NCBI RefSeq assembly: GCF_900177345.1
Contig: NZ_FWZT01000008.1
Span: 186,001-250,000, forward strand
Source: Pseudobacteriovorax antillogorgiicola
Lineage (GTDB): Bacteria > Bdellovibrionota_B > Oligoflexia > Oligoflexales > Oligoflexaceae
Direction: 5' to 3'
DNA length: 64,000 nt
Shown here: positions 1 through 64,000 of the stretch, in pieces
How positions within the stretch are numbered: the first letter of the stretch is position 1
Layout: each line of letters begins with the position of its first letter
Notes under the pieces: model-generated
The model's input: only the letters and a program-made list of their open reading frames with translations
What the model was told of the DNA's origin: nothing
Databases searched by the model: none
Program-made: the position numbers and the translations under genes

Positions 1-593
1 CGCAATTAACGGAAAGCACGACTGGACTGGTTGATGGTCACTTCGATCTTGATACTTCGGTAGAAATTTATGGTTTCGATGAAGGAAGCAGCTCCGGGCA
101 CGTTCACGAGTTCGATAAGAAGAATCAGCTGAATGGAGCTGATATGTTTAACCTCACAGATAAGGGTTTGCTGTCGATTCAGGCAGCTATCGAACCGGAT
201 GTACCGTTCAAACTTTTGGTTGTGAACGAAAGCCTCTCCCCTGGGGTAGGGGTTACACTGAATGGGTCGTCTATCGCGGTAGCTGATTTTAACCGATATG
301 TAAGTCCTCAGAAGTTTACGTTAACCGCTCCGCAAAGCGACGAGGCCATCCTACTGACAGAGTTAAAGATTGCCATCGAAATCGACGCGATAGTTAAACG
401 CCGCTTGGTCGCATCAACCACTGACTGTGTACGCAAGAATCGTGCTGGACCAAATGGAGAGTATCGCAATGGTGCACTTACCTTGCAAGCTATAAGTTTG
501 GAGGGCAGAATCGATCCACAGACGGGAGCTGCTAAGGAAGGACTTTTGTGGGAAGCAACTGTATTCTCTCATGAAGCAGAGTGTCTTCAATAG
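1..593 (+). CDS. C-terminal part of a PilY1/PilC-like pilus-associated protein (5' end outside window)
   Basis: The reading frame is open from base 3 to a TAG at 591-593 with no stop, so the gene starts left of the window. The visible ~196 residues contain H-V-H-E-F-D-K-K followed by FKLLVVNESLSPGVGVTLNG. This resembles the C-terminal segment of PilY1/PilC-type proteins (HEYDDKYDVTG... FKVLVMNQ... signature), large secreted proteins at the tip of type IV pili that promote extension and adhesion. Family assignment is from recalled motif similarity only and the propeller domain is not visible. It is followed by an intrinsic terminator that mainly serves the convergent neighbour. Confidence 0.55.
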   Translation, partial: QLTESTTGLVDGHFDLDTSVEIYGFDEGSSSGHVHEFDKKNQLNGADMFNLTDKGLLSIQAAIEPDVPFKLLVVNESLSPGVGVTLNGSSIAVADFNRYVSPQKFTLTAPQSDEAILLTELKIAIEIDAIVKRRLVASTTDCVRKNRAGPNGEYRNGALTLQAISLEGRIDPQTGAAKEGLLWEATVFSHEAECLQ

Positions 594-613
594 CTCCCAA
601 GACTAAAGGTATC

Positions 614-650
614 AAAAAAACCTCCTGCCTCTGAAGCAAGCAGGAGGTTT
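614..650 (-). terminator. Intrinsic terminator between convergent genes
   Basis: Perfect 11-bp stem AAACCTCCTGC / GCAGGAGGTTT with an 11-nt loop. Read on the minus strand it is followed by a run of seven T, so it ends the secreted PLD gene at 656-2389. It may also stop the PilY1-like transcript arriving from the left. Confidence 0.8.
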
Positions 651-655
651 CAATC

Positions 656-2389
656 TTATCGACTGCAGTACCGGTTTCTTTCAGGGTACTTTCTGAAATC
701 CTCACTATTGATAAGCGGGCAATTGTTATAGATCAACCGTTTCAGAGCATTTACTTCTTCATACTCTAAAGCCATATCCTCAAATACAATAGGAAAGCTC
801 TCTTGGGTTTCAATTTGAGCACGAACCTCACTTAACTTAGCTCGATTACGATCCCACATAAAGGCGAAGTTTTCTGTGAAATCATCGACCATTTCCGGAT
901 ATCTTTTACGCTCGAAGATGATGATATTTTCCATGGTGTTGTGCTCAGCATTGTCAGAGAAGTTAAAACTCCCCGTAACCACAGTTTGATTATCGACAAT
1001 CAGGTACTTGTGATGCATCTGTGGGGCATATGAGTAGTGCCAGCGATATGCATATGTCTTAAAGCGGAGATCAATTCCTGATTGGGAGACATCGTAACTG
1101 TAATAGTAGCCACTATCATAACAGTCTTGGCGTTTTGCCTCACTTGTCGCATCTTCCACACATTTTTGCTGCTTAGCTTTTTGAGTTCGATCGTAGCTAG
1201 CAGAGATATACTCTTGGTTATCAAGTAGGATCTGGATATTCAGATTCGGATTCTTGGCTTTAGCATTCATTAGGGCTGTTGAGATTGGAAAAGAGCGAAG
1301 GTGGCCTGTAGCAACTTTAATGGAACTCGTTGCGCTTTCAATCACTTCAACGATTTCGTTGCTAACTGTATCCCGTTGGCGAATAGTCGTGAAACCTTTG
1401 CCATAACGGTTCTCAAAGACTTTGAAGTTTGCAGAAGTAAAGTGGGAGTTGAACCCAAGCTCATCGAGCTCTTCGTCATCTAACGGCGATTCTAGTAGCG
1501 GCTCAAAGGATATATCGAAGTCAAAGCTTTCCCAAACAAAGTCACGAGAGTTTTGCCACAAGAAATCGAATTCTCTGCGATAGCTGTCGATTAGAGGAAC
1601 GTTGCCACGAACGAAGACAGTGTTTTCATCGAACTTAGTCGCTGCTGAACTCGTCCAGTTAGCGCTACCCGTGATGAGCTTGGGCTTGATCACGCTATCG
1701 GCACCTCGTCCATCGATTACTGCGAATTTGTGGTGCATGATTTTATTAATGTAGCGTACGTCAATACCGATGGACTCTAATTTTGCAGAGAAGCTGTTTT
1801 CCGGTTTTTTGCGGTCAGCATTGGCTTTTTCGAACAAAAAGCGGATACGCACGTTGCGCTCTTTAGCGCGTTCTAAGGCGTCGAAAATATCTGCTGATGT
1901 TTCTCGCATGCTATACATCGCTATGTCTATGGAGGATTGGGCATCATCAATCCACTGGCGGGCAACTGCCAAATGACTATCTTCTATGGGCTGCGGAGAA
2001 AAGATTACAAAGGCTTCGGAATTGGCATCAGGGTCGCCGCCATCGACGGGAGGCTCAGGATCGGTCGTCGATAGATCACAAAGAACGTTCGCATCTGCGC
2101 TGAACTGGCGAAGAGAGGCCGGACCAACTTGGGCAAGTTGGCCTAAAGAATCCAAGCTAGTGATCACATTGCCGGTTGCTAGATATGAATTGACGGACGC
2201 AAGGGCTTGAGTGCGCACACTCGGCCATCGTTGGGATGAAAAAACTTCAAGCTCACGAGCTTCGCGAATGATAAGGTCCTCAGCGCATTCTGAGAAGTCT
2301 ACACCTTCGACCTTCGCGGCTGAGAGAGGCTGTGCTGCAATCGCGCCTAGTAAAGCGAGTGCAGAAAGAAAAGTTTGCCATGATTTCAT
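656..2389 (-). CDS. Secreted phospholipase D-like protein with two HKD motifs
   Basis: PLD-superfamily enzymes cleave phosphodiester bonds through paired HxK(x4)D motifs; substrates range from phospholipids to nucleic acids. Two such motifs are visible: HHKFAVIDGRG then GSANWTS in the first half, and HHKYLIVDNQ then GSFNFSDNAEHN near the C-terminus, so both active-site halves look intact. The chosen start (ATG at 2389) has GGAG nine bases upstream and gives a signal peptide, MKSWQTFLSALALLGAIA, predicting export. A longer frame to 2503 lacks these features. Length is 577 residues. Substrate is unknown. A second, diverged secreted PLD-like gene lies at 38983-40881. Confidence 0.8.
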   Translation of the reverse strand: MKSWQTFLSALALLGAIAAQPLSAAKVEGVDFSECAEDLIIREARELEVFSSQRWPSVRTQALASVNSYLATGNVITSLDSLGQLAQVGPASLRQFSADANVLCDLSTTDPEPPVDGGDPDANSEAFVIFSPQPIEDSHLAVARQWIDDAQSSIDIAMYSMRETSADIFDALERAKERNVRIRFLFEKANADRKKPENSFSAKLESIGIDVRYINKIMHHKFAVIDGRGADSVIKPKLITGSANWTSSAATKFDENTVFVRGNVPLIDSYRREFDFLWQNSRDFVWESFDFDISFEPLLESPLDDEELDELGFNSHFTSANFKVFENRYGKGFTTIRQRDTVSNEIVEVIESATSSIKVATGHLRSFPISTALMNAKAKNPNLNIQILLDNQEYISASYDRTQKAKQQKCVEDATSEAKRQDCYDSGYYYSYDVSQSGIDLRFKTYAYRWHYSYAPQMHHKYLIVDNQTVVTGSFNFSDNAEHNTMENIIIFERKRYPEMVDDFTENFAFMWDRNRAKLSEVRAQIETQESFPIVFEDMALEYEEVNALKRLIYNNCPLINSEDFRKYPERNRYCSR

Positions 2390-2836
2390 AGATGTTTGCT
2401 CCATTTCAGCGATTCGTTGATGGATACATTCAGTCAGCCCTAGGCCTGTCGGCTGGACCAACAGGATGATTGGAAGTCTGTCTGAGAGTGAGTGACATTG
2501 CATGTTTAGATTATGTCACAGTACTGTCTAGATATCCTTTTGGACTGGCTTAGACGAACATCAAAATTTGATGATCTTCATCGAAAATTTATTTAATCGC
2601 AATTTATCCTGGTATTAAGCTGTTATTATTGGTGTATTTTAATTATAGACGCAACTTGTTCCCGCAGTGCTACTTTTTTGCGCTGTAAGGAGACCATCAC
2701 GGGACTTTTTGTTTAGAAGCCTGCTCCAGATCAGACTAAAGCCAATCTTTAGATCTCAAAGCAATTGAATGGGCATAATATTCCTAGACTATGAATACAA
2801 TTGAGTCTTCTTTGTGACGAAACCTTGAATGGATGA
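2390..2836. other. Intergenic region between divergent genes
   Basis: AT-rich spacer that must carry the promoters of the divergent PLD gene and the sensor kinase. I see no convincing ORF, RNA or strong inverted repeat, and no clear sigma-70 promoter. Confidence 0.4.
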
Positions 2837-4210
2837 ATGCCTGAGGAGTTGATGGGATCTCACGTACCAAAATTTTTGGATATCTTTATCCATAATCGCA
2901 ATAAAGCGGATCCGATTCGCTCGACGAAATCTCGGGTATTGGTGGGGGTGAATCTCGCGGGGATCTTGTGTTTCTTGGTTCTCGACACGATTGTCCTAGG
3001 CGAGGTTCCACTGTTATTTGATATTGCCTTCGGCGCGATAGTCCTGAATCTCTTCTTATTTCGTTGGCTGGGGAGTGTTACGGTATCTACGTTCTTTGCT
3101 ATGACCTTTGTGCAAGCAATAAACTCTTATTGGTTCTACACATCTCTTCTCGAAATAGGAGTGTTAAATATCCAAATGGCTTGGGCGCTTCTAATCGTGG
3201 CGTCTGCCCCGCTGGTTGGTGGTGTTGCACTGGCAATCTATGTCACAGCCCTGTCCTTAGGGTTTGCTAATTTCTTTGCCTTTCAATTTATCGCTAAGCA
3301 ATCTTTAGAGGAACAGTTTTTTTCTAAGGCCATGCTTCTTGAGTGGAATATCGTTGTAGTGATGGTCTTTTGCGTGACGGTCATTTTCGAAAGAATTCTG
3401 TCACGGCAGATGAGGGAAACTGTCATTGCCAAGGAAGCGTTGGAGATTCAAAAGCAAAACGCTTTACAGTCTTCAAAACTAGCTGCTTTAGGCGAGATGG
3501 CCGGTGGGATTGCCCATGAAGTGAATAATCCCCTAGCGATTATCTATGGCAATGCTGGCATTGTGCGTCGCAAATTGCTAGAGCTTAAGATTCCTGATGC
3601 CGAAAAACTGGCCAAAAGGCTAGAGAAAATAACGAGTACGGTGGATCGAATCAAGCTTATCATAGATACAATGAGAAAGCTTTCACGTCAGGAATTTGAA
3701 GACAGTGACAAACATCCCCATGACTTGGGCGAGATTATCAATGATGTAATCATCCTGTATGCCGAAAAACTCAAGAGCCGCGACTACCGATTAGAATTGC
3801 AGCTCGACGAGGGATTGATTGCTATGTGTAGTCAAGTGCTCATGGGGCAAATCTTCATCAATTTATTAAACAACGCCATTGATGCGCTTGATGACAATAG
3901 ACAGAGTGATAGCTGGATTAAGATAGAAGGTAAAGTGATCTTGGGGTCGTTGATCGAAGTGAGAGTTAGCAATGCCGGTCCCAAAATTCCCTCTGTCGTT
4001 GCTGAAAAAATTATGAATCCATTTTTTACTACGAAGAGAATTGGAGAAGGCACAGGGCTTGGCCTAAGCATATCAACAAGTATTGCTAAACAGCATGACG
4101 GTAACCTACAGCTCGATCAAAGTCAGGGTTACGTGTGCTTCTGCTTGCGTTTACCTCTTCATACCAAGATTCGACCTGAGCAGTCTGTACGTTACGGCAA
4201 AGCGTCTTAG
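2837..4210 (+). CDS. Membrane sensor histidine kinase
   Basis: About six hydrophobic segments fill residues 30-200 as a membrane sensor without an obvious periplasmic domain. A short coiled linker leads to a HisKA domain with the H-box LGEMAGGIAHEVNNPL (phospho-acceptor His), then a HATPase domain with the N-box INLLNNAIDAL, an F-box FFTTK and the G-box GEGTGLGLSI. It should autophosphorylate and pass phosphate to a response regulator, but none is adjacent, so it is an orphan kinase. The start is uncertain: ATG 2837 has a weak ribosome site and ATG 2849 has AGGAG too close. It converges with the lipoprotein gene ending 26 bp away. Confidence 0.85.
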   Translation: MPEELMGSHVPKFLDIFIHNRNKADPIRSTKSRVLVGVNLAGILCFLVLDTIVLGEVPLLFDIAFGAIVLNLFLFRWLGSVTVSTFFAMTFVQAINSYWFYTSLLEIGVLNIQMAWALLIVASAPLVGGVALAIYVTALSLGFANFFAFQFIAKQSLEEQFFSKAMLLEWNIVVVMVFCVTVIFERILSRQMRETVIAKEALEIQKQNALQSSKLAALGEMAGGIAHEVNNPLAIIYGNAGIVRRKLLELKIPDAEKLAKRLEKITSTVDRIKLIIDTMRKLSRQEFEDSDKHPHDLGEIINDVIILYAEKLKSRDYRLELQLDEGLIAMCSQVLMGQIFINLLNNAIDALDDNRQSDSWIKIEGKVILGSLIEVRVSNAGPKIPSVVAEKIMNPFFTTKRIGEGTGLGLSISTSIAKQHDGNLQLDQSQGYVCFCLRLPLHTKIRPEQSVRYGKAS

Positions 4211-4236
4211 TCATTCATTTATCGGTTTCCCTAGTA

Positions 4237-5196
4237 TCATGAACCGGGGTCAATTTCGTAGATACAGTAGGTTCCAAGCTGCGTGTGGGCGCTCCCTCCA
4301 AAATCGAACGTTGAATCATTGCTGATTTGGTAAGCAACAAGGCCGCTTTGCTCGCGAGAAACGCGGTGCCAAAACCAACCCGAGTAACCTTCCAGTTGAG
4401 AAGCGCCCGCTGCAAAAAGTTGATGGCCTTCGCTACGAAGGGGGAGCCGCCAAGTTCCTGGCCAGTGGTTCACTGGAGGAAGGTTGTCGCAAATATCTGC
4501 TGCGCTTGATCCATTGCTGGTATAGGTAAGGGCATTCGTAAAAAGTTTTTGCTCAGTCTCATGATAGTAAATCTTGTCCCAAGGAATCGATCCCCCATGG
4601 ACTTCTGGCCCCAAACCTGAGTGGTCAAGGTTGAGGCTTTCATCAGTAATAACGAAATCTTCTCGATCTGTTGCGTGGTGCCCTTGATAGGGGAGTTCCG
4701 GCAATGAAGCGCCTTCATAGAAATCTTCTTGATTGGTTTCCGCTTGAATTTCCCCTGCAAGAACCATATGGATCGATTGGAAGTAATTATGATAGTAGTC
4801 TTCACTGAGAACGAGACCCACACTCCAATCAGAGAATGCCGTCATGGGGCGCAGGTACAAAATATCTTCGCTCTTAGGGCTCGGTCGGACAATCCATGAT
4901 AACTCGCCGAGGAGCTTTGAACCGTCCTGATTGAGTGTCGCTTTACATAATACTTTCACATGATTAGTCAGAAATTCGCTTTCGCAGTGGAGCCGGTAGG
5001 CGTTCTGTAAGTTCGAGGGCGTTACACCTGCGTCCAGGTTTTGTCTAAGTTGTTCCTGATTAGCCGCATTAATATCGGTTTCATGACCCTGTTGTATGGC
5101 GGCTTGCTTCGCGTCGTCGTCGGTGCCCTTACAGCCTCCAAACAGGCTTATTGTGACGAGACTTGCTAAAACTAGTTTTGGAGTGGCATCGTTCAA
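4237..5196 (-). CDS. Lipoprotein with DUF1566 (Lcl C-terminal)-like domain
   Basis: The N-terminus has a hydrophobic stretch ending in the lipobox LFGGC (Cys ~22), so it is probably lipid-anchored in the envelope. The C-terminal third carries W-R-L-P...E...L...GYSGWFWHR and a closing TYCIYEID, a pattern like the DUF1566/Lcl-C lectin-fold domain (WRLPT...WWSST type) found in many secreted bacterial proteins. The middle is unassigned. It is divergent from the HEAT-UDG gene across ~256 bp. Function unknown. Confidence 0.6.
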   Translation of the reverse strand: MNDATPKLVLASLVTISLFGGCKGTDDDAKQAAIQQGHETDINAANQEQLRQNLDAGVTPSNLQNAYRLHCESEFLTNHVKVLCKATLNQDGSKLLGELSWIVRPSPKSEDILYLRPMTAFSDWSVGLVLSEDYYHNYFQSIHMVLAGEIQAETNQEDFYEGASLPELPYQGHHATDREDFVITDESLNLDHSGLGPEVHGGSIPWDKIYYHETEQKLFTNALTYTSNGSSAADICDNLPPVNHWPGTWRLPLRSEGHQLFAAGASQLEGYSGWFWHRVSREQSGLVAYQISNDSTFDFGGSAHTQLGTYCIYEIDPGS

Positions 5197-5452
5197 AATC
5201 GATCTCCCAGCTTATCCACGCTTGCCATCGGGTTAAGGAGCTTTAAAAACCAGTCAACTGACTTACCCTTACCAAGGCTTCACATTTATAAGCTCTCGGT
5301 GCTTTTGACGAGAAGTTATGAGGGGGACACAAGTATATGATATTGTGTGATAAAAAGCATGGATAAAAGGCAGTAGCTCGCGCATACTTATAGCGAATTC
5401 TACCTAGAAATCTTGCATAAGGTAAGAATCTCACTACAAGAGGGAGGGAGTT

Positions 5453-6571
5453 ATGGTCAGGGGCCAATCGATTGTTAGAATCCTGTCGAATCCAGATCGA
5501 AGAACAGTCCAGGGGGTTGATCAGGCAGTAAGGTTGATCCGAGTCTCGCCTGATCGCATAGAGGAGCTAATTGACTGTGTTTTTCACCAAGAAAGTGTTG
5601 TGGCGATGCGTGCTGCTGACGCCTTGGAAAAAATCAATCGTAGTCACCCATATCTCCTAAAGCCTTATAAGAAAAGGATTCTGACGATACCGAAAAAACA
5701 AGCCTGCAAGGAGGCGCGGTGGCACTGGTGTCAGGTTGTGCCAGGCTTAGACCTCACCGATAAGCAAGCCCAAGCAGTATACGAAACTATGGCGATCTTC
5801 CTAGAAGACCCATCCAGTATTTTGCGTACTTTCGCTTTGCAGGGAATAGTTGATCTGGCTGTCACCTATCCCAAGTTCATTGTCAGCGCCAAACACCATA
5901 TTGAAGCTGCACTTAGCAAGGGAACAAAAGCAATGCAGGCTCGGGCTCGCAAACTGGCTAAAACTGTGGATCTAGCGGAACGCTATGCAAGCAATCCGAG
6001 CTTTCGGCTTCATCAAGACATTATTACTTGCAAGGCCTGCAAAGATCTGCCTTTAGGCCCCAAGCCTGTGGTTCGACTGACGGCGGCTGCCCGAATTAAA
6101 ATAGTAGGGCAAGCTCCAGGAATTCGCGTTCATGAAACAGGAATTCCTTGGAACGATCCTAGTGGTGAGCGGCTTAGGGATTGGTTGGGTGTTGGTCGTG
6201 CGGAATTTTACGATCCTAAAATCTTCGCCTTGGTTCCTATGGGGTTTTGTTATCCTGGAACGGGACCAAGCGGAGACCTACCTCCAAAACCAATCTGTGC
6301 TGAACTTTGGCAAAGTAAAATCGAAAGCAATTTGAAGAAAGTTGAACTAACTATGGCTATTGGCAACTATGCGCAAAACTATCTCTTGCCAGAGCCGAAA
6401 CGTTCGTTGACGGAAAGGGTTAAGCATTGGCAGGATTACTTTCCCAGTGTGGTGCCGCTACCGCATCCCTCCCCCCGTAATAATCGTTGGCTCAATAATC
6501 ACCCCTGGTTTGAAAGTGAATTGCTGCCAGAACTTCGAGATTTGCTGGCAAAAATTATTAGGGGCTCCTGA
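5453..6571 (+). CDS. HEAT-repeat domain fused to a family-4-like uracil-DNA glycosylase
   Basis: The start ATG is preceded by GAGGGAGGGAG. Residues ~1-175 match a stand-alone HEAT-repeat-like family (signature VVAMRAADALEKI, LLKPYKKRIL, then SSILRTFALQGIVDLA). Residues ~185-372 form a uracil-DNA glycosylase: motif 1 is VGQAPGIRVHETGIPWNDPSG and motif 2 is PLPHPSPRNN. Four cysteines sit as CKAC and C-x15-C (GFC...PPKPIC), the arrangement that binds 4Fe-4S in family-4 UDGs. It should remove uracil from DNA. The usual member of this UDG family is a ~190-residue single domain, so the fused helical-repeat domain is unusual; it could bind DNA as in AlkD-type HEAT proteins (inference). Confidence 0.8.
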   Translation: MVRGQSIVRILSNPDRRTVQGVDQAVRLIRVSPDRIEELIDCVFHQESVVAMRAADALEKINRSHPYLLKPYKKRILTIPKKQACKEARWHWCQVVPGLDLTDKQAQAVYETMAIFLEDPSSILRTFALQGIVDLAVTYPKFIVSAKHHIEAALSKGTKAMQARARKLAKTVDLAERYASNPSFRLHQDIITCKACKDLPLGPKPVVRLTAAARIKIVGQAPGIRVHETGIPWNDPSGERLRDWLGVGRAEFYDPKIFALVPMGFCYPGTGPSGDLPPKPICAELWQSKIESNLKKVELTMAIGNYAQNYLLPEPKRSLTERVKHWQDYFPSVVPLPHPSPRNNRWLNNHPWFESELLPELRDLLAKIIRGS

Positions 6572-6598
6572 CATTCGAAATATTACTGGCAGGTTTGA

Positions 6599-6826
6599 CT
6601 AAAATGATAAAACAAGGCAAGGAGCGAGTTTAGCACCGTTCTTAAGAGCAGTTCCAACAGACTTGCCGACGTGTCCCCCGACGATGACCCTCCCTGTAGC
6701 TTCACTGAACGCTTCCCAACCCTGAGGGCAAGCTTGTAAATTAAAAGCCCCAATTGTCCCACTGGGAAAACTAGTTTTCAACATCTGCTCTATGATCAAG
6801 ATTTGAAAAATCAATAAAAAAATCAC
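6599..6826 (-). pseudogene. Fragment of a collar-like (CPxGW) surface protein
   Basis: A 75-codon frame with a GTG start and no good ribosome site contains PSGTIGAFNLQACPQGW then ATGRVIVGG. This resembles the CPxGW...GRxxxG module of phage-tail-collar-like secreted proteins, where it lies at the start of a longer domain. Here the frame ends soon after, so I read it as a remnant. A short independent gene cannot be excluded. Confidence 0.35.
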
Positions 6827-7020
6827 TCAAACTAAAATTAGTGGCTCGACTTTGAACCACAAATTTCAAATCTGACGTTTTAACTATTGAAGCAAACTCC
6901 ATTCATAGTCTATCGTTAGAAGCGTTATCCTCTTTTCATAATATCCCCTCCTGACTGCTTTATAACCCAGGGCCCGGCAATCGTCGAATGACTTCTTGTG
7001 GCGTGAATATGCTAGATTGG

Positions 7021-7995
7021 CTAAGGAAAGGTCCATCCGACGGCTAGACCAATATCCTTCTGTGTCTGATCTGCAACGGAAGATCTTAGATCCCGATACT
7101 CGCCCCATAGATAAGTGCTGGGAACCCAAGCCATGTCTGGATCGATCAAAAAGCTAACATAAGCTGAACTTCCATGGCGAACGCGAAAAGACGAGGCGAA
7201 AGAGGACATGTAATAATGGAGACGAAAAGAGCTCGATAGAAACCAAGCAGGAATATGGTACCGGACGCCAGAGGCCAGGAAATTTTGACTAACAGGGTCA
7301 ATGATTAGACGAGTGGCATCTAGGGCCGACAGATAAGGGGTTTCCTTGGATCCCAAGGCTGTCACCAAGGACAGGGAGCCCCAGTAGTGCCAGTCTCTCT
7401 GGGCGATCCAGTTATGGACTCTAACCTTATTTGATTCGAACGGCCTGGTATCGTCAGTTTCGAAACGATGTTCTTGGATATCAATAATTAGCTTATCCGA
7501 AAACTGCCGCCCCCGACGATTCAGTTGAATCCGAACCCCGACATTAAGCCGAGACAGTAGGGTTGAGGTCGATCCATCGGCACTTTCCACCAAGTCAATT
7601 CGTGAGTAACCAACTGTTGGAGCCAGTAGCCACGACATGGGGCCAACCCGCCCTCCCTGGCAACCCGAGCACGCATCCGAGCTATTCATCGCCCCAGTTG
7701 CGGGGAGACTAGGACTACTTGAGATCGGGTTTCGATTCTTCGCATGGGGGACCCAGATCGAGTCTCCTGCTAGAATCAGATCAGGATCTTTAATGTTGCC
7801 GTTTTTAGCTGTAACGCTATCCTTAAATTTTTGAAAGCTTTTTGAATGCATCCCGTGCTGAACAAGGTCTTTGAAGATATCATAAAGGGTCATATCTTGG
7901 AATATATGATACCGATACCACTTCTCTCCGGCCACAGCCTCATCAGAAGGACTCAAGAAACCGACCAATGCCAATGTTAAAAGAAACTTTTTCAT
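7021..7995 (-). CDS. Exported protein, LysM-like N-terminus plus beta-rich envelope domain
   Basis: Signal peptide MKKFLLTLALVGFLSPSDEAVA, then ~60 residues ending DPDLILAGDSIWVP. That ending is the typical close of a LysM-like domain (tyrosine start, then P-x-x-I-x-x-G-x-x-I-x-x-P), which binds peptidoglycan. A short linker with CSGCQGG follows, then ~200 residues of alternating aromatic and polar residues ending in GWTFP, the pattern of an outer-membrane beta-barrel with a C-terminal aromatic. A link between wall and outer membrane is inferred. Start ATG 7995 has a modest AGGG site. No family is recognised for the barrel. Confidence 0.55.
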   Translation of the reverse strand: MKKFLLTLALVGFLSPSDEAVAGEKWYRYHIFQDMTLYDIFKDLVQHGMHSKSFQKFKDSVTAKNGNIKDPDLILAGDSIWVPHAKNRNPISSSPSLPATGAMNSSDACSGCQGGRVGPMSWLLAPTVGYSRIDLVESADGSTSTLLSRLNVGVRIQLNRRGRQFSDKLIIDIQEHRFETDDTRPFESNKVRVHNWIAQRDWHYWGSLSLVTALGSKETPYLSALDATRLIIDPVSQNFLASGVRYHIPAWFLSSSFRLHYYMSSFASSFRVRHGSSAYVSFLIDPDMAWVPSTYLWGEYRDLRSSVADQTQKDIGLAVGWTFP

Positions 7996-8107
7996 ACCCT
8001 GCCATCGGGAGGTCCTATTCGATCTGAAGCAGGTATTTTAATTCTTTCGGAAAAGGGATCTTTAAGGTCACTTGTTTCAGGTCGATAGAAGGTCCCATGG
8101 AGGGCCT

Positions 8108-9589
8108 ATGAAGACTTTACCAAGCGCCTTGATACTCATCGCAACATGGGGCTGTAAAAACCCCCTTGGGGAATTCACCAAGGTGTCGCCATCTTTCAAC
8201 GCCGAAGAAGAGTTGAACCTAGATAATATTCCACAGATCTTAGGATTAACAAATGGGGTGGAGTACACCCAAGATCGAACCTTTTCCTGGTCCTGTGACA
8301 TACCTTGCACGGTGAGCATCAGTATCGATCAGTTACCCGATAGTGCTCCTGATTCCTCATTTAGCGAAATTTTCACCGCTGAGATCCCTGACCAGAGCGA
8401 GGGGACCTACTATCTGCACATCCAAGCCCAAGGAACTCAAGGTCAGTTAGGAGAGGTCATACATGTCTCAAGGCTCGTAGATGTTGTTGGTCCAGAAGCC
8501 ACACGCTTAGACGTGGCTAACTTGACTTCGGGCGCAAGCCAATCCCCTACTCTAACCTGGACCCAAGCCACCGATAACGGGGCAGGTTTCTCCTATAGCG
8601 AAGTTGCTTTCTTCCTAGAATCTGGTGACGGAGTATGTGATGCCAACGACTCAACAGTTCTAATGGACTGGATTCGGGTTCCTGACTCCGTCGATCCAAG
8701 TTCGGGTTACTCCTTCTCTGCGAACGATTTAGACGGCAATCAGCAAACCATCAGTTTGGCTATAGGAACCCTATCCTATTGCGCCGGACTAAGAGAGGCC
8801 GATAGCCTAGGGAACTTAGGGGCTGTCGTCTATAGTGATCCTTGGTCTCGTTTCTCCCCAAGCGATATCACTGGCCTCCAGCTGTGGTATGACGGCTCGG
8901 ATGAGACTACATTATTCACCGATACAGCTTGCACAAGTCAGGTCACGACAGGCGGCGACAGTGTTCGCTGCTGGAAAGACAAGACCGACCTTAATAATGG
9001 CGAGCACGGCACAGAAGCTACTGATTTTCCGACCTATCAAACCAATGTCAAGAACAGCCTTTCTGCGGTCAGATTCAGTGGTAACTTGCTAACCATAGCC
9101 GCTGCCGGCACTGGCCCCATTCATAATGTTGATACAGGGCCTTTTTCAGTGGCCGCCGCCTTTTCCATTGGATCCACGGGGGGAGCTAACAGCCAGCCTA
9201 TTATCTGGGGGGCAGATGCCGGCGGAACCCGTGGCTTTATGTTTGGGGGTATTCCCTCATCCGTCCCAGGCCATATAGGAGCCGCATTAGGGGGGACCAT
9301 CGCCAATACGGGAGTCACCCTCGATACTACGGGGTACAATGCTTATGCCATCTCTCGTGATTCTGCCAGTAACGGTAAATTTTACAATAACTTCGGTGCT
9401 GAACAGACCCTGACCATCAGTGGTTCATCGGAAAATGCCTTTGAGGCCTACCGTCTTGGTGGAGACGGCGGTACAGAAAAGTACGATGGTGATATGCTGG
9501 AGGTATTGTTTTTCGATACCCAACTGAGTGACGATGAAGTGGAGGCACTCAAAACCTACTTTGCTGATAAATGGGACTTCTCGTTTTAG
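8108..9589 (+). CDS. Lipoprotein with C-terminal LamG/jellyroll domain
   Basis: The start at 8108 is set by GGAGGG five bases upstream and by the signal peptide MKTLPSALILIATWGC with its lipobox Cys; the frame opens at 8072 but upstream residues do not fit export. Residues ~35-240 look like Ig/fibronectin-type repeats (VDVVGPEATRLD, LTWTQATDNGAGFSYSE). The last ~220 residues start ISGLQLWYDGSDETTLF and include V-R-C-W-K-D-K and AVRFSGNLL, the concanavalin-like LamG jellyroll pattern of bacterial surface proteins that bind carbohydrate or matrix. Function is unknown; 482 residues. Confidence 0.65.
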   Translation: MKTLPSALILIATWGCKNPLGEFTKVSPSFNAEEELNLDNIPQILGLTNGVEYTQDRTFSWSCDIPCTVSISIDQLPDSAPDSSFSEIFTAEIPDQSEGTYYLHIQAQGTQGQLGEVIHVSRLVDVVGPEATRLDVANLTSGASQSPTLTWTQATDNGAGFSYSEVAFFLESGDGVCDANDSTVLMDWIRVPDSVDPSSGYSFSANDLDGNQQTISLAIGTLSYCAGLREADSLGNLGAVVYSDPWSRFSPSDITGLQLWYDGSDETTLFTDTACTSQVTTGGDSVRCWKDKTDLNNGEHGTEATDFPTYQTNVKNSLSAVRFSGNLLTIAAAGTGPIHNVDTGPFSVAAAFSIGSTGGANSQPIIWGADAGGTRGFMFGGIPSSVPGHIGAALGGTIANTGVTLDTTGYNAYAISRDSASNGKFYNNFGAEQTLTISGSSENAFEAYRLGGDGGTEKYDGDMLEVLFFDTQLSDDEVEALKTYFADKWDFSF

Positions 9590-9653
9590 GCCTAAAACCA
9601 GTTTCAGAAACAATGATTCTTGTGATTTAAGATTATGACTTAAAGGGATCTCT

Positions 9654-9971
9654 GTGAATCGAAGACAGCTCGTCGCAGCCGCTTTAGCCATTCCATTTAC
9701 CCCTTGGCAAGGGATAGCCGCTATTGACAATGAATCCCTCTCCCCCAACCTATCATTATTTCCACAAGGGATTGCCTCTGGTGATCCTAGCCCGCAATCT
9801 GTAATGTTATGGACTAGGTTAGCACCCCATCGCCAAGTCTCGTCCATCAGCCTCCGGTTTCAAGTCGCCCGAGACCCCAATTTCCGGCAAGTGATCAGAC
9901 AGGGGAAAATCGAGACATCCCTTTCAGATCGTTACGATCACACCATTCGAATTAAGATTATCCTCCTCTGA
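9654..9971 (+). pseudogene. Truncated PhoD-family alkaline phosphatase (N-terminal fragment)
   Basis: GTG start behind AGGGATC. The first ~95 residues show a signal peptide (RRQLVAAALAIPF) and FPQGIASGDPSPQSVMLWTRL, the highly conserved beginning of PhoD-like phosphatases. The family normally exceeds 450 residues. Here the frame ends at residue 105 where transposon-derived sequence begins near base 9950. The catalytic metal ligands are absent, so the gene is dead. Confidence 0.8.
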
Positions 9972-10141
9972 TAGGCTAGTTCCTTGAAGCAGTGCTCAGC
10001 TTTAGAAAACTCACGCTTTTGGTAGACTCGTTTGCCTAAAACATAAATCAGTTCTTCACTGGATTCTGCGCTGCTATTGGCAACAGACTCTAGAACGATT
10101 GTGGACTTTTAGGGGTAGTTCAATTCCAAAAGGACCTGCGA

Positions 10142-10406
10142 TTAGTGGAATTTATCTGCAACAAGATGAGCATTCTTGAAGGTATTTTTTGCGAATGATT
10201 TGAAGGTCGACGATAGGTCCAAAGTCACCACTTTAACATTCTCTGTTCCTTTGAACTTCAAAGCGGCATCTTCTAAGTCTCGTTTATTACGGCCATCAAT
10301 TAACTCATATAGACACTTGTTCTTGTGATCTACGATCACTGACGCATACTCAACAGGCTCATACTTAGGCTTACAAAAGCTGTTCATCAATGCCAATCAC
10401 CGGTGG
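10142..10406 (-). pseudogene. ISL3-family transposase remnant
   Basis: Minus-strand frame YASVIVDHKNKCLYELIDGR ... VVTLDLSSTFKSFAKNTF ... LVADKFH is the central DDE region of IS204/IS1001/ISL3-family transposases (VtmDmsspY, VaDkFH). The preceding PPVIGIDE catalytic strand is present but in another frame near 10385-10406, and the frame stops directly after DKFH. It is a short frameshifted relic without ends. Confidence 0.7.
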
Positions 10407-10424
10407 ACAGTCATATAACCAAGT

Positions 10425-10841
10425 TCACTCTGTTTCACTGAAAACAGACTCGAATTCACCCAGTTCGTCCCAATTTCTCATTCCAGCTAGTAGCGTTTCC
10501 TTCCAAGTTCGATTGAGTATAGAGAAATCAAATTTTTTTAAGGAAATCCATTGGCCCTCAGGGCTTATGCCACCGGACATCAGCATAATGTGCAAATGCG
10601 GCTTGAAATCGCTTTTTCTTCCTACAGTATGAAGCACTATTAAACAGCCACATTCTAGGCTTACTCCTGCAACTTTTTCCATAAAGCTTTTTACGAAATG
10701 CCAGCCCATTGATATGAAAGCGCTGTATAAATCCCCTGTAGATCTATTCCAATAAAAGATCGACCGAAACTGAGCTGGGATTGTCAGTACAACGTGGCGA
10801 TAGTCCACATCCTCATAGAGTTTAGCGGCGATAGACTGAGC
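10425..10841 (-). pseudogene. IS91-family (Y2, rolling-circle) transposase remnant
   Basis: The frame contains DVDYRHVVLTIPAQFRSIFY, then LIVLHTVGRKSDFKPHLHIM and a GGIS turn, the middle of the Y2_Tnp transposase of IS91/IS801 elements (HvVfTiP, HTxGrk, PHlHvxxxgGg). The catalytic tyrosines and zinc-binding N-terminus are missing. Its 5' part overlaps the opening of the RHS reading frame on the other strand. Confidence 0.7.
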
Positions 10842-11759
10842 AAAGTTCTTCTATTTTTCCTGGCATCAATGCAGTCTTTTGCTTCAGCTTCCGAGGTTCA
10901 TACCCTATCTCCGGAGTTTTCTTCGGGGGTAGTTGATCATGAAACTGGCCTCGTTTATATGAATGCTCGTTACTATAACCCTACATCTGGAGCTTTCACG
11001 TCCCCTGACCCATTGTTTATAGCGGCTCCAGATATATGTGAAGAACGGTACAAGGAATGTAACCTCTACAGTTACGTTGCCAATGACCCAGTCAATAGTA
11101 TGGACCCAACGGGCCTAGCTCGTCAATCAGTTAGGAGGAGGTCTGTTAGGTCTTTAACGGCAGAGCAGACCAGAAGTTCTCTCTCACAAGCAGGTGTTAG
11201 GGGGACTTTAACCTCCCGAATGGCAGGTGGATTCAGATTATTTCGACAAACAGCAATGAGTACTTTGGCAAGACGATTTGGGGTAGGTTCCTACGCTCAT
11301 CAGAGAATTATCGGTAGCAGCATAATTAACCGAGGTCGAAGTGGGGCACCAATCCGTGTGGAGGTGGATCACACACCGACTGTTGGTGCCCAGCTCCCAG
11401 GTGGCTCAAGCATGAGAAGACGAATGCACCTCAGGGTAGCGAGTGCTCCGTCCATGGCGCTACCGAGGCAAGTCCATCGCCTTCACCCCACGACTTCTGG
11501 TGGATCAAATTACGATCGTGGGGTAATGGCGGGACAAGAACGCAGGCATATTCGAGCCGGAAACTACTATCAAGCCATGAGACTTCACTTTCAAGGCTAC
11601 CAGAACACTAGAGTAAATTGGCCAAGATATGGAACAAACGTCCATCAAGGAATGGCCCAAAATGCGGTAAATGCAGTAAGGCGAGCAAGGAGGCTAGGTC
11701 TTATTTCTAGCGCTGAAGAAAGAACGTTAATTGGATTGGCGAATCAAACGTCTCGATAA
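10794..11759 (+). CDS. Short RHS-core protein with putative nuclease-toxin C-terminus
   Basis: An RHS-repeat-associated core is clear: TGLVYMNARYYNPTSGAFTSPDP, then YSYVANDPVNSMDPTGL. After it comes a ~210-residue basic tail with VEVDHTPTVGAQL, ALPRQVHRLHPTTSG and AMRLHFQGYQN. The DH-x-P plus downstream V-H-R-x-H pattern resembles metal-dependent nuclease tails of polymorphic toxins (inference). Full RHS proteins have over 1000 residues, so this is a minimal or truncated form. A signal-peptide-like LSKVLLFFLASMQSFASA precedes the core, but no ribosome site supports any start (GTG 10794 and ATG 10869 are options). There is no immunity ORF in the 485 bp downstream. Confidence 0.6.
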   Translation: MAIVHILIEFSGDRLSKVLLFFLASMQSFASASEVHTLSPEFSSGVVDHETGLVYMNARYYNPTSGAFTSPDPLFIAAPDICEERYKECNLYSYVANDPVNSMDPTGLARQSVRRRSVRSLTAEQTRSSLSQAGVRGTLTSRMAGGFRLFRQTAMSTLARRFGVGSYAHQRIIGSSIINRGRSGAPIRVEVDHTPTVGAQLPGGSSMRRRMHLRVASAPSMALPRQVHRLHPTTSGGSNYDRGVMAGQERRHIRAGNYYQAMRLHFQGYQNTRVNWPRYGTNVHQGMAQNAVNAVRRARRLGLISSAEERTLIGLANQTSR

Positions 11760-11942
11760 GATAGGTATAACTTGAGGCAGCACTGCGCTTCATTTATAGT
11801 ATTATCCTATCTACGAGTTGGAAGAAACCTAATAGAGCATATGAATCACTTCAGCATCCCATGTTAGGTCGAAAAACTGTGGTCAGAATAGCTTTCGAAA
11901 CAATTTATGGTCAAGTAGTTTAATCTTTCTAACTAGAGCCCA

Positions 11943-12001
11943 GTCACGTTGATTCTTCTGCCTAAAAAACTTGCATTTTTCGACTGAAGAATCAACGTGA
12001 C
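11943..12001. repeat. 16-bp perfect inverted repeat with 27-nt spacer
   Basis: GTCACGTTGATTCTTC at 11943-11958 is exactly mirrored by GAAGAATCAACGTGAC at 11986-12001. The spacer contains A6 and T5 runs. It lies in a gene-free 485-bp stretch between the RHS toxin-like gene and the PRC-barrel gene, close to transposon relics. It could be the ends of a minimal miniature element or a large hairpin; no ORF is inside. Confidence 0.7.
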
Positions 12002-12244
12002 CGAGCACCTGCGGTAAGATCTGTCACAAATATTCTATAAATGTCAACATCGTAACGCTTCTAAAAACAAATGTAGTCAAAAAATAGTGAATCTATTTTC
12101 AGTCAGTGATGTGGGGCTTTGGCTTCACATTATGATCATATCGGAAGGGCTTCTCCTTAACTAGTTGATTTTGTGTTTAAAATGGGTCGGAACAGAACTT
12201 GCTGAACCCAATGTGAGATCGAATTAACCAGAATTGGAGGTCTT

Positions 12245-13063
12245 ATGGCATTTTTGTTCAACGAAGCGAGAAATTTTACGGCTTATGCAAAGGATGGAGA
12301 AATAGGTCGGGTCAAGGATATGCTGTTCGATGATCGTACCCTCAACATGCGATATGTAGTGATCGATAAATCTCGTTGGCTGCCAGGGAACAAGATTCTT
12401 CTTTCTCCATACGCCATTGAATCATGTGACTATGAAAAAGAAAAAATATACTTTGATCTTAATCAGAGGAAAATACAGGATGCTCCATCTTTAGAAGATC
12501 ACCTACCGGTTTCTAGGCAATTTGAAAGCCAGCTGTATCATCATTACAGCTGGATTCCATACTGGACCGGAGCGCCTCTCAGTTATAGCTGGTATCCGTA
12601 TCCAGGTCATCGAATCAAATCAAGCAACAGTCATCCCAAGGAAAAAGACGCGCGACGCCCCTGGGGAAATGGAGATCGAGATGACCAGAATTTAAGAAGT
12701 TGCCGGGAAATATGTGGCTATAGGATCTCGTCAGCTGACGACGAGGAGTTTGGTGAGCTTTCTGATCTCATCATAACAGACGATGACTTCCTACTTATTG
12801 ACCTAGTTGTTTGCAGCCGTCGGTGGTTGCCAGGTGGCAAAACCTTTTGCTTATCACCATTGTTTGCAGCAGCGCTTGACGAAATTGGTCGCAGTGTTCA
12901 TATGGAACTTAGCAGGGAAGCTATTCTCAGCAGTCCTCCTTTCCAGTGGGAATATTATGGTGAGCCGTACCGGAAATCACTTGCGGAGCACTATCAGAAA
13001 ATTAAGAATCAAGGGCCGGAATCATCTGGAAACAGTCAAGATGGTAGGATACCTGTTTCTTAA
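12245..13063 (+). CDS. Two-domain PRC-barrel protein
   Basis: ATG follows TTGGAGG at good spacing. Residues ~1-80 are a PRC-barrel (AYAKDGEIGRVKDMLFDD, VIDKSRWLPGNKILLSP). A second copy spans ~155-240 (GELSDLIITDDDFLLIDLVV, RRWLPGGKTFCLSP). A Trp/Tyr/Pro-rich linker separates them. PRC-barrels are small beta domains in photosynthetic reaction centre H subunits, RimM and many stress-linked cytosolic proteins; they mediate protein or RNA contacts. No enzymatic role is expected. The next gene, 97 bp on, is an OsmC-fusion protein, so a shared stress role is possible but not shown. Confidence 0.75.
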   Translation: MAFLFNEARNFTAYAKDGEIGRVKDMLFDDRTLNMRYVVIDKSRWLPGNKILLSPYAIESCDYEKEKIYFDLNQRKIQDAPSLEDHLPVSRQFESQLYHHYSWIPYWTGAPLSYSWYPYPGHRIKSSNSHPKEKDARRPWGNGDRDDQNLRSCREICGYRISSADDEEFGELSDLIITDDDFLLIDLVVCSRRWLPGGKTFCLSPLFAAALDEIGRSVHMELSREAILSSPPFQWEYYGEPYRKSLAEHYQKIKNQGPESSGNSQDGRIPVS

Positions 13064-13160
13064 AGGGCGGCTAAGATTTGTTGCATTGGAGAGTTTTTTT
13101 CATCGGCAGGGACTCAAGTCTGTATTAAGCTGAAACGATACTAAGACCAAGGAGGATGAC

Positions 13161-14393
13161 TTGAGTTACCAAACCAAACGATTCGATTTTAAGAATAAAG
13201 ATGGGCATAGTTTATCAGGAAAGCTTGAATTGCCATCGAAGCCATTCAAGGCTCTTGCCATCTTTGCCCACTGCTTTACCTGCTCCAAAAATATACTGGC
13301 TGCAAGTCGGATCTCCCGAGGCTTAACGGATGCCGATATTGCCGTGCTCCGCTTTGACTTTACAGGCTTGGGAAGCAGTGAGGGAGATTTTGCGAATAGT
13401 GGCTTCTCTTCTAATGTAGATGATCTTATTGCAGCTTACCAAGCATTGGAAAATGAATATCAAGAGGCACCTAAAATTCTGATCGGACATAGTCTAGGAG
13501 GAGCCGCGGTGCTCGCTGCCGCACCCCAGCTACCGGCCTTAAAAGCCGTAGCCAGTATCGCAGCACCCAGTGAGGCTGAGCATGTTCTCAATAATTTCGC
13601 AGGAAAATTAGACGAAATCGAAAGCAAGGGATTTGCTGAAGTCTCGTTGGCTAATCGTACTTTTACCATTAAAAAAGAGTTTATTGATGACGTCAACGAT
13701 GACAGGTTTTTATCGAGACTGTCTGATTTCGAAGGTGCTGTTATGGTGATGCATGGGCCCGGTGATCAGACGGTAAGCATCGACCATGCGGCTAGAATAT
13801 TCAAATCTGCCAATCACCCGAGAAGCTTTATTTCGTTAGATCAAGCAGACCACCTCCTTTCTAATAAGAAAGATGCTGATTACGTCGCGACAGTTCTAGG
13901 GGCATGGGTCAGCCGCTTTCTAGAGGAGTCTGAAGAGGAGGCGAATGAGACTCATGATAGCGAATCAACATTGGTTGAACTCCGAGGAGTAGGAAATCAT
14001 GAATACACTCACCTGATTCGTGCACGGCAACATCAATTGCTGGCAGACGAACCAAAGAGTTTGGGAGGAGATGACCTAGGAATGGGGCCTTACGATTTGC
14101 TTTTATCATCATTAGGAGCCTGCACGGCGATGACCGTGAAAATGTATGCCCGTAGGAAGGAATGGCCTGTTGATGATGTTGAAATCAGTCTGGAGCATCA
14201 GAAGATTCATGGAAAAGACTGTGAAACTTGCGACAACAAAACGGGTAGGGTGGATCAAATCACCAAAACGATCAAGATTAAGGGTAATTTAAGCTCCGAG
14301 CAGACGGAGCGTTTGCGGGAGATTGCAGAGAAGTGCCCCGTAAATCGAACGTTGAAGTCTGAAGTGGCAATGAAAACAGTCCATATAGACTAA
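13161..14393 (+). CDS. Alpha/beta hydrolase-OsmC fusion protein
   Basis: TTG start seven bases after AAGGAGG. Residues 1-255 form an alpha/beta hydrolase: FAHCFTCSKN, FDFTGLGSSEG, nucleophile elbow IGHSLGGAA (Ser), VMHGPGDQTV (Asp region) and DQADHLL (His). Residues ~270-410 are an OsmC domain with the reactive Cys in LLLSSLGACTAMTVKMYA and the second in EKCPVNRTL. OsmC proteins reduce organic hydroperoxides with paired cysteines. The fused form is a known bacterial architecture. It is monocistronic, following a PRC-barrel gene. Confidence 0.88.
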   Translation: MSYQTKRFDFKNKDGHSLSGKLELPSKPFKALAIFAHCFTCSKNILAASRISRGLTDADIAVLRFDFTGLGSSEGDFANSGFSSNVDDLIAAYQALENEYQEAPKILIGHSLGGAAVLAAAPQLPALKAVASIAAPSEAEHVLNNFAGKLDEIESKGFAEVSLANRTFTIKKEFIDDVNDDRFLSRLSDFEGAVMVMHGPGDQTVSIDHAARIFKSANHPRSFISLDQADHLLSNKKDADYVATVLGAWVSRFLEESEEEANETHDSESTLVELRGVGNHEYTHLIRARQHQLLADEPKSLGGDDLGMGPYDLLLSSLGACTAMTVKMYARRKEWPVDDVEISLEHQKIHGKDCETCDNKTGRVDQITKTIKIKGNLSSEQTERLREIAEKCPVNRTLKSEVAMKTVHID

Positions 14394-14533
14394 TATTTAC
14401 AAATATTATAACATACATCGAAGAATCACAAGTTAGATAAATAACACTCTAGTCGCATTTTAATACGAGTATATGCAGAGTTTCCTTGGTACTATCGAAC
14501 AATCATTTATAACCATGTACCTTGGATAGAGCT

Positions 14534-15130
14534 ATGTTTGAACTGAAAGGATTCGACAAGCCTAGGCTTGACCTTATTTTTAATTCTTTGGAAATTCGTG
14601 TTTTAAAGAAGTTCACTAAATCATCGAGACGTTACCGAAAGTCCGGTTATATCCCTCAGCCGTCGACAATCATACGACTTTCGAATGTAGATCGATATCG
14701 GTATGTCATGGTCAATGGCTTCCTACCCATATGGATCAGTCGCGGTGGAGTGGGTTGTTTGCTTAGCGCTGTGGACAAGGACGAAATCTATCATCTCGAT
14801 TTGGATCGGATTCCTCGCCAAGTGTATAGTGAGCTTTTTTCTAGCACCATAGCGAAGCGTCCCCTGTCTTCCGCTTTACAATTCGTCGCAGCTGGAAACA
14901 TAGAAAACTTTCTGAATCTCATCATAGACGGCAGCCTTGATCAGTTATTGCTCTCTTACTGCAGCTCCGAGGAGCTTTCGGATCTATTACAAGGACAAGG
15001 CTCTTTAGATCTTGGAAACAGCACCATTTATGAAGTCCATCCTGGTTTATCAAAATCGTCTCATTGTGAAACTTTAATTGACTACTATTTTCATTCAACA
15101 AGAGGCTTGTCTTTAGCTCAGCGAAACTAA
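14534..15130 (+). CDS. Protein of unknown function
   Basis: A 198-residue soluble protein without signal peptide or membrane segment. ATG 14534 sits behind GGATAGAGCT; an in-frame TTG at 14522 lacks a ribosome site. It is rich in Leu, Ser and Arg, with basic residues near positions 25-45 (KKFTKSSRRYRKSGY) and a hydrophobic middle. I recognise no family. Neighbours are the OsmC fusion upstream and a lipoprotein downstream, both in the same orientation but separated by more than 100 bp. Confidence 0.5.
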   Translation: MFELKGFDKPRLDLIFNSLEIRVLKKFTKSSRRYRKSGYIPQPSTIIRLSNVDRYRYVMVNGFLPIWISRGGVGCLLSAVDKDEIYHLDLDRIPRQVYSELFSSTIAKRPLSSALQFVAAGNIENFLNLIIDGSLDQLLLSYCSSEELSDLLQGQGSLDLGNSTIYEVHPGLSKSSHCETLIDYYFHSTRGLSLAQRN

Positions 15131-15200
15131 GCCACGCTTCAGTTTGGAAATTCCTTCAGTGGGTGCTCTAGCCTTGCAGATCTTGGGGGCTTGAGCTAAA

Positions 15201-15245
15201 AGAGCGCTTTCATTCATCAATAAAATCAGAACGCTTTAGCGCTCT
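15201..15245 (+). promoter_or_regulatory. Possible leader stem before a lipoprotein gene
   Basis: AGAGCGCT at 15201-15208 pairs with AGCGCTCT at 15238-15245, ending just before the GGGAGG ribosome site of the gene at 15260. It could be an operator or a weak leader structure. Evidence is only the 8-bp repeat and its position. Confidence 0.25.
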
Positions 15246-15259
15246 ACCAGGGAGGAATT

Positions 15260-16117
15260 ATGGGAATGACACGTGGAGTGACACATCTTATCGCTGGCGC
15301 AAGTCTCTTGTCTTTGACGGCTTGCACAGACCCTTTGCCATGGCCTGACTCGCCACTATATCAAGTGCCCGACAATAAACCCGACTGGGTAAAACCAGCT
15401 GATAAGGAGGCAGCGAAACAAGCTATTGCGGGCCACTACGCTCATTACGATGTGGTTGCTTATGAGGATGAAACGGACCAAGGTCCGATGCGATCATTTA
15501 TCATATCCTACGGCTTTACGGATTTCTACCTTAATGATGATGGCGATTTGGTGGAGTACGATCGCTTTTGTCACGCCGAGCACCGAATTAATCAGAAGAA
15601 TGTCCAGTCAGTATTCAGCGACGCGGCAACGCAGGCGATCAAGCCCCGGGTTCAGGTCGTTGACGTCTTTGAAAAGGATGGAGCATGGCAGGTCTATCGT
15701 AAAGCAACACCGACCCTTATAGGAATTGATGGTGATCCATCTCAGCCCATCTCATTTGATCCGAACGATCCTTTGATCAATGACGATGATGGTGATGGCA
15801 AGCCAGGTGTCACTGTGAAAATCACCATAGCTGGCTTTATTAAGGCCGACCTTTATATCGCCCGCCGCGAAATTTTCAATAACCATCTGACTCTTTACTT
15901 GGACGGTTCGCTTTGGGGCTATGTGGAAGACTACTCAGAGCAGATGGTGATTGATGCTACTTTGGATATGCTTAAGCGACCTTCTAACCCTGCTCAGAAC
16001 CCAGACTATGGCCTTAGCCCCATGGCGCTGATTCCTATTTCGGAAGACCTGCAAGGCTGTGATGAGTTGATGGCAATGAAGGATAAACTTTTTCCAGCTG
16101 AACCAGGCTTCTATTGA
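15260..16117 (+). CDS. Lipoprotein of unknown function
   Basis: ATG after CAGGGAGGAATT. The signal peptide HLIAGASLLSLTAC carries a lipobox, so the mature protein begins at Cys22 and is membrane-anchored. It has an Asp-rich loop (DPNDPLINDDDGDGKPG) that resembles a calcium-binding EF/dockerin-like stretch. Cysteines CHAEH and GCDEL are also present. No family is recognised. The convergent neighbour is the trefoil-repeat protein. Confidence 0.55.
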   Translation: MGMTRGVTHLIAGASLLSLTACTDPLPWPDSPLYQVPDNKPDWVKPADKEAAKQAIAGHYAHYDVVAYEDETDQGPMRSFIISYGFTDFYLNDDGDLVEYDRFCHAEHRINQKNVQSVFSDAATQAIKPRVQVVDVFEKDGAWQVYRKATPTLIGIDGDPSQPISFDPNDPLINDDDGDGKPGVTVKITIAGFIKADLYIARREIFNNHLTLYLDGSLWGYVEDYSEQMVIDATLDMLKRPSNPAQNPDYGLSPMALIPISEDLQGCDELMAMKDKLFPAEPGFY

Positions 16118-16149
16118 GTTATTCATGGGGGGCTTGCCCCCTTACAGTA

Positions 16150-16836
16150 TTATTGGCAAGTGTATCGTAAGAGTGGGTACCGAGATCCTCCTTCAACCGG
16201 CCTGACGATGTACGGACAAGATCTCCCATAGGAGTCATAGCCACATCGATTTTCGGGATCGCTTCCCATGCCAGGACCAGTCTGAAAGGTCCAAGTAAAG
16301 CCCCGTGGGCATTGTCGCCCAAACCCTTCCAGGAGCCAACGAGCGCTCCACCACCCCGAGAGTATCGGTCCACTTTCTAACTCACCATATTCCATATGAA
16401 GATACTGATTAGCCTGCCATCGATTTTGAATTCTATAGACCGGAACATCTAAGTCTCTTAGATCACTCCAAGCTGGGGATTCTTGAATCACCTTCCATTG
16501 GGCGCTCAACCACTCAGGAAGTATGGGGCCAGACACAAGTTTGCCATACTCTGTGTGGAGATAGTGATTCGTACGCCAGCGATTGCGGATGCGATAGTAT
16601 GAACCTACCTTCTCAAAAACCCATTGCGCACTGAACCATCCGGGTAGAACAGGACTCGCATCAAGGCCATACTCAATATTCACATAAGAATCCAGGTTAA
16701 AGAAATTCTGAATACGTACATAGTCGGTTGCGGCGAGCTTGTGATTTTGGTCTCCTTCGTCCAAAGTGTTCGCAAAACTAGAAGTGTTAAGGAAAAAAAA
16801 CATCAATCCTAAGCTTATTAAAATTCGATTCTTCAC
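16150..16836 (-). CDS. Secreted protein with three trefoil-like repeats
   Basis: Signal peptide MKNRILISLGLMFFFLNTSSFA. Three consecutive ~45-residue repeats follow: VRIQNFFNLDSYVNIEYG...GWFSAQW, YRIRNRWRTNHYLHTEYG...EWLSAQW, YRIQNRWQANQYLHMEYG...GWWSARW. The hydrophobic spacing (Y-R-I-x-N-R-W ... Y-L-H-x-E-Y-G ... W-S-A-x-W) is that of a beta-trefoil (RICIN or fascin-like) fold, which typically binds sugars. A Cys-rich C-terminus follows (RQCPRGF, RCGYDSYGRSC). Carbohydrate binding outside the cell is inferred; the classical QxW of ricin B is not present. Confidence 0.6.
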   Translation of the reverse strand: MKNRILISLGLMFFFLNTSSFANTLDEGDQNHKLAATDYVRIQNFFNLDSYVNIEYGLDASPVLPGWFSAQWVFEKVGSYYRIRNRWRTNHYLHTEYGKLVSGPILPEWLSAQWKVIQESPAWSDLRDLDVPVYRIQNRWQANQYLHMEYGELESGPILSGWWSARWLLEGFGRQCPRGFTWTFQTGPGMGSDPENRCGYDSYGRSCPYIVRPVEGGSRYPLLRYTCQ

Positions 16837-17003
16837 GATTCATCCTTTCTGAGCATGAAATTTCTTTAGGAAGTATCAACGGCTGAAAGCGGGATTTCAA
16901 TTCTTTGGCTGTAGTTCAGTAGAAGGATTTTGATGCTTGGGATATTCCATTTTTGTCGGATTACACTTAGGAAGGCTCCTTTAAGCGAGTGAAGGAGTGG
17001 TAT

Positions 17004-17066
17004 GCGCAACACCGTAAGCTCTTGAGGTTTACCTGCCTCAGATTATCGGTAGGTTGCGCGTTTTTT
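17004..17066 (+). terminator. Plus-strand intrinsic terminator with no upstream gene on that strand
   Basis: GCGCAAC plus ACCG (17004-17014) pairs with CGGT, then GTTGCGC (17047-17059) with a two-base bulge. An inner hairpin TGAGG/CCTCA sits at 17023-17040, and T6 follows at 17061-17066. Polarity is plus, yet the flanking genes are both on the minus strand. It may end a small RNA starting in 16860-17000 (a weak TTGGGA-19-TACACT lies at 16937-16967), or act as a hairpin for the minus-strand protease gene ending at 17087. Confidence 0.5.
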
Positions 17067-17086
17067 AGAAATTATTTGCAGTCTGT

Positions 17087-19561
17087 TCAATTCTTGTTGG
17101 ACCAAACATAGAATCGCTTCTTGCCAATTGGCTCACTGTCGCCAGACTGAAACAACTTGAGATACACAAAGTCCGAACAGGTGTTATCGGAGCGATTGAT
17201 GGTCTCACATCTTCCCCGGGCGGTTACTGTATGCTCGACTGAAGCTTCAGCTTGTGAAATCGTCACTCGTTGAGGTTCTCGATCCTGACCAAGCCAATCT
17301 ACCGACCCCTGTAAAGGCCCTCCCTCGTAGTCGATTTCAATAGAGAGAGGGTACTTGAATCTAAAGGCACTACCATTGGCTGTTGTGAAGCGAAGCGTGA
17401 AGCTCTTCGTCTCGTCGTCATTTAAATCGAGCTTTATGGGATTCCCACGTGAAGCGAGGCTACGGGAGCTAAGGACAGTATCTTCAAACTCTACCGTGAA
17501 GCTTGCGGGAGTATCACTCTGGGCAAAGGCAAAATTTCGAGATTTAAGTGCATCCATGATCAGCGACCTCATCTCACCAGCCTCGCGTATAGCTCCTGAT
17601 GGCAGTTGGAAGGGGCGATTGAGGGAATCAGCGAATATCATGTGTTCAAACCAAACCTCTGCTGTGATGCCTGGATGATCCCGGGTAAGTCGCATGGTCT
17701 CAAATATGAGTTCCGATGACCGTGCCAGACCATCATGAATACCAAATCGCTTGATAGCCGCATCAGTCATGTCCATCATGGCTCCGCCGTAGGCTTCGCC
17801 ATCGTCATGGCTCTCGTTGGTGAGGTGGAAACCAATTCGATTGTTGATGCGTCGATCCTTGCGACCTGGAAAGTTTTGACCCAAGGTACGGGCTTCTACA
17901 ACCAGATGAGCGATGATATCAGCCATGCCCTCATTCAACCCTCCGCTATCATTAAAGCGGTAGTAATCGCCCATCAGCCGGTCTTGGAGTCCATGACCAA
18001 TTTCATGCCAGATGACGGTATTGTCTCTAGCATAATTACCTTTATCAGGGGAATAATTGGTAAAGTTGATGGTATCGCGGCTGTAGTAAGCATTGTTACG
18101 AGCATTGATACTGGGGTTAAAAAGTATGGCATCAAATGGCCGAGTGGATAGCTCAGGGTCTGTAAAACCCATTTGATGAAGGTGCTCGAACAAGATATTC
18201 ATAGCCCAGTACATCTGAATTTCATCAAAGCCCGAGTTGATAAGCTCCACAATGTCATTGCTGACCTTACCTGAAGGCAATGGAATGCGATCGTAGGCAT
18301 CGAGGCGATCCTTCAGTGCTCTACCAAAGGTTCTCAGTTGAGGGTTCAGAATCGACTCTTGAGTTTCGGAGTTATACTGGTACGAAGGATATATAAATGG
18401 AGCGGGATCAACGTTAAAGTTTATCCCATACAAGTTAGCAGCAGCGGGGTGAATGAAAACTCGTGCGTACTTACCGACTAGTCTTACTTGGGATGAGCCT
18501 TCGTCTTGAAACGCATTTTCCTTCATGGGAAGAGTGGCGAAAATTCCCCGGATGATTGATTCCAGGAAATCATAGTTCCAGAGGCCTTGATCTCGGCCAT
18601 ACATGGTGTTGCCTAGATCTTCGCTATAATTTTGTCTCTTTAGATTCAGCCCCGAAATAACTCGAAAATCGGTTTTGTCAGCTTCATGAAGCATAGGGTC
18701 AAGAAGATCGATTTCGGCAGGAATCAGAGTCGAGGGTGAGTCAAGGCCTGGTCCCAGTTCCCAGATCGGATAGACGCGGGCTGGAACCCGACCCCCATGA
18801 TCTGTCATCTGGTGCTGGTGATAATGATAGTTGGCGACTCGGCTTTCTGTGCCATGGAAAGAAAACTCATGAATACCTTGGTCGCTATGAACTTTGACCT
18901 CCTCAACAAGCTTGGCACCATCCCAAAAGAAATGAGATTCGTGGTCACCGGCGAGGGGATCAAGGGGATGTTTTGCAACTTGTTCTGTTGCCTTTGCAAA
19001 GCGCTGGCGAGTCAGCTCTGTTTGATTGCCACGAAAGCTAGAGAGGGTTTGCGGATCTGGTTCACTAGGGTATTTGCTAAGGCGGGCCTCAATCTGGACG
19101 ACAGCTTTGGTTTCCGGGTGGCTCCAAATACGGATCGATGAACCGCGAACCGGGATGCCCGCCCGAACTTGGGCATACCTACGATACTGGCTTGTGGCCA
19201 ATAGTCGTTCTTCACTAAGGTGGAATTCATCAGCCTGAAAGCTTGTAAACTTTTCACGATTGAAGGCGTCTAGTATGCTCCCCAAATGGGCAGCGGGAGT
19301 GTCTGGGCCACCTATCCAGCGCCTCTCGAATACAGCCGGTTCCTCGGTAAGAGTCGGGGCATTACTAGTGTTTGAAGACTCGCTACTTGCTTTGGTATCG
19401 CTTTCAGCAGTTACCCCCGTACTTCGATCGGTACTGATGGGGGCATAGCTATCCGATACTGAACTATAGACCGGCGGAGATTCCGAGGTCTCTTGGCAAG
19501 CAATGGAGCCTGCCAAACAAACGACACATAGGGCTTGGAGCCCTCTTGGTAGGGTAAACAT
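17087..19561 (-). CDS. Lipid-anchored zinc metalloprotease (M4/M36-like gluzincin)
   Basis: Signal peptide with lipobox LAGSIAC (Cys22) and a Ser/Thr-rich linker to ~residue 75. An FTP-like propeptide region follows (QYRRYAQVRAGIPVRGSSIR, the usual chaperone/inhibitor of thermolysin-like proteases). The catalytic zinc site is WHEIGHGLQ (HExxH), with the downstream glutamate in GGLNEGMADIIA, the gluzincin third ligand as in fungalysins (M36) and thermolysin. C-terminal ~170 residues are probably a beta-sandwich. At 824 residues it is a normal size for a preproenzyme. Extracellular or surface protein digestion is expected. Orientation is divergent from the CheA-like kinase. Confidence 0.8.
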   Translation of the reverse strand: MFTLPRGLQALCVVCLAGSIACQETSESPPVYSSVSDSYAPISTDRSTGVTAESDTKASSESSNTSNAPTLTEEPAVFERRWIGGPDTPAAHLGSILDAFNREKFTSFQADEFHLSEERLLATSQYRRYAQVRAGIPVRGSSIRIWSHPETKAVVQIEARLSKYPSEPDPQTLSSFRGNQTELTRQRFAKATEQVAKHPLDPLAGDHESHFFWDGAKLVEEVKVHSDQGIHEFSFHGTESRVANYHYHQHQMTDHGGRVPARVYPIWELGPGLDSPSTLIPAEIDLLDPMLHEADKTDFRVISGLNLKRQNYSEDLGNTMYGRDQGLWNYDFLESIIRGIFATLPMKENAFQDEGSSQVRLVGKYARVFIHPAAANLYGINFNVDPAPFIYPSYQYNSETQESILNPQLRTFGRALKDRLDAYDRIPLPSGKVSNDIVELINSGFDEIQMYWAMNILFEHLHQMGFTDPELSTRPFDAILFNPSINARNNAYYSRDTINFTNYSPDKGNYARDNTVIWHEIGHGLQDRLMGDYYRFNDSGGLNEGMADIIAHLVVEARTLGQNFPGRKDRRINNRIGFHLTNESHDDGEAYGGAMMDMTDAAIKRFGIHDGLARSSELIFETMRLTRDHPGITAEVWFEHMIFADSLNRPFQLPSGAIREAGEMRSLIMDALKSRNFAFAQSDTPASFTVEFEDTVLSSRSLASRGNPIKLDLNDDETKSFTLRFTTANGSAFRFKYPLSIEIDYEGGPLQGSVDWLGQDREPQRVTISQAEASVEHTVTARGRCETINRSDNTCSDFVYLKLFQSGDSEPIGKKRFYVWSNKN

Positions 19562-19806
19562 AAACGCTCCTTGATTTGATTAGTTTGGGCTTCTTAGCAT
19601 AGGCAGATGGGGATCGCAATTGAGATCCTTTGAGCTTCACACCGAAATGAGCTACAAAAATGAAACAATGTAAAGTCTATGGTGTTCGTGCTTGAATCGA
19701 GGACAGGGCAATTTCTGACCCTTATGAGAGCAAATCATCATGCTACCATACCTTGAGACAAATGCGTCTAACCTTCTATCTAAGCTACTGAAAGAATTCG
19801 CAATCG

Positions 19807-21846
19807 ATGGTAATGCTGGGTGTATTACATCGTGCAGAGCGCTACGGCGAGCGTCTTGCTGCTACTGTGGGAATTACCTCAGATAGTTATCCGACCCGAG
19901 AGGATCATTGGTTTGCGAAGATAGCTTTTATCTTTACGAACATAGGCTTGATCATAGCTATTGTCTATATGGTGTTCTATATTTTTATCGGAGCAATCGA
20001 GTCTGCCTATAGCGTAGGCATCCTCAGCATTGTCCTATTTTTTTCCAATTTTCTTTTTAAGTCTTATTCGGTTTTTACGGCGCGTATGAATATGATTGCC
20101 ACGGGTTTGGGGCTGGCAGGGGTTTGTCTACACACCGGGGGGATTTATGCCACGACAGCAGTTTGGTTGGTGGGCGTCACACCTGGGTTAACGGCCCTTT
20201 TGTTCCGCCGAGCAAAGGAGATCGTTTGGCTTACGATACTAGCACTAGTTCTCTATGGAGCGTTATTTATAGTTCAGGCAACTGGCTACGATACGGACCG
20301 TCTAGGCTTGGAGCGTATGGGTACCGATCTATTTCAGTTCTTAACATTTAGTTTGTTCGGAGTGTTTATAGCTTTTTCTCTAGGCTACTTTTCAATTAGC
20401 CAGAGTCATCTGAGCGCGATGCTTCAAAAGAAGCAAGATGATCTGCAGCTAGCTATTGCGAATCTTCGCGCGATTTTTTCTTCGATTGATCAAGCGATTC
20501 TGAATATATCTGAGGGGCAAGTCTTGCAGGGGGAGCAGCCGGAAAAGCTGCTGAAACTTTGTGGAGAGAATATCACTAGACTCGATCATTTCCTTGAAAG
20601 AACAAGCCTTAGTAACGAAAAAAGACGGCAGGCCCTGGATTCATTGGAACTTTGTATTGGGGAATCAGACTTTCAGTTTGAAATCAACCGTGATCACTTG
20701 CCGATGCAAGTCAACTATCGTATGAAGGATGAAACACAAAAGCGATTTCTTCTGCAATGGTCTCCCATTGTCCACGAGGATCGTATCAAGTCTGTGTTAT
20801 TGGTGATTCAGGACGTGACTCAGCTTGAAAAAGTGAAACAGGTAGCAGAAGAGCGAGAGCGAAAGCACGAGTTCATGAACCTATTGCTTGAGAATCATGA
20901 TAAGAGTCTCGATTTGAAAATGACTAATTTAAAGAGCCTCGGGCAGACTATCAAAAATTGTATTGATGATCAGCAGATGAGTCGATTGAAAAACCAACTT
21001 CATACTCTCAAGGGCAATGCAAGACAGGTTGGTTTGCTAGAGGTTAGCCAGATGGTGCATCACATCGAGGAGCTATTCGACGGTGAAGCAGATCAAGCAC
21101 TTCGAGAGAGCGGTGAGCTTCTTCATACTCTAAAAGAGTACTTTGAGCTTTATGAACGGTTTTTTAAATCCGATATGAAGCAACAAACCGATCTGCTTGA
21201 CCAATGCTTTGCTGAGATCGCAAAGGTAGCACCCCAATCAAAGCTTCTGGTGCAGCTTGAGAATTATACGAGCATTGAGCTACAGGGTATTATCGAAGCG
21301 ATCGAATCGGAGGCTATACAGATCGCGAGTTCTAGGGGATTGGCGCAAACACGAATCATCTGTAATCATCCCGAGCTTATGATCCCGAAAGCTTTGCAGC
21401 ATGTGATTTATAACTCTTTAGGTCACCTGATGAGGAATCCCCTTGCTCATGGTTTCCTTAGTAAGGACGAAAGAATGGAACGAGGCAAAGCCGCCCAAGG
21501 GACTATTCGAATCGATGCAGACTGGAATCAAAACGGTTTTCACCTAGTATACTCTGATGATGGTGAAGGGCTCGATCTTCAGAAGATTGTCAATCGATAC
21601 AATCAGTCAACTGAACAAGCATCCCTGAGTAACTTGGAACGGGTTGCCGAGCTTGTTTTCGAGGAGCGTTTTTCGACCGCAAGCACAGTGGATGACATTG
21701 CTGGCCGTGGGGTGGGGCTGGCAGCTGTGAAGCAGGAGCTGACCGATTTGGATGGCACTATAGATGCTGTGCTGGGTGAACCAGATGATAAGCAATGCTG
21801 CGTTATCCAGTTTAGAATCCATATCAGACACGATAGAATCGGCTAG
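19807..21846 (+). CDS. Membrane-bound CheA-like histidine kinase with internal HPt domain
   Basis: Residues ~40-205 contain about six membrane segments. Residues ~210-350 look PAS-like (LLVIQDVTQLEKVKQ). The HPt domain has the phospho-His motif LHTLKGNARQVGL with His ~399. A CheA-type HATPase follows: N-box LGHLMRNPLAHGF, YSDDGEGLD, and GRGVGLAAVKQEL. There is no CheW-like domain, so it is not tied to chemoreceptors. The architecture (membrane sensor, HPt, CheA-like ATPase) is unusual. No response regulator is adjacent. The start is not firm: ATG 19807 and ATG 19813 both lack a strong ribosome site. Confidence 0.8.
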   Translation: MVMLGVLHRAERYGERLAATVGITSDSYPTREDHWFAKIAFIFTNIGLIIAIVYMVFYIFIGAIESAYSVGILSIVLFFSNFLFKSYSVFTARMNMIATGLGLAGVCLHTGGIYATTAVWLVGVTPGLTALLFRRAKEIVWLTILALVLYGALFIVQATGYDTDRLGLERMGTDLFQFLTFSLFGVFIAFSLGYFSISQSHLSAMLQKKQDDLQLAIANLRAIFSSIDQAILNISEGQVLQGEQPEKLLKLCGENITRLDHFLERTSLSNEKRRQALDSLELCIGESDFQFEINRDHLPMQVNYRMKDETQKRFLLQWSPIVHEDRIKSVLLVIQDVTQLEKVKQVAEERERKHEFMNLLLENHDKSLDLKMTNLKSLGQTIKNCIDDQQMSRLKNQLHTLKGNARQVGLLEVSQMVHHIEELFDGEADQALRESGELLHTLKEYFELYERFFKSDMKQQTDLLDQCFAEIAKVAPQSKLLVQLENYTSIELQGIIEAIESEAIQIASSRGLAQTRIICNHPELMIPKALQHVIYNSLGHLMRNPLAHGFLSKDERMERGKAAQGTIRIDADWNQNGFHLVYSDDGEGLDLQKIVNRYNQSTEQASLSNLERVAELVFEERFSTASTVDDIAGRGVGLAAVKQELTDLDGTIDAVLGEPDDKQCCVIQFRIHIRHDRIG

Positions 21847-22154
21847 CCACCAATGCTTGATTTTGAGTTCTAGGCACCTTGCTTTCAGGAAAGCACTGTT
21901 TATTTCTACGGAGCGACGTTTATCCATAAGACCTCCACCGAGTTCGCTTCAATTGTGACGACTTCGTGGGAAGATGTCTAGGTTGTAGAGGCTTTAAAAC
22001 TACGGTATCTGCCAGCCACAGTATAAGTTCAACTTCGCGGACCAGAGTGAGTTTCAAAGTAGCTTACTTGTTTTCCTAGCTTCTAGCATTCTTCTAATAT
22101 TATACCCGTTAGGATAGCTTGCGGTGCTATATGAAACAATACGAGGAGAAGCTT
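21847..22154. other. Intergenic region, nothing recognised
   Basis: The stretch between the kinase stop and the GNAT start holds only short shadow frames. I see no terminator with a T-run and no clear promoter. Confidence 0.35.
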
Positions 22155-22703
22155 GTGATCAAGAGCTGTGATAGACTTCTGCATCAGGAATTCGAGTTAA
22201 GGCCTCTAGAGCGGAGTGATGCCGAAGGCATGTTCGCAATCATGTCTGACAAAGAAGCAATGAAGTATTGGTCCACAGAGCCCCAGACATCCATGTCACA
22301 AACCCTTGAAACGATGAAAAAGTACATTGAAGATGATAGCCAAGTTTCCACTTCAAGCTGGGCGATCCAATTGCCCAAACAAGATCGGAGATTTGTGGGT
22401 TGGATTACTTTTTTTGGCTTCAAAAAAGGTATATGCGAATTGGGCTACGCTCTAAATCGCGAATTCTGGGGGCAGAAAATCATGACCAAGGCACTCACTC
22501 TTGCCACCAATGATGCGTTTGAAAGATATAAGATTCACCGCATGGAAGCCCAACTTCACCCTGATAATGTTGCTTCGAAAAATGTTCTTTTGAAACTCGG
22601 CTTTGCCGTTGAGGGGTACCAACGGTTAAATTTCTATCGCAGTGGAAGATTTGAGGATACCCTGCTTATGGCCAAGCTAAGGCTCCCCCATGATAGCTTG
22701 TAA
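22155..22703 (+). CDS. GNAT N-acetyltransferase (RimJ/RimL-like)
   Basis: GTG 22155 is chosen because GAGGAG lies six bases upstream and gives a normal 182-residue RimJ/RimL-type protein; a longer frame begins at 22119. Typical parts are FELRPLERSDAEGMF at the N-terminus, WAIQLPKQDRRFVGWITF, ELGYALNREFWGQKIMTKAL (acetyl-CoA loop) and HRMEAQLHPDNVASKNVLLK-LGF. The substrate (protein N-terminus or small amine) cannot be told. It stands alone. Confidence 0.85.
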   Translation: MIKSCDRLLHQEFELRPLERSDAEGMFAIMSDKEAMKYWSTEPQTSMSQTLETMKKYIEDDSQVSTSSWAIQLPKQDRRFVGWITFFGFKKGICELGYALNREFWGQKIMTKALTLATNDAFERYKIHRMEAQLHPDNVASKNVLLKLGFAVEGYQRLNFYRSGRFEDTLLMAKLRLPHDSL

Positions 22704-22935
22704 ACTACTTAAATAATTAACTTATTGTCGTTAATGTGGCCTGTGTGGCTCATGGGGGAAGTTCTATAAAAGCAATGTAAATATACATTAATATAGATCA
22801 TAACGTTGCTTTCATTCATATTCACTCTTATCTATCGATAATAACGAACTTAAGAAGTTTATATATCTATTTTATTGGATGCGTCTACTTGCCGTAAAAT
22901 AAATGGCATTACAAACCAGAGTTAGGAGGTTCGTC

Positions 22936-24063
22936 ATGTTATTTGAAATTGGCAAAGCCCTACAGCCACTCTTTAACTTTCAGTGCGGTGTCCATCTTAG
23001 TCTTTATCTTGATGCCAAAGATCAAGAGCCACGGGAGCAGATTTACGATGCCATCGATCAGGCCCGGGTGTACTTGGAGCGAGCGATGACCGAGGTGGAA
23101 CAAGATGCATACCTTAAACCGCTCATCAATCTCGCCGAGGATAAACACATGCTCGCGCAGATGAAAGACTGTCTAGGAATTTTTTTAAATGAGAGAAGTG
23201 TCAGAATTATACGTATTCCATTTCAAGTTAACCCAGTGCTAGTTGTTGCTACCAGTTTTCATATCAAACCGCTTTTGAAGTGGTTGCAGATCGATCGTCG
23301 CTTTCTAGTTCTAGGAATTCGAGACGAAGGTTTGTCCCTATATGATGGAACTTTAACGAATATTAGAAAAGTTGATCTTGCCTACGAATTGGAGGAACAT
23401 GATTTAGCATTAAAAGCAGAGCTTCGAAGGCGAGATTGTGTGGAGTTAGGAGCCTGTCTCGAATTCGATATGGATATCGTAAGGCGAAAACTAAATGCGA
23501 TTCGTCGCAAGTCTGATGTGCCTCTTTACATCATAGGAGATTCAAGCTTGCGGGACAAAGTTGTGCGAACTCTAGCTTATCCACAGAAATCAACCATCCA
23601 CTGGCATACTGCTTATGATGATTGTCAGATCGATCAGCTATGTGATGAGATTAGGAAAACGTTGAAAATGAAAGCTGACTTTGACTTTGAAGAAAAGCTT
23701 GAGGAGTTTATGGTTGCAACTCAGCTTGGAAAAACCAATACCCGCATCGATCAGATTGCCTACGTAGCCACCCAAGGTGGGGTGGAGAGGCTCTTTGTTT
23801 CGGAAGACCTCATGTTGTTCGGCAGAATCGAGCCTGCTACAGGTCGGATTACATTGCATGATAGACATAGGGATCATGAGGATGATGATGTACTCGATGA
23901 TATTGCGCAAATTGTGCTATCGAAGGGGGGTGAAGTGGTTGTTACACCTCAATCTAGAATGCCTGGAGGAGGTCCTGTAGCAGCAGTATTTAAGTATTCT
24001 GGCCGAGAAGGAGGAGATGCCATCATGCTCGCAAAACCCCCGGAGTTTGCAATCAGCGCTTAA
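22936..24063 (+). CDS. baeRF-family protein (bacterial relative of archaeo-eukaryotic release factor)
   Basis: The ATG at 22936 follows TTAGGAGG by six bases, so this start is preferred over upstream in-frame codons. The protein has the baeRF pattern: GVHLSLYLDAKD near the N-terminus, a GIFLNERSVRIIRIP strand, TSFHIKPLLKWL, FLVLGIRDEGLSLYDG, and a C-terminal GGEVVVTPQSRMPGGGPVAAV. BaeRF proteins share the central and C-terminal domains of eRF1 and are thought to act on ribosomes, possibly in rescue. The assignment is from motif memory; no GGQ motif is present. It ends in a hairpin terminator. Confidence 0.62.
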   Translation: MLFEIGKALQPLFNFQCGVHLSLYLDAKDQEPREQIYDAIDQARVYLERAMTEVEQDAYLKPLINLAEDKHMLAQMKDCLGIFLNERSVRIIRIPFQVNPVLVVATSFHIKPLLKWLQIDRRFLVLGIRDEGLSLYDGTLTNIRKVDLAYELEEHDLALKAELRRRDCVELGACLEFDMDIVRRKLNAIRRKSDVPLYIIGDSSLRDKVVRTLAYPQKSTIHWHTAYDDCQIDQLCDEIRKTLKMKADFDFEEKLEEFMVATQLGKTNTRIDQIAYVATQGGVERLFVSEDLMLFGRIEPATGRITLHDRHRDHEDDDVLDDIAQIVLSKGGEVVVTPQSRMPGGGPVAAVFKYSGREGGDAIMLAKPPEFAISA

Positions 24064-24069
24064 GACCTT

Positions 24070-24106
24070 GGGCCTGAGGTGACTCAGGCCCCGTTAGACA
24101 TTTTTT
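24070..24106 (+). terminator. Terminator of the baeRF gene
   Basis: GGGCCTGAG / CTCAGGCCC, a perfect 9-bp stem with a GTGA tetraloop, starts six bases after the stop codon. A T6 run follows nine bases downstream of the stem. Confidence 0.65.
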
Positions 24107-24230
24107 GGCTTCGTCTTGCATAACCTGCCGCCCATCGTTTATCCTTGACAGATGTATGACTCTAAAAACTTAGGAAGTGTCCCTTAGGCACTTGGGGCTT
24201 TCCAAAATCTCACCACTAGAAGGAGGACGT

Positions 24231-24623
24231 ATGTCTCAGGGAAACCCGGTTGGTTGGTTCGAAATTTATGTCGATGATATCGAAAAGGGCAAGCAATTCT
24301 ACCAGAGTGTTTTCCAAGTGGAACTCAAGTCTCTTGTCAATCCTGGAACAGAATCGACTCCGAGCCTGGAAATGTGGTCGTTCCCTCAGGATTTTAATGG
24401 CTATGGCGCTGCGGGTGCCATATGTAAAATGGATGGCGTATCCCCTGGTGGCATGGGTACGTTAGTATACTTTGCCTGTGAGGACTGCTCGGTTGTCGAA
24501 ACGCGAGTTCGGGAGGCTGGTGGTCAGGTGCTCAAAGAAAAGTTGTCTCTGGGAGAGTATGGATTTATGTCCATGTGTAAGGACCCAGCTGGCAACATGA
24601 TTGGTCTTCACTCAATGAGCTAG
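24231..24623 (+). CDS. VOC (glyoxalase/bleomycin-resistance fold) family protein
   Basis: ATG 24231 is placed by AAGGAGG four bases upstream; the frame is open further but without signals. The 130-residue protein has the paired beta-alpha-beta modules of VOC proteins: NPVGWFEIYVDDIEKGKQFY at the start, a central GTLVYFACEDCSVVETRV and a closing GEYGFMSMCKDPAGNMIGLH. The last segment supplies the usual Glu/His metal region. The substrate is unknown. It is convergent with the porin gene of the copper operon. Confidence 0.85.
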   Translation: MSQGNPVGWFEIYVDDIEKGKQFYQSVFQVELKSLVNPGTESTPSLEMWSFPQDFNGYGAAGAICKMDGVSPGGMGTLVYFACEDCSVVETRVREAGGQVLKEKLSLGEYGFMSMCKDPAGNMIGLHSMS

Positions 24624-24636
24624 GCATACTATGTAC

Positions 24637-24663
24637 GGTGGATGGAAGAACCTTCGATCCACC
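24637..24663. terminator. Hairpin between convergent genes
   Basis: GGTGGAT-g-GAAG-aac-CTTC-g-ATCCACC is nearly perfectly paired. There is no T-run directly after it on either strand, so it is a probable hairpin-only or bidirectional terminator between the VOC gene and the porin gene. Confidence 0.45.
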
Positions 24664-24718
24664 ATCAAGGTTGAAAAAAACGTGTTCTATCTCAGCTCAG
24701 CGTCTCGACTTTTTTTGC

Positions 24719-25894
24719 TTATCGACTCGTTGTATGAAACCACGAAAAGCCAGCCAGTATAGTCTCATGTTGATCGCTGATATATTTACTCTTTAGCCAT
24801 TCGATTTTTAGTAACAGATCCGAATTTGCTTGCCATTGATAACCGAAGCTAACAGCGATGGGATCTTGATTGGCGATGAGCCCTGCAAGTTCAGCAAGGT
24901 CGGTCGCAGCCGCACCTTCCAATTTATTTTTAAATCTTAGGTGATCGTAGCGAAAGGAAAGTCGGTGAGAATGATAGGCTGCTGATGCGGTACCGGACAG
25001 ACCTTGATAGCGGGTCTGTATCGAGCTAATACGGGTAGTATCTCTAATGTCACCCTGGCTTTCCGAGTTCATGAGCTCGCCCTGTAGCTCAAACTTCAGG
25101 CTACCTAGCGTGAAATCTGTTTCCGCCAGCACACCACTTATTTCTGTCTTGCCACTGAAGTAATAGTAAGGGATCACCGCTGCGTCAACACCGTGGTTGT
25201 GGCCAGTTGTATACCTCTCGTCCACTCGTCGGCTGGCACTTCCATTGTAGTAATAGGTACCGACAGTAAGATTCCACTGTTCTGTAAAGATGCTTTTACG
25301 GCAATAGATATCGTAGGCCCCCTTGCCATCATCACCGAGCTGACTCGGAAAGCGATTCCCTGTCCAACCCTCTAGGCCGCAGTCAAGGGTAGCTGTATCT
25401 AAGATTAGACGAATACCATCATCAACATAGTGCCTGCCCCAGATGATATCGTAGCTAAGGGGGTACGATAGAAAAGGAGTGTCACTCCCATGGCGTTGGT
25501 TTGCGAACGAGAACCGGCCCTTCATCTTGCCTGCTTCTACTCGGGTGGAACTGCTTACGAGGTAGCCTAATTTGGCTTCCTCCCATTCGATCGCATCATC
25601 ATGGCCGTGATATCCCGCTTTTCCGTAGATAGTTATAGATCCTTCACGGTATTGCGCTGCTACCCTTGCTTCGGAAACGTTAAAGCCACGTTGCTGAGGC
25701 AAGGCTTCACCACCCATAAAAAATCCAGGGACAACCCAAAGCTGGTTTTGCTCTATCGGAGATCGACTGCTGAAGCTGCTAGATAGGTTTGACATAACGG
25801 ATAAGCCTTCGGCAACTTTTCTCTCCGTGAGACCATGTGAAAGTCCTCGCGTTGGTAATATGCTGAGTAGTACCACAAATAACAATCGATACAT
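24719..25894 (-). CDS. Outer-membrane porin-like barrel of the MbnP/MbnH operon
   Basis: Signal peptide MYRLLFVVLLSILPTRGLS is followed by ~370 residues of alternating aromatic/polar strands (YDIIWGRHYVDDGIRL, YSITIYGKAGYHGH-like repeats) ending in an aromatic-rich AGFSWFHTTSR. The pattern fits an outer-membrane beta-barrel, so passage of a metal or ligand is a fair inference. The ATG follows AGGAG. It is the last gene of a minus-strand operon, only 9 bp after the di-haem peroxidase, which ties it to that system. Confidence 0.6.
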   Translation of the reverse strand: MYRLLFVVLLSILPTRGLSHGLTERKVAEGLSVMSNLSSSFSSRSPIEQNQLWVVPGFFMGGEALPQQRGFNVSEARVAAQYREGSITIYGKAGYHGHDDAIEWEEAKLGYLVSSSTRVEAGKMKGRFSFANQRHGSDTPFLSYPLSYDIIWGRHYVDDGIRLILDTATLDCGLEGWTGNRFPSQLGDDGKGAYDIYCRKSIFTEQWNLTVGTYYYNGSASRRVDERYTTGHNHGVDAAVIPYYYFSGKTEISGVLAETDFTLGSLKFELQGELMNSESQGDIRDTTRISSIQTRYQGLSGTASAAYHSHRLSFRYDHLRFKNKLEGAAATDLAELAGLIANQDPIAVSFGYQWQANSDLLLKIEWLKSKYISDQHETILAGFSWFHTTSR

Positions 25895-25903
25895 TTTCTG
25901 CTC

Positions 25904-27070
25904 CTAGTTCGAATTCCATGGGTTTTGAAAGCGGCTATTCTCAATAAATGTACTATCTGTAAGGCTTTCAAGGAATGAAACGACATCGGATCTTTCTTCC
26001 TCCGATAGAGAAAAGCCGGTGACAAAACCATCTTTTAGGGGGTTTAAACGCCCATCGCCTTGGTTCGGGCCACTTGTGATATTGCGTCCGCCGTCACTAT
26101 AGAAATCAAGAACTTCGTCAAGAGTTGCGATACTCCCATCATGCATAAATGGAGCTGAGACTGCCACATTTCGCAAGGTAACGGCTCTAAATTTGCCACG
26201 GTCATCGGGATCACCTGTTATTTCGAATACACCTTGGTTATCGTCTGGATAATCTCCATTTCCGTCGATATTGAATAAGCCTGTGTTGTGGAAGGGGCGC
26301 TCGATAAATGTCATTGTCCGATCCATAACAGAATCGGTGAAATTATATCCACCATGGCAATGAAAGCATTCTAACGACTCGCTAAAAAATAAGTCGCGTC
26401 CCCTTAAAGCACTTGCAGAAATTGCAGTTTCGTCTCCAGCAAGGAATTGATCGTATGGGCTATTAAACGATGTCAAAGCCCGAACAAAGCAAGCGATAGC
26501 TTTCACGATCTGTTCGGTAGTGTAGTGTTCTGAATCGTTAGGAAATGCTGCCACGAAAAGCTCATCATAAATGGCTTCTTCTTTTAGTCTTTGGATCACC
26601 GTTGGAAGACTTTCGTCAGTGATTCCTTGCTCTATTGGGTTTTCCCCAAAGAGAGGAATCATAATCTGTGTTTCAAGGTCTCTTAGAGAAGGGTTGGCCC
26701 AGGTGATTGTGGGATTGTAGGCGACGTTCACCAATGATTGACTATTTCTGGGGTGAATTTCGCCGGTAGAGCCAATGGCAAGATCAATACCATCACTGAA
26801 AGCTTTATCTTGTTGATGGCAGGATGAGCAGCTTTGGCTACTATTGCCTGAAAGCCTTTCATCATAAAAAAGATAGCGACCTAACTGAAACTTAGCTTCA
26901 GTCATTGAGTTATTTTCTGGAATGACCGGTAATGGTATGTTGTCAGGGATATTCCACGTGAAATCGATGTCACTAATTATATCACCACTTGTGGTTGTTT
27001 CACTGCGATCTAAACAAGAAAAGATAAAAACCCCAAGTAAAGTATATGCGATTAAATTTAAAATCGACAT
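25904..27070 (-). CDS. MbnH-type di-haem cytochrome c peroxidase (metallo-mystery pair)
   Basis: Two haem-binding motifs are visible, CSSCH and CFHCH, with the MauG/CcpA family landmarks FHNTGLFN and APFMHDGSIATLDEVLDFY. The N-terminus has a hydrophobic stretch ending FIFSC, a lipobox. MbnH enzymes oxidise a tryptophan of the partner MbnP to kynurenine, creating a copper-binding site. The MbnP homologue is the next gene upstream (37 bp), which makes the assignment firm. Location is periplasmic or outer-membrane side. Length 388 is typical. Confidence 0.85.
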   Translation of the reverse strand: MSILNLIAYTLLGVFIFSCLDRSETTTSGDIISDIDFTWNIPDNIPLPVIPENNSMTEAKFQLGRYLFYDERLSGNSSQSCSSCHQQDKAFSDGIDLAIGSTGEIHPRNSQSLVNVAYNPTITWANPSLRDLETQIMIPLFGENPIEQGITDESLPTVIQRLKEEAIYDELFVAAFPNDSEHYTTEQIVKAIACFVRALTSFNSPYDQFLAGDETAISASALRGRDLFFSESLECFHCHGGYNFTDSVMDRTMTFIERPFHNTGLFNIDGNGDYPDDNQGVFEITGDPDDRGKFRAVTLRNVAVSAPFMHDGSIATLDEVLDFYSDGGRNITSGPNQGDGRLNPLKDGFVTGFSLSEEERSDVVSFLESLTDSTFIENSRFQNPWNSN

Positions 27071-27107
27071 CAGGCTTCCATCTCCCCTTGTAGGTAGCTC
27101 TGTTGGT

Positions 27108-27995
27108 CTATTGTAGTGAAAAGGCAGTTTGGGTTGTTGTGCTCTGGGTTCCTGAACTCAAATCGAGCCCCAAGCCACTGAATACTCCTTGGCATTCTGG
27201 ATCTGTAGATCCGGACATGCATCCAGGTGCTCCGCCAACATCAGATGTGATGTTATGGCTTTGAACGAGTGTAGCGTAGTCAAAAGTGACGAGACTAGTG
27301 CCAAGCTCAAAATCGCTCAATGCAATTTGAGCACGATTGCTATTGGTGCATGTCACGTCCTCACCTGCTGTGGCGTCGCCAGTGCAAGCGGTGCTACCAA
27401 TGTGAATATTGAATGTTGTGCCTGAAAAAGTGCTGTCGCTTGGCCGCGTAATTCCATTACTAGGAGTTACGTCGGCTCTTAGGAATTTGTAACCGGAGTT
27501 CCAAGACCAAAATAGACTTACGATATTGAGTGGAGTGCTGGCACTTGACTGATCTTGGTGATTTAGATCTTCTGGAACTCCTAGGGTGAAGGAAATGCCT
27601 GAAATCCCAGTCGTATCGGACACAGTTCCCGTTACCTCTTTATGGGTATCTTTCTCGTCTCCGGAGCAAGAGTCTGATTTATCTTGAAAATCTAGTAGGG
27701 CTAAGTTATCTGTCTGCCAATCATTTTCATCTAGTGTGAGAGAGATACTGGAGCCGTCGTCTTTGGTGAATACGATATCATGGATGTAAAAGCGAAAGTC
27801 AGCAAGGGTAGCAGAATCTTGGTTGCTTCCTAGTCCTGTTAAGCTGGTTTCACAACTGATTGATTCGGTTCCGGCCACTGCTGCAAATTCAACAGAAACA
27901 GCCGTTTGGTTGTCTGCACTTGTCTCGCTATCACTTTCACCACAAGAGCTAGCTGCTATGGAAAGCAATAGAGTAGAACATAAAACATACCTCAT
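27108..27995 (-). CDS. MbnP-type four-Cys lipoprotein (metallo-mystery pair)
   Basis: ATG behind TAGGAGG. Lipobox LSIAASSC anchors it. The body begins VSVEFAAVAGTESISCETSL and includes LADFRFYIHDIVF, ALLDFQDKSDSC, SGISFTLGVPEDLNHQ and FWSWNSGYKFLRAD. These are hallmarks of the metallo-mystery-pair four-Cys family, in which MbnP binds copper after tryptophan oxidation by MbnH. W residues in WSWNSGYK are candidates for the modified site (inference). C-terminal cysteines (STAC, VTC, GC, EC) fit the family. It lies between the Cys-rich protein and MbnH genes. Confidence 0.85.
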   Translation of the reverse strand: MRYVLCSTLLLSIAASSCGESDSETSADNQTAVSVEFAAVAGTESISCETSLTGLGSNQDSATLADFRFYIHDIVFTKDDGSSISLTLDENDWQTDNLALLDFQDKSDSCSGDEKDTHKEVTGTVSDTTGISGISFTLGVPEDLNHQDQSSASTPLNIVSLFWSWNSGYKFLRADVTPSNGITRPSDSTFSGTTFNIHIGSTACTGDATAGEDVTCTNSNRAQIALSDFELGTSLVTFDYATLVQSHNITSDVGGAPGCMSGSTDPECQGVFSGLGLDLSSGTQSTTTQTAFSLQ

Positions 27996-28133
27996 TACAA
28001 AACCTCCTAAAAAACGTCAATATGAGTTGAATACTTGCGCCTCCAGGACCTGAAAACCTGGTTTCCTGCAAGCCGGCATTGCGATATTAGAATGAAGTTC
28101 GTTTAGTTTTTATTTTCGATTGTTTGTAGGAGG

Positions 28134-28496
28134 TTACACTTTTGGATAAGGGGGGTCAGGAGCAAAGGCTAGGCTTCCTGATTGGCAAGAATAGGGGGTG
28201 TTCTCTTGGGTTAACAATGAGTAATCAAGGCTTTCTTTATCGGCCCAAGGCTTTGAAAAATCATAGGTGATCATGGAGCTCGAAAACCTTCGATGTTCTA
28301 TGAAGCAATTGCACGGATATATCTTGGATTCAGATGTTGCACCTTCCGAAGACTTCATAGTTTCGCAGTGGCTGTGATCAACCCGGCTATCAGCACATCG
28401 ACAAGGAGACAGCATGTTAGCGACTGTCAATAGCTGAACGCTTAGGAAGCAAAGCAACACGATTCCAGATGCGATTTTTTGGGGTAAAGTTTTCAC
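28134..28496 (-). CDS. Small Cys/His-rich membrane-anchored protein heading the copper operon
   Basis: GTG start eight bases behind GGAG. One N-terminal hydrophobic segment (ASGIVLLCFLSVQLLTVAN), then a short soluble part with CRC, DHSHC and CNC clusters and a proline-rich end (APDPPYP). The Cys/His content suggests metal binding and recalls small copper-linked DUF2946-type proteins, but I cannot confirm that family. It is the first gene of the operon, 138 bp before MbnP, with a CCAGG/CCTGG hairpin in the gap. Confidence 0.55.
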   Translation of the reverse strand: MKTLPQKIASGIVLLCFLSVQLLTVANMLSPCRCADSRVDHSHCETMKSSEGATSESKIYPCNCFIEHRRFSSSMITYDFSKPWADKESLDYSLLTQENTPYSCQSGSLAFAPDPPYPKV

Positions 28497-28948
28497 ATTG
28501 ATCTCCTACCCGAAATGTTATGTTCATTTGGAATTGAAGTCAACGACGCCGTGTCGGCTTTACCTCAATGCCGCGTTTTTGAAGGTATAACTCTCATATA
28601 GTCAAAAAGACTTAGTTGAGGGCTTGTCAATCGCCCTGAAGGTTTTGCCCTACAGGTGATGTAGGAGGGGCACTACTAATAACTCAGATTTTCATGGAAG
28701 GCAGGTGGAAGCACATTGTTAGCAAGGTTCGTTGATTCCAGCCATTGGTATTTGGTAACCATTCAGTCTGACTAAATCTGCAATTTGGTCGCGAATAAAA
28801 AAGTTCTGGTGAGTTTCAGTTGGATTGGTTCGTAGTTTGCAATGCAGCTTGGTGTTGGTTGGAGCAGCGTCGACTTTGATCGTGATAAACGAAGCTCATC
28901 GGGCGTTGTTCCAATAGGTTATAACCTTTTAGAAAAGGAGATCTCCTG
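28497..28948. other. Divergent promoter region, copper operon versus PA2779-like gene
   Basis: 452 bp without a gene. On the minus strand a TTGACA is seen at about 28625-28630, but the nearest TATA-like box is 24 bases away, so I do not call a promoter. A short hairpin CCTACA-GGTGA-TGTAGG lies at 28649-28665. Confidence 0.35.
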
Positions 28949-29251
28949 ATGGTCGTAGATATAAAACGAAAAATAATAGCAACCAGCCTATCTTGCTTTG
29001 TTTTATTTTCCCCGCTAGGAATGGCAAAGACAAATGGAGTTCCCGATCAAACCAAGGATCGGGTCGTTGAATACCTTGTTGATTCGGGTGTGAGCGCGAA
29101 GGAAGCGAAGCAAAGGGTAAGGTATTTGTCGCCGGAAGAACTATCCGAACTAGAAGAAAAGTCCATGGAAGAAGTTCCAGCCGGGCAAGATACAGTGGTG
29201 ATGAGTGTGACGACGGCGATTCTTCTAGGGATCTTATTGATACTTCTATAA
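28949..29251 (+). CDS. PA2779-family small membrane protein
   Basis: ATG follows AAAAGGAGATCTCCTG. A 100-residue protein with an N-terminal signal or membrane segment (IIATSLSCFVLFSPLGMA), a helical acidic middle (YLVDSGVSAKEAKQRVRYLSPEELSELEE) and a C-terminal transmembrane helix (VTTAILLGILLILL). This layout is that of the PA2779 family, always next to a PA2778-type cysteine peptidase, which indeed follows 118 bp downstream. The pair is of unknown function; a substrate or helper role is inferred from co-occurrence. Confidence 0.72.
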   Translation: MVVDIKRKIIATSLSCFVLFSPLGMAKTNGVPDQTKDRVVEYLVDSGVSAKEAKQRVRYLSPEELSELEEKSMEEVPAGQDTVVMSVTTAILLGILLILL

Positions 29252-29369
29252 TCCTACTGCAATAGCATGGGAATCGGCAGGGAAGGTTCTATTCAAAGTG
29301 ATGGTGGTTGCATTGTGAGCCTTGCTTGCCGTTTTCATCAGATGTCATATTAAGTAAATAGGATCAGTG

Positions 29370-29933
29370 ATGCTTCGGTTTCTTATATTTCTTTGCCTAC
29401 ATGTCTTCTGGCTGAGTGGCTGCTCTCACCGATCCAAAACCCTAGATCCTGAGCTAGTCGAGAATTCAGTTATCCTTCCGGTTCCGTTTGTGGCTCAAGA
29501 GAGCGACTACTGTGGACCTGCCACGGTAGCAATGGTGGCTCAATATTTTGGAAAATCAGTTAGTCAAGAAGAGCTTGCACCTCTCATGATTACCCCTTCA
29601 CGAAAGGGGGCATTGACGATCGACATGTATAGCGTCTCTCGTCGTCTTGGATTAAATTTTACAAGAGCGAGTGGATTAGGCGAGATTACGGACAATCTAA
29701 AGTCTGAAAACCCTGCCATTGTCTTGCTGGAGGTAGGTCCATTTTTCTGGAAGAAATGGCACTATGCTGTTGTCGTTGGGGTCAACGAGAGTCGTGAGTT
29801 GATATACGTGCACTCCGGCCAAGATGCTTATGATGAATTAAGCTATAAGGAATTTGAGGATCTTTGGCAACGGTCGGATCGCTGGAGCTTGATCTACCAT
29901 CACCATCACGATAATGAGGATCAAGAAAATTGA
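29370..29933 (+). CDS. PA2778-family C39-like cysteine peptidase (lipoprotein)
   Basis: ATG 29370 follows AGGATCAGTG (a GTG directly upstream is less likely). Lipobox WLSGC near residue 18. The peptidase core has VPFVAQESDYCGPATVAMVAQ (catalytic Cys), SRKGALTIDMYSVSRRLGL and WHYAVVVGVNES (catalytic His). PA2778 proteins often have an added TPR domain; this one stops after the C39-like domain. It is envelope-located and convergent, 12 bp from the stop of the next minus-strand gene. Confidence 0.78.
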   Translation: MLRFLIFLCLHVFWLSGCSHRSKTLDPELVENSVILPVPFVAQESDYCGPATVAMVAQYFGKSVSQEELAPLMITPSRKGALTIDMYSVSRRLGLNFTRASGLGEITDNLKSENPAIVLLEVGPFFWKKWHYAVVVGVNESRELIYVHSGQDAYDELSYKEFEDLWQRSDRWSLIYHHHHDNEDQEN

Positions 29934-29944
29934 ACCCGCCTATT

Positions 29945-30484
29945 TCAAACCTCCTGCTCCAGGATCGCTAGTACTCTATCAAGCAGGTCCCCATGGCTCG
30001 TGTCGATCTCAATGCAGAGTCGACCACGACTCAAGCGAGCCTCGATGCCTTCCGCATCAGGAGCAATTCTATCGAGCCGCTCTTGCAGTTCTTGCTCCTG
30101 CTTTTTCCTCAGCTCGCTTTGCTCCAGGACCTCAATAATAGCGGGATAATCTTTCTGGTAGTCCGCCTTAGCCTTACTATAGAAATCAAGAATTTTTTCG
30201 TTTCGCACCGGAGCATTGCGGCCTTTGATAAACTTTAGGTCGCGCTTGCGGAGAAGGCCATTAGCATTGTGATAGATGAGGCTCCATGTGGTGGACGTCG
30301 TTTTCTGCGCCACGTGGAAACGGAGGCGATGCTGGGCCTCCAGGTTGTGTGGGTATTCATATAAGTGCACCTCAGAAAAGTACTCTGGATGATCTGGAGA
30401 TGGTTCGACTTGGACCTTGTCAAAGGTGAGAACCAATTTTTGAAAAAGGGTCATGGATACTTTGCGAGTGCTTTCGCCAGTCAT
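29945..30484 (-). CDS. Protein of unknown function at the end of the MarC-CorA operon
   Basis: ATG behind AGAGGAATCC. A 179-residue soluble protein: an N-terminal beta-rich part (LFQKLVLTFDKVQVEPSP, HRLRFHVAQKTTSTTWSLIY), then a charged coiled-coil-like helix (QSELRKKQEQELQERLDRIA) and a C-terminal strand CIEIDTSHGDLLDRVL. No family recognised. It is the fourth gene of a minus-strand set with MarC, CorA and DUF4337 genes (60-bp gap). Confidence 0.6.
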   Translation of the reverse strand: MTGESTRKVSMTLFQKLVLTFDKVQVEPSPDHPEYFSEVHLYEYPHNLEAQHRLRFHVAQKTTSTTWSLIYHNANGLLRKRDLKFIKGRNAPVRNEKILDFYSKAKADYQKDYPAIIEVLEQSELRKKQEQELQERLDRIAPDAEGIEARLSRGRLCIEIDTSHGDLLDRVLAILEQEV

Positions 30485-30544
30485 GGATTCCTCTATCGAT
30501 TGATAAAAATGTTAAGCCCTGCCGAAAGTGGCAAGGCATAGGGT

Positions 30545-31159
30545 TTATAGCAAGGTGCCCTGGTAACCGTAGAACGCTCCAGCAAGGCCGCAGAATAGAG
30601 TGGCAATAAGTAGGACAATCTTGGTGGGAACCCGTGACATCAGTAGGCCCAAGGCTCCAAGAACCATACTGAGTTGCAACCACAAGATTGAACGATCGAA
30701 GGTTTCACCTTTGATGGCTACAGCCTCAAGCTTGTTTTGGTACTCGTTGGCCCCAACGACCTTACCGAGCACCCCATCAACCTTCTGTACCCACTGCTCC
30801 GGAGCAAGATTCGCCGATCCCACTAGGATCTCGTTCTGTTCGGCGCGATATTCCTGAAGCTTGCCTTCTAGAGCCTCAAGCTTTTTTTGGACGGCTTCTC
30901 GGTCAGGCTCCTGATGGGCCATAAGGCGAATCATCTCGACTTGGCTCTTCGTCAAAGAAGCCTTGATACTCTTAGCCTGGTACCATTGGTAGGCATTGTT
31001 CTGACCCACAACCAGTTTGATCTCTTCGGTATCCACAGCTCCTGACTGCATGTCAACCACTGCTAGCAGCGCCGCAAACAGGGCGATACTCATGCCGTAC
31101 ATCATTTCGAGGTGGCGGCTCGAAATCCGGTCCCAACGCCACGAAACTTGAATGGCCAC
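30545..31159 (-). CDS. DUF4337-family membrane protein
   Basis: GTG start with GAGGAG nine bases upstream. One N-terminal membrane helix (MSIALFAALLAVVDMQ), then QNNAYQWYQAKSIKASL, the signature of DUF4337 (DxWxxYQAKsik). A coiled-coil stalk follows, and two C-terminal membrane helices (ILWLQLSMVLGALGLLM and IVLLIATLFCGLAGAFYG). Function unknown. It is 14 bp after the CorA gene, so it is co-transcribed with ion-transport genes. Confidence 0.78.
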   Translation of the reverse strand: MAIQVSWRWDRISSRHLEMMYGMSIALFAALLAVVDMQSGAVDTEEIKLVVGQNNAYQWYQAKSIKASLTKSQVEMIRLMAHQEPDREAVQKKLEALEGKLQEYRAEQNEILVGSANLAPEQWVQKVDGVLGKVVGANEYQNKLEAVAIKGETFDRSILWLQLSMVLGALGLLMSRVPTKIVLLIATLFCGLAGAFYGYQGTLL

Positions 31160-31173
31160 AGACGGGCTCTCCT

Positions 31174-32046
31174 CTAAGTTTGATCTGGTAAAACACGATT
31201 CTCAATCGTCTTCTTGATAGAATCAAGCTGGCGACGAATGGATCGATACATATTATAGCGACCAAATATCTTGTCGAGTATCAAATTGTCAATTAATTTG
31301 AGTGTCGGCACACCTAAAATCAGCAGAAAAAATAAACCTGAAAGAAGGTAAACGACATTTTGCGTACCGTGAGGGTTGCCACTATAGAACAGGTTCTCAG
31401 TGTTCATTCCAAAAAAGCCAACAACGAGATTCAGGGGTAAGAAAACTCCCGAAATAATTGCTAGCAGATAGACGTTGTTGTTCATCCTCTCGGATTTGAT
31501 AGAGTTGTAATAATTGAATAAGGCTTCAAGTCTTACGATCTCTGAGGCTGAGTTTTTGCGGTCGCTACCTACAATACTTAGTATTTCGCTCATTCCAGCC
31601 AGAGCGGGGTTGCCGTGATGATCGTGTAAAAACTGGTTAATCACGGCGGCATTGCGGGTGAAAGCCCGATCGATGAGGGCGATATCCTTCTTCAAACGAA
31701 ACCAAGTATTCAAGAAGTGCCGTGGAATGCTGAGTTCAAACAATGCATCTTCCAGCTCATCAATTTCGTCGATATAGCTATCCAGAATATGGCGAAGCCG
31801 TTCGAAGAACAGATCGATATCTTTTGAAATGGCATCCAAGCTTAAGTCTCTAATTGAGCCCCCCGCTTGCTCCAAGCGTTGGATGCTATCCCCTTCGATA
31901 ATGTACACGACCCCTCGTGAATCGAGGCCGTCTTCGTCCAATTCTACGTGCCTTAGGGCCAGCACATTGCGGCCCTCTTGTTCGAAATAAAGCGCTTTGC
32001 CTAGGATTTTCTGAATGGAGTCAGAGTTGGTTACTAAGCTTGTCAT
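31174..32046 (-). CDS. CorA-family divalent metal ion transporter
   Basis: ATG with GGAGG five bases upstream. A soluble N-terminal domain with long helices (residues ~1-230) leads to two membrane helices. The first ends in GFFGMNTENL; the GMN motif is the selectivity signature of CorA/ZntB channels. The second runs VVYLLSGLFFLLILGVP. The 290-residue length is slightly shorter than E. coli CorA. Cargo (magnesium, cobalt or zinc) cannot be distinguished. Confidence 0.88.
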   Translation of the reverse strand: MTSLVTNSDSIQKILGKALYFEQEGRNVLALRHVELDEDGLDSRGVVYIIEGDSIQRLEQAGGSIRDLSLDAISKDIDLFFERLRHILDSYIDEIDELEDALFELSIPRHFLNTWFRLKKDIALIDRAFTRNAAVINQFLHDHHGNPALAGMSEILSIVGSDRKNSASEIVRLEALFNYYNSIKSERMNNNVYLLAIISGVFLPLNLVVGFFGMNTENLFYSGNPHGTQNVVYLLSGLFFLLILGVPTLKLIDNLILDKIFGRYNMYRSIRRQLDSIKKTIENRVLPDQT

Positions 32047-32068
32047 CGGAACCTCCGGATTTTAGTTT

Positions 32069-32686
32069 CTACAACTGGAAATAGAGTTTGATGCCATCAA
32101 GGACATACTTCACGGCAATGGCGCAGATGATGAGTCCCATCACACGGCTTAGTAAACTTGCTCCAGAATCTCCTATGAGACGATCGATATATTTTGATGA
32201 GTAAAGTAAAACAAAGGTGATCAGCAAGATCACGGTCATCAATGCTGCCACCATCAGCTGGGCTTCGAAACTAGCGCTGCGCTTTTCGGTAAGCAAGACG
32301 ATACCCATGATAGCCCCGGGCGAGGCTATAGAAGGCATGGCCAGAGGGAAGACCGATGTATCTTTAAAGGACTTAGCCATATTAACTTCCTCCTCGGGCT
32401 TGCTCTCGCCAAAAATCATCGTCAAGGCAAACAAAAAGAGGATGATGCCACCAGAAACTTGAAATGCGGACAAGGGAATTTCCATGGCATTGAGAATGAA
32501 CTCTCCCGTTGTCATAAAGAAAATTAAAACCAGCCAAGCAATGCAAACAGCGCGAAAGGCAAGCCTGCTAAAATCGGTCGGTGGGTGCTGCTTGCTGACC
32601 GCCAAAAAAACAGGAATTGTGCCCACCGGATCTATCAATGCCCACAAGATTACGAAGACTTTGATTCCGTCATTTAAGAAATCCAA
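32069..32686 (-). CDS. MarC-family integral membrane protein
   Basis: TTG start eight bases behind AGGAG. Six hydrophobic segments; starts FVILWALIDPVGTIPVFLAV and contains ASPGAIMGIVLLTEKR, both strongly conserved in MarC/UPF0056 proteins. The family is not an efflux pump despite its name and its role is unknown. It is the first gene of the MarC-CorA-DUF4337-unknown operon (22 bp to CorA). Confidence 0.87.
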   Translation of the reverse strand: MDFLNDGIKVFVILWALIDPVGTIPVFLAVSKQHPPTDFSRLAFRAVCIAWLVLIFFMTTGEFILNAMEIPLSAFQVSGGIILFLFALTMIFGESKPEEEVNMAKSFKDTSVFPLAMPSIASPGAIMGIVLLTEKRSASFEAQLMVAALMTVILLITFVLLYSSKYIDRLIGDSGASLLSRVMGLIICAIAVKYVLDGIKLYFQL

Positions 32687-32813
32687 AATACCAGCTCCTA
32701 TAGTGTTCTAGACCCAGTCTATACTTGCTCCTTGGCATGGCTACGATCTTAGCAGTCTAGGGTTGGAATATCATCCGCTAAAGTGAACTGACTGCAAGCA
32801 TTGAGCCATCTGA

Positions 32814-34535
32814 TTAAGGACGTGGCGGTAGCTTGTGAATCCATGAGTCAAGATTTGGGTAGTCGCGGGTGTCCGTCCAAGTGGTGATTACATCTTCAGG
32901 AATATCTGGGAATGGCATCTCCTTGTTCTCCCGCCATTGATGAACTACTTCTTCCACTCGTTCGGTAGCAGCTTGGTTGATGCCCTGGCCTTTTTCCCAG
33001 TAGATGGTTTGGGATGGATAAGCGAAACTGGTACCGCTTTCTCGCACTAGTTTTAGGATGTCCAAGTAGACATCTTCGCGGATGGAGAGGAATTCAGGCC
33101 ATATTGAGGTCTTCGCATAGGCGAAGATTTCGATATCTAAGGAGCTGGCACCGAACCCAACAAATCGAACCCGAGCGGGATCGTTATCAATGCGTTGATG
33201 GGCTACCAAGAGACGTTTGATCTCAGCTAAGAGATAGCGAAGCTGATCGGGGCTTGTCTCATGACGAACTCCAAGAATGGCATGAAGACGAATCTGATCC
33301 CGTTCCGCATAATTTTCGATATTCATTTGAGAGAAGTCAGCATTAGGAATGGTGACCAAGGTGCGGTCTAGGGTGCGGACACGGGTGCTCCGCAAGCCGA
33401 TGGTTTCTACGGTGCCCCAGGTATCCCCATAGCGACCATAGTCGCCCACACGAATGGGTTGATCGATGATGATCATAAAGCCCCCTAGCAAGTTTTCCAC
33501 TGTTTTCTGGCCAGCTAGGGCAATGGCAATACCACCAATCCCAAGACCCGTGATCAGGGCGGTGATGTCATAGCCTAGGTTTTGCAAGAAAAATAAGCCA
33601 CCAAGGACGGCGATAATAATGGAGATGCTACGCCTTGAAATAGGAAGGATGGCTGCTACGGATGGCTTGCCATCCTCTTCGAGTTTTTTGGCGAGTAGAA
33701 TAAATATTCCATCATTGATTACGAAAAGAGCCCAAACCGAACAGATCATCTGCACGGCGCGTTCAACGATGCTGACCATCTCGCGACTGCGAAAGTCTAA
33801 AGCTAAGCTGTAGGTGAGTAGACCAAATATGGCAACAATACTATAGATCTGGAACGGGTTGGCCATGCGCTTTGCCAAGGTAAAGCCCTCGTCGGCATGA
33901 AGCACGGATAAAGCCGATCGCAGGATGCGAATAAAGAGCTTCCGCAACACCCAAGACATACCAAATGCCAGGACGATACCAACAGCCAATCCCAGCCATT
34001 GCCAAATTTGCAAGCGAAAGACTTTGATTTTAAGAGAGTCGGGAACGTGGCTAGCCAGATCATAACCGTTTTGGTTGAACTTGGTCTTGCTCATCGATTG
34101 CAGAGAGGAGCGATCAATTTGCCACACCATGGTCTTCTGACCACCGTCTTTGACTTCTTTGCGGCGCAGAAAGAAGCTCAAGCTTTGTTCATCTTGCTGC
34201 CAATGAAATAACAGCTCCATATCAAAGGGCAGTTCGTCGTTGCGATAGCCTTCTGGCTCCGGGGAGAGGTTTAAGGTATTCAGGCGAAAGATCTGATCGA
34301 TCACCTCATAGGCCCGGTCGAGGCTGGCTTGCCGTTGCTTGCGGCTGACACGGGGCAACTCGGCGTAAAGCTCTGCGGTTGCATAGTCGCCATTCTTCAT
34401 AGCTTGCAAGAAGACCTGAATGGATTGCCGGGGCGATTTACTGGGAATCGTCGAGCCATTGCTACCTGCTTGGGGAGCATTTTGCGCCCAGATAGGGGAG
34501 GCGAGCAGGATAAGAATGGTAGCTAGAATCTTCAT
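32814..34535 (-). CDS. MscS-family mechanosensitive channel
   Basis: Signal peptide MKILATILILLASPIWA, a periplasmic region to ~170, then about five membrane helices. The pore helix ITGLGIGGIAIALAGQKTVE and the beta domain (QPIRVGDYGRYGDTWGTVETIGLRSTRVRT, LVTIPNADF) are the MscS core. At 573 residues it is a longer YnaI/YbiO-like form with an extra periplasmic domain. It opens under membrane tension to release solutes at osmotic downshock. ATG behind GAGGTTAAAG. It is monocistronic. Confidence 0.9.
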   Translation of the reverse strand: MKILATILILLASPIWAQNAPQAGSNGSTIPSKSPRQSIQVFLQAMKNGDYATAELYAELPRVSRKQRQASLDRAYEVIDQIFRLNTLNLSPEPEGYRNDELPFDMELLFHWQQDEQSLSFFLRRKEVKDGGQKTMVWQIDRSSLQSMSKTKFNQNGYDLASHVPDSLKIKVFRLQIWQWLGLAVGIVLAFGMSWVLRKLFIRILRSALSVLHADEGFTLAKRMANPFQIYSIVAIFGLLTYSLALDFRSREMVSIVERAVQMICSVWALFVINDGIFILLAKKLEEDGKPSVAAILPISRRSISIIIAVLGGLFFLQNLGYDITALITGLGIGGIAIALAGQKTVENLLGGFMIIIDQPIRVGDYGRYGDTWGTVETIGLRSTRVRTLDRTLVTIPNADFSQMNIENYAERDQIRLHAILGVRHETSPDQLRYLLAEIKRLLVAHQRIDNDPARVRFVGFGASSLDIEIFAYAKTSIWPEFLSIREDVYLDILKLVRESGTSFAYPSQTIYWEKGQGINQAATERVEEVVHQWRENKEMPFPDIPEDVITTWTDTRDYPNLDSWIHKLPPRP

Positions 34536-34647
34536 TTAATACTTTAACCTCAAGGCCTAAAACACGGTTCGGTTGATGCGGATAGCACATCCAGCAAGAT
34601 TTACCAGTGAAATAGGTCTAGGAATTGATATTGATTAGAATGCATAG

Positions 34648-34678
34648 GCTCCATCACGATTATATGGCGTGATGGAGC
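34648..34678 (-). terminator. 11-bp hairpin after the DUF1704 remnant
   Basis: GCTCCATCACG / CGTGATGGAGC with a 9-nt loop lies eight bases beyond the stop of the minus-strand fragment. No strong T-run follows, so it is called with limited confidence. Confidence 0.45.
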
Positions 34679-34685
34679 TACTGAT

Positions 34686-34976
34686 CTAGGCGCAGATGCC
34701 TCGGATGACAAAGTCTAAGACCGGGGAGCTGGCTTTCGGTGTTTTCAAGAAATCTGCAATATGGCGTGGGGCATGGAGCACCTTGCGCTCGACCAGTTCA
34801 TTGAGTAGGTCAAGATAGTCTAGCGAGGTTTTACCCAAGAGTAGATTCTGAATGGGAACGCCAGCTTCGACCTTGCTCACGATATCTTTGAATCCCGTGA
34901 GATAAAGGTAGTCTTTGGTCATGCCTCCGCCGCAAAAGTAGAAGAGGGAGGCCGGAGTTACAATGCGGTGTGATTG
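34686..34976 (-). pseudogene. C-terminal remnant of a DUF1704 (QEGLA-motif) protein
   Basis: The frame is open from 34976, with an in-frame stop just upstream. It encodes TPASLFYFCGGGMTKDYLYL ... LLLGKTSLDYLDLLNELVER ... PRHIADFL. This is like the closing ~95 residues of DUF1704 / flavohaemoglobin-expression-modulating proteins (FxGGGxxxDxxYL, L.GK.sLd...L..L.E...L..P). The rest of the ~400-residue protein is missing and the only ATG (34922) has its GGAGG one base away. I read it as a leftover fragment. Confidence 0.42.
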
Positions 34977-35160
34977 CTACCGCTTACGAACCAACCGAAA
35001 GTTGAGTTTAAGAATGGGTTAACCTCGGTTTGATGGATCTTCTGAGGGAAGAGGAAATCTCGATGATTTTGAATTTAAGTTGGCGCTCTTGAAGACTTTG
35101 TTCATCAATTCGCGAAGACTGTCTTAGCTCAATAAAGCCCCTTGCCTAGAATTCACATTT

Positions 35161-38100
35161 TCATTCACAGGTCTCTTTAGCAACTTCCATGAATTCTAAG
35201 TCTCGATTCAGATAGGGAACGATTCTCTGACAAATTTGGTTCAAAATTTCTCTGGCATCTAAAGACCAACGACGTACAGTGCCATCCCAAGATGCTGAAT
35301 AGAATCCAAGCGGGTCAATAGGGTCTGGGTACAAATCAGTTACATAGTCTGAATGTTTGTCAAACTTAAATAATTCTAGTCGGTTCTTCACATTCCAAAC
35401 CTTAATAGTGCTATCATAGCTGGCTGAAACTAATAGACCATTGTCGAGAAATAGTAAGTCACTAATTGCATCCTGATGGCCTTCAATAATTCCTTCTGAT
35501 TTTCCACTTTCGATGGAATATAGGTAGATATGACCTTCTCTTCCAGGGGCGCTAACCTTACCTAAGGCAAACAAGCCATGTCTTTCTCCAATAGCTACTG
35601 CGTGTGCGTCTTTAGCTATGCCTTTAAAGCTGCTTGCCCCCTTTAAAGGGTTACTTAAGTCCCAGAGGGCGATATCAGCCCGATTGTGGCCCACAATCTT
35701 GCTACCATTTTCAAAGAGCGCAAACTTCATTGCCTTGAACTCATCTATTTTTCGTTTAAATCTTTTTTCAGGTACTATTTTCCATATCTCAAGATTGTCT
35801 CCACCAACTAGTAGAGTCTGATCGTCCATAAATGCGAGAGCATGAACATCACTTTGAAAGCCTTCTAAAAGAACTTCAAAATTAACTTTGCCACTTATAT
35901 CAGCTACCCATACCTTACCGATTTGGTAACAACCAAAAGCCAATTTTCGACCATCCGGACTAATAGCGAGGCCTTTTACAATGCTCTTGCATCCAGGAAT
36001 TTCGATTGTTTCTAAAAGTTCACGCGTTTGCGGGTTCCATTTATATATCTGTCCTAGGGTATTACTCGTATATAGACGATCGCCTTTCTTACTAACTACC
36101 ATTTCCGTGTAGTCAAGCGGATGATAAAACTTCAGATCGTTATTTACAGTGTTCCCTAATTGAGGAGGTTTTTTCCAAAAAGAAAGTTGATTTCGATCTC
36201 CTCGTAAAAACATTGTTTCAGCATTGTTATCAAAAAGAATTTCTTCTACATCTAGATGTGGTTGGTTAAGCGTTGGTCCAACGAGGCTCTCGTTGTGGAG
36301 GCGACGGAGTTCGATTTTGTTATTCTCGTTGACTCCAGCAAGCATCGTCTCGCTGCTATTTGTAGCATGCTGGTCTAAGGTCACAAATTGCTTAAAAGTT
36401 CTTAAGGGATCTTCATTTCCAGGTAAAGGGAACTCCCAGGTCCTATCTTTAGATGAAATGAGTGCGGTCTTTTTAGATGATCTTATTAGAACTGATTGAA
36501 TCATGCCAAAGGTTCCTGAGCCAGGTAGCTTTTGACTATCTTCAAACAACTTATGTGTTTTCGTATTCCAATAGAATATTCTGCCATCATTGTGGACTAT
36601 CATCAATGTATCAGGATCAATTAGGTGGGGGTAAATTATGCTTAAATTTTCTTCATGGATGCCTAGGCTAATAGGAGTTAGCTCCTGGCTTTCTAGGCTT
36701 AGTATTTCGACTGTGTCTCTAAAAGGACCGAGGCTTATCAAGGTTTTACTATCTGGTAAAAAGCTTATTTGATGGCCTTCGATATCTTTCCAGGGGTGGG
36801 CAGGAGTGATAGCATGAAATCTATTTAGGTCCCATAGAGCAAATTTTCCACTAATTCTGAAAGCGATTAGTCTATTGTCTGGGCTAATGGCTGCTTTTGG
36901 TAGAGAGGAACACATCCATTCGGGCTCAATGACACTTCTATTAGAGCCAAAAATGCTAACAGGTTCACCTAGTGGTAAACCTGTACGAACATCCCACCTC
37001 AATAGAAACCCATCTCCAGTCTGACTTATCAGAGTCCCACCATCGGGACTTAAGTTGAGTTTGCCAATACATGGGGAAACTTTTTCATTATGCAACTCCA
37101 CATATTCAGGCATCTTGCTGTAGATGTGTAAACTTGCTTCTAATAGTATCTGCTTCGCGCGCTCTTTCTCAAAGTCAGTGGGTAGTTCATTGTCGAGAAT
37201 ATTAAATGCAAAGACTGTGTCTTGTATCAGTTGGAGCGGTCCCTTATGGCTAACAAGAGAGCCATTAATGCGATGCTGATCTCTAAATTTTGATAACCTT
37301 TCGAACTGGATACTTTGTTCAAACAGGAGTGAATAAGGTTTTTGCCAGCTTGAAATATTTTTGGCCTGGTCAATCGCTCGATACCGGATAAGCCAATACC
37401 CTTCTTTTCTTAAAGCAAATTGCGGATTGAAGGCACTCGTTTTCTGGATCTTGTCTTGTTCACAAGTAGGGTCTGCCATAGCCTTATCTTGAGCTAACTT
37501 AAGTTGATCTGCTGTAAGAAATGTCTCAGCGCAAAATTCGATTGATTTGATGTCATCAATTCCCTTTACGCTCCCATCAACGATAGTTAATGATTCAGCT
37601 TGATTTATTTTGTGAAACTTAGCTCCGCGAAAATTTACTAGTTCACCCTGCTCGTAGGTGATTTGGGGAATGGGAATTTGGGTATCCAATTGGATTGTAC
37701 ATGAGTTTTTCTTAACAGTTCCCAACAATAAGTCATGGGCTTTAACCTCAATGATCAGCTGTTGAGGGTGCTCATATTGATCTACAAGTCTTTTACTGTG
37801 ACTTTGGTCTAGCGTAAGAGTTAATGAAGAGGAATTAGAATTTGGAGATATAGTTTTGTAGTGAAGCAAAATATTGTCGTCGCGGTTTAGATTATCCGTG
37901 TTCAGCAAGTCCTGAGTGGTGAAACCACCATTAACAGTGGGGGGTTCAGGGCATCGAAGTTGTAATCCACTTTCCTCAGTGATTTTCATCAGCAGTTTCT
38001 TGGGGGGGTCTCCACTTTCCAGTCTGATTGCCCAAGGATTAAGCCGATTTCGGATGATCAAGTCTTTTTTTGAAGCCATTAGACAGGCATGCTCTGTCAT

Positions 38101-38316
38101 TTGCTTGTCTTCTAGTCGTCGGCCTGAAGCCGGATCGATGATTTCCAACTCCTTACTCGATAGATCCTCCGAATTAGGAGATAAGACCTTTATGTAATGT
38201 TGTCCTTCTTGGAAGCCGGCGCCGCATTCTAATTGACTCAGATTGTGAGAATTAGAAGCTTCAATACAGCCAAATGTAAAGGCTGATAATAGAAATTTTA
38301 TCAATAGGGGTTTCAT
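35161..38316 (-). CDS. Large lipoprotein with C-terminal WD40 repeats
   Basis: Signal peptide MKPLLIKFLLSAFTFGC with lipobox Cys17. Residues ~20-390 are Ig-like/unknown (RYRAIDQAKNISSWQKPYS). From ~410 to the end come beta-propeller repeats: LNLSPDGGTLISQTGDGFLL-RWD, DNRLIAFRISGKFALWDL, GHQDAISDLLFLDNG...SASYDSTIKVWNV and YSASWDGTVRRWSL. WD40 propellers are protein-interaction platforms; a lipid-anchored periplasmic or surface one is unusual. Codons are somewhat more AT-rich than in neighbouring genes. Function unknown. Confidence 0.75.
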   Translation of the reverse strand: MKPLLIKFLLSAFTFGCIEASNSHNLSQLECGAGFQEGQHYIKVLSPNSEDLSSKELEIIDPASGRRLEDKQMTEHACLMASKKDLIIRNRLNPWAIRLESGDPPKKLLMKITEESGLQLRCPEPPTVNGGFTTQDLLNTDNLNRDDNILLHYKTISPNSNSSSLTLTLDQSHSKRLVDQYEHPQQLIIEVKAHDLLLGTVKKNSCTIQLDTQIPIPQITYEQGELVNFRGAKFHKINQAESLTIVDGSVKGIDDIKSIEFCAETFLTADQLKLAQDKAMADPTCEQDKIQKTSAFNPQFALRKEGYWLIRYRAIDQAKNISSWQKPYSLLFEQSIQFERLSKFRDQHRINGSLVSHKGPLQLIQDTVFAFNILDNELPTDFEKERAKQILLEASLHIYSKMPEYVELHNEKVSPCIGKLNLSPDGGTLISQTGDGFLLRWDVRTGLPLGEPVSIFGSNRSVIEPEWMCSSLPKAAISPDNRLIAFRISGKFALWDLNRFHAITPAHPWKDIEGHQISFLPDSKTLISLGPFRDTVEILSLESQELTPISLGIHEENLSIIYPHLIDPDTLMIVHNDGRIFYWNTKTHKLFEDSQKLPGSGTFGMIQSVLIRSSKKTALISSKDRTWEFPLPGNEDPLRTFKQFVTLDQHATNSSETMLAGVNENNKIELRRLHNESLVGPTLNQPHLDVEEILFDNNAETMFLRGDRNQLSFWKKPPQLGNTVNNDLKFYHPLDYTEMVVSKKGDRLYTSNTLGQIYKWNPQTRELLETIEIPGCKSIVKGLAISPDGRKLAFGCYQIGKVWVADISGKVNFEVLLEGFQSDVHALAFMDDQTLLVGGDNLEIWKIVPEKRFKRKIDEFKAMKFALFENGSKIVGHNRADIALWDLSNPLKGASSFKGIAKDAHAVAIGERHGLFALGKVSAPGREGHIYLYSIESGKSEGIIEGHQDAISDLLFLDNGLLVSASYDSTIKVWNVKNRLELFKFDKHSDYVTDLYPDPIDPLGFYSASWDGTVRRWSLDAREILNQICQRIVPYLNRDLEFMEVAKETCE

Positions 38317-38569
38317 ACTATCGCCTTTTATTGATTTTTTATGCAGGCTCTGAAGCTAGCTATTAAAATAAAGAAATACCTTATATAAAATTGGTTTGCA
38401 AAAAGATTCATTCGAAGAATGTAACTAAGTCAACAAAATCATGTCACGACAGCATGTACGACAAACTAGCTATGAACCTCATTGTTACAGAGCAGCGACA
38501 TTAACTCCAAAAGACGTACCATTGAAAAGTTGAGTCTCAGAACCGATAAGACATAGATAGGAGACTCAA

Positions 38570-38653
38570 ATGAAGCAATCAAAGTTTGCCGATGAACAGA
38601 TTATCAGGGCCACAAAAAGACAGGAAGCTGGTGAAAAAACTAGCCGAGGATAA
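38570..38653 (+). pseudogene. IS3-family OrfA remnant
   Basis: ATG behind GGAGACTCAA encodes MKQSKFADEQIIRATKRQEA-GEKTSRG before a TAA. This matches the first 27 residues of IS3-group OrfA helix-turn-helix proteins (MKxSKFtEEQIIxxLKexEaG). Nothing of OrfB follows. The 650-bp gap between the WD40 and PLD genes is therefore partly insertion-sequence debris. Confidence 0.55.
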
Positions 38654-38982
38654 AGCCCTGGCTTCTACGACTTTCGCTTCATCATTGACATACCCATAGA
38701 GCGCCACGAGTCAAGGCAAGACTTGCCAATAAGTTCGTGACCCCTAAGGAGACCTGAAAGACAAGTTTCTACAGTTCGATCGAAGCTCGTACAGGATTAC
38801 ATGGATTTCTCTCGATATCCTATTTCAGCCCAAACCACTATTAACAGAAACTTAGAAATACATAATAATCAAATTAAATTATTTAATATTTTACTAAACC
38901 TTTATATTAAACTTGACTAACAGCTCCGTTTGAGCCAGAGTGCCCGACCGCGCAACTTGAAACTATGTCATATGGAGTAAAC

Positions 38983-40881
38983 ATGCGGCCTAACTATGCA
39001 ATGCTCATCCTCTATTGGGCGATCCCAGCTCTCTCTCTTGCTAGCGATTATCAGTGGCAAACTAGCGATTACGAGGTACTTTTCACCAACCCAACATGCC
39101 CCGAAAAACAGTTTGTATCCTACCGCGATCCTGCTCTTGACGAGCGTGTTGAGGATTTTTTTGGTATGAAGTTGAGCGATTTGCCGAGTACGGATGTGGA
39201 TCTCGACAAGGGAATACCAACCGTTGGGGGAGGGTTTCGTAAGACGATTGCTGCTAACACCTCATGCTCTCGAAGTGATAAACAAGCGTCTGTCTTACCT
39301 GCTGCCGAAAACGATCTTCGCACCAAAGATAGCCCCTATGTTCGAGCCTTTCAATGGATAAACCAGGCACTTGCTGGGGATTCAGTCTTTGTTACGTCGA
39401 TGTCTTTCAGTGATTCTGACTTTTCTTCTGCACTTTGTGATGCTGCTATTCGCGGAGCGAATGTCAAGGTTTTCATAAACAGCCCAAAAGTGACAAGCAA
39501 GCCTTACACGAATCTTTCTGAGTGCCCAGTGGAAGAAGACCTTGTGACTTTGGTAGGCTATAGTCGAAAGGGTCGACTCGCTCACATGAAAAGTATTGTC
39601 GTCGAATTGAATAATCCTGAGCACCAAGAGCTAAGCGGTAAGGTAAGGTTTAGCTTCCAAAGTGGAAATATTTCAGATGGAATGTGGGGCCACCAAGAGA
39701 ACTGGAATTTTGTGACGCTACCTAAATCTCATTGGGCCGCTCAAGATCATATTTGCCTTCGTGACACTATAACAGTTGAGTCCATGAAGAACCTAGGTAA
39801 CTGGTACTATATGATGAACCAATGCCGTGTCAACCGAGGCATCAATTCAGTGAGGATGGCCGACGTGAGCTTTATGAACTTCTTTGTGCCAATCTCAGGC
39901 GTTAGCGGCTATGATGATGAAGAAGTTTTAGCAGAAACTCTACAAGATGAAGTCGCCAGATCCAGTAAAGTTCGCATTGCTGCACACTATTTAACAGAAG
40001 CAAAATTAATAGCAGCCTTGAAAAAAAGACTCATAGAGGACGAATCTTTCAGCGTAGAACTTTTGCTGGATGATGAACTAGCCTGGTCTCGAATTACCTA
40101 CTCGCGACAGAACCCAATAGTTGATGAACTCAATAATCGATACTTCGCACCATCGGATTTCACAAAAAAATGCTTTTGGGGAAAAACGGAGGAAGAAGCA
40201 GATAAGTGTTGGCGAAACAAGTTTGGTCCCGATCAGTACGGCCCTATTTATAGCAACCTAGTCGCCAATGGCGCAGAAGTTAAATTCTTTGAAGCAAACC
40301 ACATGGAAGGCTTGCTATTCCACCACAAGTTCATCATCTTCGAATACAAAGAACCATACCAGGGATATAAGGGTAGTGTCTTTACAGGAGCCGGAAATCT
40401 ATCCTCTTCTGGCTTCACCAAAAACTTCGAAAATTACTATCTCGTCCGCGTTCCCCATGTTGTGACAGAGTTTAATCGTCAGTATGACGAGCTAAAACGA
40501 AAAGCTGTCTATGAATCAGAACTGCCAATCACATGGAACTACACCGCTGAGCCCATACTTGATCAGGAGAGCGGCAACGGTGACGAGGATGGCGACGAAG
40601 GCGAAGGTGGTGAAAGCCAGGAGAATGCGTTAGAAGCGGGAGTCAAGTACGAGATCATCCTAGGTGGGAATAATCTTCCTCAGGATGGTAGCAGCCTTAA
40701 GGCTTTGATTAAGAATCTGGCAGCCTTTCCTTCTGGCAGCTCTGTATTCAAGAACAGTTATCGTGTGGTAGGTTCAGATGTTGCGATTGCCGTTTCTCCT
40801 AGTCTGTCGATGACTCGGATGGACATCGTAAATGCGTTACAAGATGCTAATTTAGTGTTAGGCCGAATCACAAAGCTATAG
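38983..40881 (+). CDS. Secreted PLD-like protein with degenerate HKD motifs
   Basis: The start is ATG 38983, because GGAG lies five bases upstream and it gives the signal peptide PNYAMLILYWAIPALSLAS; an earlier ATG at 38965 is in frame. Motif 1 is LAHMKSIVVEL then SGNIS, and motif 2 is HHKFIIFEY then GAGNLSSSG. Each keeps H-x-K, but the HKD aspartate position reads Glu. Residues ~538-555 are an acidic Gly/Glu/Asp linker to a ~80-residue C-terminal domain. It may be catalytically altered. It resembles the gene at 656-2389 in plan, not in close sequence. Confidence 0.68.
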   Translation: MRPNYAMLILYWAIPALSLASDYQWQTSDYEVLFTNPTCPEKQFVSYRDPALDERVEDFFGMKLSDLPSTDVDLDKGIPTVGGGFRKTIAANTSCSRSDKQASVLPAAENDLRTKDSPYVRAFQWINQALAGDSVFVTSMSFSDSDFSSALCDAAIRGANVKVFINSPKVTSKPYTNLSECPVEEDLVTLVGYSRKGRLAHMKSIVVELNNPEHQELSGKVRFSFQSGNISDGMWGHQENWNFVTLPKSHWAAQDHICLRDTITVESMKNLGNWYYMMNQCRVNRGINSVRMADVSFMNFFVPISGVSGYDDEEVLAETLQDEVARSSKVRIAAHYLTEAKLIAALKKRLIEDESFSVELLLDDELAWSRITYSRQNPIVDELNNRYFAPSDFTKKCFWGKTEEEADKCWRNKFGPDQYGPIYSNLVANGAEVKFFEANHMEGLLFHHKFIIFEYKEPYQGYKGSVFTGAGNLSSSGFTKNFENYYLVRVPHVVTEFNRQYDELKRKAVYESELPITWNYTAEPILDQESGNGDEDGDEGEGGESQENALEAGVKYEIILGGNNLPQDGSSLKALIKNLAAFPSGSSVFKNSYRVVGSDVAIAVSPSLSMTRMDIVNALQDANLVLGRITKL

Positions 40882-41539
40882 CTTTTAAGCTTGCCAAGGG
40901 GCCTTTCCAGGCCCATGCCTTCAACAAGATTCTAACTGCTGATCTACGCTTCGATCAGCTTATACTCACTGACAACGTTGGTGCGATTATCGTCACCTCA
41001 ATCGGTGGAGATACTCAACAAATTATTTCTCCATCTCCAAGTTCCGCAACCCGGCGATATATACAAGCGAAGCCATTTGGTCGCAGTAATCTAGCTCTAC
41101 TTGCATCCGATGGGGATATCGACTTTCTAGTACGCGATACAAAACGGAAAGTGGGGATTCGGGAGTTCAATTTATTCTAAGATTCAATGTGATGTCTTTG
41201 AAGACACATTATTTACACTGATTGATGAAAAATTTTGGGTCTGGGGGGAATGTGTCATCAATCTGCTGTCATTCTGGATTCCGGACACTGGCAGGTGAGC
41301 CATTATACCGACGACAGTGATATTGATAGTCATGTAGTTTCTGATAAGTTTAACGAAAGTAAAGTCGTTAAATTAGAAACAAAATATTTCATACTAACAA
41401 GTTATCAACGCCTCAACTCAGAGCTCAACCAAACTACAGAGCACAATCTACTAATTTCTTTGCCTGATTTAGCATCGGCTGACACTCCAGATATATTTCT
41501 AATCTTAAGCACTGGCTATATAACCCTTCTGACAAAATC
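40882..41539. other. Non-coding stretch with probable remnants of a sensor gene
   Basis: One frame is open from inside the PLD gene to a TAA at 41178-41180. It has no ATG, GTG or TTG and encodes FNKILTADLRFDQLILTDNV and similar sensory-domain-like text. A second open stretch, 41235-41546, follows in the same frame. Since the next gene starts in the middle of a hybrid-kinase-like protein (LAGLRILVVEDGDDNQEIF), these are plausibly decayed pieces of its lost kinase half. No product is claimed. Confidence 0.35.
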
Positions 41540-42283
41540 TTGCTAAAATTCAATGAGAAGAATAAGCCAGAAAAGGTAAATCTTGCGGGTCTGCGCATTC
41601 TTGTGGTGGAAGATGGCGACGACAATCAGGAAATTTTTCGGCGCTTCTTAGAGGCTGCCCACGGCAGAGTTAGCATCGCAACCTCTGGCAAGGATGCTAT
41701 CGAACTCTTTCCATCAGAAGCCTTCGACTTGATTCTGATGGATATTCAATTACCAGAAATCAATGGCTACGAAACCACGCGAGAAATTCGAAAGCGGGGC
41801 TTTCCTGGCCCGATTCTAGCTGTTACAGCCAATGCCATGAAAGGTGAGCGCGAGCGATGTCTGGCAGCTCAATGTGATGACTATCTTTCGAAACCGGTAA
41901 ACTTTGAAAGGTTGTTTAAAATGATTCAGAAACACTGCCAAGTGAAACTTGATCAGGATCAGCAGGTGATTCTCTCAGACTATCAAGATGACCCCCGCGT
42001 GGCGCCCCTGCTTGAGCAGTACGCCAAAGGCCTAGAAGATAAGGTAAATCGCCTCCACACATCCCTTGTGGAGCAGGATTGGACCACCATTCGAACCATC
42101 TCCCACCAGGTTCGCGGTAGTTGCAGCCACTACGGTTATCCCATCCTAGAAGGCTACTTTGAAGAGCTGGAAGAGCATGCCATGCAAGACTTGCCGAGCC
42201 CCGACCAGATGAAAAAACAAATTGATTTCATTGAACAATTGAAAGACAGTATTGGCAGCGGGTTAACGATGACACATAGGTAG
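41540..42283 (+). CDS. Orphan receiver-HPt protein
   Basis: Residues ~15-130 are a REC domain: LRILVVEDGDDNQEIF (acidic pocket), DLILMDIQLPEING (phospho-Asp), AVTANAM (Thr) and DYLSKPVNFE (Lys). Residues ~150-240 are an HPt domain with SHQVRGSCSHYG (phospho-His). This is the usual C-terminal end of a hybrid histidine kinase, here without the kinase. TTG 41540 has no ribosome site, so the true start is doubtful. It ends two bases before the NtrC-type regulator ATG, so a phosphorelay from this protein to that regulator is likely. Confidence 0.7.
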   Translation: MLKFNEKNKPEKVNLAGLRILVVEDGDDNQEIFRRFLEAAHGRVSIATSGKDAIELFPSEAFDLILMDIQLPEINGYETTREIRKRGFPGPILAVTANAMKGERERCLAAQCDDYLSKPVNFERLFKMIQKHCQVKLDQDQQVILSDYQDDPRVAPLLEQYAKGLEDKVNRLHTSLVEQDWTTIRTISHQVRGSCSHYGYPILEGYFEELEEHAMQDLPSPDQMKKQIDFIEQLKDSIGSGLTMTHR

Positions 42284-42285
42284 GT

Positions 42286-43647
42286 ATGAATAAGGCAAAG
42301 TTACTGATTATTGATGATGATGTTGATTTTGTATCGATAATGAAAAACTTCCTGAGTTTTGAGGGCTTTGAGTGCGACTCGGTGGGGAAGCTCTCTGAAG
42401 TGCCTGCAACCCTTGAAGAAAGCAAGTACGATGGAGTTTTACTCGATATCTTCCTCGATCAAAGTAGCGGCCTTGATCTTCTGCCACTGATTCAAGAAAA
42501 GCAGCCTTTCGCCAAGATCATCGTCGTAACGTCTCGGTCCACGGTGCCGCTGGCCGTTGGCTCCATGGAAGCGGGAGCCTATTCCTTTCTAGAGAAAACC
42601 ACTGATCCAGGCTCGTTGGTGGCTGCGGTTCGCGACCGACTCTTTCGAGAAGACATCAGCCAGATCAATGCAGATTTCGATCACCTCGGGATTATCGGGG
42701 AAAGCGATCGCATTAAAGAACTTATCGCTCAGATCCATCAAATCCAGGCCTTCGACACCAGTATTCTCATTCTGGGTGAATCAGGAACTGGTAAGGAGTT
42801 AGTCGCCAAGGCTATCCACGCTGCTTCCAAGAGGAAGGGCGGTCGTTTCGAGGCTATCAACTGTGGAGCGATTCCGGAAAACTTACTGGAGAGCGAACTT
42901 TTTGGCTTCAAAAAGGGAGCCTTTACCGATGCTAAGACCGATAAGAAGGGCTTGTTTGAGCTTTGTGCTGGAGGCACCATCTTTCTTGATGAAATCGGGG
43001 AGATGCCTTTGGCAATGCAGGTGAAAATCCTGCGGGTCCTCCAAGAGGGGGAGGTGCGGCCGATCGGCTCTGATCGAAGCATCAAGACCGACACCAGAAT
43101 TATTGCGGCGACCCATCGCAACCTTGAACAAGAGATCGAATCCGGTGGCTTTCGCGAGGATTTATACTACCGCTTGTCTGTGATGCCCATACATATCCCA
43201 CCATTAAGGGAGCGTTTGCATGATATTGCTCCACTGGGGAAGTTTTTTGCGACATCTATTTGCAAGCGTTATGGAATCCCGCCCTTAGAGTTTACCGAGA
43301 GTGATATGGCCTTGCTTCAGTCTTACCACTGGCCGGGCAATATCAGGGAGCTGCAAAATGCCATCGAGCGAGCCATAATCATGGCCAAGGGAGGCCGACT
43401 CAATTTCGAGCCATGGCTTAGCTCACGAAAACCTAAGAAGCAAGATGATCAAGCCCCGGTGGAAGCGCCTTTTATCTTCAATTTTGATGAGGCCAAGGAG
43501 GAGTTCGAAAAGAACTACATCTCGATGCTCCTTAAGAATACCAAGGGTAATGTTGCTGAAGCAGCAAGGCTATCAGGCAAGTTTAGATCGGATATCTATC
43601 GGATTCTAGAGCGGTATGGCTTGAAATCAACGGACTTCAAGCCATAG
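42286..43647 (+). CDS. NtrC-type sigma-54-dependent response regulator
   Basis: REC domain 1-120 (LLIIDDDVDF, LLDIFLDQSSG with the phospho-Asp, FLEKTTDP), AAA+ domain ~135-370 (Walker A GESGTGKE, Walker B GGTIFLDEIGE, R-fingers FREDLYYRLSV) and a Fis-type helix-turn-helix at the C-terminus (GNVAEAARLSGKFRSDIYRI). The sigma-54 contact loop reads GAFTDA where the canonical form is GAFTGA; this variant occurs in other family members. It activates sigma-54 promoters after phosphorylation. Targets unknown. Gap to the REC-HPt gene is 2 bp. Confidence 0.9.
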   Translation: MNKAKLLIIDDDVDFVSIMKNFLSFEGFECDSVGKLSEVPATLEESKYDGVLLDIFLDQSSGLDLLPLIQEKQPFAKIIVVTSRSTVPLAVGSMEAGAYSFLEKTTDPGSLVAAVRDRLFREDISQINADFDHLGIIGESDRIKELIAQIHQIQAFDTSILILGESGTGKELVAKAIHAASKRKGGRFEAINCGAIPENLLESELFGFKKGAFTDAKTDKKGLFELCAGGTIFLDEIGEMPLAMQVKILRVLQEGEVRPIGSDRSIKTDTRIIAATHRNLEQEIESGGFREDLYYRLSVMPIHIPPLRERLHDIAPLGKFFATSICKRYGIPPLEFTESDMALLQSYHWPGNIRELQNAIERAIIMAKGGRLNFEPWLSSRKPKKQDDQAPVEAPFIFNFDEAKEEFEKNYISMLLKNTKGNVAEAARLSGKFRSDIYRILERYGLKSTDFKP

Positions 43648-43669
43648 CTTATGACTACTTAGAAAGATT

Positions 43670-44068
43670 TTAAGAGGCGCCACAGGAGCGTTTGAGGCTT
43701 GCCACGGTGATGCTTTCAACAGCGTCTTCACTCGCTCGGTAGATGTGAGACTTGAGTCGTTCGCAGAAGCCTACGTAACGATACTCGGCTTTGTCTACCT
43801 GAGTGATATCTGTGGGGCATTTGCCGACTTTGTAATCCTTATCATCCCAATGGTCCTTAATGTCTGAACCAAAAAGCACATCTTCTACACACTCTAAATA
43901 AGGCGGACGAAAGTCGTCTCCACCAACCACTTCGAAGGTGTAAACCCCATAAGACTCGTCATCCTCAAGGCCAGCTATATCGCTGGGAACTACTACATTT
44001 GTAGGACGTTCTTTAGTACAAGAGATACCAGCTAGGGAAGCGATTATAATCCATGGAAACAATTTCAT
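43670..44068 (-). CDS. Small lipoprotein of unknown function
   Basis: ATG 44068 is chosen, since GGAGTCAAG is eight bases upstream and a lipobox follows (WIIIASLAGISC, Cys18). A longer frame to 44404 lacks both. The mature part is acidic with three further cysteines (YLECVEDV, VGKCP, GFCERL) plus a C-terminal SLKRSCGAS, perhaps disulphide-bonded. No family recognised. Divergent from the small secreted protein at 44283. Confidence 0.6.
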   Translation of the reverse strand: MKLFPWIIIASLAGISCTKERPTNVVVPSDIAGLEDDESYGVYTFEVVGGDDFRPPYLECVEDVLFGSDIKDHWDDKDYKVGKCPTDITQVDKAEYRYVGFCERLKSHIYRASEDAVESITVASLKRSCGAS

Positions 44069-44282
44069 GATCTTGACTCCTTTATCAAACTCGTCTTGAA
44101 AATGCAGGAATTGAGCCAAGGATCTTGCTGATTGCCTATGCATCATTCTGCTACATCTCGTCAGGATATTGCTACGGAGTGTGACCGTGTAGTTGGCTAA
44201 AAAGGGCATGAGTCGGGCAAAAAACTTTGGCCCCGTCTTTGCAATAACGAAAGGGACATAACCTTTTAGGGAGAAGACCCCC

Positions 44283-44564
44283 ATGTTAAGTGCAAAAATT
44301 TTAGTGTCGATTGGTTTCCTAGGTTTCGCAGTCACTGGACTCGGAAACACCGATGTGACGAAAGCACCAGCAAAGGCGGCGTCAAAGCAAGAAAAGCTAG
44401 TCAAAATGACTTTCGAGGCTTGTTGTGACGATAAATACGGTGACTCAACCGCTTGTCACAAGGCTCCCAACGTAACCGACAAGTCGCGCAAAGTGAACGG
44501 CGCGAATGTTAAGAAAGAGTGTTACGAGGACTACGAAGATGATTCTTCCTTCATGGGTGAATAA
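44283..44564 (+). CDS. Small secreted Cys-containing protein
   Basis: ATG behind TTTAGGGAGAAG. The 93-residue product has a signal peptide (SAKILVSIGFLGFAVTGLG) and a Lys-rich mature part with EACCDD, TACHKA and KKECYED, suggesting disulphides. It is followed by a strong terminator at 44604, so it is a short monocistronic unit. Unknown function. It resembles the next small gene in size and layout but not in sequence. Confidence 0.6.
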   Translation: MLSAKILVSIGFLGFAVTGLGNTDVTKAPAKAASKQEKLVKMTFEACCDDKYGDSTACHKAPNVTDKSRKVNGANVKKECYEDYEDDSSFMGE

Positions 44565-44603
44565 TCATCTCGTGAGACTCATCCCCGATAGATAGAGTCT
44601 TCG

Positions 44604-44632
44604 AACGCCGGCTAATCCTAGCCGGCGTTTTT
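44604..44632 (+). terminator. Strong intrinsic terminator
   Basis: AACGCCGGCTA / TAGCCGGCGTT with an ATCC tetraloop, directly followed by T-rich sequence. Terminates the 44283 gene. Confidence 0.9.
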
Positions 44633-44729
44633 CGTTTGCTCCCAGGAAAAGAAAATCCCATCACCCTAGCTACTGTGGGATAGATGCTGCTTACTAGCTA
44701 GTAGTCTAACTTAGAAAGAGGATACATCT

Positions 44730-44993
44730 ATGACTATCAAATCCTTCATCGCAAGCCTCGCTGTTTCAACCGCGTTGGTGGCCAGTCCGGGTTTTGCAAA
44801 AAAGTGGTGCTGCCAGGTGGATGGTAAAGTCCACTTCGTCGAAGGTAGCAAAAAGAAGATGTGTGTTAAGTCGAAAAAGGCTCCATCGGCAAGTTCAAAG
44901 CCCAAGTCAAAGCATAGCAAGTACTTTGCTTCTTGCGAGCAGGCTGGCGGAACTTGGATGGCAAAAGGCAAGAAGACGGCTCAGAAGAAATAA
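44730..44993 (+). CDS. Small secreted basic protein
   Basis: ATG behind AAAGAGG. Signal peptide (IKSFIASLAVSTALVASPGFA), then a Lys-rich 60-residue mature chain with CCQVDGKVHF, KKMCVKSKK and FASCEQAGGTW. Net charge is strongly positive. No family recognised. It ends in a terminator hairpin that abuts the tRNA-like fragment. Confidence 0.6.
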   Translation: MTIKSFIASLAVSTALVASPGFAKKWCCQVDGKVHFVEGSKKKMCVKSKKAPSASSKPKSKHSKYFASCEQAGGTWMAKGKKTAQKK

Positions 44994-45038
44994 TTGGTAT
45001 GGGGCTCACTTGAGCCTTGAGATGGTGCGGGATGGTTT

Positions 45039-45078
45039 AAGGCCGGGAGCCCTTGTGGGTCTCGGCCGGCGTTTTTTT
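45039..45078 (+). terminator. Intrinsic terminator of the small basic protein gene
   Basis: AAGGCCGGGAGCCC pairs imperfectly with GGGTCTCGGCCGG, followed by GCG and T7. The T-run ends exactly at the tRNA-like 3' end. Confidence 0.7.
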
Positions 45079-45102
45079 GGTGGAGGCGGCGGGAATCGAA
45101 CC
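45078..45102 (-). other. Truncated tRNA/tmRNA 3' end, probable integrase attachment core
   Basis: On the minus strand this reads GGTTCGATTCCCGCC followed by GCCTCCACCA: a T-loop, the 3' half of the T-stem, the acceptor strand and the encoded CCA. The match to a T-arm breaks off exactly at the start of the loop side (the bases before are CCA, not the needed GCG), and no 5' acceptor CGCCTCC complement lies within 100 bp. So it is a partial copy, not a functional gene. Integrases leave such copies at the far end of an inserted element. The acceptor sequence fits ssrA (tmRNA) or a tRNA. Confidence 0.6.
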
Positions 45103-45330
45103 TGGAAAAAGAAATGCCAAACATGCCAAGGTGTTGTAAACCTTAAGTTTTCATCTTAGAGAAATGATGTCAGGGGTTCCGGAGGAGCGGGCTTACGTAC
45201 TTACACCGAATGGGTTGGGATAGAATTGGCAGCAAAACAGAAGTCAGAAGGAGGATCCCAACTGGTACAATTAAGAATACGAATATAGAGGGGATGAGGG
45301 TGAGGTACCCGCAACAAATGATAGGCCTAG

Positions 45331-45784
45331 ATGAAACAAAACAAAATCCAAAGACTCACGGAATCAGATCTTCCGATTTATAGGCAGCTTTTAGCGCTCT
45401 TCGCCAAGGAATTTGATGAAAACGAAACATATCTAGGTGCTCAGCCCAGTGATACGTATGCCCGGACTCTTCTTGGTAACGAAGACGTGATTTTTCTTGT
45501 TGAACAAAAAGAGTCTGAGGTGATCGGCGGTCTTGTGGCCTATGTTCTACGCAAGTTTGAGCAGGAGCGCAGTGAACTCTATATTTATGACTTGGCAGTA
45601 AGGAGCGAAAGCTGCCGTCAGGGAGTGGCTACAAGGCTTATCGAAAATTTACACCCTCATTGCCAGTGCTGTTGGTGCTTGGGTAATCTATGTACAAGCA
45701 GACCATGGTGATGATCCCGCTATTAAGCTGTACGAGTCCCTGGGGGTAAAGGAGAACGTTCTGCACTTTGACATCAAACCATAA
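45331..45784 (+). pseudogene. Frameshifted AAC(3)-I-like aminoglycoside acetyltransferase
   Basis: The first frame (45331 to ~45650) encodes a GNAT domain ending [26 protein letters not shown]. The rest of the family signature continues in the next frame as [20 protein letters not shown] and NVLHFDIKP, stopping at 45784. The YVQADxGDDPA...LY...HFDI pattern is specific for AAC(3)-I enzymes that acetylate gentamicin-type drugs. A one-base indel in the AAAATTT run near 45644-45650 explains the break. The GNAT fold is split, so activity is unlikely unless this is a sequencing error. Confidence 0.75.
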
Positions 45785-45834
45785 AATATCGCGGTCGAAC
45801 TAGCGAACGTTTAGTTTGAATTGTCTCATTTCAA

Positions 45835-46185
45835 TCATTCGCAACTATTTTTAGGCTTCTTTGGCAGAGTCTTTGTAAAAGACAGGCCTAGTTCGATCCA
45901 CTTCGCAAGCGCCGCTTTGGTTTTGTAGCCATCGGGATCAACAAACACCAATCCCTTCATTGGCTTTCCGGTAATATCCATTGGTCGAGCATGTTTAAGT
46001 TCTAACACTTCTTCATGTTTTTCGGGACCAACCCTGACCGACAAGCCATGTTTGAGGTCTGCTCCACACATCATGTTTCCATAGTGCATAAAGCAGAGCC
46101 CCCCAAACATATTCTGCTCTGTGATACCTCTTTTGCCTTTTAGGACTTATCTGATTCTTTGGTTTAGCTTCTCATCGTGTGCCAT
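45835..46185 (-). pseudogene. TfoX/Sxy N-domain protein with in-frame stop codon
   Basis: From ATG 46185 the frame reads MAHDEKLNQRIR, a TAA at 46149-46147, then VLKGKRGITEQNMFGGLCF and on to 45835. Both parts match one TfoX N-terminal-domain protein (MxxDExLxxRIR...KxMFGGlcF...RPMDITGKPMKG). Only a single nonsense codon at position 13 interrupts a 116-codon gene. It starts 6 bp after the SRPBCC gene stop, so it belonged to that operon. Restart at the internal ATG 46110 would remove the first helix. Confidence 0.78.
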
Positions 46186-46191
46186 TAAATC

Positions 46192-46713
46192 TCAACCGCT
46201 TTCTGCTAAGGTTTTCAGTGCTTGGTTCATAGAGTCCAGCATTTTTGGGACATTAGTTTGAACCTGTCCCCACATCATGGGCACCATCAACCCACTGAAC
46301 GTTTCTTTATGAACGAGCCGGGTTCCAGAATCTGTCTTTTCTAGCTCAATGACCTTTCCATTTGTGAATACAAACCCAGCCATCATGGTTGCGCGCCAAC
46401 TAAGATTTCTGGGCTCTTCAAAAACAGTGATAACAGGTTCATACTTCGGTCCAGCCTTACTTTTGTCGCCGATCTCACCACACATGGTAATACTTAGCTT
46501 TGAACCTAACGAGGCAGTTCCATTGGACTGGTTGATTATCGGGCTCCACTCCTGCCACCCTTCAATATCGGTTACTATTTCCCAGACTTTTTCTACTGGA
46601 GCGGCTATTTCTATCTCAGTGCTTATTTCACGCATGTCATTGCCTTTCAGCCATAGCCCAGCGAGCACAACAAACAGTAGAGTTGGAATGGCAATTAATA
46701 TTTTCTTCTTCAT
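46192..46713 (-). CDS. SRPBCC (START-like) family protein with N-terminal membrane anchor
   Basis: A hydrophobic N-terminus (KKILIAIPTLLFVVLAGLWL) is followed by an SRPBCC domain: ISTEIEIAAPVEKVWEIVTD, WQEWSPIINQSNG, a central beta-sheet and a C-terminal long helix (MLDSMNQALKTLAESG). The fold binds hydrophobic ligands. AAAGGACTGCAGC precedes the ATG. The domain is complete. The broken TfoX gene follows 6 bp downstream. Confidence 0.8.
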   Translation of the reverse strand: MKKKILIAIPTLLFVVLAGLWLKGNDMREISTEIEIAAPVEKVWEIVTDIEGWQEWSPIINQSNGTASLGSKLSITMCGEIGDKSKAGPKYEPVITVFEEPRNLSWRATMMAGFVFTNGKVIELEKTDSGTRLVHKETFSGLMVPMMWGQVQTNVPKMLDSMNQALKTLAESG

Positions 46714-46936
46714 GCTGCAGTCCTTTTAGGTCTATTTCAGCTTTTGGGACAACACCACTCAGGTGTTGAAAAGTTCTATTTGGTTATGGAATCACGTGTT
46801 GTCCATGCTTCCCATACCATCCTGATTGGAGCATTTACGGTTGTCGCAATTGCTATTTTCACTTTTAACTCCTTTTTCGTGAGGCAGAGGTTCGGTGAAT
46901 GCTTGGATGTTTGTTCACTTCTTTCACTAACTCCTT

Positions 46937-47344
46937 TCAAACGCTCGTGTTCTCATCAATTTTTCGATTCTCTGTACCATACCCCCAGGTCAAAAATAGG
47001 GCTGATGATGGTTCAGCAATTTTGGCGGTATGTCGGGTGTTTTGTGGGACGACAATATACTGACCTGGTTTGAGTTCAACCACTCTTTGCTCACCGTCTA
47101 CCTCTAAAATAAATTTAATATGCCCTGATATGCAGAATACTACTTCATCGCCGTTTGGGTGCATTTCCCATGAGTCCCAGTCAGTTTCGAATGAAAATTG
47201 ACTCATCAGGTAGCCCATCTTGGGATTGTTGGCTGGATTGTCCTTGTCAAAGGCCATCTTCCAAAAGTCCTCTTGCTTCCAGACTTGAGCTCTGCCCTTC
47301 GGATCAGCGAGTACATATTCATCTTTTAAAGTTTTAACTTGCAT
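46937..47344 (-). CDS. Cupin-domain protein
   Basis: A 135-residue single cupin: WDSWEMHPNGDEVVFCISGH gives the first motif (metal-binding His/Glu) and VELKPGQYIVVPQNTRHTA the second. Small cupins of this type are metal-dependent enzymes or sensors. There is no Shine-Dalgarno before ATG 47344. A promoter with -35 TTGACA and -10 CATACT ends seven bases before the ATG, so the message is probably leaderless. It is divergent from a TetR gene whose operators cover this start. Confidence 0.8.
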   Translation of the reverse strand: MQVKTLKDEYVLADPKGRAQVWKQEDFWKMAFDKDNPANNPKMGYLMSQFSFETDWDSWEMHPNGDEVVFCISGHIKFILEVDGEQRVVELKPGQYIVVPQNTRHTAKIAEPSSALFLTWGYGTENRKIDENTSV

Positions 47345-47381
47345 ACTAATTAGTATGTCTACATGCTAATTAGTATGTCAA
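47339..47381. promoter_or_regulatory. Divergent leaderless promoters with two TetR-type operators
   Basis: Two palindromes, CATACTAATTAGTATG (47342-47357) and CATGCTAATTAGTATG (47362-47377), lie 20 bp apart centre to centre. The first contains the cupin start codon and the second ends in the TetR ATG (47375). Plus promoter: TTGCAT 47339-47344, 17-bp spacer, CATGCT 47362-47367, seven bases to ATG. Minus promoter: TTGACA 47381-47376, 18-bp spacer, CATACT, seven bases to the cupin ATG. Each operator covers one promoter's -10 and the other's spacer. Binding by the TetR protein is inferred. Confidence 0.65.
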
Positions 47382-47452
47382 CTAAGAATCCTAGAATATT
47401 ACGAAACCCAGTAGAGACGAGAGCCAGAATCTTAGAGGTGGCCTTCAGTCAA
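47375..47452 (+). pseudogene. TetR-family regulator, N-terminal fragment
   Basis: MSTKNPRILRNPVETRARIL-EVAFSQ is the start of a TetR helix-turn-helix domain; it then runs into insertion-sequence end sequence at 47453. The C-terminal half resumes at about 48179. About 50 residues, including the recognition helix, are missing, so the regulator is inactive. Repression of the cupin gene may have been lost. Confidence 0.75.
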
Positions 47453-48178
47453 TTACCTCCCCTAAAAGGAGGAGGCTTCAGGGCTAGCCAACAGCTAAAT
47501 GCCAGTTCCGGAAGACACGGCCTATACACGTTATCTCTGCTAGAAGCTTTGACTCACGCTTACTTTTCTTAAATTTCCTCAATATGTTAATCGCTCCATT
47601 CACATCGGCATTGAGAACCACACCAGTACTGGACTGTAGAGTCCTCTTCGAGTCCTCTTCGAGTCTTCTTTCCCAAGTACTCTGAGTGTTTCTGTACGCC
47701 TTCTAATGCTAGAGAATCTCATTTTGAGGTATAACTTTCCTCTTGCTTAACAACCTTTATTCCACGTTTTTTTGTAGCTTATGTAATCGATACAGTGAGC
47801 TGGACCTTGTCGCCTTTTCTAACAAAGGTTCTCGTTCCAAAGTAGACCGAGAAAAGCCCTCTATCTTTTTTGTACTTTGGTGGTTTTACCTTTGCATCGT
47901 GCTTTCCTTCATTTTTTAGTTTGAGAAGGCCAAAAAATGAGTTGTAGTCTTGATGTAATTTGCGTTCCGTATTCTGAGCAAGCTGAGAAGGGAGTCTTTT
48001 ATAGATATGGGGTTGGGTTTCTCGCATTAGCTTATCCACTTTTTGGATAGGTTAGATAAGCTTTAATCGTTGTCTTTGTAGTGACGTCGAACCTGAAAAA
48101 GAGATGAGTTGTAGAGTCGACGAGACTCATTGCACATAGCTTTAACGACTCTCAGCTCGTCCTTTAGTTCTCGCTGGT
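47453..48178 (-). mobile_element. Decayed IS200/IS605-group element carrying a broken tnpB
   Basis: The element interrupts the TetR gene. Its right end, read on the minus strand, is GAAGCCTCCTCC, TTTT, AGGGGAGG, then TAATTGA, a subterminal hairpin and end typical of IS605-group elements. Minus-strand coding pieces in order are PSQLAQNTERKLHQDY (48039-47779), GIKVVKQEESYTSK-stop-DSLALE, KHSEYLGKKTRRGL and NADVNGAINILRKF. The region between KVQLTVSIT and KRGIKVV has lost the RuvC-I/II part, and an 11-bp tandem duplication near 47645-47665 breaks the frame. No tnpA is seen. The left boundary is approximate. Confidence 0.72.
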
Positions 48179-48427
48179 ATGATCATCAGTTGCTGGATAG
48201 AGCCGATCGCAAGCTATAAAGATCCAGTTCAGGGTATTCTGAAAAACTTTAAGCGATTGATCGATGAGCATCTTGACGAACATATCTTGTCTGGGTGTCC
48301 TTTGAACAATTTGATTCAAGAACTATCGGATGAGCCTGAGTTCGAAAAGCGGACTCAGGTTGTTTTGGAGAACTGGATATCTGGAACTGAAGGCCTGCTT
48401 AAACAAGCAAAACAAAGCGGTCACTGA
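48179..48427 (+). pseudogene. TetR-family regulator, C-terminal fragment
   Basis: The open frame encodes DPVQGILKNFKRLIDEHLDE, GCPLNNLIQELSDEPEF and ENWISGTEGLLKQA. This is the ligand-binding half of a TetR protein (the GCPLxNLxxELSD signature is typical of the subgroup with C-terminal domain TetR_C). It continues the N-terminal piece at 47375. ATG 48179 has no ribosome site, so it is not an independent gene. Confidence 0.72.
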
Positions 48428-48882
48428 GCTAAGTCAGTAAATACCAGGCAGCTCGCAGAGTTTATTGTCGCCTGCCAGGAAGGTGCTTTTTCTTGGGTAA
48501 AGTACTAAATAGCCGTAAGTCGATGCGCCTTATGCACAAATCTTTAGCTGAATACATCAACCTTCTTAATCGAGCAGAATGATCGGTAGGATAGTTACAA
48601 GTAAATACTAGATTTATTCTAAAACTGAAAGAGTTCTGAAAACCCATGCCGGTTCAAACTATAATACGAAACCAGCGAGCCGATAACATTGATCGATAGT
48701 TCGTATTAGCGATTAGGACGGATCGATAAACCAAATTCAAGAACGAGAGTAGAAAAATTGTCGAATAGACTGAGTTTTAGAGGCACTGTAAAACAGTTTC
48801 CACAAAAGGGTGGATGGGTTTACGTTTCAGTACCCAAAAGCCAGATTTGTTCGGCCTTGCCGGTAATCTTCATTTTCAATGT
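48428..48882. other. Gene-free stretch
   Basis: 455 bp between the TetR remnant and the XRE antitoxin. I see no gene, RNA or repeat that I can support. Confidence 0.35.
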
Positions 48883-49200
48883 TTAGCCAGCGTCTTTCTT
48901 GACATCGACAGTGTATCCTTCGATACCTTTCTTTCTCATAAGGTCTTGTACTAAGAGCCTCACATAGGAGGCTTCGTCCATTTTAAAAACCTTAGCGATC
49001 TTTTTCAGTGTCTTATAGCTCGGGAAATCCCTCTCACTCTCGAAGCCATAAATAGCTTGTCTGGTAACGCCTACTTTAGTAGCCAAGCCTTCTTGGGTCA
49101 GATCATTTGCAAGTCGATCAGCTTTTAGTGCTCGTCCTAAAGAAAGAGGGCCACGATTACGTTTTAGAAACTCTAGAGCGTCGACATTATCTTTTGCCAT
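48883..49200 (-). CDS. XRE-family antitoxin (HigA-like)
   Basis: A 105-residue DNA-binding protein: SLGRALKADRLANDLTQEGLA, VGVTRQAIYGFESERDFPSY and LKKIAKVFKMDEASYVRLLV form a Cro/CI helix-turn-helix. ATG follows AGGATCTAAG. It lies 11 bp after the (original) stop of a RelE/HigB-type toxin gene, the toxin-first order of higBA. It would neutralise the toxin and repress the pair, probably at the 12-bp direct repeats upstream of the toxin. It appears intact although the toxin is not. Confidence 0.82.
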   Translation of the reverse strand: MAKDNVDALEFLKRNRGPLSLGRALKADRLANDLTQEGLATKVGVTRQAIYGFESERDFPSYKTLKKIAKVFKMDEASYVRLLVQDLMRKKGIEGYTVDVKKDAG

Positions 49201-49211
49201 TTTCTTAGATC

Positions 49212-49490
49212 CTAATATTTATGTTTGTTAATCTCTAAAACTTCGATCAATTCGATTTTTCCGCTGGTTTTGTCTTCCTTATAAATCGCTCAATAAGATC
49301 GGTTTAAGCGAATGGATCGCTGTCCTTTTCGATCTCCTTTGAGAGGCTCATCATGCCAGCCGGGAACTTTTCGTACATTTCGGGTGCCTTGCTCCGTGAT
49401 ATCCAAGACCCACTTGTAAAATCGGTCGGCAATAAAGTCTGGAATTTTCCTTAAGTCTTTTTGTGCCTGCTTAGTCAACTCTACTTTCAC
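49212..49490 (-). pseudogene. RelE/HigB-type toxin with premature TGA
   Basis: GTG 49490 follows AGAGG. The frame reads KVELTKQAQKDLRKIPDFIA, then HDEPLKGDRKGQRSIRLNRS-Y, a TGA at 49292-49290, then AIYKEDKTSGKIELIEVLEI-NKHKY to TAG at 49214-49212. Only one codon (probably CGA to TGA, giving SYRAIY) interrupts an otherwise complete 92-residue toxin of the RelE/ParE superfamily, which cleave mRNA on ribosomes. Loss of the last ~25 residues should abolish activity. Confidence 0.8.
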
Positions 49491-49529
49491 AGTTTACCTC
49501 TGGAACGCATTATCCAAATGCCGGCAAGT

Positions 49530-49576
49530 AATTACTTTACAATAGTCTTATCGGAAAAGAAAGCAATTACTTTACA
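49530..49576 (-). promoter_or_regulatory. Direct repeats upstream of the toxin-antitoxin pair
   Basis: AATTACTTTACA occurs at 49530-49541 and again at 49565-49576 (35-bp step), 40-86 bp upstream of the toxin start. The position and repetition suggest an autoregulatory operator for the XRE antitoxin; binding is inferred. Confidence 0.45.
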
Positions 49577-49623
49577 TTTATTAATTTCATAAATACAGAT
49601 AGTTATCAAAATTTGTCTGAATT

Positions 49624-49879
49624 CTAGCTCAGGTTGTGCGAGAAAACTTGGGCTTTGATCTTTAATTGGGCATTGAGCTGATTCGCGCGGCTCCTAGGTT
49701 CCTCGATTGTCATGGATCGATGAAAGCCCAGCGCAGACCATCGACCTTTGTGAATATCACTCTTTCTTAGACTTCTTTGCTTTTGACGATGCACAGTTTT
49801 TTGATTGGTATGAAACAAATTGGAGCTTCCATTTGGGCTCGTTCTTTTTCCATTCTAGTTTTCGGACATAGTATCCCAT
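49624..49879 (-). pseudogene. N-terminal remnant of a phage-type site-specific integrase
   Basis: From ATG 49879 the frame reads MGYYVRKLEWKKNEPKWKLQ-FVSYQSKNC...KSKKE and hits TGA. One frame over it continues DIHKGRWSALGFHRSMTIEE then RANQLNAQLKIKAQ to a stop at 49624. This order (xYYxRK...PKWKLQF...W(D)I...RW..LGF..MT.EEA..R..QLNAQL) is the arm-binding N-terminus of tyrosine recombinases I recall from related genomes. A two-base deletion fits the frame change (KEWDI to KE-DI). The catalytic domain is gone. Assignment is by memory of the family only. Confidence 0.5.
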
Positions 49880-50051
49880 GAATTTCTTATTACTGGTGAA
49901 ATCTAGTTCTCAGAGTGTATTCGGGCATGAAATACAGGAGCTAGAGGTCACTGGTAAGTTGGCTAATGGGGTGGTAGCTTCATGTGGCTGTAGGGTATTC
50001 AAGTTACCTGCGCGATATTTAATTGGACTTTTTATGTAGAAAGGAATTTGA

Positions 50052-50609
50052 GTGAATATCGATTTTAAAAAAATCACAGGGAAAACACAGGCAGGACGGG
50101 TAAGATTCGAATTTTATTGTACGGATTGCTCCTCTAAATTCTGGTATAATTTTCACTGGTTTTATCACGATAAACTTCATTTTCTCAAATATGATGCCCA
50201 GGAGGCTAAATCATTCTGTGAAGCAATTAACAATCAGAATCTAGAAAGATTAACTGATAGTAAGGTCTTAGTTGATCAGATCATGGACGCTCTGTGTAAT
50301 TGCGATCCCAACATAGCAGAGGTCATCGACCCGGAGAAAGAGTTAAGAATACTTTATGCCAAGAGGCTATTGGATCCTTCCATCGCAATTCCTGAAAAGC
50401 TCTCAGAGTTGGTGAAGCATTCGCAACCTAAAAAGGTGAGGGAACTATGGGAAGAGTTAGAGGCACTTGGGGCAGAGGTCAGAGAGCTGGTTTACGAAGG
50501 CAGAGGTGTTTTTGGGTTCAAGCTCTATACGGATAAGGGGGTGTATCTTGATTATGGCACTAAGTCCGAGATCATTGAACTGATTAAAAATGATAATAAT
50601 CTATCTTAG
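50052..50609 (+). CDS. Protein of unknown function with an N-terminal Cys pair
   Basis: GTG start behind AAAGGAATTTGA. The protein (185 residues) has FEFYCTDCSSKFWYNFHWFY near the N-terminus (one CxxC), a helical middle and a C-terminal beta part (GRGVFGFKLYTDKGVYLDYG). A half zinc-ribbon is possible. No family recognised. It lies in the decayed island but is itself an intact frame. Confidence 0.5.
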   Translation: MNIDFKKITGKTQAGRVRFEFYCTDCSSKFWYNFHWFYHDKLHFLKYDAQEAKSFCEAINNQNLERLTDSKVLVDQIMDALCNCDPNIAEVIDPEKELRILYAKRLLDPSIAIPEKLSELVKHSQPKKVRELWEELEALGAEVRELVYEGRGVFGFKLYTDKGVYLDYGTKSEIIELIKNDNNLS

Positions 50610-50797
50610 CTACTCCGGGATGGTTGCGGTTATCATGGAGGTTTTTTGTACCGTATCGCCTACCACGTCCGAATCGGACGATGTTTCTTTGCTTAGTTGT
50701 ATGATTTTAATGAAAATAATGGTTGAGGCGTCGAGTCGACTTTATTCGATTCAGAACAATACTGTCGAGTTCATTTTAGTAGAAAAGGTGACGTCTC

Positions 50798-51119
50798 ATG
50801 AGTACAAAAAGTAATACGCTAAAGAGCTTGCAAAAAAATTGCGGGAGAGCAACTAACTCTAGGTAGCTTCCTTCGCTCTATTCGCGAGGGCGAAGAAATG
50901 ACCATGGTCGATTTTGCTAGTGAGCTAGGAATATCTAGATCTCATCTGAATGATATTGAAAAGGGTAATAAAGCAGTAAGCCCTCAGAAAGCTGTAGAGT
51001 ATGCTCAAATTTTGGGATACAGCGAGCAGCAGTTTGTTCGCTTAGCTCTTCAAGATCTTCTCGATCGTTACGAGCTACCGTATTCCGTAGAATTGAGTAA
51101 GAATAGTCGAGGATTGTAG
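50798..51119 (+). pseudogene. XRE-family antitoxin-like gene with a frameshift in an A7 run
   Basis: ATG 50798, behind AAAAGGTG, starts MSTKSNTLKSL, then reaches a run of seven A at 50831-50837. In the next frame the text KKIAGEQLTLGSFLRSIREG-EE joins straight into MTMVDFASELGISRSHLNDI, an XRE helix-turn-helix, ending at 51119. One extra A in the homopolymer explains the break. Translation from ATG 50898 would give a 73-residue protein with the HTH but no N-terminal arm. The ~190 bases upstream may be a lost toxin; I cannot show it. Confidence 0.62.
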
Positions 51120-51305
51120 ACAATCACTGAATACCGCAGCTATCTAAACCAAAAACCATACCTGACATGGTATCTCGATTATTCTATCCATTTTGACGAT
51201 CAGTAGTAGGTTTGTCTTGGGGAGGTCGATCTCTGCTTTTACGCCATCAATAAATTTAACCAGGCTAGCACCCTTCCTAGGAAAGGCGCTAGCGAATAGA
51301 CACCA

Positions 51306-53411
51306 CTACTTACGAGAGATCCAAACGATAATGTCAAACCCCCAGGTATTGAGCCAAACATTTTCCCAGTTAGGCTTATTATCTTTTAAAAGAGGCTTCT
51401 CAGCACTTTGGAGCACGAACTCAGCAGATTTTTCAAGACCCTCACCGAGCTTTCCAGGAACATCGATATCATCGACCGAGTTTTCGGCGTTGTCGAGAAT
51501 CTGTGACATGGACGAATGGAGATTGTCTAATGCCGGATGATTTTCGAAAGCATCTTCAACACTATCGATCGTGTCCTTGATATTGTTCGTCACCTCTTCC
51601 TTTGTATCGCGGAATTTATCTAGTATGGCTTTACATTCGTCAAGAGATTGTTTGATACCAAGGCAATCGTAAAAATTTTCATCTTTTCTTGTTTCATAGA
51701 ATGGAGAGTAACTGTCTCTTTTCAAGTACCAGTTGGCATCGTATAGGATTTCATCTTTTCTTGTTTCATAGAATGGAGAGTAACTGTCTCTTTTCAAGTA
51801 CCAGTTGGCATCGTATAGGATTTCATCTTTTCTTGTTTCATAGAATGGAGAGTAACTGTCTCTTTTCAAGTACCAGTTGGCATCGTATAGGATTTCATCT
51901 TTTCTTGTTTCATAGAATGGAGAGTAACTGTCTCTTTTCAAGTACCAGTTGGCATCGTATAGGATTTCATCTTTTCTTGTTTCATAGAATGGAGAGTAAC
52001 TGTCTCTCTTCAAGTACCAGTTGGCATCGTACAGGTTTTCATCTTTTCTTGTTTCATAGAATGGAGAGAAACTATCCCTTTTAATATGCCAGAGAGTATC
52101 CGCAAGGCTTCGCGCAGAAGATCTTCTAGTCTTAGCGTCGCCAATCAGATCAAGAATTTTCTGGCTAGAGTCTCGTAAACTTCGGTAGTGGCCACCATTG
52201 ATAGTTCTGCGATGCAACCAAGTGTTCTCGATAAGGGTTTGAAACTCTTTATCTGTAACATCCAGGAGATTGCCCTTGAGAGCATTGAGCCTGGCTGTGC
52301 GCAGCTCAAGATCGACTGGAAGTTTCTCGGAACCACAAATTTCTGCTTGGTTCACTTTCCGTCTCTCTCCGGCCGCAGAGCAGAAATTATTCCAGTACCA
52401 TAGGTCTAAAGATGTGCGAATATACTTGTTAAAAGAGGTTTTTAGCAGAGATCTGAAATTTGAATCAGAAATCTTGGCAAACTTGATGTCCTGGATTTTT
52501 GAGAGATCTTGTTTGGCCTTGGTGGTGGACGCAGAAAACTTTGCGGCAATATCATTAGCCTTAAGGTCTAACGAATCTAGGTAGTCCTTTACCTTTCCAT
52601 TTTGCCTGTCTAGAAGAGCTAGTGATCTATTCACTTTCTCTTGATAACTAGGGTAAAGCGTCTCGGCCTCTTCTAAACAAATCTCGCCAACGAGAGCATC
52701 CGTTTCAACAGCTAACGTTTCGATTTCTGCTGTGGCTTGTGCAGCTAAGCCGCTTGGAAGTTTTTGGCTAAAGACTTTCTTGAGGTTGCGAGTCGCTTTG
52801 CTAATCTTTGACACCTGGCTCTTACAGGCTGTTTGGTAACTTTTCAAAGAGCGGTCATGGGCATTTTCAAAGTGTTCAAGAGCCTTGTCCGCGGCATTGT
52901 CAACGCGATCAAGGAGATCAGCCGCCTTTTTGCTTAGTGCCTGGGCTTTCTCCGAGCCTTTATCTTTATCCAAACGACCTTCTATTTTCGAATAAGACTG
53001 GAAGTACCTATCTGCTAGGTCGGATGCGATATTTTGGCTTTCCAACCATCCAGAATCTACGAACTGATCGAAATGAGACATAAGGTTTGTTTCACTATCG
53101 ATCAAAGCTTTAGGCCAGGCTTGGTAGGTACTTAATGGCTCCTCTATACTATGCCAGGATATACTCGTAAGACTTGTTGGGGTCGGGAATGGAATCGGTG
53201 GAGGGTTTGGCGTCGGTCCAGGTGTCGGTCCAGGTGTCGGTCCAGGCGTCGGTTCAGGCGCAGGTGTAGGGCTTGGAGTCGGCGTCGGCGTTTGGGGGGG
53301 TGTTAACTTTGCTGGGTTAACTATGTCAGGCTTGTCACTGCTAGATTTTCCACCGCAGTTCATCAGCAAGTTTGACGCTAAAGCAAAACAATATAATCTT
53401 GAAATTTTCAT
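51306..53411 (-). CDS. Lipoprotein with proline-rich linker, helical body and six 24-residue tandem repeats
   Basis: Lipobox LLMNC (Cys19), then a linker of P-T-P-x repeats (residues ~36-77) that could span the wall. The body is long and helical with many Lys/Glu/Ala (probable coiled coil). Six tandem copies of a 24-residue unit follow (core DSYSPFYETRKDE, joining text LYDANWYLKR), encoded by 72-bp repeats at 51678-52109. A further helical segment (DTIDSVEDAFENHPALDNL) closes it. Near-identical middle repeats indicate recent expansion. No family recognised; surface location inferred. Confidence 0.7.
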   Translation of the reverse strand: MKISRLYCFALASNLLMNCGGKSSSDKPDIVNPAKLTPPQTPTPTPSPTPAPEPTPGPTPGPTPGPTPNPPPIPFPTPTSLTSISWHSIEEPLSTYQAWPKALIDSETNLMSHFDQFVDSGWLESQNIASDLADRYFQSYSKIEGRLDKDKGSEKAQALSKKAADLLDRVDNAADKALEHFENAHDRSLKSYQTACKSQVSKISKATRNLKKVFSQKLPSGLAAQATAEIETLAVETDALVGEICLEEAETLYPSYQEKVNRSLALLDRQNGKVKDYLDSLDLKANDIAAKFSASTTKAKQDLSKIQDIKFAKISDSNFRSLLKTSFNKYIRTSLDLWYWNNFCSAAGERRKVNQAEICGSEKLPVDLELRTARLNALKGNLLDVTDKEFQTLIENTWLHRRTINGGHYRSLRDSSQKILDLIGDAKTRRSSARSLADTLWHIKRDSFSPFYETRKDENLYDANWYLKRDSYSPFYETRKDEILYDANWYLKRDSYSPFYETRKDEILYDANWYLKRDSYSPFYETRKDEILYDANWYLKRDSYSPFYETRKDEILYDANWYLKRDSYSPFYETRKDENFYDCLGIKQSLDECKAILDKFRDTKEEVTNNIKDTIDSVEDAFENHPALDNLHSSMSQILDNAENSVDDIDVPGKLGEGLEKSAEFVLQSAEKPLLKDNKPNWENVWLNTWGFDIIVWISRK
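51678..52109 (-). repeat. Six tandem 72-bp coding repeats
   Basis: Copies begin at 51680, 51752, 51824, 51896, 51968 and 52040 (CATCTTTTCTTG on plus). The inner copies are almost identical; the outer ones carry a few substitutions (ENF/ENL/EIL in the protein). The period is a multiple of three, so gain or loss keeps the frame. Confidence 0.95.
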
Positions 53412-53724
53412 CGAAGAAACCTTATTTTTGAAAGGTGTAACCTTTAGTCCACAGTTTCGGCTCTATCTCTTCAAAGGGACAAACGTGTGCAATGGATATT
53501 GCTTTTTCTTCCTTAACTTCCACTAAGAATCGATTCTAGCTCGGTGGCATTGTGATAAGAGATCGGTGCTAGGGTCTATGGTAACTCATCCCTGACGCAG
53601 TTCTTTGTTTGTCGAATTAGCATTGCAGATCAGTAGATATCCGAGAGGCATGTGTCAAGGCAAGCCTTAGTTAACTAAGGCGTGACAGGAGCTGTAAAAG
53701 TGAGCGGCGAACCCGAGCTGTGTA
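53412..53724. other. Intergenic stretch with an 18-bp palindrome
   Basis: The perfect palindrome GCCTTAGTTAACTAAGGC lies at 53664-53681, flanked by GTCA and TGAC, 44 bp beyond the stop of the NCS2 permease gene. It may be the transcription stop of the urate operon (no T-run) or a protein-binding site. The rest shows nothing. Confidence 0.5.
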
Positions 53725-55125
53725 TCACTCAGGGCTATGAGTATTAGCTGCTGCAAGGTGTAGGCTTTGCTCCCGACTTAGCCTGCCATTGAAGAAAAGA
53801 TTGAGTAGAACCGCTACCACGGAACCGATCACGATACCGCTGTGTGTCAAGCCATGGCTCCAAGCTGGGAAATATTGAAAAAAGCCAGGTGAAAGGGTCG
53901 GGACCATCCCCATGCTTAATGATACAGCCACAACAAGAAGGCTATGGCTTTGCTTTTCGTAGTCTATGGACGCAAGAATTCGAATTCCCGTAGCGGCCAC
54001 CATACCGAACATTACAAGCCCAGCTCCACCAAGCACATACTGTGGGACGGAGGCTACCACGTGGGCGACCTTAGGAAACAAGCCTAGGCCAAACAGAATC
54101 AAACCGCCAAAGGCTGTGACAGCTTTAGATTTTACGCCGGTGACTGAAAGTAGGCCAACATTTTGGGAAAATGACGTGTAGGGAAAGGTATTAAAAATAC
54201 CACCGATCAGAGTGCCGAGGCCATCAGCTCTCAGGCCTCGGGTAATATCATCTTCTGAAACATCTTGGCTAACAATATTTCCGACAGCTAGGAACATGCC
54301 CATGGACTCGGCTAATACGATGACCATTACAAGGCAAAGGGATGCGATGGCGGTTAGGTGAAAGGTCGGCATCCCAAAATGAAATGGTGTGGTGATGGCT
54401 AACCAAGGAGCATCATCAATTCCATGAAGATTTATGCGGCCCAGCAAGGCGCAGACTAGTGTTCCCCCAAAAAGTCCTAAGAGTACGGCGAGATTCTTAA
54501 TCATGCCCTTGCCGTAGCGATTGATAAGCAAAATGAGAGCTAGAACTCCAAATGCTATGACAAGGTTTGATGGTTTGCCATATTCAGGGTTCGCCAATCG
54601 GTAGGCACTGCCATCGATCATTTCGGTGACAAATGGCTGGCCACCGGCACACCAGTGGATGGCAACTCGCAAAAGAGAAAGCCCTATCAGGCAGATGATG
54701 GTGCCAGTAACCAACGGTGGAAAGAGCGGCAGAAGTTTCCCCATAAGAGGTGCGATCAAAATGGCAAATAACCCTGCGATGATCACCGCTCCATAGATAC
54801 CAGTTAAGCCGATGTTGGGATCGCTGCCCACAGCTATCATAGGGCCAACTGCTGCAAAGGTGACCCCCATCATCACAGGCAGGCGAATTCCAAAGCGCCC
54901 CAGGCCAAGAGATTGAATGACGGTGATGATTCCCGCAGCAAATAGATCGGCGTTGATCAAGAATGCAAGGTGCTCCTTAGGTAGGTTTAAGGCGCGTCCC
55001 ACGATGAGTGGCACAGCGATGGTGCCTGCATACATGACGAGAACATGTTGCCAGCCCATCATAAAGGACTTCAGGAACGACTGCTGCTCATTGCTAAACG
55101 ACTTAGAACGCGCTATGATACCCAC
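53725..55125 (-). CDS. NCS2-family purine (xanthine/urate) permease
   Basis: A 466-residue transporter of ~12-14 membrane helices. Landmarks: GWQHVLVMYAG (the QH motif of TM1), LVMVIVLAESMGMFLAVG (TM8 Glu) and PYTSFSQNVGLLSVTGVKS, the Q-N-x-G...TG signature of TM10 that fits xanthine/uric-acid permeases. The context (next to urate hydroxylase and HIU hydrolase) points to urate. The start is GTG 55125, eight bases behind GGGAG; a GTG at 55134 is too close to it. Proton-coupled uptake is expected. Confidence 0.85.
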   Translation of the reverse strand: MGIIARSKSFSNEQQSFLKSFMMGWQHVLVMYAGTIAVPLIVGRALNLPKEHLAFLINADLFAAGIITVIQSLGLGRFGIRLPVMMGVTFAAVGPMIAVGSDPNIGLTGIYGAVIIAGLFAILIAPLMGKLLPLFPPLVTGTIICLIGLSLLRVAIHWCAGGQPFVTEMIDGSAYRLANPEYGKPSNLVIAFGVLALILLINRYGKGMIKNLAVLLGLFGGTLVCALLGRINLHGIDDAPWLAITTPFHFGMPTFHLTAIASLCLVMVIVLAESMGMFLAVGNIVSQDVSEDDITRGLRADGLGTLIGGIFNTFPYTSFSQNVGLLSVTGVKSKAVTAFGGLILFGLGLFPKVAHVVASVPQYVLGGAGLVMFGMVAATGIRILASIDYEKQSHSLLVVAVSLSMGMVPTLSPGFFQYFPAWSHGLTHSGIVIGSVVAVLLNLFFNGRLSREQSLHLAAANTHSPE

Positions 55126-55241
55126 GGGTAACACTCCCTTCTTTCAACTCTGCATTGATTGGTTGCGATCAAACTCTCATCTTTCTCTAGAGAGCTTGGA
55201 TCTAGGGTTTCAGACAATCCTTATTGTGGATCATAAGTCAT

Positions 55242-56444
55242 CTAATGACTCATATTCTGCTGAAACCAGGCTTGAATTAATTGTCGTTCTTCATCTGTCA
55301 TCTGAGTGATGTTGCCAAGAGGCATGGTTTTTAGCTGTACCGTTTGCGAGATGACCGCTGACGCATGCTTTCGCAGATCCTCGGGGCTTTCGAAGACGAT
55401 GCCTTTCGGTGCAGGAGCGCCACCCATCATAGTGGGGTTGTAAGCATGGCAGCCGTAGCAACGTTTTTGGACCACGGCAAAGGCTTCTTCGGTGCTCACG
55501 GATCCCCGTACAAGCTTCGCTGGAGCGTCTGTTTGCGATGCTATGGGACTCATCCAGAAAAATACGAGAGCCATAACAGCGATCCCCGAAGCTGGAAAGT
55601 ACCAATTGGTTTGCCCCCGATGTTTAAGGAGAAAGAACTGGCGAATCAAAACCCCTGCGATCATCATGAGAATGAGGACAAGCCAGTTGTTTGCGTCTCG
55701 ATACATGACTCCAAAATGATTGGAAAGCATGCAGAATAGAACGGGGAGCGTAAAGTAGGTGTTGTGAACACTTCTCTGCTTACCTCTTTGGCCATAGATG
55801 GGATCAACGGGCTCACCAGCTCTCATGGCTGCCGTCACCCGCTTCTGACCAGGTATTATTACAAATAGAACATTGGCGCTCATCATGGTGGCCATCATCG
55901 CTCCGACGATGAGAAAGGCTGCTCGGCCGGGAAAAATCTGGCAGGCTCCGTAAGTTGCAATCCCTATGAATAGTGATACAGCGATTCCTAGGGCGAGATT
56001 CCTAAAGCCAAAGATGCGGCACATGAGATCATAGACAAACCAGCCACCAGCTAAAAAACCTAGAGCTGTGACGATGGCTTGGGTAGGCGACATTGGAAGA
56101 AGATTAGGATCGATAAGGTATACTTGAGCATTTAGCAAGTACACTAGCAAGAATAGAGCAAATCCTGACATCCAAGTGGAATACGACTCCCAGTAGAACC
56201 AATGAAGCTTCTTGGGTAGCTTCTCAGGCGCGGTGAGGTATTTCTGAGGGTTATAAAACCCACCACCATGAACAGCCCAAAGCTCACCGTCGACACCTTT
56301 GTCTTGAAGGTCCTTGTCTTTGGGGCTCTGTAGACTGTTATCGAGCCAGACAAAGTAAAACGAGGCTCCGATCCAAGCTACAGCGGTGATCACATGCAGC
56401 CACCGGACTAAGACGTAGAGCCACTCCATAATGTAAGCTTCCAT
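55242..56444 (-). CDS. puuD: Membrane-bound urate hydroxylase PuuD with cytochrome c domain
   Basis: Seven to nine hydrophobic segments from MEWLYVLVRWLHVITAVAWI-G onward, then a C-terminal periplasmic cytochrome c domain with the haem motif CYGCH and methionine region GNITQM. This arrangement is specific to PuuD, which oxidises urate to 5-hydroxyisourate and passes electrons to c-type cytochromes instead of oxygen. The next step enzyme, HIU hydrolase, is the gene immediately upstream, with no intergenic base. ATG 56444 follows GGGGGAG; an internal ATG at 56429 is also possible. Confidence 0.88.
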   Translation of the reverse strand: MEAYIMEWLYVLVRWLHVITAVAWIGASFYFVWLDNSLQSPKDKDLQDKGVDGELWAVHGGGFYNPQKYLTAPEKLPKKLHWFYWESYSTWMSGFALFLLVYLLNAQVYLIDPNLLPMSPTQAIVTALGFLAGGWFVYDLMCRIFGFRNLALGIAVSLFIGIATYGACQIFPGRAAFLIVGAMMATMMSANVLFVIIPGQKRVTAAMRAGEPVDPIYGQRGKQRSVHNTYFTLPVLFCMLSNHFGVMYRDANNWLVLILMMIAGVLIRQFFLLKHRGQTNWYFPASGIAVMALVFFWMSPIASQTDAPAKLVRGSVSTEEAFAVVQKRCYGCHAYNPTMMGGAPAPKGIVFESPEDLRKHASAVISQTVQLKTMPLGNITQMTDEERQLIQAWFQQNMSH

Positions 56445-56798
56445 CTAACTCCCCCTATAAGTTGAGTATGACCAGGGAGAAAATAGAAGTGGAACATGGT
56501 AGTGCTGATCTTTGTCGCTAATGCTAAAGCGGATGGTGATGATGTCCAAGAAAGGTGGATCGGGAAGTTTTGTGCCTTGCGCCGCAAAGTATGGTGCAAC
56601 GTGAAATGATAAGGCGTATGTTCCTTCTCGAAACGATGGTCCATCCAGCAAGGGCTTGTCGGTTCTGCCATCGGGGTTGGTGAAAATCTCAAGTATTTGT
56701 TCGGCTTGTTCGTTCGAGATCCGCGATAGGGTCACCAGCAAAGCGCCTGCGGGTTTCCCTGATGCGGTATCGAGCACATGTGTAGTCAGGCGACCCAT
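56445..56798 (-). CDS. uraH: 5-hydroxyisourate hydrolase (transthyretin-like)
   Basis: GRLTTHVLDTASGKPAGALL at the N-terminus (catalytic His) and the C-terminal tetrapeptide YRGS are the defining ends of HIU hydrolases. The FHVAPYFAAQ and HYHVPLLFSPWSYSTYRGS segments complete the active site. The enzyme opens 5-hydroxyisourate to OHCU. 117 residues is the usual size. GGAGCCGAG lies eight bases upstream. The OHCU decarboxylase gene that normally completes the set is not in this window. Confidence 0.9.
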   Translation of the reverse strand: MGRLTTHVLDTASGKPAGALLVTLSRISNEQAEQILEIFTNPDGRTDKPLLDGPSFREGTYALSFHVAPYFAAQGTKLPDPPFLDIITIRFSISDKDQHYHVPLLFSPWSYSTYRGS

Positions 56799-57562
56799 GA
56801 TCTCGGCTCCGTATCAATTGTATTAGGGACGATAGGTTTAATGCTGAGAAACTTAGCAACACCAAGCTAGCTGAAACATCATGCTCAGCTACGACCGCAG
56901 ATCAAACTACGACCCCAATAATATCCCGCGCCGCTGCCTCCAAGGCGAGCCTACCGAAACGTGAACTCAAAAAATCAAGCTTACAATCCGACTCGTGCCT
57001 CTCGGTACGTTCGCACAACGCATCCCGGCGCCTGTATTCGTGCGTATCTTGGAGGCAAGACTAATCATCAGGTTCGCGCTTGTCAATCGACTATTAAGAT
57101 TTAAAGCCTACAAGACCGTTAGTTTTTATAGTGATGAATACTCGTTTCGATGCTTGGGTATATATACTAGTGTAGGTTCCCGCTTACCTTGGCGGGGGAC
57201 CTCTGAATTGACCAGAGTCGAAAGCCTAAGTTGCTGCTCCAAGATAAATTGGATCTTTAACTTGCTAATTATACGTCATGAATTTGAACTCACGGGATTT
57301 TAAGGTGTTCACATTTGCGAGGTAAAATTGAATTATCTATTCAACTATCTGTAAATATTGCAATTACTTGCTTTCGAAATGGGTGCCTTATTCGTTGCTA
57401 ATATAATATCGAAGACAACCTATTGACGGTCTCGAAAAAAAATCGGGAATGGTATTGAATAGATCCCCTGTTTAAAAGCTTGTTTAAATGCTGTTTGGCT
57501 TAACGTGGCTCTTCTTTTGCTAACACTGTTCAATGCAACACTAATGATTTTTGGAGAGAGAC
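56799..57562. other. Large intergenic region
   Basis: About 760 bp between the urate operon and a lipoprotein gene. An open frame at 56995-57303 is not convincing as protein. A 10-bp inverted pair TGCCTCCAAG (56935) / CTTGGAGGCA (57048) is present. The 250 bases before the lipoprotein form a long AT-rich leader with no clear promoter assignment. Confidence 0.35.
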
Positions 57563-58291
57563 ATGTTTAGCAAAAAACTAGGAATGGTAGCGGTATTTCT
57601 TTTGGCAGTAGGCTGTGGCGTTCAGGAAGACGCAAACACTGGTAGCACTCTTGATGCGCTCTATGCTGAAAGCAGCATCGGATCGCTTAGGTTTGCAGCT
57701 GAAGGTGGACGCGTATATCTAGCTGAAGGTAACCGAGTTCTACCATGGGCTCATTCAGCGCCTACACAAGCTGGAAACAAAGTTCAGTACGCTGGTCGTA
57801 CGATTGGTGATATTCAAACTGGGTACCTATGTAACGGTCCTTATGATGCTGTTTGTGATGCGTCTCTTTATAAGAGCAGACCTTCTTCAATCACTATCAA
57901 GCAGACAGGAGCTATCGGTGCTTCACCTGTAAACCCAAGTCAAGTTCGTTACATCACAGCTAACACCGCTGCACTGCAGAACATTCAAGTTGGCACTCCA
58001 GTTGGTGGTATTGCCAAAGGAAGCTGTAACGTTTCTACGTCGTCTGGTTCTAAGCGTTTGAGCCTTACTGTAGAGCGTAAGAAAGCTACAGGTTCAAATG
58101 GCCAAGCTCTAGAGATGATCGAAGTTAAAACTCCTGTGTATCAGTACAACCCATCTTCAGGTTCTTTGCAGTACACACGTATGAAAACTCTACAGCGTGT
58201 TTACAGCAACGGTGCTGTTCAGAACGTAGAGGCTTCTACAGCTAGCCAGGGTACTGAAGTACAAGGATTGCTACGTTTGTTCCAAATGTAG
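57563..58291 (+). CDS. Lipoprotein of unknown function, probably highly expressed
   Basis: ATG 57563 follows TTTTTGGAGAGAGAC. Lipobox FLLAVGC (Cys18). The mature protein is rich in Gly, Ser, Thr and Ala, with CNGPYDAVCDASLY and a few further cysteines. Codon choice is more biased than in neighbours (many GGT, GCT, CGT, AAC), which together with a strong terminator suggests high expression. No family recognised. Confidence 0.6.
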   Translation: MFSKKLGMVAVFLLAVGCGVQEDANTGSTLDALYAESSIGSLRFAAEGGRVYLAEGNRVLPWAHSAPTQAGNKVQYAGRTIGDIQTGYLCNGPYDAVCDASLYKSRPSSITIKQTGAIGASPVNPSQVRYITANTAALQNIQVGTPVGGIAKGSCNVSTSSGSKRLSLTVERKKATGSNGQALEMIEVKTPVYQYNPSSGSLQYTRMKTLQRVYSNGAVQNVEASTASQGTEVQGLLRLFQM

Positions 58292-58745
58292 GAGTGATGA
58301 TACCCAATCTCAGGTTGGGCTCGCGGTGCACAACATCGTGACTCGCTTATCGATGTGTCGAACCACAATTTCCACAATTGTGCTGTGAGTTCAATTTTAG
58401 ATGAAACAAGCCCCCTCTTGGCAAGACTCCCCGGTTGCCAAGAGGGGGCTTCCGTAGTTTGTAGTAGACTTATTGTCAGTCCTTAAAGGAAATCTTTTTA
58501 GCCCTACAAAATTATATGGAGGAGGGAACTCAAATATTCCTCTTAAAGAAATCTTAAAGGTTAAAATCGAAATCTCAGATCTACTTTGGGAAGTGATGAT
58601 AACCCGTACGTCTCGAAAAGCTGGTCCCAGTCTGCACTGTTCTAAGTGCTACCTTTGGCCACCGTTGGTGACATCTTCATTTTAAGTCTTCATGGAACCA
58701 ACCTTCTCGATAGAGAGATCCATTTGCTCCTCTCTGCGCATGAGA
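58292..58745. other. Intergenic region with a very strong terminator
   Basis: Between the lipoprotein and the BamA-like gene, 454 bp. It holds the perfect stem at 58408-58451 and a smaller CACAATT/AATTGTG pair at about 58368-58386. No gene seen. Confidence 0.5.
58408..58451 (+). terminator. 17-bp perfect-stem terminator hairpin
   Basis: AAGCCCCCTCTTGGCAA pairs exactly with TTGCCAAGAGGGGGCTT around a 10-nt loop. It lies about 115 bp after the lipoprotein stop. The following sequence is only weakly T-rich, so the stem must act largely alone. Confidence 0.75.
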
Positions 58746-59942
58746 TTATAAGCTGCCTCCTAGGGAAACCTTTAAGAACTGTCCGGAATAATCTGGGTTG
58801 TAACCCACTTCAATGCCAACTCCAGGCAGTGCAACCTCTTTTAGAAAGAAATATGTACCAATTCCATAGGCCTTATATTGAACAGGTTTTGGCTTCAAGA
58901 TCGCATATTCAAGAATTCCAATATCAACAAAGGGCCCTGTGACTAGGGTTCCAGCTGTGACTTTCCATATGGGTGTGGGAAGGTAAGCAGACAGAGCTGA
59001 CGCTTTGCGGGCCCAGACACCATTCTTAGGTATGCCGCGAAATCCGGGGCTATCGCCTAGGTAAATGAAGCCTTTTTGGGCAAGGGTTGCGCTTGTATAG
59101 CGATAAAATCCAGTGAGGCTTAGAGCGCTGTGACCTTGAAAGAGACTTGTGCCGTAGTGAAGCTGGCCATTGACCATAGTTTCAAGATCTTCTTCATCGG
59201 TGCGGTGGGTTTGCCTGATCACCCTGTAACGAAGATCCCAGCCGTTCTCGTAGTAAAGACGAAAATTTTTGGCCCCAAGGTTTCCCGATAGAGTTACAGC
59301 ATCGAAGCTATAGTTACTAGCGCGACCGAATTGTTCTACCTCTCCAAACGTGCTGGCAAACGAGCCGAAACCGATCAAAATCTCGGATGAGCGGCCGAAC
59401 GGTAGACCAAGATCGAGGGAGACCCGTCCCCGCTTTTCAATTTGCTTAAACAGGATATCGTCTCCGTCATAAAGATGATATTCTTCGTTCAGTGATAGTG
59501 TTGTTATGTTGATCCGAAGTGGGGTGTCGAAGACATTTTTAAACTGGAAGGATCCGTAGCCCAGTTCGGCGCGATTTCCGGAGAAGCCACCAGCAATGAT
59601 ACGATGGCCCATCCCTAGGAAGTTAGTTTCCACTAGAAACAATCCATAACGAGTGTCGGTCTTCGAAACTTGAAGGTTCGGAATGGGAATCAATGTCCAT
59701 CGGTCTTTTATTGTGACTGTCATGCCATCGCTTCGCTTGTCGACGACGACTTCAGAGAATATTTTTGAATCCATGAGGCAGGTTTCGATTTCTGATTTCG
59801 GTGCCTCTTTTAGATCATCAAAGCAGCGGTTTAGCAAGCGATCGATATAGACATTTTCGGTTCGGGCATTGCCTTCGATCGCTACCTCGTAAGCCCATAA
59901 TTTCGCTGGAAGCCAACACAACAATAATATTCTACGCCACAT
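58746..59942 (-). CDS. BamA/TamA-like outer-membrane protein with a POTRA domain
   Basis: Start ATG 59942 is set by CGAGGAATCTAGT and the signal peptide MWRRILLLCWLPAKLWA; the frame is open back to 60140 without a signal. Residues ~20-100 resemble one POTRA module (EVAIEGNARTENVYIDRLLN, VTIKDRWTLIPIPN). The rest is a beta-barrel ending GQFLKVSLGGSL, a C-terminal barrel signal. BamA-like proteins insert or secrete outer-membrane proteins. With a single POTRA and 398 residues it is a small member, so a role in specific secretion is possible. Confidence 0.65.
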   Translation of the reverse strand: MWRRILLLCWLPAKLWAYEVAIEGNARTENVYIDRLLNRCFDDLKEAPKSEIETCLMDSKIFSEVVVDKRSDGMTVTIKDRWTLIPIPNLQVSKTDTRYGLFLVETNFLGMGHRIIAGGFSGNRAELGYGSFQFKNVFDTPLRINITTLSLNEEYHLYDGDDILFKQIEKRGRVSLDLGLPFGRSSEILIGFGSFASTFGEVEQFGRASNYSFDAVTLSGNLGAKNFRLYYENGWDLRYRVIRQTHRTDEEDLETMVNGQLHYGTSLFQGHSALSLTGFYRYTSATLAQKGFIYLGDSPGFRGIPKNGVWARKASALSAYLPTPIWKVTAGTLVTGPFVDIGILEYAILKPKPVQYKAYGIGTYFFLKEVALPGVGIEVGYNPDYSGQFLKVSLGGSL

Positions 59943-60154
59943 ACTAGATTCCTCGCTTACAGATCTCAAAGGCTCAGCCCAGATGGTAGCATGAAGCATG
60001 GCCATTGCGGAAGCCGATCCGTCACAGGCAATCTCCGGCCAGCCTGTTCCAGCAAAGATTTGAGGCTTCTTATAGGTTTCTGGAATCGATATACTAGTAA
60101 GTCTTAGGAAAACAGTCGGCAAGGACTGACGTACAATCACAGAAAGGCACTTCT

Positions 60155-61192
60155 ATGGAAACCAAAGCATATGCAAATCATGCAGCCGACCAGGCATTCG
60201 TACCCTATATTTTCGATCGTCGAGACCCCGGGCCTGAGGATGTCGCGATAGATATCAAGTACTGTGGTATCTGTCACTCTGATATCCATACCGCAAGAAG
60301 TGAGTGGGGCCCAGCCCAGTACCCCTGCGTTCCCGGTCACGAAATTGTCGGCATCGTCCGCGACGTGGGTTCAAATGTGACTAGGTTCAAGGCTGGCGAT
60401 AAAGTAGGAGTAGGATGTCTGGTGGATTCCTGTCGCACTTGCCCCAGTTGTGAGGAGGGGTTAGAAAACTACTGCGAGAACGGTTTCACGGGAACTTATA
60501 ATTCTACAGACCGGCATGGCGGATATACCAAAGGCGGGTATTCGAATTTTATAGTAACGGATCAGCGCTTCGTCCTAAGCATCCCAGAGAATCTCGACTT
60601 GGCCGCAACAGCTCCCCTGCTATGTGCTGGAATAACAACATTCTCCCCTTTGAAACATGTGGGCTTGAAAAAGGGAGATAAGCTCGGAGTTCTCGGCTTA
60701 GGAGGACTGGGTCATATGGCTGTTAAGCTGGGGGCATCATTCGGCGCCGAAGTAACAGTACTATCGAGATCAGCCCACAAACAGGCGGATGCCGAGTCAC
60801 TTGGCGCTCATCGCTTCGTTCTAAGCACTAACGAGAATGCCGTTGCCGAACACGCAAATTACTTCGATTACATCATCGATACGGTATCTGCGCCCCACGA
60901 TCTAGGCCAGGCCTTCGGTATGATCAAGAGGGAAGGGACCCTCATTATGGTGGGAGCCTCAGACAAACCCTTGGATCTTAACGTATTCCCGATGATCCTG
61001 AAACGCAGGAAAATGCTCGGTTCACTGATCGGTGGCCTGCCTGAAACCCAAGAAATGCTCGACCACTGCGGCCGGCATAACATAACCGCAGACATCGAAT
61101 TGATCGACCCTGAGCGTATCAATGAGGCCTTCGATCGTACTGTAAAAAGCGATGTGAAGTATCGCTTTGTCATTGATTGCCAAAAATTCTAG
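60155..61192 (+). CDS. Zinc-dependent NAD(P) alcohol dehydrogenase (YahK/cinnamyl type)
   Basis: Catalytic-zinc ligands in YCGICHSDIH and PGHEIVGIV. Structural-zinc cysteines in CLVDSCRTCPSCEEGLENYC. Rossmann motif GVLGLGGLGHMAVKLG. Together these mark the medium-chain dehydrogenase subgroup YahK/CAD, reducing aldehydes with NADPH. 345 residues is typical. ATG follows AAAGGCAC. It is divergent from the BamA-like gene and convergent with the small membrane protein at 61209. Confidence 0.9.
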   Translation: METKAYANHAADQAFVPYIFDRRDPGPEDVAIDIKYCGICHSDIHTARSEWGPAQYPCVPGHEIVGIVRDVGSNVTRFKAGDKVGVGCLVDSCRTCPSCEEGLENYCENGFTGTYNSTDRHGGYTKGGYSNFIVTDQRFVLSIPENLDLAATAPLLCAGITTFSPLKHVGLKKGDKLGVLGLGGLGHMAVKLGASFGAEVTVLSRSAHKQADAESLGAHRFVLSTNENAVAEHANYFDYIIDTVSAPHDLGQAFGMIKREGTLIMVGASDKPLDLNVFPMILKRRKMLGSLIGGLPETQEMLDHCGRHNITADIELIDPERINEAFDRTVKSDVKYRFVIDCQKF

Positions 61193-61208
61193 CCTCACAC
61201 CATGGGTG

Positions 61209-61385
61209 CTAGTTATCGGAGCTGGGCTTCTCAATGGCCGTTTGAGAAAGCTCGCTCGGTACCGATAGGCTAGCGCCATATCGAACTAGTGTACGTAAAC
61301 CCCCAATGGCTAGAACGATGATCAGTAGACCCATCACATGACGGCGCCAAGGCTCTCTTTTTTCAATTCCACACTTCACTTCCAT
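61209..61385 (-). CDS. Small single-pass membrane protein (58 residues)
   Basis: ATG 61385 sits six bases behind GGAGG, an excellent site. The product starts MEVKCGIEKREPWRRH, followed by one hydrophobic helix VMGLLIIVLAIGGL and a short polar tail to TAG at 61209. The clean ribosome site and basic-then-helix layout support a real gene. Function unknown. Confidence 0.6.
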   Translation of the reverse strand: MEVKCGIEKREPWRRHVMGLLIIVLAIGGLRTLVRYGASLSVPSELSQTAIEKPSSDN

Positions 61386-61491
61386 ATATTGTCCTCCGGG
61401 AAATCAGTAACTGTCGGCAGAAGAAATACAATCTTGGTGCCAACAATTTTTTTATGAATTTCAGTAGGATGGCGGTTTGTTTCCGTTTCTT

Positions 61492-61511
61492 AATTAAACG
61501 ATTGTTTAATT
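61492..61511. promoter_or_regulatory. Palindromic operator-like site
   Basis: AATTAAACGATTGTTTAATT has two perfect 8-bp arms around GATT. Size and composition suit a TetR-family operator. It lies about 100 bp upstream of the B12-binding gene and 107 bp upstream of the small membrane gene on the other strand. Confidence 0.5.
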
Positions 61512-61613
61512 GCTGACAGGCTCCTCTCTACGGCCTCAAAGTGGGGCTTTAAGGGCCATGGTTACATTTGTGGTGAGGGAGCCGATAGAGTCATAGAAAT
61601 AAAAGGGGGGCTT

Positions 61614-62429
61614 ATGATCCTTTGGTGTTGTGGTTGCCAAAAATATCTTGGGGAGAAACAGCCCTACGATGATTATTCTTTCACTCACAGTCTTTGCCGC
61701 GGTTGCTTTAAAAAGGCAACTAAGGAAGAGCGTGACCCTGGTTGGCAAACCCAAGATGATGCCTTACGAGACATATTTCACGACTATCTCAATCGGGTTC
61801 AGGACAAAGAAGATATCGATCTCCAAGTCTTTATCAAGTCAGCAATCAAAACAGGCTTTGGTCCGATTGAGCTTTTTTATCTGACCGTCCAGCCTGTACT
61901 CTACGATATTGGAATGAAGTTCTTTTCGGGAGAAGTAACTTACGAGCAGGAACGTATGTTCACGAGGTTTGCAGAAAAAGTTCTAAATCATATCTATCTC
62001 AACACAGAAAGACCCCATGCTGGACCATACCTAGCTTTGGTATGTGCTGATTCAAATTCTCATTCCATTGGCATCCGTGCTCTAGCCTTGCGCTTGATGT
62101 CGGAAGGAATTCGCTGCGACCTTCACCTTCCGCAGCTAAACAAAGAAAAAATTATCGATATTGCCAAGAACCGGAATTTACACGGCATCGGTTTATCAGT
62201 TGCCACCATGGAGCAGCTAGCCGATATTCCAGAACTGCTACACAGGATTCGAAAGTCAAATCCCGGGATTGCCATCCTCCTAGGAGGGCCCGTGATCGAC
62301 CCTCAGAACATCCCTCATCCAGTTGATTTTGTTCACGATCGAAGCAATTTCAGCGCCCTACTTGAATTCCTTCATGCCAGCTACAGCAAAGACTACAAGC
62401 CCTTCCACGAAGATGATCTGGCAAGCTAG
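61614..62429 (+). CDS. Zinc-ribbon / cobalamin-binding domain protein
   Basis: ATG behind AAAGGGGGG. The N-terminus has a zinc ribbon (C5-x2-C8 and C28-x2-C31). Residues ~50-135 look like the four-helix cap of B12-binding proteins (FYLTVQPVLYDIGMKFFSGE, TYEQERMFTRFAEKVL). Residues ~145-260 are a B12-binding Rossmann domain with NSHSIGIRALALRL (the His equivalent to the DxHxxG axial ligand, with Asn for Asp) and AILLGGPVID. It lacks a methyltransferase or DNA-binding domain. A light- or B12-sensing role, as in CarH/AerR-type proteins, is inferred. Confidence 0.68.
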   Translation: MILWCCGCQKYLGEKQPYDDYSFTHSLCRGCFKKATKEERDPGWQTQDDALRDIFHDYLNRVQDKEDIDLQVFIKSAIKTGFGPIELFYLTVQPVLYDIGMKFFSGEVTYEQERMFTRFAEKVLNHIYLNTERPHAGPYLALVCADSNSHSIGIRALALRLMSEGIRCDLHLPQLNKEKIIDIAKNRNLHGIGLSVATMEQLADIPELLHRIRKSNPGIAILLGGPVIDPQNIPHPVDFVHDRSNFSALLEFLHASYSKDYKPFHEDDLAS

Positions 62430-62437
62430 AGTGTAAA

Positions 62438-64000
62438 TCAGGCGGTTTTTAACTTGCGTCGCAAGATCTTGCCTACAGCACTCTTGGGAAGCTCTTCAAC
62501 AAATTCGATCTGCTTGGGTCGTTTGTAGTTCACTAGGTTTGACTGGCAGTACTGCATGATCTCAGCTTCGGTGACTTGCTCATTGGACCTTACTACGAAA
62601 AGCTTCACAGTTTCTCCAGATTGCTCATCTGGGATTCCGATAGCAGCAGCTTCGACGACACCCTTGAGTGCAACTACCACCTCTTCAATTTCGTTGGGAT
62701 AGACGTTAAAGCCAGATACCAGAATCATATCTTTCTTCCGATCGACAATGCTAAAAAAACCATCTTCGGACATCACGGCGATGTCTCCCGTATGGAACCA
62801 ATGGTCCTCATCAAAGACTTGTTGGGTCTCTTCGTCACGGTTCCAGTAGCCTTTCATGACTTGTGGGCCTTTGACACAAAGTTCTCCGGGCTCACCATGG
62901 GGAAGAATCTGGCCATTGTCATCTTTTATACAGACATCAGTGCTAGGAATGGGAAGCCCGATAGTGCCATTAAAGCTTGTCTGGTTTCGGGGATTGATGG
63001 TGACGGCAGGAGAGGTTTCAGTTAGCCCGTAGGCTTGATTGATGATATTGCCGGTGACCTTCTGCCAATGATCGGCCACCGGTTTTTGGACTGCCATACC
63101 TCCACCTATGGAGAGTCTCAAGTGAGAAAAGTCTAGGGCGCAAAACGATTCATCGTGAAGCAGGTTGTTAAAAAGGGTATTAACTCCAGACATGGCAGTA
63201 AACTGCCAGCGACTTAGCTCTTTGACAAAGCCCTTGGTGTCTTTGGGATTTGGTATCAGGATATTTAATCCACCAGCTGTCATATAGAGGAAGCAGTTAC
63301 ATACCAGTGAAAAGATGTGATACAAGGGTAGGGCGGTCACAATCTTATCGTTCGGGCCAACAAGATCACCAAACACAGTGCTTGCTTGGGCTAGGTTGTA
63401 TAAAATATTGCTGTGGGTAAGCATCGCACCCTTAGAAACCCCGGTTGTGCCACCCGTATATTGTAGAAATGCGATGTCATCGATCGCTATTTCAACAGGA
63501 GAAAGTCCCGGCTGCTTGCACCCTATTTCAAGAGCATGGGTAAAACTTTCTGCTTTTGGTATCTGATAGTCAGGCACAACTTTCTTTATGTGTTTAAGAA
63601 CAAAGTTGATCAATTGCTTCTTAGGAAAATCAAATAGATCACCAAACTTCGTGATAATCACAGAGTCAAGCTTAATAGACTTGAGGACATGCTCCAGAGT
63701 TCTGGCGAAGTTTTCAAGAATGATGATAGTTGTTGCGCCGGAATCCTTGAGCTGGTGCTCCAGCTCCCGCGCTGTGTAGAGCGGGTTGATATTAACGACA
63801 ATAGCACCAACACGATGGGCTGCGAACAATGCGACCGGATATTGTAGGATGTTCGGCATCATGATAGCGACGCGATCATCCTTTTTGATCTTGAGTTCGT
63901 GTTGTAGGTATCGGGCAAACATATCGATCATTGTTTCTAGCTCTTGGAAACTGATGGTCTTCCCCATACATGTGAATGCTGGAGATTGGCCATGGCTGCG
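62438..64000 (-). CDS. Long-chain acyl-CoA ligase FadD-like (5' end outside window)
   Basis: The frame stays open to the right edge (SPAFTCMGKTISFQELE), so the start is outside. Landmarks of AMP-forming acyl-CoA synthetases are QYTGGTTGVSKGAMLTHSN (P-loop), NQAYGLTETSP, HWFHTGDIAVMSEDGFFSIV and DRKKDMILVSGFNVYP, and a C-terminal Lys in SAVGKILRRKL. It activates fatty acids to acyl-CoA for beta-oxidation or lipid synthesis. About 35-50 N-terminal residues are missing. It converges with the B12 protein gene. Confidence 0.88.
   Translation of the reverse strand, partial: RSHGQSPAFTCMGKTISFQELETMIDMFARYLQHELKIKKDDRVAIMMPNILQYPVALFAAHRVGAIVVNINPLYTARELEHQLKDSGATTIIILENFARTLEHVLKSIKLDSVIITKFGDLFDFPKKQLINFVLKHIKKVVPDYQIPKAESFTHALEIGCKQPGLSPVEIAIDDIAFLQYTGGTTGVSKGAMLTHSNILYNLAQASTVFGDLVGPNDKIVTALPLYHIFSLVCNCFLYMTAGGLNILIPNPKDTKGFVKELSRWQFTAMSGVNTLFNNLLHDESFCALDFSHLRLSIGGGMAVQKPVADHWQKVTGNIINQAYGLTETSPAVTINPRNQTSFNGTIGLPIPSTDVCIKDDNGQILPHGEPGELCVKGPQVMKGYWNRDEETQQVFDEDHWFHTGDIAVMSEDGFFSIVDRKKDMILVSGFNVYPNEIEEVVVALKGVVEAAAIGIPDEQSGETVKLFVVRSNEQVTEAEIMQYCQSNLVNYKRPKQIEFVEELPKSAVGKILRRKLKTA

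Follow-up and report, generated by a model that had tools for sequence, protein, structure and literature searches.

Within the 64,000-nucleotide stretch of the Pseudobacteriovorax antillogorgiicola genome analysed here (the window), a single uninterrupted ATG-to-TGA frame of 372 codons occupies positions 5453-6571 of the plus strand and encodes a protein of 372 residues before its stop codon, with a HEAT-like module in its N-terminal half and a module of the uracil-DNA glycosylase (UDG) superfamily in its C-terminal half. The whole-genome copy (G000:C8:191453-192568) holds an identical frame, the contig carrying it measures 279,767 bp with the gene far from both ends, and GC content is alike in the two halves (0.485 vs 0.479). 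A purine-rich, Shine-Dalgarno-like stretch, GAGGGAGGGAG, lies directly 5' of the start codon (5440-5450, plus strand), and the ribosome-binding site predicted from it at codon 1 is strong. An in-frame ATG at codon 161 (5933-5935, plus strand), with AAGGGA upstream of it, is a candidate internal start that could additionally yield a UDG-only product. Both flanking ORFs, 4237-5196 upstream and 7021-7995 downstream, are on the opposite strand, so the fused gene is probably transcribed alone. In the single assembly examined, no sign of a frameshift or of a contig joint is seen within the gene. The original prediction that two usually separate families are joined here in one 372-residue frame therefore stands, since there is one frame with no internal stop and a good start site, and since HEAT and UDG halves each occur elsewhere as genes of their own.

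The N-terminal module (residues 1-180; 5453-5992, plus strand) was delimited with an AlphaFold model and with a family alignment and profile. Its joint with the second module is very short, at about residues 181-183 (5993-6001, plus strand), as placed by the neighbouring model helices (159-180 and 182-191) and by the start of similarity to UDG relatives, usually at residues 184-190 of the fused protein. A Pfam search of the HEAT half returned no family at E ≤ 1. When the full protein was modelled in AlphaFold with 54 HEAT relatives, residues 1-180 were predicted as an all-helical solenoid of antiparallel helices (20-31, 33-43, 48-64, 66-77, 86-98, 103-116, 122-138, 140-156, and 159-180), with block pLDDT values of about 94-98 for residues ~21-180. 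The earlier assignment of this half as a HEAT-like helical solenoid, for which structure prediction had been proposed as the check, is thus confirmed at the level of a model. HEAT-derived alphaRep chains (E down to 2e-25) and also AP beta subunits are among the matches of the family profile, and the HEAT_2 Pfam model scores two of the relatives at 27.3 and 27.7 bits against a cut-off of 27.7. Structure matches obtained with VIA-align are generic solenoids, the best being CpcE (5n3u; Z 15.5, 160 residues, 2.9 Å).

Residues 1-178 align over the full length of the HEAT relatives at 28-38% identity (54 aligned), and the family alignment contains a set of nearly invariant positions, of which the window protein keeps 12 of 12. 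D15, R17, E59, E87, W90, and R164 are present in 54/54 relatives, R53, D56, H91, and S121 each in 53/54, R89 in 50/54, and K60 in 49/54; the window half has lost R98 (Gly there), G14, G20, and P159. The peptide patterns used to find these relatives span positions 52-59 and 84-91, and conservation was recounted in rows found through the other pattern only, where the residues hold (e.g., E59 in 24/24 and W90 in 26/26). Judged from the helix pattern, the conserved polar residues would line the inner, B-helix face of the solenoid. Net charge over residues 11-168 is +8, compared with a family mean of 3.3 (sd 5.7), and is as high or higher in 12/54 homologues, so that the window half is no more basic than is usual among its relatives.

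The UDG-superfamily domain covers residues 184-372 (6002-6568, plus strand, as are all features of this half). PF03167 matches residues 212-362 (E 6e-22, 78.7 bits vs a curated cut-off of 24.3), and the closest solved structure is PDB 3ikb (E 3.4e-51), which carries the title “uncharacterized conserved protein.” A profile built from four members scores 3ikb at 227.8 bits vs 28.6 bits for the Thermus UDGa (Tth UDGa, 1ui0). We aligned 13 members, comprising the window protein, three from its own class, eight places in seven HEAT-bearing genomes, and one plasmid; the window half is 47-55% identical to the 12 others, and 54-56% identical to the stand-alone UDG genes of its own class. Motif 1 reads GQAPG (residues 219-223; 6107-6121) and motif 2 HPSPRN (residues 338-343; 6464-6481), with H338 matching the catalytic His of UDGa. 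Between them lies HETGIPWNDPSG (residues 227-238; 6131-6166), in which H227 and D235 are invariant in 13/13. The four cysteines are a first pair, C193-x2-C196 (6029-6040), kept in all 13 sequences, followed by C266 (6248-6250) and C282 (6296-6298), and the residues invariant across the 13 members are these four cysteines, QAPG in motif 1, the WND Asp, and HPS in motif 2. The original prediction of a UDG with motif 1, motif 2, and four cysteines is borne out by these positions. All four cysteines align to cysteines of 1ui0, which we take to be the cluster ligands there, and they probably bind a 4Fe-4S cluster. The AlphaFold model is poor for this half, with block pLDDT values of 25-64 from residue 191 on, its alignment rows being HEAT relatives only.

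By these features, the UDG half belongs to a separate subfamily defined by QAPG and HPS(P/W)RN that is apparently uncharacterised. The aligned 3ikb-like members share the same domain over its whole length and the same motifs but have no HEAT module, whereas the window protein has one. The window protein also has the third and fourth cysteines, while 3ikb has Tyr and Phe at these positions, and both Fe-S and cluster-less proteins seem to exist within the QAPG subfamily. Plasmid records label the 3ikb-like subfamily “uracil-DNA glycosylase family protein.” In the literature searched, including the accessible portions of PMC10776899, PMC10359453, and PMC5387724, we found no activity assay of the QAPG subfamily, and none of this literature links GQAPG to a glycosylase.

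Comparison with characterised families places this half outside family 4, to which it had been likened. According to the accessible text of PMC10359453, family 4 carries GE(A/G)PG and HPAAVL, families 4 and 5 carry a 4Fe-4S cluster, and family 3 carries GMNPG and HPSPRN; the accessible text of PMC5387724 describes N80 of Tth UDGa as contacting uracil and H155 and N89 as acting in catalysis. The window protein and family 4 UDGa share the UDG fold superfamily, four aligned cysteines, and the motif 2 His, but motif 1 has Gln (GQAPG) in place of Glu, motif 2 is HPSPRN rather than HPAAVL, and no Asn corresponding to the uracil-reading N80 of motif 3 is found in residues 244-266, the residue four before C266 being P262. 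The NCBIfam family 4 model TIGR00758 gives 14.2 bits with the whole protein and 16.2 with the half, vs a cut-off of 125.3. The four-cysteine set behind the description “family-4-like” is therefore retained, and family 4 membership is rejected on motifs 1, 2, and 3 and on a score far under the cut-off. With Gln instead of the motif 1 Glu and no uracil-binding Asn, the protein may act on a substrate other than uracil. UdgX is likewise an Fe-S member of the UDG superfamily, but the match to TIGR03914 is weak (18.7 bits vs a cut-off of 189.95), and neither of its hallmarks, the KRRIH loop and GEQPG, occurs in the window sequence.

A likeness of the HEAT half to AlkD is not supported. The AlkD and AlkC HEAT-like glycosylases (PF08713) have in common with the window protein a helical repeat architecture and the idea of a role in DNA repair, but the window protein has no match to Pfam DNA_alkylation (PF08713) at E ≤ 1, and profile comparison of the HEAT half with the genome's own AlkD gave a probability of 0.1% vs 99% for the positive control. 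We reject AlkD kinship on the Pfam result and on the profile comparison with its positive control; the 50 matches listed in either structure search include no AlkD entry, which says little either way about a shared solenoid geometry.

The fusion itself is rare. In its own phylum, the full-length query matches 5/56 genomes and the UDG profile 5/56, and the HEAT half matches 1/58 genomes and the HEAT profile 3/56; no frame other than that of the window contains both modules. The four other UDG genes of the phylum are unfused, three lying in frames of 192-206 aa and one being a 74-aa fragment. This fragment, in a relative from the same family (G005:C27:4785-4976), may be a decayed copy or an assembly break. 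Among 398 sampled Pseudomonadota genomes, the full-length query matches 137, in 136 cases to the UDG half (G163, a fragment only), and the fusion occurs in none, with no match covering both halves; UDG matches start no earlier than query residue 134, and the one that starts there contains three stops. The HEAT profile matches 3/398 of these Pseudomonadota genomes, one being the genome used as centre. Of these three, G059 has the UDG as well, on another contig, and so does G388, about 1.8 Mb away.

In the genome_contigs collection (84,980 species), a scan for the HEAT family with two peptide patterns confirmed 85 of 184 candidates, of which 80 loci were kept (L020-L099); its query, A3, combined the window half with a typed consensus. 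The family consensus reads GGDRRSIG..MRAADALEK..VRWHLAQ..SSIVKTFAMQ..GTPAMRARGRKLL, and members are ~170 aa and mostly stand-alone. The loci fall in Pseudomonadota, Acidobacteriota, Nitrospirota, Chloroflexota, Bacillota, Bacteroidota, and others, with one Bathyarchaeota record. No UDG fusion exists in the 80 loci, and none of their 6,823 ORFs of at least 60 aa resembles the UDG half at E ≤ 0.01. Of the 28 HEAT-bearing genomes, which correspond to 28 of the 80 loci, seven have a UDG, encoded by open frames of 193-280 aa that nowhere extend over a HEAT match. The count of fused or adjacent genomes that had been proposed, with the halves searched separately, thus returns the fusion in the window only and no UDG near the 80 HEAT loci. 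Searches of viral contigs (with the full protein, the Persicobacter HEAT protein, and queries A1 and A4), of plasmids (with the HEAT half, the G014 HEAT-like protein discussed below, and the typed consensus), and of phages (with the HEAT paralogue and the UDG half) yielded nothing useful, and HEAT repeat plus uracil-DNA glycosylase was not found as one architecture in the literature searched. From the sequences at hand, the HEAT-UDG fusion is a real but rare arrangement of ordinary parts, with a repair role that is predicted.

The surroundings of the stand-alone members give little to connect them with lesion repair. The 117 ORFs that flank HEAT genes in 62 loci, taken from simple longest-ORF calls, match 156 Pfam families, the commonest with three matches each (acetyltransferases, methyltransferases, P-II), and no base-excision-repair family is among the 25 listed of these 156. 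UDG is present in 7/28 HEAT-bearing genomes vs 136/398 sampled Pseudomonadota, with phyla differing between the two samples, and co-occurrence of UDG with the HEAT family is not raised over the Pseudomonadota background. Other C-terminal domains, ACT or Cdd1, occur in 21/80 loci. The ACT_7 fusion is seen in 19 Azospirillum loci (e.g., L073:6001-6936, with L023, L028, L029, L032, L036, L042, L045, L047, L048, L053, L057, L062, L071, L074, L076, L082, L085, and L088), and its product is a possible amino-acid-sensing regulator. Cdd1 (PF11731) is fused in two loci, L044:391-1182 and L056:5998-6834 (Gallionella, Nitrosomonadales). We take Cdd1 to be a helix-hairpin-helix, DNA-linked family, some members of which are presumably those named mitomycin resistance proteins; it would be a thread to follow as the only DNA-suggestive partner of the HEAT family besides the window's UDG. 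Because no UDG lies nearby, neighbours are scattered, the fusions are to ACT and Cdd1, and co-occurrence is not raised, the extension by which the stand-alone HEAT family would work in lesion repair is unsupported, and this family looks like a general-purpose binding solenoid.

A HEAT tree of 59 rows (the 54 relatives, the window half, L007, L008, L011, and L012) groups the window half with Gammaproteobacteria and Magnetovibrio-type members with modest support (82/87), on a long branch (1.85). The HEAT paralogue in its own genome (L007) clusters apart, in a divergent group shared with the family relative G001 and the Persicobacter plasmid protein (100/100), and this placement in another divergent subgroup rejects it as direct donor of the window half. 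Orthology of the window half with L012, a stand-alone HEAT-like gene of G014, is unsupported, as that gene sits on an extremely long branch. The divergent, stand-alone Persicobacter plasmid gene (L008:3986-4507) is followed directly by a flavin-reductase-like gene and by what looks, by eye, like a photolyase-related gene. Stand-alone UDG relatives are present in the same class as the window genome, and the simplest account of the fusion is a lineage-limited event in which a HEAT gene, resident or acquired, became joined to a UDG gene. The same genome encodes a family 1 Ung (GQDPYH in L019) and an AlkD-type gene, so the fused protein would be an additional, not the sole, glycosylase. Elsewhere in the window, an ORF at 10794-11759 begins, by eye, like an RHS-repeat core (YMNARYYNP...DPTG) and continues with an unrelated C-terminal part, its neighbours at 10142-10396 and 10425-10808 have the look of transposase remnants, and a second two-module protein at 13161-14393 appears by eye to combine an alpha/beta-hydrolase with an OsmC-like part in a single frame.

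The single frame, both folds and families, and the conserved motifs and residues are computed, and we consider the chances about even that together they describe a base-excision glycosylase of the UDG superfamily equipped with a HEAT accessory binding arm. If so, the C-terminal module would flip out and excise a damaged base, uracil or another deaminated base, through H338 of motif 2, and the solenoid would serve as a binding arm rather than a second catalytic domain, its conserved polar residues tethering the enzyme to DNA or a partner protein and thereby aiming the glycosylase. The fusion would then be limited to this lineage and derive from a HEAT gene and a UDG that is a separate gene in relatives. 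The iron-sulfur cluster, the glycosylase activity, its substrate, the binding target of the arm, and the inner-face positions of its conserved residues are inferred. Whether the arm grips DNA rather than protein is about an even matter: a charge of +8 over residues 11-168 is compatible with DNA, but the conserved residues mix acids and bases, which makes protein or ligand binding as likely as DNA binding.

This same mixture, on what the helix pattern suggests is the inner face, fits a rival that we regard as quite possible, in which the HEAT half binds proteins or small ligands, has no link to DNA, and delivers the glycosylase to a partner or regulates it, as perhaps in the ACT fusions. The 19 Azospirillum loci agree with it, as do the neighbours of stand-alone members, which among the families listed are unrelated to repair. 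The best structural matches, protein-binding HEAT/ARM solenoids and CpcE, point the same way, though a shared solenoid says little on function. The two Cdd1 fusions, if that family is DNA-linked, and the net basic charge of the window half argue against it. A bolder version of the accessory-arm reading, that the UDG and Cdd1 fusions expose the whole HEAT family as a module binding DNA or repair complexes, a role masked by scattered neighbourhoods, and that in this bacterium it acts as a clamp that makes a non-family 4 Fe-S UDG processive or confers a new preference among lesions, seems to us unlikely. Slightly less probable still is an accidental and functionally neutral fusion, with the UDG working alone, perhaps from the codon 161 start. 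Its occurrence in one genome, the long tree branch, and an internal ATG with a weak Shine-Dalgarno-like sequence would fit such an accident, but the start site at codon 1 is strong and all 12 near-invariant HEAT residues are kept amid strong divergence elsewhere, a pattern that speaks for selection on that module. An assembly or sequencing error joining two separate genes would account for a fused form that is seen in a single assembly and in no relative but is highly improbable, as the modules share one frame across a joint of three residues without a frameshift, the gene lies mid-way in a 280-kb contig, and GC is similar in both halves.

The accessory-arm reading concerns a fusion known from a single genome, which makes it a modest lead, with no sign yet of the HEAT family at large in DNA repair. 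The analysis also highlights a large UDG subfamily, present in 136/398 sampled Pseudomonadota genomes, for which we found no published activity in the literature searched. If the HEAT arm does aim the glycosylase, the fused protein would be a natural case of a UDG that carries an accessory clamp and would give a first testable function to a widespread HEAT family that Pfam and NCBIfam cover poorly here.
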